From NCBI GenBank assembly GCA_016926155.1, contig JAFGPC010000173.1, forward strand, positions 1 through 35,089: 35,089 nucleotides of DNA, written 5' to 3'. Positions within the stretch are counted from its first letter, which is position 1. The number at the start of each line of letters is the position of its first letter. The notes under the pieces are model-generated. The model had not been told where the DNA came from, did not search any database, and worked only from the letters and a program-made list of their open reading frames with translations. The DNA is from Sedimentisphaerales bacterium. Its GTDB lineage: Bacteria; Planctomycetota; Phycisphaerae; Sedimentisphaerales; Anaerohalosphaeraceae. Both the position numbers and the translations under genes were made by a program. Shown here piece by piece: positions 1-35,089 of this stretch.

Positions 1-332
1 ACCTCGACCGCCCGGCTGTCGCACCAGATGATCGACGGACGCAGGACGTTTTTGTCCTTATCGACACAGACCAGACCATGCATCTGGTAGGTGATCCCGA
101 TGGCCTTGATCTGGCCCGGATCGATATGAGCAGCGGCAAGAACCTCGGTGGTGGCATCCTTGACATTGGCCCACCAATCTTCCGGACGCTGTTCGGCCCA
201 GCCGGGCTGAGGGGCGATGATCGGCATTTCCTTCTTGGGGCAGGTCGCCGAGGCAACCACCGCCTGACTGTCCGCATCCATCAATGTCGCCTTAACCGAA
301 CTGGTTCCGGCATCGAATCCGAGCAAATACAT
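1..332 (-). CDS. xylB: Xylulokinase (FGGY family), N-terminal part, truncated by window edge
   Basis: This would phosphorylate D-xylulose with ATP to xylulose 5-phosphate in the cytoplasm, feeding pentoses into the pentose phosphate pathway. About 110 N-terminal residues are visible and the rest lies beyond base 1. The sequence opens with MYLLGFDAGTSSVKATLMD, the phosphate-binding DxGT(S/T)SxK motif of the FGGY fold. It continues with GWAEQRPEDWW and ITYQMHGLV, the segment that contacts the sugar in XylB, and RPSIIWCDSRAVE. The start is ATG at 332, preceded by AGGAAAGGA. The family call is firm. Xylulokinase over other FGGY kinases rests on the QMHG segment and on GH43/GH51 pentosidases in the window. 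A divergent thioredoxin-fold gene begins about 200 bases away. Confidence 0.88.
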   Translation of the reverse strand, partial: MYLLGFDAGTSSVKATLMDADSQAVVASATCPKKEMPIIAPQPGWAEQRPEDWWANVKDATTEVLAAAHIDPGQIKAIGITYQMHGLVCVDKDKNVLRPSIIWCDSRAVE

Positions 333-376
333 GGCAATCCGTCCTTTCCTGGAAAAGTGTCAATTCTGCCCCGCTC

Positions 377-404
377 AGTATCGCGATAAATCCTGTTTTG
401 TCAA
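377..404 (-). promoter_or_regulatory. Candidate sigma-70-type promoter for xylulokinase
   Basis: On the minus strand a perfect TTGACA (-35, plus-strand 399-404) is followed after 16 bases by GATACT (plus-strand 377-382, 4 of 6 matches to TATAAT). This leaves a leader of roughly 40 bases before the ATG at 332. A second TTGACA lies near 358-363 but is too close to the start codon. Sequence match only. Confidence 0.4.
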
Positions 405-529
405 TTGCTAAGGACAGACAGATCGGAGAATGACCACAGGATGCGGGTTGCGAAACGGCGGGCAATATGGTAAGTTGGGTTTCGAACAGTGAATGGCATT
501 CATAGGGGCTTTGTTTGAAAGGATTGACC

Positions 530-1528
530 GTGAAGATTCGAATTCTCTCCCTCGTGCTGTGTATTCTCGTTTCCTCGACTCTGGCGCAGGACAAGCCGGA
601 GGCCAAAATCGGCGATCCCGCCGGTAAGCTGGAAGGCCTGCAATGGATTAAAGGGGGACCGGTGGAATTGAAGAAAGACAAGGTGTTTGTCGTGGAGTTC
701 TGGGCGACCTGGTGTCCCCCCTGCCGGACGAGCATTCCGCACCTGACCGAGGTCCAGAAAAAGTTCAAGGAAAGCGGCGTAACCGTAATCGGGATCAGCA
801 ACGAAACCGCCGACAAGGTCAAGCCTTTCGTCGAGGAAAAAGGGGACGAGATGGCGTATGTTGTTGCCATAGATCCCGAGAAGAAGACGACACCCAAGTA
901 TATGCAAGCCTATAAACAGGGAGGCATTCCGACAGCGTTTATTGTAGACAAGCAGGGAAACATTGCGTGGGTGGGGCATCCCATGGCCGATCTGGATGCG
1001 GTACTGGCCCAGGTCGTGGAAGGAACCTTTGATGTTCAGGAGTATGCCAAAAAGAAGGCCCTGGAGCGGGAAAAATATGAAAAGAGCGTCAAGGCGTTTA
1101 AGGAATATTTCGAGGCGATCGGACAGGACGATGGCGCTGAAAAGGCCGTCAAACTGGCCCGGCAGTTGATTGTCAACGGTTCGGATCAGATGCTCAATAC
1201 CTTTGCCTGGCGGATTTTGACGGAAGTGGAAGGGGATAAGCAGGATCTGGCGACGGCATTGAAGGCGGCAGCCAAGGCGAATAAACTGACGGAGGGGAAA
1301 AACGCGGCGGTTCTCGATACATTTGGACTGGCATTGTTTAAAAACGGCAAAATCGCCCGTGCAATCAAGGTGCAAACCCAGGCGGTAAAGCTGGTCAAAA
1401 ACAATGAGCAGATGCACAAGGAAATGGCCGAACGACTGGCCGAATTCAAGAAGGCCCGCACTAAACAGACCGCTAAGAAAAAAACAGAAAAAAAGGACGA
1501 AATCAAAGAAAAAGCTCCCGAGAAATAG
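530..1528 (+). CDS. Exported TlpA/ResA-like thioredoxin-fold protein with C-terminal helical region
   Basis: A predicted exported thiol-disulfide protein of 332 residues. I chose GTG at 530 because AAAGGA lies 6 bases upstream and it gives a clean signal peptide (MKIRILSLVLCILVSSTLAQ, about 20 residues); TTG codons at 515 and 524 are in frame but worse placed. Residues about 25-175 form a TlpA/ResA-like redoxin domain with the active site WCPPC (C62, C65) and a cis-proline loop in GGIPTAFIVD. The second half is helical and TPR-like, with the repeated sense 'AFAWRIL...LDTFGLALFKNGKIARAIKVQTQAVKL'. The tail (last about 25 residues) is very rich in Lys and Glu. Fusion of redoxin to a TPR-like tail is known in Planctomycetes and Bacteroidetes. 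The substrate is unknown. Reduction could come from the DsbD encoded at 25902. Confidence 0.85.
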   Translation: MKIRILSLVLCILVSSTLAQDKPEAKIGDPAGKLEGLQWIKGGPVELKKDKVFVVEFWATWCPPCRTSIPHLTEVQKKFKESGVTVIGISNETADKVKPFVEEKGDEMAYVVAIDPEKKTTPKYMQAYKQGGIPTAFIVDKQGNIAWVGHPMADLDAVLAQVVEGTFDVQEYAKKKALEREKYEKSVKAFKEYFEAIGQDDGAEKAVKLARQLIVNGSDQMLNTFAWRILTEVEGDKQDLATALKAAAKANKLTEGKNAAVLDTFGLALFKNGKIARAIKVQTQAVKLVKNNEQMHKEMAERLAEFKKARTKQTAKKKTEKKDEIKEKAPEK

Positions 1529-1558
1529 GTCGGATGTGAATTTTTGCACGATAGAGGG

Positions 1559-1587
1559 TTGCTTTTTTACTGTCGGTTACGGATAAT
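1559..1587 (+). promoter_or_regulatory. Promoter of the tRNA-Val gene
   Basis: TTGCTT (1559-1564) and GATAAT (1582-1587) are separated by exactly 17 bases. Transcription would begin around 1594, about five bases before the mature tRNA 5' end. Good fit to a sigma-70-type promoter, seen directly in sequence; not tested. Confidence 0.6.
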
Positions 1588-1598
1588 ACGCAGTTCCG

Positions 1599-1672
1599 GG
1601 GCGGTTAGCTCAGTTGGCTAGAGCGCATGCTCGACATGCATGAGGCCACAGGTTCAAGTCCTGTACCGCCCA
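1599..1672 (+). tRNA. tRNA-Val (anticodon GAC), with C at position 33
   Basis: The full cloverleaf can be drawn. Acceptor stem GGGCGGT pairs with ACCGCCC (1599-1605 with 1665-1671); D stem GCTC/GAGC; anticodon stem CATGC/GCATG (1626-1630 with 1638-1642); T arm ACAGG-TTCAAGT-CCTGT; discriminator A at 1672. The seven-base anticodon loop is TCGACAT, giving anticodon GAC (1633-1635), which reads GUC/GUU valine codons. A35, C36 and A73 are known valine identity elements. CCA is not encoded. The base before the anticodon is C instead of the nearly universal U33. Because GCATGC is self-complementary, I tried shifted registers, but none gives a better stem or a U33. Confidence 0.9.
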
Positions 1673-1770
1673 GTTAAGATGGCCTTTTCAATGAAGACTT
1701 ACAAGTCTCTTCGTCTTTCCGTAGTCATAATTTAAACAAGACAAAAATATGTTTCTAGGAGCTATGGATA

Positions 1771-2727
1771 ATGAAAACTATCTTTATGACAATCCTGTGT
1801 TCCATGCTTTTCGTTGTTTCTGTTCACGCAGGCAATCCTGTCTTTGACGGATGGTACGCCGATCCCGAAGGCATCATCATTGACAATGAGTACTGGATTT
1901 TTCCCACCTATTCCGCTCCTTATGATAAACAGCTCCATCTGGACGCCTTTTCTTCCCCGGATCTGGTACAGTGGACCAAACATGAACGGATACTGGATAA
2001 TACAATTGTGCCATGGATTCGTCGGGCCTTGTGGGCCCCGGCAATTGTGCAAAAAGACGGCAAGTTCTACTTGTTTTTCGGGGCAAATGACGTACACGAA
2101 GGTGAAATTGGCGGCATAGGCGTAGCTGTTGCAGACCGGCCCGATGGGCCGTTTAAAGACCTCCTGGGCAAGCCTTTGATCGGTAAGATTCATAACGGAG
2201 CCCAGCCGATCGACCAGTTTGTTTTTCTGGATAAAGATGGACAGTATTACATGATCTACGGTGGGTGGTCCCACTGCAATATCGCCCGGCTCAGGGAGGA
2301 TTTCACCGGCTTTCTTCCTTTCGACGATGACTCTATTTTCAAAGAAATTACTCCCAAAGGCTATGTCGAGGGTCCCGTGATGTTCCGCAAGGATGGGCGA
2401 TACTATTTCATGTGGTCCGAAGGCGGCTGGGGCGGCCCCCATTATTCGGTCGCTTATGCCATTGCCGATTCGCCCTTGGGACCGTTTAAACGCATCGGCA
2501 AGGTTCTCCAGCAAGATCCCCAGATTGCAACCGGTGCGGGCCATCACTCGGTCATTCATGATCCGCAGGCCGATATCTGGTATGCCGTGTATCACCGTCG
2601 TCCTCTCTCGGAAACCAATCCCAACCACCGTGTTACCTGTATTGACCGTATGTACTTCGACGAGAAAGGTTTTATCAAACCGATCAAAATCACGCATGAA
2701 GGAGTGGAGAAACACACCCTGAATTAG
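1771..2727 (+). CDS. Secreted glycoside hydrolase family 43 enzyme (probable arabinofuranosidase/xylosidase)
   Basis: A 318-residue exported enzyme predicted to release pentose units from plant or algal hemicellulose. The start at 1771 follows AGGAG at about 10 bases. A signal peptide spans residues 1-20 (ends VHA). The five-bladed propeller of GH43 is recognisable with its three acidic residues in order: D31 in WYADPE (general base), D148 in QPIDQF (pKa modulator) and E200 in VEGPVMF (general acid). H259 in GAGHHS fits the conserved central histidine that binds a metal in many members. The length is that of a bare catalytic domain, with no binding module. The subfamily and thus the exact bond cleaved cannot be read from the sequence. 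It stands alone between a tRNA and a long noncoding stretch. Confidence 0.88.
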   Translation: MKTIFMTILCSMLFVVSVHAGNPVFDGWYADPEGIIIDNEYWIFPTYSAPYDKQLHLDAFSSPDLVQWTKHERILDNTIVPWIRRALWAPAIVQKDGKFYLFFGANDVHEGEIGGIGVAVADRPDGPFKDLLGKPLIGKIHNGAQPIDQFVFLDKDGQYYMIYGGWSHCNIARLREDFTGFLPFDDDSIFKEITPKGYVEGPVMFRKDGRYYFMWSEGGWGGPHYSVAYAIADSPLGPFKRIGKVLQQDPQIATGAGHHSVIHDPQADIWYAVYHRRPLSETNPNHRVTCIDRMYFDEKGFIKPIKITHEGVEKHTLN

Positions 2728-2920
2728 TCTGCGACTTGTCCCACTCCTTAACCTGAATCGGCTCCGTCGATGCAAGGGGTGAATACAGTTGCTTCCCAAG
2801 AATTACCCTCAAAACAATAAAGGGAAAATACTGAACGCATTCCAGTAATAATACCTATTTAAAATATTTTTTTAGTTCCTTGCTCTCCTTGCCGATACTC
2901 TAAGTACCTTTAAGATCTTT

Positions 2921-2997
2921 AAGACTGGTTGGGTCTCTATGGCAACCCCGCTGCAAAGCGTAAAATCTCTACCGCCAAACAACCCACCAGTCTTTTT
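2921..2997 (+). ncRNA. Candidate structured RNA element, copy 1 (70 nt plus T tract)
   Basis: AAGACTGG (2921-2928) pairs with CCAGTCTT (2987-2994). A single bulged T at 2929 follows, then TGGGT (2930-2934) pairs with ACCCA (2982-2986), giving a 13-bp closing helix with one bulge. Inside is a CGCT-GCAA-AGCG hairpin with a GNRA tetraloop (2949-2960) and a TGGC/GCCA pairing (2940-2943 with 2974-2977). The 3' strand runs into TTTTT (2993-2997), as in an intrinsic terminator. The direct hexamer TCTCTA occurs twice inside. Whether it is transcribed is not known. Confidence 0.4.
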
Positions 2998-3081
2998 ACT
3001 TTTCTCCCGATTACTATCATTGGGGGGATACTCAAATTATTTCTCAGTATCTCCGCAATCCAATGGGGGAATAAGTCTAAA

Positions 3082-3116
3082 AAGCGACCGGGGAAATACC
3101 GACGCACCGGCCGCTT
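3082..3116. repeat. Imperfect inverted repeat
   Basis: AAGCGACCGG (3082-3091) pairs with CCGGCCGCTT (3107-3116) with one A/C mismatch around a 15-base loop. No T tract follows, so it is not a standard terminator. It lies between the two 70-nt elements. Confidence 0.45.
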
Positions 3117-3309
3117 CGGAGGGGAGAAAATGCTTGGTATCACCCACGAAATGAAGAAAAACCGCCCGCTTTAATTCTCCCCTTCATGTTTCTCCCCTCA
3201 AACGGGGCTTCCCGTCCCTGTGTATATAGTCCCGTATCGCGGGCGGATATTAAAACATACACCAAATCGAACGGATGGCAAGATACTTGGGAAATGGAGA
3301 AGTTTTTTC

Positions 3310-3348
3310 GAAAATCGTTCAAGTGCCCATCGCATTTAAACGACTTTC
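3310..3348. repeat. Long imperfect hairpin
   Basis: GAAAATCGTTCAAGTG (3310-3325) pairs with CATTTAAACGACTTTC (3333-3348): 16 positions with 13 Watson-Crick pairs, one G-T and two mismatches, closed by a seven-base loop. Outside it, AAGTT (3300s) can pair with AACTT (3350s) across a symmetric internal loop, lengthening the stem. Compensated pairing of this length in noncoding DNA suggests a structured RNA or a protein-binding palindrome. Confidence 0.5.
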
Positions 3349-3371
3349 TGGCTAACTTTGGGAAACATTTT

Positions 3372-3445
3372 GACTGGGTGGGTTGCCACAGCAAGCCTTC
3401 TAACCTTAACCTTATCATGCCCTGCTATAAGCCCACCAGTCTTTT
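3372..3445 (+). ncRNA. Candidate structured RNA element, copy 2 (70 nt plus T run)
   Basis: GACTGG (3372-3377) pairs with CCAGTC (3436-3441). A single bulged G at 3378 follows, then TGGG (3379-3382) pairs with CCCA (3432-3435). A TTTT run follows at 3442. The distance from GACTGG to the end of CCAGTC is 70 bases, the same as in the copy at 2923, and the one-base bulge sits at the same place. The interior sequence is largely different, so the shared feature is architecture rather than simple duplication. Confidence 0.35.
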
Positions 3446-3557
3446 ATCCAAGATGAAGGAACTGAATTCATTTAAAATTCTGCCATTGCTGTAATATTGA
3501 CCAGGCAATGACGTCTATCAAATAGTCAAATGCTGTTGTTGCGGGGAGGTATCGAAA

Positions 3558-3998
3558 ATGAAGGTAATTTCTTCATGCATCGTGGGTGTGTTGCTCTTTA
3601 TGGCGGGATGCAGTTCCGATCCGCCCGTCGTGTCTCATGGGAGCGAAGTGCTCAGCGTAGATCCGGCCTTTGCAGAACAAGTCTCTATTGCCCTGGTCGA
3701 TGTACATCGGGAAATGGCACATTGGATTGACAATGAAGACAATACGAAAAGCGATCCGAGTTATAAAGCCGGTTCCCGCCGATGGAAAACCGGGACCGGA
3801 GACAATGAGAAGATAACTTGTGAACGCAGCTATATGGAATTCCGCACGGATAAGGATATTCTGGTTCGGATTGAAACGGTCTTCATCCCGGACCAGACGC
3901 TTCTGGTCTCATTGGATTGTGACGATGAAGAGGAAACCTTCCGGCTGCATAACATGGTTATGGAAAAAATACGTGCAAAGTGCGTAGGGGAAAGCTAA
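3558..3998 (+). CDS. Small predicted lipoprotein of unknown function
   Basis: A 146-residue protein starting at 3558, preceded by GGGGAGG at about 11 bases. The N-terminus (MKVISSCIVGVLLFMAGCSS) is a short signal peptide with a lipobox-like MAGC, so Cys18 would be lipidated and the protein anchored in a membrane facing outward. Met at -3 is a less common lipobox residue. The mature part is acidic and contains two further Cys (in ITCERSY and SLDCDDEE) besides one near the C-terminus (RAKCVGE). I do not recognise a domain. It is transcribed towards the lactonase gene, whose end lies 28 bases away. Confidence 0.7.
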   Translation: MKVISSCIVGVLLFMAGCSSDPPVVSHGSEVLSVDPAFAEQVSIALVDVHREMAHWIDNEDNTKSDPSYKAGSRRWKTGTGDNEKITCERSYMEFRTDKDILVRIETVFIPDQTLLVSLDCDDEEETFRLHNMVMEKIRAKCVGES

Positions 3999-4025
3999 AA
4001 GAGTCTGAAGGAGGAGTCCATATCA

Positions 4026-4904
4026 TTAGAGAACGGCAAGGTATTCAGGGCGGCCATGGATGGACACGGGAATCTGAAAGATCTGGCCGCCGAGGTCGCT
4101 GGGATCGGAGTTGTCGGCTTTGGCGCTGGTTACGTACAGATCGGTCAGATCAGGGCCGCCGAATGTGAGACTGGAGATATTAGCCGTAGGCATCCGAATC
4201 TCTCGCTCACTCTTTCCTGCCGGATTCAGGCGCAATACCTTGCCGCCGCGATAGCACGCCACCCATACATAGCCATCGGCATCCATGGTGATCCCATCCG
4301 GACTGCCGTCTTCGGGGCTGCCTTCATAGAACAATTGAGGATTGGCGATCTGTCCTGAATCGCGATCATAGTCATATCGCGTAATGGTTCGCGGACGGGA
4401 ATCCGTATGATAGAAATATCGGCCTTCCGGCGAGAAGGCCATCCCATTGGAGGTCCGCAGATTATGCAGGACGGCGACAGGTTCTTTGTCCTGTTCAAGC
4501 CGCCAGAGAACACCATTTGTGCGGCGGCCGGTGAGGGTTCCGGCAAAGATCCGCCCGTCAGGATCGGTGATAATATCGTTGAATCTCTCATCCTCGGCGA
4601 GGGAAATCTCGAATAGGATTTCCATCTGCTGCCGGTTTGCATCGCGGTGCAGCAAGACCACATCCCGATCCGTACAGAAGACGATGTTATTGTTCCGCGT
4701 AAAGGCAAAGCCTCCGACGATCCGGTCTCCCTGCCACTCAATCTGTGAGTGTCGTGTCTGCGGATCGTACTTCCACAGCGTCCGCTTGGGGATGTCAGTC
4801 CAGTACAGTTTCTGCTCTTGAGCATTCCAGAGAGGACACTCGGCAAGATCGCATGGAGGATTGCCGATCGGATAAATTGCCGTGGAAGACATGCCTTGTC
4901 CCAT
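4026..4904 (-). CDS. SMP-30/gluconolactonase/LRE family sugar lactonase
   Basis: A 292-residue six-bladed propeller enzyme predicted to hydrolyse aldonolactones in the cytoplasm; no signal peptide is visible. The family's metal ligands are in place: E22 in LAECPLW, N153 in TSNGMAFSPEG and D203 in SPDGITMDADG, with N109 in ERFNDIITDPDG also matching the substrate-site asparagine. The start at 4904 has AGGGA about 11 bases upstream; ATG at 4892 is an alternative. It lies 16 bases downstream of the sialidase-like gene on the same strand, so the two are probably cotranscribed. The exact lactone cannot be inferred; pentonolactones, hexonolactones and non-sugar lactones all occur in the family. Confidence 0.87.
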   Translation of the reverse strand: MGQGMSSTAIYPIGNPPCDLAECPLWNAQEQKLYWTDIPKRTLWKYDPQTRHSQIEWQGDRIVGGFAFTRNNNIVFCTDRDVVLLHRDANRQQMEILFEISLAEDERFNDIITDPDGRIFAGTLTGRRTNGVLWRLEQDKEPVAVLHNLRTSNGMAFSPEGRYFYHTDSRPRTITRYDYDRDSGQIANPQLFYEGSPEDGSPDGITMDADGYVWVACYRGGKVLRLNPAGKSEREIRMPTANISSLTFGGPDLTDLYVTSAKADNSDPSDLGGQIFQIPVSIHGRPEYLAVL

Positions 4905-4920
4905 TGTTTATGAATCCCTG

Positions 4921-7128
4921 TTATCGTCCTTTAAGCCAGTCCATTGTAAAGCGATGGAAGACAATCGTTTCATACGGATTTTCCCTGCCCGCTTCATAGA
5001 AACATGCAATATCGCCGCCGGGCAGGCAGGCAAGGCACGAATACGCTGCGGAACTGGGATATAAGGTCTGTGCAATAGGCCATGTTTTACCCTCATCCAG
5101 GCTGGCCCGAACGGTCATGTTGATCCGCTGATCTTTATGGGCCGGATTGGAAAACAGAAGGATCAGCGGATCCTGCTCCTTAGGCTGATAAGATATCAGG
5201 CTTGCCTGGCAACGAGGCTCCGGCAACTGCTCATCGTATGTAATCTTCGACCAGGTCAGACCACCATCGGTACTAGTGGAAACAGCACGGGATTTCGGTC
5301 CCCGGTAGTAGTTTCGCATGTTGAGCATCAGCGTACCGTCGGTCAATTCGGCGATTTGGCATTCATTGACTTGATCGGTGAGTGTACGTCCGCCCAATGC
5401 CCATGTTTTGCCGTGATCATCGGAATAGATGATGTGCGAATAATATTTGTTTGACTCGGCTTCAATGTGATCGCAGGGAATGATCAGTCTGCCTTTACGT
5501 GGTCCATGCACAAGCTGGATTCCAATGCCCGGACCTGTAGCGTACCAGGTCCACTCCGGTTTCTTGGTCGTGGCGGTAATCTCCTGTGGTGTTGTCCAGT
5601 TGAGACCGTCGTCCGTGGATTGCGAAACAAAGACACGGCGGGTGTCCCTGCTGGTCTGCTGGATGATCTGCGGTTCGCGATCGGCACCCAGGTTCCAGGT
5701 CATCAGCAGATGGATTGTACCGGTTTCCGAATCGATTACCGGGCAGGGATTTCCGCAAGTATTGCCCTGATCATCCCATACGATCTTCTGATCGGACCAG
5801 ATAATCCCCCCGTCACCGGAGTGTTTGACCAGGAGATCGATATTGCCGCTGTCGCTTCGACTCCCTTTGCGTCCCTCACAGAAGGCCAGCAAAGTTCCAT
5901 TGGCCGTTGTGATCATAGAAGGAATACGATAGGTATGATACCCGTCCCGGCCGCTGGTATAAACGGGGGTGGTAAAAGGCTTCCCCGCAAGAATATCCAG
6001 TTCTTCGATCTTGAATCGTACACTGACAATATAGGGAGGCTCTCCCTGTGTCCAATGGCCGTATGTGGTTGTAACAAATGTTCCGTCGGGCAGCAGTTCC
6101 AGCCCCGGATAGGCACAGTCCCATTGATGATGGTTATCCATCAGACGGACGCGGTACTGTCCTTCCCGGCCGTTGACAATATCGTCCCATGTTCCCACCC
6201 AGCCGACCCAGTCGCCTTGGGTTGGGCTTTGGCGGGTTGTGTCGCGAAACGTGATAAAGAGTCGTCCATCCGGTGCATACTTTGCGACATGTCGGTCTCC
6301 GGTCAGGCTGGCGGGCAGTTCGCGGGGATCGGACCATGTCCGGCCTTCATCATCACTGAACGAAACGAATGAGTTGAATGCACGGCTGTTCTCACGAAGA
6401 AGCATCACCATGCGTTTACCGTCGGGGCTTCGCACCAGGCCCGGCTCGCAAAGATGGGCCTTTGAATGAGAGAGAATCGGCTCCGGCTCGGACCATGTCA
6501 GACCGCCATCTTTACTGGTCGTTTTATAAACAATGAACCGAACACGTTTGCCTTCGTTTTTGAGGAAACGTCCATCATCATGAAACAGGGCCATATAATC
6601 CCCGTTGGCCAATCGCTCCACCGAAGCCATCGTAACGACACCGCCGAAATCTCCAATCGGTTGTAACTGAGACCATGTTTTGCCGTCATCTTCGGAAACG
6701 GACATCCGGATCGGATACAAGCCGGAAAACAGGACAAGCCTTTTTTTCCCCTGCTTGTCGATCACACGATGTATGGTCGGAGTCTCTTTGCTCGTTGCCC
6801 AACTAGTTGGCACAGGCAACCGCTCCGACCAGGTACGCCCTCCATCGATGCTGCGTTTCATGACGACGGCGCCGCGACCATGCCCTTTGGGATAGACGCA
6901 GATCATCGTCTTGCCGTCTTCCAAGAGGACCGTCGTCGGGTGTCCGAGGTATTGGCCGGGCTCTTTGTCGACAATGATCTGACGATGAGTCTGACCGACC
7001 AGGTCAAGTATGGGGATACTGTAACCGGGCGGCATGGAAGATGATGCCGCAGCTTTCAGACGACACAGTGAATCCGGCACGGCATAAAAAACAAGCAGTG
7101 CCATACAGACAAGGTGTTTTTGTCTCAT
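4921..7128 (-). CDS. Exported tandem sialidase-fold protein (two BNR propellers)
   Basis: 735 residues from the ATG at 7128, chosen because GGAGGGG lies 8 bases upstream; an upstream ATG at 7176 has no ribosome site. A signal peptide covers about residues 1-28. Two sialidase-type propellers follow, about 45-380 and 385-735. Asp-box repeats are plentiful: SIDGGRTWSE, SEDDGKTWSQ, SKDGGLTWSE, SDDEGRTWSD, then STDDGLNW, SDDHGKTW, STDGGLTWSK and SLDEGKTW. The second propeller has a full GH33-like site: YRIP (R401), SRSDSG (D426), NECQIAEL (E589), NMRN (R605), QRIN (R668) and a Tyr in AAYSCLA (Y696). The first lacks RIP but keeps E228, R246 and Y340 at plausible positions. Sialic acid as substrate is likely for domain 2 but unproven. 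The next gene in the operon is a lactonase. Confidence 0.85.
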   Translation of the reverse strand: MRQKHLVCMALLVFYAVPDSLCRLKAAASSSMPPGYSIPILDLVGQTHRQIIVDKEPGQYLGHPTTVLLEDGKTMICVYPKGHGRGAVVMKRSIDGGRTWSERLPVPTSWATSKETPTIHRVIDKQGKKRLVLFSGLYPIRMSVSEDDGKTWSQLQPIGDFGGVVTMASVERLANGDYMALFHDDGRFLKNEGKRVRFIVYKTTSKDGGLTWSEPEPILSHSKAHLCEPGLVRSPDGKRMVMLLRENSRAFNSFVSFSDDEGRTWSDPRELPASLTGDRHVAKYAPDGRLFITFRDTTRQSPTQGDWVGWVGTWDDIVNGREGQYRVRLMDNHHQWDCAYPGLELLPDGTFVTTTYGHWTQGEPPYIVSVRFKIEELDILAGKPFTTPVYTSGRDGYHTYRIPSMITTANGTLLAFCEGRKGSRSDSGNIDLLVKHSGDGGIIWSDQKIVWDDQGNTCGNPCPVIDSETGTIHLLMTWNLGADREPQIIQQTSRDTRRVFVSQSTDDGLNWTTPQEITATTKKPEWTWYATGPGIGIQLVHGPRKGRLIIPCDHIEAESNKYYSHIIYSDDHGKTWALGGRTLTDQVNECQIAELTDGTLMLNMRNYYRGPKSRAVSTSTDGGLTWSKITYDEQLPEPRCQASLISYQPKEQDPLILLFSNPAHKDQRINMTVRASLDEGKTWPIAQTLYPSSAAYSCLACLPGGDIACFYEAGRENPYETIVFHRFTMDWLKGR

Positions 7129-7186
7129 GGTTTTCCCCTCCGTCTTACTGTACCATTCGAACAAATGGATTTCCATCCATCATGGT

Positions 7187-7888
7187 TCAGTCGTCTTCGT
7201 CCGGCTCCATTTGCCCCAACTCGATCAGGGCATATCGAGCCGCTTTTTGTTCGGCATCTTTTTTGGTCATACCCCAAGCGCTTGGAAAATGTCGATGGTC
7301 GATTACGACTCCAATTTCAAAACATTTATTATGATCCGGCCCTTTTTCGTCCAGCAATTCATACATAGGTGTCAGGTTAAACTGCTGCTGAGCGTATTGT
7401 TGAAGAATGGACTTGAAGTTCTCCTGATGCTGATTCGCGTCGGCCTTGTCGATCAGGTCCGACCAGAGACGCAGGATGAACTCATGAGCCGCCTCGATCC
7501 CTCCATCCAGATATACCGCCGCAATCACTGCTTCCAGTGTTCCGGCGGCAATCGAGCCGGACATGGCCCGCGTTTGAGCCATTCCCTTGCCCACCTGTAC
7601 ATACTCCCTGAGCCCAAGCTTATTGCTCAATTTGGCACAGGTCTTTCGCGACACGAGCATACTCTTGATTTTGGTCAGGTCCCCTTCCAGGTAGTCCGGG
7701 AACTTGTTAAACAGAGTTGAGCAAACAAACAAGGCCAAAACGGCATCACCCAAAAACTCCATTCGTTCGTTGCTGGCCAGACGGGTGTCGGCCTGACTGG
7801 AATGAGACAAGGCTTCACACAACAGGCTTGGATTGCGGAAATGGTAACCAATCCGCTGCTCGACCTCCTGCAAGGTCTGCTGATCCAT
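7187..7888 (-). CDS. rnc: Ribonuclease III
   Basis: Cleaves double-stranded RNA in rRNA and mRNA processing. 233 residues from ATG at 7888, which follows AGGA at a usual distance; an upstream in-frame ATG at 7969 would add an untypical 27-residue extension. Residues 1-150 are the endonuclease domain with the signature NERMEFLGDAVL (E41, E44, D48) and E68. The C-terminal third is a double-stranded-RNA-binding domain ending in KKDAEQKAARYALIEL. In the second catalytic segment, AAGTLEAVIAAVYLDGG, the position of E. coli D114 is Gly116, while the E117 equivalent (E119) is kept. Loss of this metal-ligand Asp is unusual. The sialidase operon starts about 60 bases downstream on the same strand. Confidence 0.93.
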   Translation of the reverse strand: MDQQTLQEVEQRIGYHFRNPSLLCEALSHSSQADTRLASNERMEFLGDAVLALFVCSTLFNKFPDYLEGDLTKIKSMLVSRKTCAKLSNKLGLREYVQVGKGMAQTRAMSGSIAAGTLEAVIAAVYLDGGIEAAHEFILRLWSDLIDKADANQHQENFKSILQQYAQQQFNLTPMYELLDEKGPDHNKCFEIGVVIDHRHFPSAWGMTKKDAEQKAARYALIELGQMEPDEDD

Positions 7889-8058
7889 AATGTCGATCCT
7901 GTATCCTGCCGGCAAGCGAATTGCGGAAGTCGCCACCGATACGACCTTCGCAGCGCGCTTGCAAATCAAAACAATGTAGAATACATCACCCTTGCGGCCA
8001 TGTCAAGCCACAAATTGATCTTCCCGATACGGATGTGCCGGATTCTTCGTATGGCCGG

Positions 8059-8397
8059 CTACTCGGTCACCATTTGCAGCCCGGCCAGAGCCAGGAATTG
8101 ATCTTCCACAAATTCGAATACACTGTCCAGACCGGTCACGGCAAAGATGTTCCGCGTCTTGGGAGAAACACTGCACAACACCATACGATGATCGCAATCG
8201 ACCATGGCCTTTCGCAACTTGAGCAGTTTGGCGATGCTGGAGGAGGTCACTATATCGACCTCTGCAAAATCGACGACGACATCTTTATCGCCCTCTGTCT
8301 TCACGGTCTCTATCACGTTCTGGAGTTCCTCGCCCATCTCGGGTTCCGGCGCGAGATTTACCAGAAGTATAGTATCCGACCAATTCTGAATAGCCAT
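8059..8397 (-). CDS. STAS-domain protein (anti-sigma factor antagonist-like)
   Basis: A 112-residue single STAS domain, the fold of SpoIIAA/RsbV, which switch partners through Ser/Thr phosphorylation. The start at 8397 has an excellent AAGGAG site. The core reads VVVDFAEVDIVTSSSIAKLLKLRK; the serine run at residues 52-54 aligns with the SpoIIAA phospho-serine loop, though the preceding Asp of the classic DSSG is Thr here. Length and fold match the family. No kinase, phosphatase or sigma factor lies nearby, so partners must be encoded elsewhere. It could instead belong to a chemoreceptor-like or transport signalling pathway. Confidence 0.85.
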   Translation of the reverse strand: MAIQNWSDTILLVNLAPEPEMGEELQNVIETVKTEGDKDVVVDFAEVDIVTSSSIAKLLKLRKAMVDCDHRMVLCSVSPKTRNIFAVTGLDSVFEFVEDQFLALAGLQMVTE

Positions 8398-8611
8398 ATC
8401 AACTCTCCTTAGCCTAGTTCGGTTTCTATGCGAATATCGGCTTGGTGTAAGAGCAAGTTAAGAAAAATGCCGGGTTTAAGCAGCCAGGGCCGGGAAAATA
8501 CCGTATTTGATCTCCGGGATTCTCAGGAGGTTGCCGATTTCTGCCGATACATATAAACACTGCATCGGACCGGACTTACAGGTAAGAAGACGCCATATAT
8601 AGAGGACCTGC

Positions 8612-8640
8612 TTGCTAAAACGGTCTAAAAAAGGTATAAT
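8612..8640 (+). promoter_or_regulatory. Strong sigma-70-type promoter of the giant protease gene
   Basis: TTGCTA (8612-8617) and a perfect TATAAT (8635-8640) with 17-base spacing. The predicted transcription start is about 35 bases before the ATG at 8683. The rest of 8398-8611 shows no gene and no other clear element. Confidence 0.65.
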
Positions 8641-8682
8641 AATATCGAAGATTACAGGGTAAATACGCTGTTCGGGGGCAGC

Positions 8683-11600
8683 ATGACGCTAAACAGGCAA
8701 AGAGTCCGAGATCGGAAATTTCTTCCGATGTTATTATCAGTGGTTCTGATGAGCTTTCTGTGCAGCCTCGTTTGCGCACAAGACACGACTCCATCAGCGC
8801 CCGATTTTACCTTGGAAGACCTTAACGGCAATTCGGTTCGACTGTCTTCGCTTCTTGGATCTGAGGTTGTACTGCTGTTTGGAAGGACCGACTGCAGGCA
8901 CTGCAACGCCATACTGCCGACATTAGCCCGGAGTTGGGAACAATACTGCCACTTGAATATCTACTTTATCGCAGTAGGCCAATCCTCTCCGGAGGTGCTC
9001 GATTTCTTTTTTGGAACCTCCATGACATTTGAAGTTTTGCCCGATCCAGACGGTCTTGTCAGCACGAAATACGCCATTGACCGCGTGCCGACGTGTGTGT
9101 TTATTAACTCACAGGGTCAGATTATCTATCGAGGTCTCTTCCACCGGTCTCTAGTGGACGCATGGATGAAGGGTGATGCCCCTTCTGATATTACGATCCC
9201 TGATAGCGATCCTTCGAATCGTCCCTTACCGCAGCAAAAAAACCGGAAATGGGAGCCGCCCCGGCGTTTTATAGTGGAATTGGAAGACTCCCCTCAACAG
9301 GTAAAGCGATCTGCTCGACCAGTACGACAGCAGCGAAGTCGAGCACTGGAACAAAAGGCCAAACAGATTGGCGGGCGGATTATCCATAATTACGGTCGGT
9401 GGAAGAACCGGATCGTCGTAGAGATGGATCCTACCCGGCTGGAGCGGCTACGGGAATTGCCAGGTTTCAAAAGCGTCAAGGTTGATCGTAAGGTCCATGC
9501 CCTGATCGCCGACAGTGCGTATCAGATTAAGGCCGACTATGCCTGGGCCAATGCGATTACCGGTCAGGGCGTGAATGTCTGTGTTGTGGATACGGGTATC
9601 GACTGGAGTCACCCCGACCTGCTCAACAAAGTCGTTAAACAGTATGACTTTTTCGAGGGGGATGAGGATGCCATGGATGATAACGGGCATGGCACTCACG
9701 TGGCCGGGATCATTGCTTCACAGGGCTTGACTTATCGAGGTATCAGCTATGATGTGGCTCTGATGGGGGCTCGTGTGCTGGGCGCCAATGGAGACGGCTA
9801 TGCCTCAGATGTGGCGCTGGGAATCCAATGGTGTGTGGAGGAAGGCGCCGATGTGATCAATTTGAGTTTAGGCGAAGGATTGTATACTGATACTTGCGAC
9901 GGCACTGAAATGGCCCAGGCAGTCAATGAAGCCGTCGATGCAGGAGCGATTGTCGTCTGTGCCTCGGGCAACGACGGCAACCCGAATGAGATTGTTTCAC
10001 CGGCATGTGCTTCCAAGGCCATTGCTGTAGGCTCTGTCGATAAGCTGGATAACATTGCTTCCTATTCCGATGGGGGCAAGGAACTGGATCTTGTGGCTCC
10101 GGGTGGAGACCAGCTTGGTGGAGAGCACTATCCGGAAATCACTGCGCCTTTCAGTACGCTTGTTGCCGAAGATCCGTGGCTGTGCATGTACTTTCTGGCT
10201 GAACAATGTTACGATGACTGGTTTACGGTGGAAGGAGGTCGCTATATCCGTGCAGTGGGAACTTCCATGGCCGCTCCGCATGTTGCCGCGGCGGCGGCGC
10301 TGATCCTGGAGGCCAATCCTTCTTTGACACCCATTCAGGTTAAGGAACTTCTACAATCCACTGCCGATGATTTTGGGGCAACAGGATGGGATAATGTTTT
10401 TGGCTGGGGGCGGATCAATCTGGAAAGGGCGATGGATAACCTCCCGGCGGCGGGCGGGGAACTAACAGTGGGTATTTCAAGCCCTGCCATTGGACAGCCG
10501 CTGGTTCAGGAACAAACCTTCGATCTGATTGCGGGTGTGGATTGTCACGGGGGCGAAGGATGCGGTCAGATCGATGTTACCGCGGAATTCTGCCCGGGGC
10601 AGGATTGCAGCGATTTTACCGCCCTCTCGGAACAAACGGTATTGTCTACACTCGATACCAATCCCGTAGAGGTGGGTGCATTGAGCGGAATTACTATCGA
10701 TACACAAGCACCGGTTCTGTTTGATGTGGAAACCATCAAGGACATCAGCGAAAACACTTATACTGCTATAGGAGCGATGGAAACAGCAACGATTGGTTCC
10801 ACATTGGCATTGGAATACAAAAGTGACGATCTGGAACCGGAAGATGGTATCGGAGCGAATGGTGAGGATGCTCAAAAGATCTATGAATTTACCATCCCGC
10901 CCGGTGTGCCGCGCAGGCTGATGGTGCAGATGGAGCATTTCTTCGTTTTACAGTTTGACTTCCCGCCTCCTGCAGGCTGGCGAGTGGAGTTGAGCGACTC
11001 GATAGGAAATAGTCTGGGGCTGATCGGGGAAGATATTCCGATCAGCGGCGGTGGCGGTGAGCCTCCGCCTCCGGACAGTTGGTTCATTACGGAAGATCCT
11101 GATGTTCTGGCGGCATTGAATCCCAGCGGGACGAACTATCTGAATCTGACCTCATTCGGGGTGGATACCAATGACTGGCTGACCTTTAACAATCTGTATG
11201 TCATCGTCGAGTATGAAGTGGATCCGGACAATGACTGGGTACACAATTACTATGTGCAGTTTGACTTGAGCGGGATCGATCCAAATAATGAGATCACAGC
11301 GGCCCGCCTGAATCTGACAGTAGCCCAGGGCGCTGCCGGCAGTACCGCCGAACTTCATCTTGCGGACAATACCTTGACGATGGCGATGGCAGCCGAAACC
11401 ATTCATAATGTGGATAGACCCGCATATACATCGCTGCTCAATCCGCTGAAAACCTTCGGCGCAGAACAGACAGGCATGGTCAGTATCAATCTAATGGCTT
11501 CGGTCATAGAAGCATTGGAAGCCGGTCAGGACCGGATTGCCTTTGCCATCCGCGAACGAAATAACGATCAGCAATTTGTCCTGGCCGCTGCCGCCGGCGA

Positions 11601-14115
11601 TACTCCTCCTTTATTGGTAATCTCACAAAAAGCCCCCCCAGGTACGCAACCGGGAGACGGAGAGCCGACTCAACCGGGCGATCCGATGCAGCCGCTTATC
11701 TATGATGTCATTGTTACAAAGGATGTTTCTGAAGATGCGTATTCTAAAGTGGATGCCCCTGAAATCGTCGGAGTCGGATCGACCATCGCCGCCGAATACA
11801 ATACCGGCGATCTGGAACCGGAAGATGGAATCGGCGCTGTAGCCCAGGATGCCGAGAAAGTGTATTCATTCGATTTGCCTGAAGGGATTATCGAAGAGGT
11901 TCGTATCCGACTGGAAAATTATGTGGTCCTGCAATTTGACGATCCACCGAGTCGGTGGCTTATTTTTACCTCTGATCCGAATGGAAACGAGTACCATCTG
12001 ATCGATGAATGCACACCGATTTCCGGTGGGGGGGGCGATCCTCCCCCGCCTGACTGCTGGTTTATCTCCACCGATCCGGCCGTACTGGCCGATTTCCAGC
12101 CGGGCGGCACAAACTCCATCAAGATTCGCAGCGATGGGGTTGGAGAATTCGACTGGCTCAGCTTCAATACCCTCGAGGTTATTGTCAAGTACCAGATCGA
12201 TCCGGACAACGACCTGATCCATCGATACTATGTGCAATTCGACCTATCCGCATTGCCGACAAGTGCGAGTATTGACTCGGCAACGTTGAATCTGCATGTC
12301 AATACACCTGCAGAAAAGGCCGTTGCGCGGGTCAATCTCGTCGACAATACGTATGATGCCGAGACCGGTGCTTACTCTATCTTTCATGCTTCTGATGCCG
12401 ATTATTCGAGCCTGATCAATCCTATCAAGACCTTCACCGCAGATCAGTCCGGTATCAAGAAGATTAACGTTAAACCGGCGGTGGAAGACGCCCTGCAGAG
12501 TCTGGAACGGCGGGTGGCCTTTCTGATCACCGAAGACCAGGAGGATGCCCTGTTTGGCCTGAGTGCTTCCGGATCGATCAATCCTCCCCAATTGGATGTT
12601 CTGCTTACAAGCGAGGTCAGTGCCGCCCAGGTGCAATGGGGCGTACTGGGACATGAGCAGGGAACCTATCGGATTCGTGTTCGAGCGCAAAGTTCACTGG
12701 GTGGTTCGGTATCCGATGAAATCGTCGTCACAATGGGAGATCCAAATCGACCCGTTGTTAACAGTGTCGAATGCAGCATCAATTCCCAGTGGCAGTCCTG
12801 TACGAACCTGGCCTATGGGGACACACTTGAGGCGATTCGAGTCGATGCCCGCGATCCGCAGCAGGTACCAATGGTTCATCTATCCTTGTGGAATGTACCG
12901 GATGATACATTGTTCGTAGACCAGGATCTGGCATACGATGGGCAGTATTTCATGGTTGAAACCAATCTGGAAATCAATGAATCCGGTCAATGGCTGTTGC
13001 AGGCCATGGCGCAGGATAATGACGGATATACGATGCAAAAAGACATCACCTGGGACATTCCCTGGGGTCGACTCTCTGCAGAGATTCTCAACCCTACCGG
13101 TCCGTTACAGGTTCCCAAGGGATCTAGCTTCGATGTAACGATGCGAACAACGTGTTTGGACGCCGAATGTCCGGATGTCAAGGCGATCCTGCGATTGAAT
13201 GAACCGGTGCAGATGATTTATGACGATGGTTCTTCCGAGGATTTTGGCGATATCGGCGACAGCAGCGGCTTTATCGCCGTGCGGATCACACCCAATGATT
13301 ATCCCGCCCATCTGCGAGCAGTACGGTTTTACATCTGGGACAAGACGACCTATCCATTTGAGCTGCATATCTGGGACGACAACGGATCAGGCCAAGCGCC
13401 CGGCTCCGATTTGACTCCGCCCCGGATTGTCGATCCGGTTACGCCCTCGGCGCATGAGATCCAATGGTTTGATGTGGATGTATCCGACGAAAATGTGGAA
13501 ATTACTAGTGGCGATTTCTATGTCGGCTGGCGACAGGTTGCCACCTCGCGGAATAATCAGGTCGGTTTCGATATGAATAGTACACGACGTGGACGAACCT
13601 GGGGTTATCTGGATCTCTTTGGCTGGTTTAACCTGGATGATTTTTGTGATTGGGATCCTGCCTTTTGCGGCAATATCATGATCCGTGCATTTCTCGGGGA
13701 AAAAACCTATTACGAGGGTGACCTGCCCATAGTAGCGGGCGCGGGACCGTTGTACTCGTCCGATCCTTATCCCAAATCCTGCGGCGATCTCAAAGCAAAT
13801 CAGTCAATCCAAACAACATTGCAGGTACATGCGGTTGGTCCGGTCGGAGATCAGGCCCGGTTCAAAGGCGGATTTACCTCTGCCTTCAGCCTGGCTGAGA
13901 CGGAATCCCGTCAGGTCACGATTCTTGGTCCGACGAGCGAGTATAATGCCGCCAATCTGGATGCAGTCATTCCGGTTGGATTGGGTGATCTGGCTGTATT
14001 GGCTGCCGATTGGCTCAAGGAAACACCTCCCTTGTTTGCCGACATCACCGGCGATGGTGCTGTGGACATCGACGATCTGGCACAAATTGCACGCTTCTGG
14101 ATGTCCGGCAATTAA
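8683..14115 (+). CDS. Giant secreted mosaic protein: thioredoxin fold, subtilisin (S8) protease, duplicated repeat modules, dockerin-like end
   Basis: 1810 residues. Signal peptide about 1-33. Residues 34-170 are a redoxin domain with CRHC (C71, C74). Residues 190-275 resemble an I9-type propeptide (RFIVELED...KSVKVDRKVHA). Residues about 289-575 are a subtilisin domain with the complete triad: D303 in VVDTGID, H336 in NGHGTHVAG and S528 in GTSMAAPHVA. Two homologous modules of about 305 residues follow (679-982 and 1005-1310), each with DLEPEDGIGA, a Gly-run/Pro-run GGGG(E/D)PPPPD and YYVQFDLS. Next come Ig-like and beta-sandwich segments with YDDGSSEDFG and GDFYVGW. The end, DITGDGAVDIDDLAQIARFW, is an EF-hand loop as in planctomycete dockerin-like tails; the first loop of the usual pair is degenerate. 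The start codon has only a weak GGGGG site. Protease activity is likely; the target is unknown. Confidence 0.88.
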   Translation: MTLNRQRVRDRKFLPMLLSVVLMSFLCSLVCAQDTTPSAPDFTLEDLNGNSVRLSSLLGSEVVLLFGRTDCRHCNAILPTLARSWEQYCHLNIYFIAVGQSSPEVLDFFFGTSMTFEVLPDPDGLVSTKYAIDRVPTCVFINSQGQIIYRGLFHRSLVDAWMKGDAPSDITIPDSDPSNRPLPQQKNRKWEPPRRFIVELEDSPQQVKRSARPVRQQRSRALEQKAKQIGGRIIHNYGRWKNRIVVEMDPTRLERLRELPGFKSVKVDRKVHALIADSAYQIKADYAWANAITGQGVNVCVVDTGIDWSHPDLLNKVVKQYDFFEGDEDAMDDNGHGTHVAGIIASQGLTYRGISYDVALMGARVLGANGDGYASDVALGIQWCVEEGADVINLSLGEGLYTDTCDGTEMAQAVNEAVDAGAIVVCASGNDGNPNEIVSPACASKAIAVGSVDKLDNIASYSDGGKELDLVAPGGDQLGGEHYPEITAPFSTLVAEDPWLCMYFLAEQCYDDWFTVEGGRYIRAVGTSMAAPHVAAAAALILEANPSLTPIQVKELLQSTADDFGATGWDNVFGWGRINLERAMDNLPAAGGELTVGISSPAIGQPLVQEQTFDLIAGVDCHGGEGCGQIDVTAEFCPGQDCSDFTALSEQTVLSTLDTNPVEVGALSGITIDTQAPVLFDVETIKDISENTYTAIGAMETATIGSTLALEYKSDDLEPEDGIGANGEDAQKIYEFTIPPGVPRRLMVQMEHFFVLQFDFPPPAGWRVELSDSIGNSLGLIGEDIPISGGGGEPPPPDSWFITEDPDVLAALNPSGTNYLNLTSFGVDTNDWLTFNNLYVIVEYEVDPDNDWVHNYYVQFDLSGIDPNNEITAARLNLTVAQGAAGSTAELHLADNTLTMAMAAETIHNVDRPAYTSLLNPLKTFGAEQTGMVSINLMASVIEALEAGQDRIAFAIRERNNDQQFVLAAAAGDTPPLLVISQKAPPGTQPGDGEPTQPGDPMQPLIYDVIVTKDVSEDAYSKVDAPEIVGVGSTIAAEYNTGDLEPEDGIGAVAQDAEKVYSFDLPEGIIEEVRIRLENYVVLQFDDPPSRWLIFTSDPNGNEYHLIDECTPISGGGGDPPPPDCWFISTDPAVLADFQPGGTNSIKIRSDGVGEFDWLSFNTLEVIVKYQIDPDNDLIHRYYVQFDLSALPTSASIDSATLNLHVNTPAEKAVARVNLVDNTYDAETGAYSIFHASDADYSSLINPIKTFTADQSGIKKINVKPAVEDALQSLERRVAFLITEDQEDALFGLSASGSINPPQLDVLLTSEVSAAQVQWGVLGHEQGTYRIRVRAQSSLGGSVSDEIVVTMGDPNRPVVNSVECSINSQWQSCTNLAYGDTLEAIRVDARDPQQVPMVHLSLWNVPDDTLFVDQDLAYDGQYFMVETNLEINESGQWLLQAMAQDNDGYTMQKDITWDIPWGRLSAEILNPTGPLQVPKGSSFDVTMRTTCLDAECPDVKAILRLNEPVQMIYDDGSSEDFGDIGDSSGFIAVRITPNDYPAHLRAVRFYIWDKTTYPFELHIWDDNGSGQAPGSDLTPPRIVDPVTPSAHEIQWFDVDVSDENVEITSGDFYVGWRQVATSRNNQVGFDMNSTRRGRTWGYLDLFGWFNLDDFCDWDPAFCGNIMIRAFLGEKTYYEGDLPIVAGAGPLYSSDPYPKSCGDLKANQSIQTTLQVHAVGPVGDQARFKGGFTSAFSLAETESRQVTILGPTSEYNAANLDAVIPVGLGDLAVLAADWLKETPPLFADITGDGAVDIDDLAQIARFWMSGN
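10717..11628 (+). repeat. Internal protein repeat, copy 1 (residues 679-982)
   Basis: First of two tandem modules in the giant protease. It shares with the second copy the order KD(I/V)SE..Y, GST(L/I)A.EY, DLEPEDGIGA, VLQFD.PP, PISGGGG.PPPPD.WFI, DP.VLA, DWL.FN, DPDND, YYVQFDLS and a C-terminal PP.L.V. At DNA level a 20-base identity (starting GATCTGGAACC) occurs at 10828-10847 and 11809-11828. The YVQFDLS half resembles DNRLRE/CBM96-type beta-sandwiches. Confidence 0.8.
11695..12612 (+). repeat. Internal protein repeat, copy 2 (residues 1005-1310)
   Basis: Second copy of the module, separated from the first by a short Pro/Gly linker (about residues 983-1004, with PGDGEPTQPGDPMQP). Divergence from copy 1 is substantial at DNA level outside short conserved blocks, so the duplication is not recent. 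Confidence 0.8.
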
Positions 14116-14150
14116 AAGAAGAATTCCTTATTATCAAGCAAAACAGTGCC

Positions 14151-17100
14151 TTATTGCATTTGTACTGTAGTCCGAGGAAATAGAAAATGCAAATAGGCCG
14201 CCGAGATGGGTTTTCGTAGGACCAGAGAAGCCGCCAGACAATAATAATCGACCTGGGCTTTATACTGTTTCACTCGCTCGTTAACCTCATCGCCCCGGAC
14301 ATGATCGGTTTTGAAATCGATGACAATCAATCCCTCCGCGGTTTCCACAATCATATCAACAATACCCTGCACTATGACAATGTCACCGCTGACCTCCGGA
14401 TTCACCTGATCGGCACCCAGTCCAAGCGTGAACGGCCATTCACGGTGGACGCGGTTGTTTTCTCCCACGGCCAGTCGTCCCGGTTCGGCCTGGAAGAATT
14501 CCAGAATTGCCTCCCGATCAATCATTGCGGCGATGGGAGAAGCAACGCGCTTCTGATCGATCAGCTTTACCAGCGTATCTTCGATAGTTATGCGTGTAAC
14601 GGATTTTGTCAGATCGAGCAATTCGATCACCAAATGACTGGCCGAACCGATCTGTTGACGCTGTTGACGGGTCGAAACAGGATCTGTCGTCACCGTACAA
14701 ACGGCGGGTATTCGTTGGAACGCACCGGGTAAATCCACAGGGGCGAATTCGTCGTCACGGTGTGTCAACTCACTGACGGAATACTTGGCCTGGACTTCGG
14801 TGGCGATCCGGTGAGGATACACCCACTCCAGTTGATGGACAATATCGGCGGCGAGTTTCTTGACTTGCGGTGAAGGTTTGATCGTCTCTTCAAACGAATT
14901 ATTCGACCGTTTTCGTTTGGCCTCCAATATCTCTACAGTCATCGCGTTTAACTGGTCTCGATCAATCAGCCGGGCATCGAAAAGAGGTTCTTTTTCCAAG
15001 ATATCCTGATTGTTTATCTCAAATAAATCCTGCAGCGTCTTCTGGTTACCCAGGCTATATAACACCCAATCGAGCGGACAGGCCACATCGCCGAGAAGCC
15101 AGCCGGGCAACGGTTCGGTTCCCAGTGCCGTGCAGTGTTCCAGGATCGTCTGGCAATCTGTTCGTTTTCGCGAGGCGCAAAGAACCAGCCGTTCTCTGGC
15201 TCGTGTCATCGCCACATAAAGAATTCGCATCTCCTCTGCCAGTGCCTGGCTCCATTGCTTTTCGGCGATCAGTTCATGCATCATGCTGCGGATTTTACCA
15301 TGACGGTCGGGTGTGATGACCTGCAAACCCAGTGTGTGGTCCTCATCAAAGATGCAGTCCCCGGTCACACTTTCCCGATTGAATTTGCGATTCAACTCGG
15401 CCAGAAAGACAACAGGAAATTCCAGGCCTTTGCTTTTATGCACGCTCATAATCCGCACGGCGTCCTCGATGGAGTCGGCTTGTGCCGGGGCCCAGTCCTG
15501 TTGCTGATCGAGCAACTGCTCGATGAATTCGACAAACCGCCGCAGTGATCGTCCCTGTCCCCCATCCATGAAATTTTCAAATTGAACGGCCCGATCATGG
15601 AGCATCAGTAGATTGGCCCGTCGCTGTCGGCCGTTGGGAAGTGCCCCGACAAAAGCCAGATAACCGGTGGAACGGAGGATGTGCCAGATCACATCGGCCA
15701 GGTTGCCCCGCTGTGCATCCTGTCGCCATTGACTCAATCGAGTCAGGGCATCGGTCAACTTCTCTTTCAGAGACGGATTCTGCCCTTTTTGAGCATATTG
15801 AAAAACACAGCGATGGAAGGGAATAGCAGGATCGTGAGTATCTATCGAATCCAGCCGGATGTGAGCCAGTTCATTGTCTGTAAAGCCAACAAAGGCGCTG
15901 CGCAGGACTGCCGCCAGTTCGATATCACACTGCGGATTATCCAGCACTTTCAGTAAAGCGATCATGTCGGCGATTTCCGTAGCGGCAAAATATCCCGCCG
16001 ACGTCTGGCTGCTGACGGGAATACCCGCCAGACGCAGCATTTCAACATACTCCCGCACCCGGCCTGACAACGACCGCATCAGGATCACAATGTCGCCATA
16101 GCGAAGATCGCGGTATTGGCAGGTTTCCTTGTCAAGAATCTGAAACTCGGCTTTTCCAGTTTCGGCTCCAACCATTTCTCGAATCCGGCGGGCGATGAAG
16201 GCCGCCTGGCGCTGCGATGCATTAATGATCTCGGTAAAATCAGAATCGTCCTGCTCGGAATCCGTATCCGGCCTATCTTCCGCCGGCTCTTCATTCATTA
16301 CAACCATTTCAACGGCTCGCCCTGTTCCGCAGGCATGGAGGGATTTATACTCCAGACCGCTGACAAGCCGGGCACTTTCATCATAATCAGTCGCTGCCGA
16401 TTCACGCGTCATGATCCTTTCAAACAAGGTATTCACGAACCGAAGAATTTCCGGCCGGGAACGAAAGTTATGCTGCAGATCCACACGCTGTCTGCCGGAT
16501 GCTGTTGCCGCGTCCAATTGATCCAAAAGAATCTGAGGCCGGCTCTGGCGGAAGGCATAAATGCTCTGCTTGACATCGCCCACAACGAAGAGATTGTCGG
16601 TCCGACGAATGCTGTCAAGAATCGTCTGTTGGACGGTGTTGATATCCTGGTACTCATCGATAAAAATGTGGGAGAATCGCGACCGAAGCTCCTTTGCCAC
16701 CTCGGATCGATCCTGCAGCAGACGAAGCAGGTAATGCTCAAGATCCGCGAAATCCAGACAGTGTAATCTTTGCCTGGCCTTTGCGTACTGTACATCGAAT
16801 CGCTTGGTCAGTTCGATAACTGTGCGGGTATCTCGTGCTACATTCGGCGCCACGAGCCGTTCATAGTCCGGATGATATAAGGCCGATTCTCCCAAAGAGT
16901 GAAGCCTTTCCTTAGCCTTCTTGACCGGGTCCTTGATCCGGTCGGCAACCAAAGGTTCCATGTCTTTGGGTTTGTTTTTGAAATTCGGTGGTTTGAAAGA
17001 CGCCACCTTTTCTATGCATTGTTGCCATTGTCCTTTCTGAAGTAACCGCATCCATGTATCTATAGATTCTAGATACTCCTGGGCGATCTGACTGCTCCAG

Positions 17101-17834
17101 TGCCCATTGGCCAACCGCTGATCTAGGATGCATGTATGAAGGCAGCGGGCACGACACCGACGCAACTGCTCGGCAAGGAATTTCTGCCGAGCCTGTGTAA
17201 TCCGGGTTTGTGCCGTACCGGTCAGGTCGCTCATCAGACAGGCACGTTTCAACCAGTCTTCACGACTGACCATGCCATCAAGAAAGGTACTGATCCCAAT
17301 GACCTGTTCCAGCAGGGATTGAGCCGCTTGCCGGTTTCGTCCCGCTAACAGATGCGCCAGGTTTGTGTTCATGCCCGGATCGTTCCAGGCCTGTTCGACC
17401 ACTTCATCGAGAATCTGACTTTTCAGCAGTCGCTGCTGATCGCTTTCCAGAATTCCGAAGACCGGGTCCATTTCCAGTTCATAAAAGTGATCCTGTATGG
17501 TCCTCATGCAAAACGAATGAATCGTGCTGATCTGGGCCGTATCGAGTTCCAGAAGCTGTCGGTATAACTGCGGATCGTATCGAGTATGATATTCCTCTCG
17601 CAGGCGGGAGGCGATCCGCGACTTCATTTCCTCCGCGGCCGCTTCCGTAAAGGTCAAGACCAGGATTTGGGATACATCCGTCGGATTGTGCCGATCCGCT
17701 AAAAGCTGCACAACCCGTTCGGTCAGGACGGCGGTTTTGCCCGTACCGGCCGAAGCGGTCACGAGCACATCCCGGCCCATTGTATCGATGGCCTGTCTCT
17801 GAGAAGGCGTCCAATCGATTCTCCTCTTACCCAT
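14151..17834 (-). CDS. addA: ATP-dependent helicase/nuclease subunit A (AddA)
   Basis: The 1227-residue helicase and nuclease subunit of AddAB, which resects double-strand breaks for RecA-mediated repair. Visible in order: Q-motif WTPSQRQAI, Walker A ASAGTGKT (27-34), Walker B IDEYQDIN, VGDVKQSIYAFRQSRP (motif III), MSVHKSKGLEFPVVFL (motif V) and YVAMTRARERLVLC (motif VI). The C-terminal RecB-type nuclease carries VIDFKTD, with the catalytic Asp and Lys, and QVDYY. The length is normal. Its first 8 bases overlap the end of addB, indicating translational coupling. It is convergent with the giant protease gene, 35 bases apart. Confidence 0.95.
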   Translation of the reverse strand: MGKRRIDWTPSQRQAIDTMGRDVLVTASAGTGKTAVLTERVVQLLADRHNPTDVSQILVLTFTEAAAEEMKSRIASRLREEYHTRYDPQLYRQLLELDTAQISTIHSFCMRTIQDHFYELEMDPVFGILESDQQRLLKSQILDEVVEQAWNDPGMNTNLAHLLAGRNRQAAQSLLEQVIGISTFLDGMVSREDWLKRACLMSDLTGTAQTRITQARQKFLAEQLRRCRARCLHTCILDQRLANGHWSSQIAQEYLESIDTWMRLLQKGQWQQCIEKVASFKPPNFKNKPKDMEPLVADRIKDPVKKAKERLHSLGESALYHPDYERLVAPNVARDTRTVIELTKRFDVQYAKARQRLHCLDFADLEHYLLRLLQDRSEVAKELRSRFSHIFIDEYQDINTVQQTILDSIRRTDNLFVVGDVKQSIYAFRQSRPQILLDQLDAATASGRQRVDLQHNFRSRPEILRFVNTLFERIMTRESAATDYDESARLVSGLEYKSLHACGTGRAVEMVVMNEEPAEDRPDTDSEQDDSDFTEIINASQRQAAFIARRIREMVGAETGKAEFQILDKETCQYRDLRYGDIVILMRSLSGRVREYVEMLRLAGIPVSSQTSAGYFAATEIADMIALLKVLDNPQCDIELAAVLRSAFVGFTDNELAHIRLDSIDTHDPAIPFHRCVFQYAQKGQNPSLKEKLTDALTRLSQWRQDAQRGNLADVIWHILRSTGYLAFVGALPNGRQRRANLLMLHDRAVQFENFMDGGQGRSLRRFVEFIEQLLDQQQDWAPAQADSIEDAVRIMSVHKSKGLEFPVVFLAELNRKFNRESVTGDCIFDEDHTLGLQVITPDRHGKIRSMMHELIAEKQWSQALAEEMRILYVAMTRARERLVLCASRKRTDCQTILEHCTALGTEPLPGWLLGDVACPLDWVLYSLGNQKTLQDLFEINNQDILEKEPLFDARLIDRDQLNAMTVEILEAKRKRSNNSFEETIKPSPQVKKLAADIVHQLEWVYPHRIATEVQAKYSVSELTHRDDEFAPVDLPGAFQRIPAVCTVTTDPVSTRQQRQQIGSASHLVIELLDLTKSVTRITIEDTLVKLIDQKRVASPIAAMIDREAILEFFQAEPGRLAVGENNRVHREWPFTLGLGADQVNPEVSGDIVIVQGIVDMIVETAEGLIVIDFKTDHVRGDEVNERVKQYKAQVDYYCLAASLVLRKPISAAYLHFLFPRTTVQMQ

Positions 17835-20800
17835 TGTCGTCTCCGATTTCCTTCAGTACCGCTCGCTTGTCCATCGATGGCAAAGGATTGTAGTCGTTGA
17901 TTTGCCAGTCAAACTTGCACACGGCGGCATAATCGCACCGACTGCATGGGGACTGCCCACCGAGACGATAGGGTGTAATGCAGATGGTTCCCTCATGCAT
18001 CCGCCAGGCCAATGCCAGGATTTTGGAACGAGTAAAGGTCAACAGGCGTTCGAATTGTTCGGTCCGCAAAGCCCCGCTGGTTGAAAAATGCCCATACGCC
18101 CCCTCATCCTGCTTCATGGCAAAATTGTAGTATCGGCTCCATCCCTTTTCGACTCCTGAATCCAGCAACTTCGCCCATTGCCCGTCGAGGATGCCCCTGG
18201 CCTTGCGGGTGTGGATGTCGGCTTGTCCAAAAGAACCAACTTTTCGTACTTCCATTGGCGCCTCGATGGGCACATAAAAGGCCCCTGCCGGAACGTCCGC
18301 CTTATGCCCGTCAATAGTGCTGTCTGCTATCGCTAAAAGATAGGAGACCAATTGCAGATCCAGCCCATGAAAGAACTGGCTCCATGAAAAGCTTCGTTTG
18401 CTTCGCTTATAATCAAACACAACAGCGGCCTGACCTGTCGCTGTTTGGGCCATGTCCACCCGGTCAATACGTCCCTTAAGAAGCACACGGATCGCATTAT
18501 CAGAAAGCGAGAACGGCAACTCCGACTCGCCCGGTCCGAATCGAAGCTCCGAGGCAACCTGACCAAAGGCGCCCGCACGGCTCATCTGGGCCAGTTCACG
18601 GACACAATCGAAAAGGACTTCCTGCGCCGATCGCAGGAGAAAGGCGTAATGTGTTGATCGACGTATCAAGGCCGATAGATTGCTGTCTTCCTCTATCAAT
18701 GTAGAGGCAACCTGAGAAATCAACTTGTCAAGCTCCGGTCCGGACGCTGAAGTGATATCCTTTCCCTGTGCCGACAAATAACGAAACAGACCATCCAGTA
18801 CCTGATGATAGAATGTACCCAGGTCAATCGGTTCCAGCTTCATCACGGTCCGTGGTGTAAGGCCCAGGATATACCGGGTGAAATGCTGATAGGGGCAGGC
18901 GGCAAAGCTACTCAGACGGCTTATGGTACAGACAAACGGATCACCAAAGGCTCGCTCGGCCAGGACCTTGTCCAATTTGGCGGTGTTCTGATAGGCTATT
19001 GCCGAACGAACAAAATCCACCATGCCGGATAGGTTTGGCTGAGAGGTTTTTTTCAGGCTTGACAGCACACCTATTAATTCTTTATGCTCTTGTGAATCAC
19101 CCTGGCGGTCAGAGCCCAGATGTAAGCAGAAGGATTCGGCAAGACGGTTTGAAGAAGGGATCTCTTTGAAGTCCGAAGTGTCCGGATTTACTGACTGGAC
19201 AGACAAGTCAGTAAAGAGGGAACAAAAATGCTGTACATACGGCGAAGCCACCACTGCCCCCCCGGAAGCATCAGCCGAAGGCCAGGTAAGGATCAATTTT
19301 TCCGAAGGGCGGCTGCAGGCAATATAGGTCAGATATTGACGATGGGCGAGCAGATGGCTTAATCGATCTGAAAGGACAAATTCACCCTGTTCTGCCAAGG
19401 CCCGGTCCTGATCGGTTAAAATATGATCCATTGACACAGGAACAGGAAAATGCTTCTGTGTCGTCCCCAGAAGAAAGACCACTTTCAAATCCGGATGCCG
19501 ACTGCGTTCGATCGAGCTGACCAAAACCTGATCCAGTGTCGGGGGGATCAATTTCAGTGTTAAGCGTCCCATGCCCTGCTTGAGAAGAAGAATATGTTCT
19601 TGGGGAGCCAGAAGATCGTCTGAAAAAATAGCCGCGTATTCCTCGCACAAATCAACCAGTTTGTCATACACCTGCTGATGACTCCGACCGGAGACAGGAT
19701 CGCCTGTGCACCATCGGGCCAATGTGTTGGATATGGATAATGAATAAAGAAAATTCCACAGTGTTCCAATGAACTGTTCCCCAGTCACTTTTTCTGTTGA
19801 CATCAGGTTTTCGGCCAGCATGAGAAGCGGCTTCATCGCCTTTCGCCGCAGCCGATCCATCCACACCGAATCGAACACTTCCTCCGTTCCGGAAAATTCC
19901 CAGGCTGTCTCCTGTGTCCAATCCTCCTGATTTACACCATATGCCAGGCAGTAATTTTCCAGTTCGTTGGTTTCCTCGGCGGAAAGAGGGCCCAAGCCGG
20001 TTTTTAAAAAGGCCAGCACGTCGCTAGTGAGAAAATGATGCTCCACGGCTTGCCATGTCATCTCGATCAACTCGATTAAGGGATGCTCAGTAAGCGGCTG
20101 GGGGCGGTCGATAAAATAGGGAATGGCCGCATCCTCGAATTCGGCCCGTATATAGTGTCGGTATCCATCCATGTTCGAAACGATCACGGCAATATCACGA
20201 TAACGCAGACCGCCACGAACAAGACAGGAAATCCTCTCGGCCACAAATCGCGTCTCGTTTCGGGGATGAAAAGCCTTGATGAGTTCAATCGCCGAATTAC
20301 AGCTTGGCAAAGTCGTCCGTCCTGAAGCGGATGCGAAAAGATTCTGCTCCAGATGCGCCAGGGCGGGAGTGTCAGAAAAACGTTTACCTTCGCAAAAAAG
20401 AATCGGCGGCTCCACAGATATCTTGCGTTTATGAAGAATGTCACTGATTTGACAATACGTTCGTTCGTTGGCGGCAAACAAACCCGTCGGATCTACCTGC
20501 TCTGGATCTGTCATGGAAAGGTCAAATGCCCGCGGATCCACACAAAGGGCAACGCTTGTTTCCGCGGCAACAATCAACAATTCAGCCAGAATATCCATCT
20601 CCTGTCCGGTAAAACCGGAGAAACCATCTACCCACAGACGCGCATTGCATAAAAAGCCGGCCCTGGAAATCTGCCTTGCCGCATCCGTCAAACCACTATC
20701 GGGATTGAGCAAGGTCTGCTGCGGATAACTGAAATATTTCTGATAGGCTTCAAGTAAAATTTGCAGGTCATGAAATTTGGCTCGAGTCGTTGCCGCTGTC

Positions 20801-21243
20801 CTCTGAGAGTACAACACAGAGCAGAGATGTGCCACATCGTCCGATGTTTTTCCGTAATCGTATAATTCTCCGATAATCCGAGCCAGTTCCGCCGCCAGAC
20901 CGGGTTTGTCAGCCTCCCATCGGTAGATTTCCAGCCGGTCTCTATATTCCCGAAGTAATCGCGCAAGAACCATCTGACGACCGGCCTTGCTCACTTCGGT
21001 CTGGCCCGGATGATCGCCAAGAAGAAGAAATCGCAACCGATCAAATGATAAGACATGTAAATGGCTATATGCCCGCACTGTTCCCGCTGTTAAAATAGAC
21101 CGTTCCGCCTGATAGGTTGCCTGTTCCGGCACAAGAAAAACCAGTGAGCCATCTCTGCCTTCGGTTAGCGCATGGACTATCGAATCGATGCAATATCGAG
21201 TCTTGCCGCTGCCGCTTCTTCCCAGAACAAATCGTACTGCCAT
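17827..21243 (-). CDS. addB: ATP-dependent nuclease subunit B (AddB)
   Basis: 1138 residues; partner of AddA. It begins with a Walker A motif GRSGSGKT (residues 8-15), as in AddB proteins that keep an ATP site in an otherwise inactive helicase fold. The C-terminal nuclease has VFDYKRSKRSF. Four cysteines, C783 (AACPYQHF), C1100, C1103 and C1109 (CSRCDYAAVC), match the iron-sulfur cluster that staples the AddB nuclease domain. First gene of the addBA operon. No Shine-Dalgarno is seen before the ATG at 21243, common in Planctomycetes. The 228 bases upstream (21244-21471) show no other gene. Confidence 0.93.
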   Translation of the reverse strand: MAVRFVLGRSGSGKTRYCIDSIVHALTEGRDGSLVFLVPEQATYQAERSILTAGTVRAYSHLHVLSFDRLRFLLLGDHPGQTEVSKAGRQMVLARLLREYRDRLEIYRWEADKPGLAAELARIIGELYDYGKTSDDVAHLCSVLYSQRTAATTRAKFHDLQILLEAYQKYFSYPQQTLLNPDSGLTDAARQISRAGFLCNARLWVDGFSGFTGQEMDILAELLIVAAETSVALCVDPRAFDLSMTDPEQVDPTGLFAANERTYCQISDILHKRKISVEPPILFCEGKRFSDTPALAHLEQNLFASASGRTTLPSCNSAIELIKAFHPRNETRFVAERISCLVRGGLRYRDIAVIVSNMDGYRHYIRAEFEDAAIPYFIDRPQPLTEHPLIELIEMTWQAVEHHFLTSDVLAFLKTGLGPLSAEETNELENYCLAYGVNQEDWTQETAWEFSGTEEVFDSVWMDRLRRKAMKPLLMLAENLMSTEKVTGEQFIGTLWNFLYSLSISNTLARWCTGDPVSGRSHQQVYDKLVDLCEEYAAIFSDDLLAPQEHILLLKQGMGRLTLKLIPPTLDQVLVSSIERSRHPDLKVVFLLGTTQKHFPVPVSMDHILTDQDRALAEQGEFVLSDRLSHLLAHRQYLTYIACSRPSEKLILTWPSADASGGAVVASPYVQHFCSLFTDLSVQSVNPDTSDFKEIPSSNRLAESFCLHLGSDRQGDSQEHKELIGVLSSLKKTSQPNLSGMVDFVRSAIAYQNTAKLDKVLAERAFGDPFVCTISRLSSFAACPYQHFTRYILGLTPRTVMKLEPIDLGTFYHQVLDGLFRYLSAQGKDITSASGPELDKLISQVASTLIEEDSNLSALIRRSTHYAFLLRSAQEVLFDCVRELAQMSRAGAFGQVASELRFGPGESELPFSLSDNAIRVLLKGRIDRVDMAQTATGQAAVVFDYKRSKRSFSWSQFFHGLDLQLVSYLLAIADSTIDGHKADVPAGAFYVPIEAPMEVRKVGSFGQADIHTRKARGILDGQWAKLLDSGVEKGWSRYYNFAMKQDEGAYGHFSTSGALRTEQFERLLTFTRSKILALAWRMHEGTICITPYRLGGQSPCSRCDYAAVCKFDWQINDYNPLPSMDKRAVLKEIGDDNG

Positions 21244-21423
21244 AGCCGACTCGCGAAACAGGTTCCAGACTGGCCTATGCCCAGATCCCGATAAAAGGAT
21301 CTAGCCCGATAATCTGTATCACACAGGATAAGATTTTGCAACAATTGGCCTTCTCTCCGGGGGAGGGATTGTGTGTTTTGCGGGATTTATCGACACAGTC
21401 AGGCCATACTTTTCCCGATAAGA

Positions 21424-21451
21424 TTGACAGGAATGGATGGCAATATATAAA
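21424..21451 (+). promoter_or_regulatory. Candidate promoter of the small coiled-coil gene
   Basis: Perfect TTGACA (21424-21429) and TATAAA (21446-21451), 16 bases apart. Transcription would start about 14 bases before the ATG at 21472, leaving just room for the GGAAGGAAA ribosome site. Confidence 0.45.
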
Positions 21452-21471
21452 AAACAGGAAGGAAACGAACC

Positions 21472-21918
21472 ATGCTGCATCGAAAACAGCTTGTTAAAAT
21501 GGGGATTCTCAGTGGGGCAGTCTTCGGATGGATCGCCTGGCTGGGATTTTTCAGCGGCTCGGCCGCCGAAACGTATGAAATTCGTCCGGAAATTACTCTG
21601 GGGCCCTATCAGACAGAAACCATGCGGATGATGGATTCTTATAAACGATTATCCGATCAATATCTGTCTCTGGTACAGAGCAATCTAAGCAGTATGGCTA
21701 TTGATACACGACAGCTTGTAGAAAAACTGGACTCTATGGACTGCAAGCTGGACACCCTGACCCGTCAGATCACAAGAATCGAAAAGCATCTCGGCCTGCC
21801 TGCTGTAAACAGTTCGAACCCTATTAAGCCCACATCTGCCGAGCCTGCTCGTGATCTGCCCCGTCGCAGATCCGAAGCACAACGACAGCCTAGTCAAACA
21901 CCTCAGGGCAGGCCATAA
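21472..21918 (+). CDS. Small exported coiled-coil protein of unknown function
   Basis: 148 residues starting at 21472, with GGAAGGAAA about 8 bases upstream. Residues 8-31 are a hydrophobic segment (ILSGAVFGWIAWLGFFSGSAAE), either an uncleaved anchor or a signal peptide ending SAA. Residues about 55-110 are helical with heptad-like spacing (YLSLVQSNLSSMAIDTRQLVEKLDSMDCKLDTLTRQITRIEKHLG). The tail is Pro/Arg/Gln-rich and likely disordered. No domain is recognised. Its last 29 bases overlap the end of the convergent GH130 gene, so one coding end constrains the other. Confidence 0.65.
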   Translation: MLHRKQLVKMGILSGAVFGWIAWLGFFSGSAAETYEIRPEITLGPYQTETMRMMDSYKRLSDQYLSLVQSNLSSMAIDTRQLVEKLDSMDCKLDTLTRQITRIEKHLGLPAVNSSNPIKPTSAEPARDLPRRRSEAQRQPSQTPQGRP

Positions 21919-22849
21919 TATACTCCCGGACCTTGTCCATCTCGGCAATCGCTACGGCTACTTTATCGTCGGCGGCTCCATAATAGACATATAAAGAATT
22001 CGTCTCGGGCATAACTACGCCGCCGGTAACAAATGTAACGTCACTGACGTCCCCGATTCGCTCATAAATCTCCCTGGGCCCTAACACCCACTCTTCTCCA
22101 CGACGCGTCACGCGCCAGGGATCATTTTTATCAAGCAAAGCCATCCCGATCCGGTAAATCTGTCCGGCTGCCGTGCCCCGAACGCCGTGGTAGAGAATCA
22201 ACCAGCCTTCCGGAATATCGATTGGTTGACAGGCCAGTCCCACACGAACTCCATCCCAATACGCATGACGAGTCCGCAGCAGAACCCGGTGGTCTCCCCA
22301 ATGCTTGAGGTCGGGCGACAAGCTTAACCAGATATGCGCTTCTCCTCGTACGATGGGCCGATGAATCAGGGCAAAACGGCCGTTGAATCGACGTGGCAAC
22401 AGACAGGCATCCTTATCTTCCGGAGGAAGCATTCCTCCCAGACGGGCAAAGGTCTTGAAGTTCCGGGTGATTGCCAAAGAAACAATCGGTCCCCCCTCGC
22501 TGAAGGAAACATAGGTAATGGCAAATTGCTTCTGTTCTTCCAGCCAGACGATCCGCGGATCTTCCAGACCCCATTTTTCTTCCTTGGTTGTATGATCCGG
22601 CATCATCGTCGGCTCCGGATCAATCCGCCAATCAGTCAAACCATCCTTACTTCGGGCTATGGTCAGATGAGAAAAGCCTCGCAGGTCTTCCACCCGGTTT
22701 AATAGAAGCACCTCTCCATCAACTCGGATCGCGGCGGGATTGAAAACGGAATTAATCGGATAAGGCCAGTGACGATTCGTGAGGATAGGATTGCCCTCAT
22801 AGCGTCGAAACAGTGCCGCGGCCAGTTTTTGACGTTCGATTGTTTTCAT
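21890..22849 (-). CDS. Glycoside hydrolase family 130 enzyme (mannosyl phosphorylase or mannosidase type)
   Basis: A 319-residue five-bladed propeller without a signal peptide, so probably cytoplasmic. Family hallmarks: FNPAAIRVDGEVLLLNRVED, GLEDPRIV with the catalytic Asp D97, KDACLLPRR, LYHGVRG and YYGAADD. R52 and H221 (in YHGV) match positions used by GH130 phosphorylases to bind phosphate, which favours a phosphorolytic enzyme acting on beta-mannosides over the hydrolytic subgroup; this is inference. It would trap imported manno-oligosaccharides as mannose 1-phosphate. It is transcribed divergently from the GH51 gene across a palindrome-rich region, and its 3' end overlaps the coiled-coil gene by 29 bases. 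Confidence 0.85.
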   Translation of the reverse strand: MKTIERQKLAAALFRRYEGNPILTNRHWPYPINSVFNPAAIRVDGEVLLLNRVEDLRGFSHLTIARSKDGLTDWRIDPEPTMMPDHTTKEEKWGLEDPRIVWLEEQKQFAITYVSFSEGGPIVSLAITRNFKTFARLGGMLPPEDKDACLLPRRFNGRFALIHRPIVRGEAHIWLSLSPDLKHWGDHRVLLRTRHAYWDGVRVGLACQPIDIPEGWLILYHGVRGTAAGQIYRIGMALLDKNDPWRVTRRGEEWVLGPREIYERIGDVSDVTFVTGGVVMPETNSLYVYYGAADDKVAVAIAEMDKVREYIMACPEVFD

Positions 22850-23012
22850 AGGACTCGCAATCTGTTCTTACTATTCTCAACAGGATATACTGTTTAGTTC
22901 GGCAAAACGGTTTTCCGGCTATACTCCCTTTCCTTACTTTCGTAAAAACCGCCCGATAATTTCATAAAATAGCCGGTCTGAATTCCTTAATACCATCACC
23001 ATACTGGATTGT

Positions 23013-23024
23013 AAATCCGGATTT
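23013..23024. promoter_or_regulatory. Perfect 12-bp palindrome, possible operator
   Basis: AAATCCGGATTT is a perfect palindrome with a central CCGG, like the AAACCGGTTT core 70 bases downstream. It sits between the GH130 and GH51 genes. Central-CG palindromes of this kind are typical of LacI-family operators; the assignment is inference. Confidence 0.35.
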
Positions 23025-23062
23025 CCTGATCCGTTTGATAAAATTGACCTGAAGTTTGATAA

Positions 23063-23084
23063 TCCATAAAGAATTCTTTATGGA
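23063..23084. promoter_or_regulatory. Perfect 22-bp palindrome upstream of GH51
   Basis: CCATAAAGAATTCTTTATGG at 23064-23083 is perfectly self-complementary, and the flanking T (23063) and A (23084) extend it to 22 bp. It lies about 200 bases before the GH51 start and six bases from a second palindrome. It has no loop, which favours a dimeric protein-binding site over an RNA hairpin. Confidence 0.55.
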
Positions 23085-23089
23085 GACAA

Positions 23090-23106
23090 ATCAAACCGGT
23101 TTTGAT
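23090..23106. promoter_or_regulatory. LacI-type operator-like palindrome
   Basis: ATCAAACCGGTTTTGAT contains a perfect AAACCGGTTT core (23093-23102) extended by imperfect arms. The central CG and AAA/TTT arms fit operators of LacI-family sugar regulators. A related AAAACGGTTTT lies at 22904-22914, on the GH130 side of the same region. No regulator gene is in the window. Confidence 0.45.
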
Positions 23107-23161
23107 CATCTGTGAGGGGCAAATTCAATCCGTGAAATATACCATGATGCGATCAGGAATG

Positions 23162-23191
23162 TTGAAATCGAACTATAATCTATGCTATCAT
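23162..23191 (+). promoter_or_regulatory. Possible GH51 promoter
   Basis: TTGAAA (23162-23167) and TATCAT (23186-23191) with an 18-base spacer, downstream of the palindromes. A TATAAT at 23174-23179 is an alternative -10 but has no matching -35. Weak evidence. Confidence 0.3.
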
Positions 23192-23285
23192 GTAGCTCGT
23201 TTTGTATAGAATTGTTTATGAACCCGTCGTGAAAGATTCGGTTAACAGGTATTCAACAGCTATTATTCAGGAAAGGTAATGTTCG

Positions 23286-25691
23286 ATGAAGGCAAGAATA
23301 CACAAAATGATCCGGATTCCACTCATTTCAATGATTACACTCTTATCCGTCCTGTCTCTGGGAAAGATCTCCCTGGCTCAGGAAAGTAGCCCTCTTACGG
23401 TTTCGTATGTAATCGATCCTGAACGGGTACTGAATCGCATCGACGAAAAGGTATACGGACACTTTTTTGAACATATTTATCATTCGGCCAACGGGGGACT
23501 TTGGGGGGAACTGGTCTGGAATCGCAGCTTTGAAGAAAATACCGCCGGCCAGTGGAAGATTGAAGGAGATGAAATTGTTCAAGCCGGGATGGGCACGGAT
23601 CAGCGGTTTCTTTTCGGCGATCCTGCCTGGACGGATTATGAATTCACCCTCGAGGCGATGAAGACCGGCGGCAGTGAAGGATTTCTGATCCTTTTCCGTG
23701 AGACAAGTCCACGGGCACATTACTGGTACAATCTCGGGGGCTGGAATAATGAGCGGCACCAGTTGGAGAAAGGCCAGGGCCAGGGCAGGCGGACGGTCGG
23801 TCCGTCAGTGCGCGAAAGAATCGACACGGGAAAATGGTATCGGATCAAAGTACGCTGTGAAGGAAACCGTATCCAGATATGGCTCGATGATAAGCAGGTA
23901 CTCGATTACACCGATACCCGCTCTCCACATCTCAAAGGCAGAGTCGGTGTCGGTACATGGGCCACACAGGCAAAATTCCGTAATCTCAAGGTCACCTCTC
24001 TGGACAGATCGGTTTTATTCCAAGGCCTTCCCTCCGTGTTAAAACAATCCTTCGAAGTAAAGCACTGGGACCTGTTTGGATCAGGAACTGCAGAGGTTGA
24101 TCAGCACAATCCATTTAACAGCAATTGCAGCATTCGCATGAAAAGTGACAGCGGCTCGACAGGGCTGTCTCAAACCAATTTCCATCTCCAGGCAGGAGAG
24201 ACATACGTTGGATCGTTCTGGACTCGCGGCTCTGCCCCTAATGGACTGATTATTCGTCTGGTTAACGAAAACGACATTATCGTCGAGCAGAAGCTGGATG
24301 CCCCAGGCCGGGAATGGGAAGAACGAAAATTCGAACTTGAACCGGAACTTTCGGAGTCGAATGCCACACTCCAGATTATTGTTGACGGCAAAACCGATAT
24401 CGTGATCGATCAGGTCAGCATCATGCCGCAGTCCTGGAAGGCGGAAGGCGGCTTTCGACCGGATCTTCTCCGGGCCGTGGCTCACATCGAACCGCCGATT
24501 ATTCGCTGGCCGGGCGGCTGTTTTGCGTCACCATACCGCTGGAAGGATGGAATCGGCCCCCAGCATGCCCGTCGTGTCACACGCCGTGAGTTATGGGACG
24601 ATCTGGATATCAACAGCCTCGGGACCGATGAGTTCATCGAATTATGCCGCAAGGTCGGCGCCGAACCGCTGATCGTGGTTAATATCGGCACTCCGCAATG
24701 GAACCTTGACGCCGATACCTATGATTTTCTTCAGGATGCCCTCGACTGGATCGAATACTGTAACGGACCGGCCGACTCAAAATGGGGCAAGGTCCGTACT
24801 GCCAACGGTCATCCCGAACCCTTCAACGTCAGGTATTGGGAAATTGACAATGAGACATGGGGAATGGGCGTGGAAAATTATATCGCTGCGGTCAAGAAGT
24901 TCGCACCGGCTATGCGTCATGCCGATCCGTCAATCAAGCTAGCCGCCTGCGGCAGCGGAGGATTCGATCTCCGTTGGAATCAACAAGTGATAGAAGACTG
25001 TGCCGAGTTAATTGATTACCTGAGCATCCATCACTATGAAAATCCCGATCGGTTCGCTGAAGGGCCTTATAACTACGAGCGATTCATCCAACGGACCGGC
25101 GAGGTTATTGCCGCATCAAAAAATCCGAAGCTGAAAATCTACTGTTCCGAATGGAATGCTCAGAGTACGGATTGGCGCACCGGACTCTACGCCGGCGGTG
25201 TGCTTAATGCCTTTGAGCGTTGCGGCGATGTCTTTGAGATTGGTGGTCCGGCCCTCTTTTTGCGTCATGTCTCGGCCAGTGCATGGGACAACGCTTTTAT
25301 CAACTTTGACCAATCGTCATGGTTCCCGGCCCCGAATTATGTGGTGATGCAACTGTGGCGTCAACACTATGCCCCCTATCGAATTCTTATCGAGGGGGAT
25401 ACAGATGACCTGAATATCATAGCTACAAAGTCACAGGATGGACGGACTCTGTATGTCAAGTGTGTCAATCCTAAACCTTCACATGCCGAAGTGATGCTTA
25501 AGCTGGCAGACGGCCATACTCCCGTTCTTGCCGGATGCCGGTTGGTAGCCCCCGGCTCTCTGCAGGCTCGCAACACACTGGAAAGACCGGGCGTCGTACG
25601 CGCCGAACCAGTCACGGTTCGTATTGAAAACGGAAGTATGCACTTTACATTACCCGCTCTGTCTGCAGGAGTGGTCACCATCAAACGATAA
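23286..25691 (+). CDS. Secreted alpha-L-arabinofuranosidase, GH51, with inserted accessory domains
   Basis: 801 residues starting at 23286, with AGGAAAGG nine bases upstream. A signal peptide occupies about residues 1-31. It would remove arabinofuranosyl side chains from arabinoxylan, arabinan or arabinogalactan outside the cytoplasm. Residues about 35-75 begin the fold (INDERV-like IDPERVLNRIDEKVYGHFFEHI). Residues about 85-245 form a concanavalin-like sandwich (DYEFTLEAMKTGG...WYRIKVRCEGNRIQIWLDD...KGRVGVGTW). About 250-370 resembles a CBM4-type module. The catalytic barrel has E523 in EIDNETWG (acid/base) and E622 in CSEWNAQS (nucleophile). The C-terminal beta-domain ends in AGVVTIKR. This multi-domain architecture is known for GH51 of polysaccharide degraders. 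Probably regulated through the upstream palindromes. Confidence 0.92.
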   Translation: MKARIHKMIRIPLISMITLLSVLSLGKISLAQESSPLTVSYVIDPERVLNRIDEKVYGHFFEHIYHSANGGLWGELVWNRSFEENTAGQWKIEGDEIVQAGMGTDQRFLFGDPAWTDYEFTLEAMKTGGSEGFLILFRETSPRAHYWYNLGGWNNERHQLEKGQGQGRRTVGPSVRERIDTGKWYRIKVRCEGNRIQIWLDDKQVLDYTDTRSPHLKGRVGVGTWATQAKFRNLKVTSLDRSVLFQGLPSVLKQSFEVKHWDLFGSGTAEVDQHNPFNSNCSIRMKSDSGSTGLSQTNFHLQAGETYVGSFWTRGSAPNGLIIRLVNENDIIVEQKLDAPGREWEERKFELEPELSESNATLQIIVDGKTDIVIDQVSIMPQSWKAEGGFRPDLLRAVAHIEPPIIRWPGGCFASPYRWKDGIGPQHARRVTRRELWDDLDINSLGTDEFIELCRKVGAEPLIVVNIGTPQWNLDADTYDFLQDALDWIEYCNGPADSKWGKVRTANGHPEPFNVRYWEIDNETWGMGVENYIAAVKKFAPAMRHADPSIKLAACGSGGFDLRWNQQVIEDCAELIDYLSIHHYENPDRFAEGPYNYERFIQRTGEVIAASKNPKLKIYCSEWNAQSTDWRTGLYAGGVLNAFERCGDVFEIGGPALFLRHVSASAWDNAFINFDQSSWFPAPNYVVMQLWRQHYAPYRILIEGDTDDLNIIATKSQDGRTLYVKCVNPKPSHAEVMLKLADGHTPVLAGCRLVAPGSLQARNTLERPGVVRAEPVTVRIENGSMHFTLPALSAGVVTIKR

Positions 25692-25901
25692 ATATTGGAA
25701 GGGAATTTACATCCAAACAACCGCCCTTGTACCCTGCTGATGCTGAATGGATTAACCAAAAGGTTCCCGATTAAACATTGCAAGCAGTGGGTTCTTGACC
25801 TAGACTACGGATTCTTTAAAGGGGAACAAGGGAGACAGAACCTAAGCGGATATCGAACGTAGACATCAGGGAAAACCGGATTGCTTTTGGAGAGCCAATT
25901 C

Positions 25902-27746
25902 ATGCAAAAACTTATATTTGCAGCAATACTGCCATGTCTTTGGGTATCTGTTTGTCTGTCTCAATCTCTGACCTTATTGGAATATGCCGATCAACGGTCT
26001 TCAGCTACGATTGCCCTCTCCGAATATCAGGGGCAGCCCGCTCTGGTCGTCCGATTTCAGGGTACGGAAGATTTGCACTATTATGCCCGTTCGGAGACGG
26101 CTCCCGCTCCCGACCTCCATCTCCAGGTCGGCGCTGAGGCCGATGGTGTCACCTTTGAAAAGACCGTCTTTCCTCAATGGTCCACATTCTACGACAAGGC
26201 GGCCGAAAAAAACATCGAAGTCTACGTGGGTAATTTTACAGTCCTGTTGCCGATCCAATCAGCCGCCTCAAAATCTTTTGATGTCAAAGTGACAATCCAG
26301 GGTATCGCCTGCACGAGCGAAATCTGCCTGCCTCCGTTTACCAAAAAAATCCAGGTCAACGTAGACCTCGAAGCCGGACAGGTCATAGAAGCGATCAGCA
26401 ACAAAGACGACAATATAATATCTCAGGATAAAACAATATCGGAGCAGAGCACATCAAGTACTGATCCCACGACACAGGTCAGCAGCGAAGATTTGAGCAG
26501 TACCTTGTCACAATGGAACGAAAGTACGTCCGCTCAGGACCAGGTGGATCGAAGCATTCTTTTTTATTTCGCATTGGCTGTTCTGGCAGGTCTTTCGATC
26601 AACATCATGCCCTGTGTTCTTCCGGTTATTCCTCTGATTATTATGCGGCTGGTCTCACAGGCCAAAGAATCCGGCCCCCGACGAGTCGCCCTGGGATTTT
26701 CGTTTTGCGGGGGGATACTCTTATTCTTTGTCGCCTTTGCCGTTCTGGCCGGGATTATCAATCTGACTACCGGCGCCGTGATTGATCTGAACAGTTTATT
26801 CCGAAGTCCCATGGCAGTGATCGTCTTGTTTCTGCTGATCGTCTTTTTCGCTTTGGTGTTTCTGGATGTGATTACGATTGCCCTTCCGTCTTCTGTAACA
26901 AGCAGGCAGGATGCCGGCTCCGGTTTTGCCGGCTCGATTGGGATGGGCTTTTTTGCCGGCATCCTGAGCACCCCCTGCAGCGGAGCCTTACTCGGCGCTG
27001 TGCTGGTCTGGGCACAGACGCAGCCTCTCTATGTCAGCAGCGCTGCGATTGTTTTAATGGGTATCGGTATGGCGCTGCCCTATGCCCTGCTGGTTTCGAT
27101 CCCTTCGCTGTTGAATTTTGTTCCCAAGCCCGGTACATGGATGGAAATCGTTAAAAAGGCCGGCGGCTTTTTGCTGCTTCTGATCGCCGTAAAATTCACT
27201 CTGACCGCATTGACCAAAGACCGTCTCATTAATGTTCTTCTGTATGGCGTAGCGTTCAGCTTTTGCGTATGGATGTGGGGTGGTTGGGTCGGTTTTTCGA
27301 CGGCTCCCATTCGAAAATGGACCGTTCGAGGCATCGCTGTGATACTGGCGGTCCTGACAGGTTTCTGGCTGCTCCCGGCTCCACAAGAATCCATCATCCA
27401 ATGGAATCACTATGATCGCAACCTGCTCAATAAGTCTCTTGAAAACGGACAGCCGGTTCTAATCAAGTTCACAGCCGACTGGTGCTACAATTGCAAAGTT
27501 GTGGATCAAAAAGTCTATCAACAGCCGGATATTGCAAAATTACTCGAACAGAAGAATGTTCTGGCTATCAAAGCCGATACAACCCAGAGAAATTATCCCG
27601 CGGCCGTGGATCTTAATTCAGTCTTTGGTGAAGCCGGCAATGTCCCTGTTACCGTTATCCTCAATTCGGAAGAAAAGACCTATATCAAGCTCCGCGGAAT
27701 CTTTAATCCCGAAGAACTCCGACCGTTCTTAACTCAATTGCCGTAA
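25902..27746 (+). CDS. dsbD: Thiol:disulfide interchange protein DsbD
   Basis: 614 residues from ATG 25902 (GGAGAG seven bases upstream). It carries electrons from cytoplasmic thioredoxin across the inner membrane to periplasmic thiol proteins. Three parts are visible: a signal peptide and exported N-terminal domain with paired Cys C137 and C142 (IACTSEICLPP); about eight membrane segments with C238 (NIMPCVLPV) and C359 (STPCSGALLG); and a C-terminal thioredoxin domain with ADWCYNCK (C528, C531). All six redox cysteines of DsbD are therefore present. It could recycle the exported redoxin proteins encoded at 530 and 8683. The 210 bases upstream show no gene. Endonuclease III follows after 16 bases. 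Confidence 0.93.
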   Translation: MQKLIFAAILPCLWVSVCLSQSLTLLEYADQRSSATIALSEYQGQPALVVRFQGTEDLHYYARSETAPAPDLHLQVGAEADGVTFEKTVFPQWSTFYDKAAEKNIEVYVGNFTVLLPIQSAASKSFDVKVTIQGIACTSEICLPPFTKKIQVNVDLEAGQVIEAISNKDDNIISQDKTISEQSTSSTDPTTQVSSEDLSSTLSQWNESTSAQDQVDRSILFYFALAVLAGLSINIMPCVLPVIPLIIMRLVSQAKESGPRRVALGFSFCGGILLFFVAFAVLAGIINLTTGAVIDLNSLFRSPMAVIVLFLLIVFFALVFLDVITIALPSSVTSRQDAGSGFAGSIGMGFFAGILSTPCSGALLGAVLVWAQTQPLYVSSAAIVLMGIGMALPYALLVSIPSLLNFVPKPGTWMEIVKKAGGFLLLLIAVKFTLTALTKDRLINVLLYGVAFSFCVWMWGGWVGFSTAPIRKWTVRGIAVILAVLTGFWLLPAPQESIIQWNHYDRNLLNKSLENGQPVLIKFTADWCYNCKVVDQKVYQQPDIAKLLEQKNVLAIKADTTQRNYPAAVDLNSVFGEAGNVPVTVILNSEEKTYIKLRGIFNPEELRPFLTQLP

Positions 27747-27762
27747 TACTGGAAAATGACAC

Positions 27763-28440
27763 ATGAAGAAAAAGATCAAAGTCGATACGCCTCAGGCTAA
27801 ACAACGTGTCGAAAAAATTATTCCGATACTCAAACGCACCTATCCGGAAGCAAAGATTGCCCTGAACTGGGATCAGCCGTGGAACTTGCTGGTCGCGGTG
27901 ATCCTCTCAGCCCAATGTACAGACACGAGAGTCAACATGGTCACCAAAGACCTGTTCCGGAAATATCACAGTCCCCAGGATTATCTCAATGTCGATATCG
28001 AAGAACTCCAGGAAGACATCAAGACGACCGGCTTCTTCCGTAACAAGGCCAAAAACATTCGCGGCGCCGCCAAGAAACTGATCGACGATTTTGACGGAAA
28101 AGTACCCGACTCTATGGAAAACTTGTTGACGTTACCCGGCGTGGGGCGCAAGACCGCCAACTGTATCCTCGGTAACGCCTATGGTATTCCAGGGATTACC
28201 TGCGACACCCATGTCATCCGGCTCAGCCGGCGTCTGGGGCTGAGCGAAAACAGTGATCCGGTCAAACTGGAATTCGACTTGATGGAGATCGTGCCGCAGC
28301 GCAAATGGGGCGGCTGGACCATGTTCAGTCACTATATTATCTGGCATGGCCGCCGTATTTGCAAAGCACGAAAACCCGATTGCGAACATTGCCCGATCAG
28401 CAAATACTGTCCTTCGTCCCATAATCCGGACCTGTGGTGA
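27763..28440 (+). CDS. nth: Endonuclease III (DNA glycosylase/AP lyase)
   Basis: 225 residues. It removes oxidised pyrimidines in base excision repair. The helix-hairpin-helix LPGVGRKTANCIL contains the catalytic Lys K130; the catalytic Asp is D148 in TCDTHV. The C-terminal iron-sulfur cluster has the canonical spacing: C200, C207, C210, C216 (C-x6-C-x2-C-x5-C). Length is typical. It starts 16 bases after dsbD on the same strand, with GGAAA upstream, and is followed by the LOG gene after 31 bases, suggesting one transcript. Confidence 0.95.
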   Translation: MKKKIKVDTPQAKQRVEKIIPILKRTYPEAKIALNWDQPWNLLVAVILSAQCTDTRVNMVTKDLFRKYHSPQDYLNVDIEELQEDIKTTGFFRNKAKNIRGAAKKLIDDFDGKVPDSMENLLTLPGVGRKTANCILGNAYGIPGITCDTHVIRLSRRLGLSENSDPVKLEFDLMEIVPQRKWGGWTMFSHYIIWHGRRICKARKPDCEHCPISKYCPSSHNPDLW

Positions 28441-28471
28441 TTTTACCTTAGGACAAGTGGAGATTTGGTCG

Positions 28472-29224
28472 ATGAAACAGGACTATGAAAATGAATCCGG
28501 ACGTAAATTGAGGAAAACGATGACGACCAACAACAAGATGCCTTCAGAAGAACCCTGGCGTATTTTTCGAATCATGGCCGAATTTGTCGAAGGTTTCGAA
28601 GAACTTTCTATCGTCGGCCCGGCTGTATCCATCTTCGGATCGGCACGCACCGAACCCGGCACAAAATATTATGAACTGGCCCGACAGACCGCCGGCGAAG
28701 TGGTCAAGGCCGGATTTGCCGTCATTACCGGTGGAGGCGGCGGCATTATGGAAGCGGCCAACAAAGGCGCCTTCGAAGGCGGCGGCACCAGTGCCGGTCT
28801 GAACATCGAACTTCCTCAGGAACAACTTCCCAACGAGTATCAGAACCTGACCCTGCATTTTCGCTATTTCTTCTGCCGGAAAGTTATGTTCCTTAAATAC
28901 GCCAACGGTTTTATCGTTTTTCCCGGCGGATTCGGGACGATGGATGAGCTGTTCGAATCCCTGGTTCTCATCCAGACGCTTAAACAGGCCTACTTCCCCG
29001 TCATCCTGATGGGCGGTGAGTATTGGAAAGGTCTGTTCGATTGGGTCGAAAACGTGATGCTCAAGCAGTATGAATATATCTCGCCAGAAGATTTGGATGT
29101 GTATACGATAACCGATGATCCTGCCCAGGCGGCCCAGATCATCACCGATTTCCACAAGTCCAGCAAGACCGGCGGCCTGAGCGAACCACCCGGATTAAAA
29201 CGAAGGAAAACGGATCGTTTATAA
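28472..29224 (+). CDS. LOG-family protein (TIGR00730-like nucleoside monophosphate phosphoribohydrolase)
   Basis: 250 residues from ATG 28472 (GGAG nine bases upstream). ATG at 28520, with GAGGAAAACG directly before it, is an equally plausible start and would give 234 residues. The Rossmann-type LOG fold shows GGGGGIMEAANKGA and the signature PGGFGTMDELFE. Family members cleave nucleotide monophosphates to base and ribose 5-phosphate; many are mislabelled lysine decarboxylases. The long linker forms with an N-terminal helix are common in bacteria. It is the last gene of the dsbD-nth run. A possible weak terminator lies at 29361. Confidence 0.85.
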   Translation: MKQDYENESGRKLRKTMTTNNKMPSEEPWRIFRIMAEFVEGFEELSIVGPAVSIFGSARTEPGTKYYELARQTAGEVVKAGFAVITGGGGGIMEAANKGAFEGGGTSAGLNIELPQEQLPNEYQNLTLHFRYFFCRKVMFLKYANGFIVFPGGFGTMDELFESLVLIQTLKQAYFPVILMGGEYWKGLFDWVENVMLKQYEYISPEDLDVYTITDDPAQAAQIITDFHKSSKTGGLSEPPGLKRRKTDRL

Positions 29225-29360
29225 GCGACAGGATTGGTATATTGAGCCTGGGAAAAAAGTTTAAAATTCTTTAGAGTTTATAGAGAAATAGTAGAAAGCC
29301 CATAATGAGTATACGAAGAGACATTGAATGAAAAAGAAATGGGTTTTCGTTGTGTTCCGC

Positions 29361-29384
29361 GAATCTGAATCAAATCAGATTTTC
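29361..29384 (+). terminator. Possible weak terminator
   Basis: AATCTGA (29362-29368) pairs with TCAGATT (29375-29381) around ATCAAA, then TTTC. The stem is AT-rich and the T run short, so termination would be weak. It lies 137 bases after the LOG stop codon. Confidence 0.35.
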
Positions 29385-29423
29385 TACTGAATTGAGGTCT
29401 TTCTTCTCTTTTATATATAAAAT

Positions 29424-29510
29424 AAAGCCGCCCGCGCAATTCTTAGGAATGTACTGCATATTGGAGACAGGCGTGTTTCCAGATATACAGATTATGCTGG
29501 AGCGGCTTTT
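29424..29510 (+). ncRNA. Candidate branched structured RNA
   Basis: AAAGCCGC (29424-29431) pairs with GCGGCTTT (29502-29509), enclosing 70 bases that form further helices: ATTC-TTAG-GAAT (29439-29450), TGGAGAC-AGGCGT-GTTTCCA (29462-29481, one G-T) and CCAG/CTGG (29479-29500). The closing helix ends in a short T run, as for an RNA with its own terminator. I cannot match it to a described RNA class. Confidence 0.35.
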
Positions 29511-29577
29511 GTATTCAATTCCCTTGTAAAACCTTCCTCTAAGTATTCGACACCTACATATACTTTTTAATAATCGT

Positions 29578-29610
29578 TAGGACCAGCCATATATATTATG
29601 GCTGGTCCTG
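29578..29610. repeat. Perfect 12-bp stem hairpin
   Basis: AGGACCAGCCAT (29579-29590) pairs perfectly with ATGGCTGGTCCT (29598-29609), and an inner A-T extends it to 13 bp with a five-base loop. No T tract follows on either strand. A second hairpin, GTACTC/GAGTAC with loop TGGAG (29621-29637), follows after 11 bases. Confidence 0.55.
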
Positions 29611-29882
29611 AACGCTTACTGTACTCTGGAGGAGTACATTTAAAATATACCATGCGTTTCTTTTCATAGAAACTTGGGGAATTGCCTATTTCAGGAAGTA
29701 ATAATACTGAATTTATACTTTTCTCTTCCAGAATCAGGGGAAATCCATTTTTTTACAAAGCGGATGGATAGTGAATTAGAGGAGCTAAAATAAAGAATGC
29801 CTTTTTTATTTTTACCCGTTAGAATCTGAGAATAAGGAACATTGTTTCAATCTTTAATAGGCCAAAAACAGAATGGATTCCT

Positions 29883-30800
29883 ATGAATCCCCTACAGGTA
29901 GAATCTCTTACAAAACGGTACGGTTCTGTAATTGGAGTTGACGAAGTCAGCTTTACCATGGAGCCCGGAGAAGTATTCGGATACCTTGGCCCCAATGGCT
30001 CGGGTAAGACAACCACCATTCGATGCATCATGGGCTTACTTAAACCCACACAGGGCCAATGTCTTGTAATGGGCCAAACCGTCCAACAGGGACAGGCCAC
30101 GCAACATTCCCACATTGGCTATTTACCCGGCGATTTTCGGATCTGGCCTCAGCTTACCGCCCGGCGGGCCCTACAGATTTTGGGACGATTGGGAAATACA
30201 GAACAAACTGAAATACGATGCAATGAGCTGGCTGAAAAGCTCGACCTGAATTTGGATCGACGAGTTGGGGACCTGTCCAAAGGAAACCGACAGAAAGTAG
30301 GTGTTATTCTTGCCTTCCAGCGCAAACCCCGATTTCTGATTCTGGATGAACCGACCATCGGGCTCGATCCTCTTGTTCGACAGACCGTCATGGAACTAAT
30401 CTGCCAGGCGGCTCGGGATGGGGCTTCGGTGCTGTTGTCCTCTCATGATCTGGCCGAAGTTGCTGCGGTTTGCGATCGGGCGGCCATTCTTCGTCAGGGC
30501 AGATTGGTCGAACTGGCCCCGATTTCCAGAATTGTTCAACAGGGGCAAAAACGTCTGAAAATCTGGTTGAAGCAGAATACCCCGGTTCCCTCTATACCAG
30601 TTGCACTGACCAATGAAATACGTATCATTCAGGAAGAGCCGGGTGTGCTTCAGATTTCTTATCAGGGTTCGGTCGATCCGGTCTTAAAGTGCATCGCGAA
30701 GCTTCCCGTGGAACGAATCGCCACTCCGGAAACATCTCTTGAAGATGCCTTTATCCAGTATTACAGCCGGAATCCTGCACAACAGGAGGACAAGCGATGA
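29883..30800 (+). CDS. ABC transporter ATP-binding protein (ABC-2 type export)
   Basis: 305 residues. It powers the membrane partner encoded immediately downstream. Walker A GPNGSGKTT (36-44), signature LSKGNRQ (131-137), Walker B FLILDEP (D155, E156) and the switch His H188 in SSHDLAEV are all present. The last about 90 residues form the extra C-terminal region usual in CcmA/drug-export-type ATPases. The ribosome site is weak. The stop overlaps the next start by four bases (ATGA), so the two are translationally coupled. The substrate is unknown; no lantibiotic, polysaccharide or regulator gene is nearby. Confidence 0.9.
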   Translation: MNPLQVESLTKRYGSVIGVDEVSFTMEPGEVFGYLGPNGSGKTTTIRCIMGLLKPTQGQCLVMGQTVQQGQATQHSHIGYLPGDFRIWPQLTARRALQILGRLGNTEQTEIRCNELAEKLDLNLDRRVGDLSKGNRQKVGVILAFQRKPRFLILDEPTIGLDPLVRQTVMELICQAARDGASVLLSSHDLAEVAAVCDRAAILRQGRLVELAPISRIVQQGQKRLKIWLKQNTPVPSIPVALTNEIRIIQEEPGVLQISYQGSVDPVLKCIAKLPVERIATPETSLEDAFIQYYSRNPAQQEDKR

Positions 30801-31630
30801 AATCCAAAGACGGTCCTCTGTTTCCCTTTTCCCTGCTGTGGTTCTGGTTCCTGAGTATTTTACCCGCATGGTGCCTGATTGCACTGATGATCTTTCTCAT
30901 GCAGATTGCCGTGTGCGGAATCGTGCATGATAATCAGAACGTCAAAACCCTTCTGAGTTTCATCGAGCTGCTTCCACCCATTGTTAAATCGGCACTGGGG
31001 GGAGAAGCTTTGCAAGTTGGTAATCTGCCTGCCTTGATCGCAATCGGTTATAATCATCCGTTTGTACTGACGCTATACATGCTGTTTGCCGTAGCCGTTC
31101 CGACCGGACTGCTTGCCGGAGAGGTCCAAAAAGGAACAATGGAACTGATCCTGAGCCATTCCGTCACAAAAAGCCAGGTCTACATTTGTGCGGCGGTTCT
31201 CACGATCGTCGGAATGATGGCCCTGGTCCTGGTGATGTTTATGGGTACCGTGGTAGCCACCAGTGTATATGACTTCGGCGAGCCGGTTCCGCTCTTCCGG
31301 TTTTTCCAGGCGGCGGTCAATGGCGGTTTATGTGCCGGGGCTGTGGGGGCCGTTTCACTACTGTCAGGGGCTTCATTTCGTCGTCGAGGCACCGCTGTCG
31401 GGCTGGCTGTGGCATACATTATGATCAACTACTTTCTTGTGATCCTTACCGATTGGTGGCCGCGGATGAAATGGCTGGATGCTGTATCTCTGTTTCATTA
31501 CACCAACGGTCGTAAAGTTTTTGCTCTGCATGTCTGGCCGGTCAGTGAAATGATGGTGTTGGCCTCGGTGCTCCTGATCGCCGTCATTGCCGGAGGCATT
31601 ATCTGGCAAAGGCGCGACTTGTCTCTTTAA
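30797..31630 (+). CDS. ABC-2 type membrane permease
   Basis: 277 residues with about six membrane segments, including WFWFLSILPAWCLIALMIFL near the N-terminus, a segment around residues 91-105 (FVLTLYMLFAVAVPTG), and three more before the end (VGLAVAYIMINYFLVIL and MMVLASVLLIAVIAGGIIW). The loop after the second segment has GEVQKGTMELILSHSVTKSQ, which fits the ABC-2 permease pattern of a coupling helix near (E/Q)xGT(M/L)xxLLxxPxxR. It forms the transporter with the ATPase upstream. The stop codon lies inside a perfect hairpin (31615-31637). Confidence 0.83.
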   Translation: MKSKDGPLFPFSLLWFWFLSILPAWCLIALMIFLMQIAVCGIVHDNQNVKTLLSFIELLPPIVKSALGGEALQVGNLPALIAIGYNHPFVLTLYMLFAVAVPTGLLAGEVQKGTMELILSHSVTKSQVYICAAVLTIVGMMALVLVMFMGTVVATSVYDFGEPVPLFRFFQAAVNGGLCAGAVGAVSLLSGASFRRRGTAVGLAVAYIMINYFLVILTDWWPRMKWLDAVSLFHYTNGRKVFALHVWPVSEMMVLASVLLIAVIAGGIIWQRRDLSL

Positions 31631-31637
31631 CAAGTCG
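31615..31637. terminator. Hairpin spanning the stop codon of the permease gene
   Basis: CGACTTGT (31615-31622) pairs perfectly with ACAAGTCG (31630-31637) around CTCTTTA, with the TAA stop at the loop edge. It lies between convergent genes, the usual place for a bidirectional terminator, but there is no T tract on either side, so termination would have to be protein-assisted. Confidence 0.35.
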
Positions 31638-31662
31638 GGGACTCTGGAAAAAGGGAACGAGT

Positions 31663-32121
31663 TTACTGCTCCGTCTGCGCCAGTGACTCGGCCTGCTTTT
31701 GGAATTGCATTAACGATTCATGCTGGGCGATCAGATTCTTAATCCGCACCTGGGCCTGGTCCAGCTCGGCATACGTCTCGTTCAGATCGTTCATCAGGCT
31801 TGAGGCCTTGGTTGCCATCTGCTTGAGTTCGTTATTTTGCACGGTTAAAATGCTGATTTGCCGCTGGGATTCGTCCCATTCGGATTGGGCACGGTTCAAC
31901 TGTGTGGACAAGTAGTTGATCTGTTCGTCGGCCTTGGTCTGGAGTTCGGCAAGCTCGTCGGTCAGACGATTTCGCTGCCCGCGAAGAGACATATTCGAAG
32001 TAAACAACACCAGCCCCACAACAACGACGATGCTGATGCCGATGATCATCTTGCTCTTGTTCCAGCTTTTGAACCGTGTGATATTGCGTTTGGCTTCAGC
32101 AATCTGCTGTTCAAAATTCAT
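31663..32121 (-). CDS. Membrane-anchored coiled-coil protein, paralogue A
   Basis: 152 residues, start at 32121 with AAGGGAA nine bases upstream. One membrane segment (about residues 25-42, MIIGISIVVVVGLVLF) follows a short basic cytoplasmic part. Residues 50-150 are a long coiled coil (GQRNRLTDELAELQ...LTVQNNELKQ...TYAELDQAQVRIKNLIAQHES). The protein has the same length and layout as the one at 32343-32801, and both end in (L/V)AQ.EQ, so they are tandem paralogues. I do not recognise the family. A structural role at the envelope is possible. Confidence 0.75.
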   Translation of the reverse strand: MNFEQQIAEAKRNITRFKSWNKSKMIIGISIVVVVGLVLFTSNMSLRGQRNRLTDELAELQTKADEQINYLSTQLNRAQSEWDESQRQISILTVQNNELKQMATKASSLMNDLNETYAELDQAQVRIKNLIAQHESLMQFQKQAESLAQTEQ

Positions 32122-32342
32122 TATGGTTCCCTTTGCCTCGTTTTATGAATCCACCTATCCATATCCCATTTCGACATACGGACTGTTTTGGATTACTGCA
32201 TTCATCCCGCCTTTTGGAACTATTTTCCGCCGTTTTTCCTCTCTTTAGCGCCCGTCCGCTAATATCGCTTTCATCAGGGCTGGGCGATTCTCTATCCGCT
32301 CAAGAACAAACACCATCCGTCGTCCCGGATCGATTTTCCGAT

Positions 32343-32801
32343 TTATTGCTCTCCTTGGGCTACTGTCTTGTCCTGTTCTTCGCTCTGAAGCATGGCTTCC
32401 TGAACTTCGATCAATCCTTTCAAGTGAGCCTGGATTCGATTGAGTTCGGCGTAAGCCTTTTTAAGATCTTCTCGAAGATTTTCCGATGCATTGGCCTGTT
32501 GACGTATCTTCACATTCTGTGCCGTCAGAAAACCCAACTGACTTTTGGCTTCCGTCAGTTCGATTTGAGCTTGCTCAAGCTGCTCTTGGTATGAGCGGGT
32601 CTGGCGAGCATTTTCCTTACGAAACGTTTGAAGTTCAGCGGTCAGGCTCTTGCGTTGTCCTTGCAACCAGAAAACACCGATTCCCAAAGCAATTGATACA
32701 ACAATACACATCGCGGGAATATAAAACTGTGGTGTTTTTGTCCATGCGATGAACCGGACAATACTCTCTTTCACTTCAGCAAATTTCTGTTTAAATCCCA
32801 T
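32343..32801 (-). CDS. Membrane-anchored coiled-coil protein, paralogue B
   Basis: I use ATG 32801, preceded by GGGGGA at seven bases, giving 152 residues, equal to paralogue A; ATGs at 32807 and 32816 are less well placed. A membrane segment (IPAMCIVVSIALGIGVFWL) is followed by a coiled coil with QGQRKSLTAELQTF, FLTAQNVKIRQQ and AYAELNRIQAHLKGL, each matching a block of paralogue A (RGQRNRLTDELAEL, ILTVQNNELKQ, TYAELDQAQVRIKNL). The 221 bases between the two genes show no gene. Confidence 0.75.
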   Translation of the reverse strand: MGFKQKFAEVKESIVRFIAWTKTPQFYIPAMCIVVSIALGIGVFWLQGQRKSLTAELQTFRKENARQTRSYQEQLEQAQIELTEAKSQLGFLTAQNVKIRQQANASENLREDLKKAYAELNRIQAHLKGLIEVQEAMLQSEEQDKTVAQGEQ

Positions 32802-32851
32802 GCACATATCCCCCATGGCATCGGTCGTATATTTAACCTTTCCTGGTTTTC

Positions 32852-33145
32852 TTATTGCATCCGTTCGCTTTGATCGGATTCCAGATTTTTCTGTACTGCA
32901 TAGACCGTTCCCGCAGGTTGCCCCGGTTCTGGTTCAGTCCGGTAATACGTTAGTTCGTTGACCCTGAAGGTCCGTTCGTATTCGACGTAATACTCGGCAT
33001 CGGGTTCGGGGGTGTCCTGCAGTTCGGCTTGTGCCCTGGCGCGCATGGTCCAGCCACAATTGGCCGGTTCCCTCTGCGTTTGATTGCATCCGCAAGCCGT
33101 CAAAAAGGTTGCTAACAGACCCAATGTTATCGCTCGTTTCGCCAT
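32852..33145 (-). CDS. Small predicted lipoprotein
   Basis: 97 residues from ATG 33145, chosen for its AAGGGG site eleven bases upstream and because it begins a classical signal (MAKRAITLGLLATFLTACGC). The lipobox LTAC predicts lipidation at Cys18. The mature chain is acidic and Pro/Tyr-rich (PEPDAEYYVEYERTF, YYRTEPEPGQPAG). No domain is recognised. It precedes the two coiled-coil paralogues on the same strand (51 bases to the next start), so the three may form an operon. An in-frame upstream start at 33253 would destroy the signal peptide. Confidence 0.72.
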   Translation of the reverse strand: MAKRAITLGLLATFLTACGCNQTQREPANCGWTMRARAQAELQDTPEPDAEYYVEYERTFRVNELTYYRTEPEPGQPAGTVYAVQKNLESDQSERMQ

Positions 33146-33314
33146 CTTCGTTCCCCTTGCCTCATAACCGTTTGTCAATCGGTACGGTTTCCATGATAAA
33201 ACGTAAGAAATAATTCTCAGACAGTCAAAAACCGAACCGACAATCTCTTTCAATGGATGAGTTTCCTGCTTGTGCCTGTCTTTATTTGCTTTTTGGTTCG
33301 ATGGTGATTACAAT

Positions 33315-33334
33315 GGTCTGTGTGCACAGAGACC
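33315..33334. promoter_or_regulatory. Imperfect 20-bp palindrome upstream of anSME
   Basis: GGTCTGTGTGCACAGAGACC is symmetric except for one G-G position in each arm; the centre TGTGCACA is perfect. It lies in the 282-base divergent region between the lipoprotein and anSME genes, about 95 bases before the latter. Possible operator for either side. Confidence 0.4.
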
Positions 33335-33427
33335 GATAAACGTTTGGATCTCAGTGAGTACTATCAATCGAAGATTGTTAGACAGTTCGTTTGTATGGAA
33401 ACGATTCCAAGGTGCTATGGAGTTTAA

Positions 33428-34561
33428 ATGCGGCCGTTTACATTGTTAATTAAGCCGACAGGGCCGGACTGCAATATCCATTGTGCCTATTGCTTCTATG
33501 CGTGTAAAACCTGTCTATTTGGCGAGGGCAAACATCGCATGAGCGATCAGGTCGCTGAAACGATGATTCGCGATTATATGCAATGCCGCTTCCCTTCCAG
33601 CAGTTTTGCCTGGCAGGGGGGGGAGCCAAGCCTGATGGGCCTGGACTTTTACCGGCGCGTGGTCGAATGGCAGAAGCAGTACGGCGCTGACGGCCAGCTT
33701 GTTACCAATGCCCTGCAGACCAACGGAACACTTCTCGACGATGACTGGGGCCGGTTTCTGGCTGAGTACCGGTTTCTGGTGGGTATCAGTCTGGACGGTC
33801 CGCCGGAGTTTCACGATCATTACCGCAGGGATTTTGCCGGGCGGGGTACCTGGGAGAGGGTTATGGCGGGCATCGAATGCTGTCGCAGGTACAACGTGGA
33901 ATTCAATATCCTCGTTCTATTGAACAACCGAAATGTGGAACATCCCGACCAATTATGGGATTTCTTCATGGATCAATCTATCCAATACCTGCAATTCGTA
34001 CAGTGCGTCGAGAAGGATCCACAGACCGGCCGGATTGCCGATTTCAGTATCACTCCCGAGCAGTATGGTCGATTCTTGTGTCGTATTTTCGACCGCTGGA
34101 TGGAAAACGGCCCGCGTAAGGTCAGCGTCCGCACCTTCGACAGTATCCTCTCCTACCTGCTTGGACAGGGCCATACCGAATGCACCTTTGGAGCCCAATG
34201 CAACGACTATATCGTCATCGAGCATACCGGCGAGGCCTTCTGTTGCGACTTCTTCGTGGACAATCCCTGGCGGCTTGGCAATATCATGGAAACGCCGATC
34301 GACCAGCTTGCCGCCAGTGATGTCAAAAGACAATTCTCCCGAAACAAGCGCGACATCACCAACAAATGCCTGGTCTGTCGATACCTGGATATCTGCCGTG
34401 GCGGTTGTCCCAAGGATCGGCTCATTCATGGTAAAGGACACAAGGCCGAAAGCTATTTCTGCCAGGGGTATCGGATGTTGCTCGATCACGCCCTCTCTCA
34501 TTTCCGTGCCCTGGCGACCGAACTGCAGCAGGAACACGCCCGAATACAACAAAGAGGATGA
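33428..34561 (+). CDS. Anaerobic sulfatase-maturating radical SAM enzyme (anSME)
   Basis: 377 residues. It converts the active-site Cys or Ser of sulfatases to formylglycine without oxygen. The radical SAM cluster motif is C15-x3-C19-x2-C22 (CNIHCAYC). SAFWQGGEP-type segment AWQGGEPSLMG, GISLDGP and the SPASM cluster region follow: CTFGAQC, FCCDFFV with C273 and D274 (D274 fits the catalytic Asp of anSMEs), WRLGNI, then CLVCRYLDICRGGC and a final Cys in YFCQGYR. The segment after the first cluster has an additional CKTC (C26, C29) where most anSMEs have a hydrophobic/charged FYLEKE-like run. No sulfatase gene lies in the window, so targets must be elsewhere. It is followed after six bases by prmC. 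Confidence 0.9.
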   Translation: MRPFTLLIKPTGPDCNIHCAYCFYACKTCLFGEGKHRMSDQVAETMIRDYMQCRFPSSSFAWQGGEPSLMGLDFYRRVVEWQKQYGADGQLVTNALQTNGTLLDDDWGRFLAEYRFLVGISLDGPPEFHDHYRRDFAGRGTWERVMAGIECCRRYNVEFNILVLLNNRNVEHPDQLWDFFMDQSIQYLQFVQCVEKDPQTGRIADFSITPEQYGRFLCRIFDRWMENGPRKVSVRTFDSILSYLLGQGHTECTFGAQCNDYIVIEHTGEAFCCDFFVDNPWRLGNIMETPIDQLAASDVKRQFSRNKRDITNKCLVCRYLDICRGGCPKDRLIHGKGHKAESYFCQGYRMLLDHALSHFRALATELQQEHARIQQRG

Positions 34562-34567
34562 CCACCA

Positions 34568-35089
34568 GTGGAAACCTGGACCGTGCAGAAGCTGCTTAAT
34601 TGGATGAAAGCCTACTTCGAAGAAAAAGGGATTGACGCTCCCCGGCTCAGCGCTGAGCTTCTCCTGTCGCACATACTGGATTGTCAGCGGATCGAGCTGT
34701 ATACCAATTTCGACCGTGTTGTCGATACGGACCAACTGGGCCGTCTGCGCGAACTGGTCAAACGGGCCGCCGATCAGGAACCGATTGCCTATCTGGTCGG
34801 ACGGACTGAGTTCTACTCACTGCCCATGTTTGTCAACAAGCATTGCCTGATCCCCCGTCCGGAAACCGAAATGCTCGTCGAACGAGCTATCGAGTTCCTG
34901 CGGCGACGCCCGGGGACACAGCATATACTGGACCTGTGTACTGGTTCGGGTTGTATCGCCGTGGCAATTGCGAAAAACCACAACGATTGCCATGTGCTGG
35001 CCACCGATATCTGCGATGGGGCCCTTGCCGTGGCGGCTGAAAATGTCCGGATGCAGGGATTGGAGGACCGGATTCGATTGCTCTGCGGC
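34568..35089 (+). CDS. prmC: Release factor glutamine N5-methyltransferase PrmC, N-terminal part, truncated by window edge
   Basis: 174 codons are visible and remain open to the window end. The enzyme methylates the GGQ glutamine of release factors RF1/RF2 using SAM. The start is GTG 34568, six bases after the anSME stop, with GAGGA in the anSME end serving as ribosome site; the ATG at 34558 is out of frame. The N-terminal helical domain (METWTVQKLLNWMKAYFEEKGIDAPRLSAELLLSHIL as seen in PrmC) is followed by the hallmark LIPRPETE and the SAM-binding DLCTGSGCIAVAIA. The NPPY motif would lie beyond the edge. Coupling to anSME is inferred from spacing. Confidence 0.92.
   Translation, partial: METWTVQKLLNWMKAYFEEKGIDAPRLSAELLLSHILDCQRIELYTNFDRVVDTDQLGRLRELVKRAADQEPIAYLVGRTEFYSLPMFVNKHCLIPRPETEMLVERAIEFLRRRPGTQHILDLCTGSGCIAVAIAKNHNDCHVLATDICDGALAVAAENVRMQGLEDRIRLLCG

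Follow-up and report, generated by a model that had tools for sequence, protein, structure and literature searches.

The window, that is, the whole 35,089-nt stretch of DNA analyzed here, corresponds to the entire contig C13 of the 5.0-Mb draft genome (222 contigs) of a Sedimentisphaerales bacterium. Between a GH43 gene (1771 to 2727) and a small lipoprotein-like gene (3558 to 3998) lies a gap that holds two hairpins in direct orientation, 449 nt apart, referred to below as copies 1 and 2 (Table 1). As an earlier note on this DNA had reported, both measure 70 nt from end to end, are closed by the same GACTGG/CCAGTC and TGGG/CCCA helices with a single bulged base between them, and are followed by a T run; this description proved exact, and the GNRA hairpin noted in copy 1 is likewise present, although it is private to that copy and not kept in the others described below. 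The helix letters are identical between copies 1 and 2, and when the whole window was scanned for 6+1+4 helices that enclose 70 nt, these 2 sites alone were returned in 35 kb, against 0.15 expected in letter shuffles of the window. On the + strand, copy 1 folds strongly better than its shuffles (-26.1 kcal/mol, z -5.0, equaled by 0 of 200) and copy 2 modestly so (-21.5 kcal/mol, z -2.05, equaled by 7 of 200). One G-C pair of the inner helix of copy 1 is an A-U pair in copy 2.

Two further features of the window were observed. On the - strand between the copies, positions 3075 to 3126 form a strong hairpin with a T run (AAGCGGCCGG...CCGGTCGCTTTTTAG, -20 kcal/mol), preceded by a possible 15-codon open reading frame with a GGGGAG ribosome-binding site; this could be a separate minus-strand transcript. 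A tRNA-Val (GAC) gene lies at 1599 to 1672 with no integrase-like open reading frame seen adjoining it, unlike the tRNA-Val on contig C215.

Table 1. Hairpins, associated elements, and further copies in the same genome (positions without a contig name are those of the window)
Feature	Position	Strand	Description or source
Copy 1 upstream block	2822-2922	+	Homologous to the sequences preceding the C156 and C48 copies
Copy 1 hairpin	2923-2992	+	GACTGG 2923-2928, unpaired T 2929, TGGG 2930-2933, CCCA 2983-2986, CCAGTC 2987-2992
Copy 1 inner helix	2940-2977	+	TGGC near 2940-2943 with GCCA near 2974-2977; from fold and covariance-model alignment
Copy 1 GNRA hairpin	2949-2960	+	CGCT-GCAA-AGCG
T run 3' of copy 1	2993-2997	+	TTTTT
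Copy 2 upstream block	3278-3354	+	Homologous to the upstream block of the C24 copy
Copy 2 hairpin	3372-3441	+	GACTGG 3372-3377, unpaired G 3378, TGGG 3379-3382, CCCA 3432-3435, CCAGTC 3436-3441
T run 3' of copy 2	3442-3445	+	TTTT
C53 full copy	C53:28320-28416		Blastn, own genome
C156 full copy	C156:1180-1300		Blastn, own genome
C48 full copy	C48:56413-56532		Blastn, own genome
C48 partial copy	C48:55226		Blastn, own genome
C136 first partial copy	C136:178-202		Blastn, own genome
C136 second partial copy	C136:568-586		Blastn, own genome
C24 full copy, more diverged	C24:15140-15209		Covariance model R1, E 7e-5

The hairpin also recurs in the rest of the ~5-Mb genome; together with those in the window, six full and three partial copies occupy about nine intergenic places. 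The full copies besides those in the window lie on C53, C156, C48, and C24; the partial ones, on C48 and C136 (two), retain the 3' arm alone. A search for the conserved arm, allowing up to 3 mismatches, returned the already-known places alone, with no control hits. A candidate third copy in the window (33173 to 33249) scored 18.1 bits with covariance model R2 and was gone with R3. Copy 2 had been left out of model R1, which was built from copy 1 and the C53, C156, and C48 copies, and was nevertheless recovered as the fifth-best match in the genome (36.8 bits, E 1e-6 genome-wide). Since a model made without it finds it at this level, copies 1 and 2 are, by sequence comparison, homologous and not look-alikes. 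The earlier note had stressed that their interiors differ greatly, which hides a common origin, as the interior of copy 2 aligns with the C53 and C156 copies (GCCACAGCAAGCCTTCT..AACC versus TCCACGGCAATCCTGCTGTAACC). It had also preferred a shared fold to recent copying; the copying is indeed not recent, but as judged from these alignments the two are old, diverged duplicates of a single sequence. Their shared length of 70 nt is a coincidence, because the other full hairpins measure 58, 75, 75, and 76 nt (range, 58 to 76). Three pairs stand in direct orientation, with spacings of 449 nt in the window, about 385 nt on C136, and 1187 nt on C48. The suggestion that copies 1 and 2 bound one nonautonomous element finds no support in the genome: most copies are solitary, and no part of the sequence that separates copies 1 and 2 recurs elsewhere.

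Homology extends beyond the hairpin. The upstream block of copy 1 aligns locally with the sequences that precede the C156 and C48 copies (scores, 48 and 44; 0 of 300 shuffles each), and that of copy 2 with the C24 block (score, 35; 0 of 300 shuffles), with which the block of copy 1 does not align. The DNA upstream of the C53 copy in turn aligns with that of C156 (1 of 300 shuffles). Because their upstream blocks match different copies, copies 1 and 2 belong to two subfamilies, placed side by side. On the other flank, ~25 nt past the T run is common to some copies, the first C136 copy sharing it with C48 and with C53. Taken at the DNA level, the alignments show a repeat unit of ~180 nt, made up of a ~100-nt upstream block, a bulged stem-loop of 58 to 76 nt, and a T-rich tail on one strand.

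In the four copies closest to one another, differences affect 16 of 204 arm positions and 79 of 233 interior positions, so that the arms have changed ~4 times more slowly than the interior, which shows constraint on the helix. In the six full copies, 89% of the paired cells are complementary, against 32 to 49% when the partner is slid. Covariation beyond chance was not found in these six copies: one pair shows a two-sided change, a number reached in 302 of 500 shuffles. Most one-sided changes remain paired as G.U on the + strand of the window (a U.G in C48, two G.U in C24, and a G.U in C156, C48, and C24). In the same orientation, at least 5 of the 8 bases past the conserved arm are T in 9 of 9 copies, compared with 5.7% of all 8-mers in the gap and with 2 to 3 T on the opposite strand of the six full copies, although tails and blocks descend from one ancestor and the nine copies do not amount to nine independent observations. 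The minus strand, however, folds slightly to somewhat better than the + strand in all six full copies. No convincing sigma-70 promoter was recognized upstream of copy 1 or copy 2, nor any shared sigma-70-type promoter in the upstream blocks. A good sigma-70-like promoter upstream of the C156 copy (TTGACA-17-TACACT) belongs to a neighboring integrase-type element and is not common to the other copies.

The genes around the copies are functionally unrelated and include GH43, a CBS-domain protein, HsdM, GH130, a TRAP transporter, and a pectate-lyase-like gene; the CBS-domain gene is near mraZ/mraW-like genes (mraZ/mraW and pectate lyase were named by eye). It is improbable that the hairpins are transcription terminators of these neighbors, spread by duplication. 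A T-rich tail past a G+C-rich stem would suit that role, and copy 1 follows the GH43 gene, as the C53 copy follows the CBS-domain gene, in the same direction. Yet at the C156, partial C48, C24, and second C136 copies the strand that bears the T tail runs against both neighbors, which argues that the family as a whole does not serve as the neighbors' terminators and, as these four copies have no co-oriented upstream gene, that a transcript, if any, begins in the gap. The upstream block is conserved as well, and a terminator scan calls neither copy 1 nor copy 2, since the loop is too large (~40 nt, versus 3 to 8 nt in a standard intrinsic terminator). The earlier note had also proposed tandem sensors; that copies 1 and 2 are such sensors, cis-acting and riboswitch-like, for the gene at 3558 is very improbable. 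Copy 2 does end about 115 nt ahead of the start of this gene, with a T run that could attenuate read-through, but the other copies have no constant place in 5' leaders or in the leaders of any common gene class, several are antisense to both neighbors, the interior lacks the conservation expected of a binding pocket, and Rfam provides no match.

Two of the contigs carry other elements near the copies. On C156, a ~300-nt stretch (L077:1399-1707) has at its end a sequence resembling a tRNA 3' end and a terminator/promoter region. It is repeated, in whole or in part, three times on C177, ~12 to 14 kb apart, and in part on C215 (L092 to L095 for these two contigs); at one of the C177 places and on C215 it is followed by an integrase-like gene that has a TTGACN-17-TACACT promoter in front of it. 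These stretches look like tRNA-targeting integrative elements in series. On C48, a CRISPR-like array by cas4/cas1-like genes, seen in repeated-frame translations, lies ~2 kb from the partial copy (L078:2500-3600).

Among the genomes searched, these comparisons of DNA show the family in its own genome only. Covariance-model searches of 38 further genomes from the family and 160 from the order (model R1), and of 396 genomes drawn from the class (model R2), gave no convincing copy, with stricter filters, by which weak matches can be lost, in scans over 40 genomes. The weak matches that were examined are coding or apparently so (C57, G352, and G364). A match in one relative (G001:C39; L081:3658-3747) is doubtful: it lies in phage-like DNA and has a perfect 13-bp stem (CAGACCGGCGGGG/CCCCGCCGGTCTG) that resembles the outer arms of the family, at marginal significance (E 0.02 to 0.27). 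This relative apart, matches to the pattern ACAGACYGGYGGGG beyond the own genome, in 148 genomes, look coding or due to chance. Contigs of named public genomes and of viruses, scanned with exact patterns, gave no convincing copy, and the matches there look like chance. When the gap was compared by blastn with 98 genomes, the single match, 28 nt long, had no relation to the hairpins. Plasmids and phages held no convincing copy; the sole match, of 46 nt in a Streptomyces plasmid, concerns tRNA-like DNA outside the hairpin. In the sequences searched, Rfam returned nothing but tRNAs at gathering score and otherwise matches far below it, and apart from these there was none at E<=1 that would point to a riboswitch or other known RNA. 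Of the tests named in the earlier note, the search for further copies succeeded in the genome itself, but neither a convincing copy in relatives nor covariation above chance was found.

That the copies form a diverged repeat family whose bulged stem is conserved is secure, and it is shared by the two leading readings, which fit the data almost equally well. We tentatively prefer a lineage-restricted, multicopy family resembling small RNAs, to which we would assign a probability of roughly 0.4. The new small RNA family that the earlier note had envisaged gains from the further copies in the genome and loses from the lack of covariation above chance. In the proposed scheme, the unit would be a small RNA gene in several diverged paralogues, transcribed from the + strand of the window, with the bulged stem and U tail forming the 3' end of the RNA. 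C/U-rich unpaired stretches, recognized by eye (CUCUCCUU in copy 1, CCUCCUCC and AUCCCCCC in C156, and AUCCCCC in C53), might base-pair with the purine-rich ribosome-binding sites of mRNAs that serve as targets, and duplication followed by divergence would yield related RNAs with overlapping targets. The constrained arms, the T tails, the strand on which wobble pairs form, the conserved upstream block, and the antisense position of several copies speak for a small RNA; the covariation result, the lack of a recognized shared promoter, the long loop, and the slightly better folding of the minus strand speak against it, as do the partial copies with the 3' arm alone, which are not expected of a working RNA. 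The fuller version, a lineage-specific, paralogous regulatory RNA family in this bacterium, which looks planctomycete-like by its gene content, with its ~180-nt unit at about nine places and two subfamilies in the window, acting on many mRNAs via C-rich loops, is rather unlikely.

Alternatively, and this is a serious possibility, the hairpin may be a dispersed repeat of the REP or MITE kind, a short palindrome that was mobilized or copied in the lineage, landed by gene 3' ends, and is now decaying; it would then be a recognition site for a DNA-acting enzyme or have no present function. Such a repeat would be expected to be multicopy, intergenic, and confined to one genome, with strongly diverged copies, some reduced to one arm, and covariation not above chance, all as observed here. 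The hairpin is built on an imperfect ~23-nt inverted repeat, and for the copies on C48 and C24 and the first one on C136 a convergent gene has its stop directly or almost directly alongside. Against this, homology in some copies reaches ~100 nt beyond one arm and ~25 nt beyond the opposite one, so that the inverted arms do not appear to be the ends of the element. No GTAG/CGTC tag was seen beside the stem (the flanks read CTTCA or CTTTA and TGTTTT), nor, by eye, a target-site duplication, and a search of the genome with the 25-base arm (up to 3 mismatches) gave no autonomous relative; no transposase was found either. If transcribed, as in the small RNA reading, the units would form a multicopy small RNA family in a bacterial group with few small RNAs described, and the diverged paralogues would illustrate how families of this kind split. 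Otherwise they would be a new family of small palindromic intergenic repeats, of value as a marker but otherwise ordinary.

Integron attC sites are imperfect palindromes of ~55 to 140 bp with a bulged base and a variable interior. The hairpins share these traits, and three pairs stand in direct orientation, but the outer arms (GACTGG...CCAGTC) do not follow the RYYYAAC...GTTRRRY order, GTTGGGT is on the wrong side, and no cassette array was seen. REP families with a GTAG or CGTC tag are likewise short intergenic palindromes, often at gene 3' ends and some of them bulged, with some families limited to one species and some in planctomycetes (PMC3733652). REPs measure 20 to 40 bp, with stems of 5 to 13 bp and loops of 2 to 20 nt, and often occur in tens to thousands of copies (PMC3733652), whereas the hairpins here span 58 to 76 nt, with a ~40-nt loop (versus <=20), no tag seen, about nine copies, and a long homologous flank. 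For the small RNA reading, the nearest parallel, without a claim of sequence relation, is LhrC1-5 of Listeria (PMC4132741). The LhrC copies differ hardly at all from one another, are expressed, and have been tested, whereas those described here are strongly diverged, in part incomplete, and putative as transcribed units. What the two have in common is several homologous copies per genome, both clustered and single, and a short unit, in our case a putative RNA, with a terminal hairpin and a U tail, seen here as the T-rich stretch on one strand of all nine copies.
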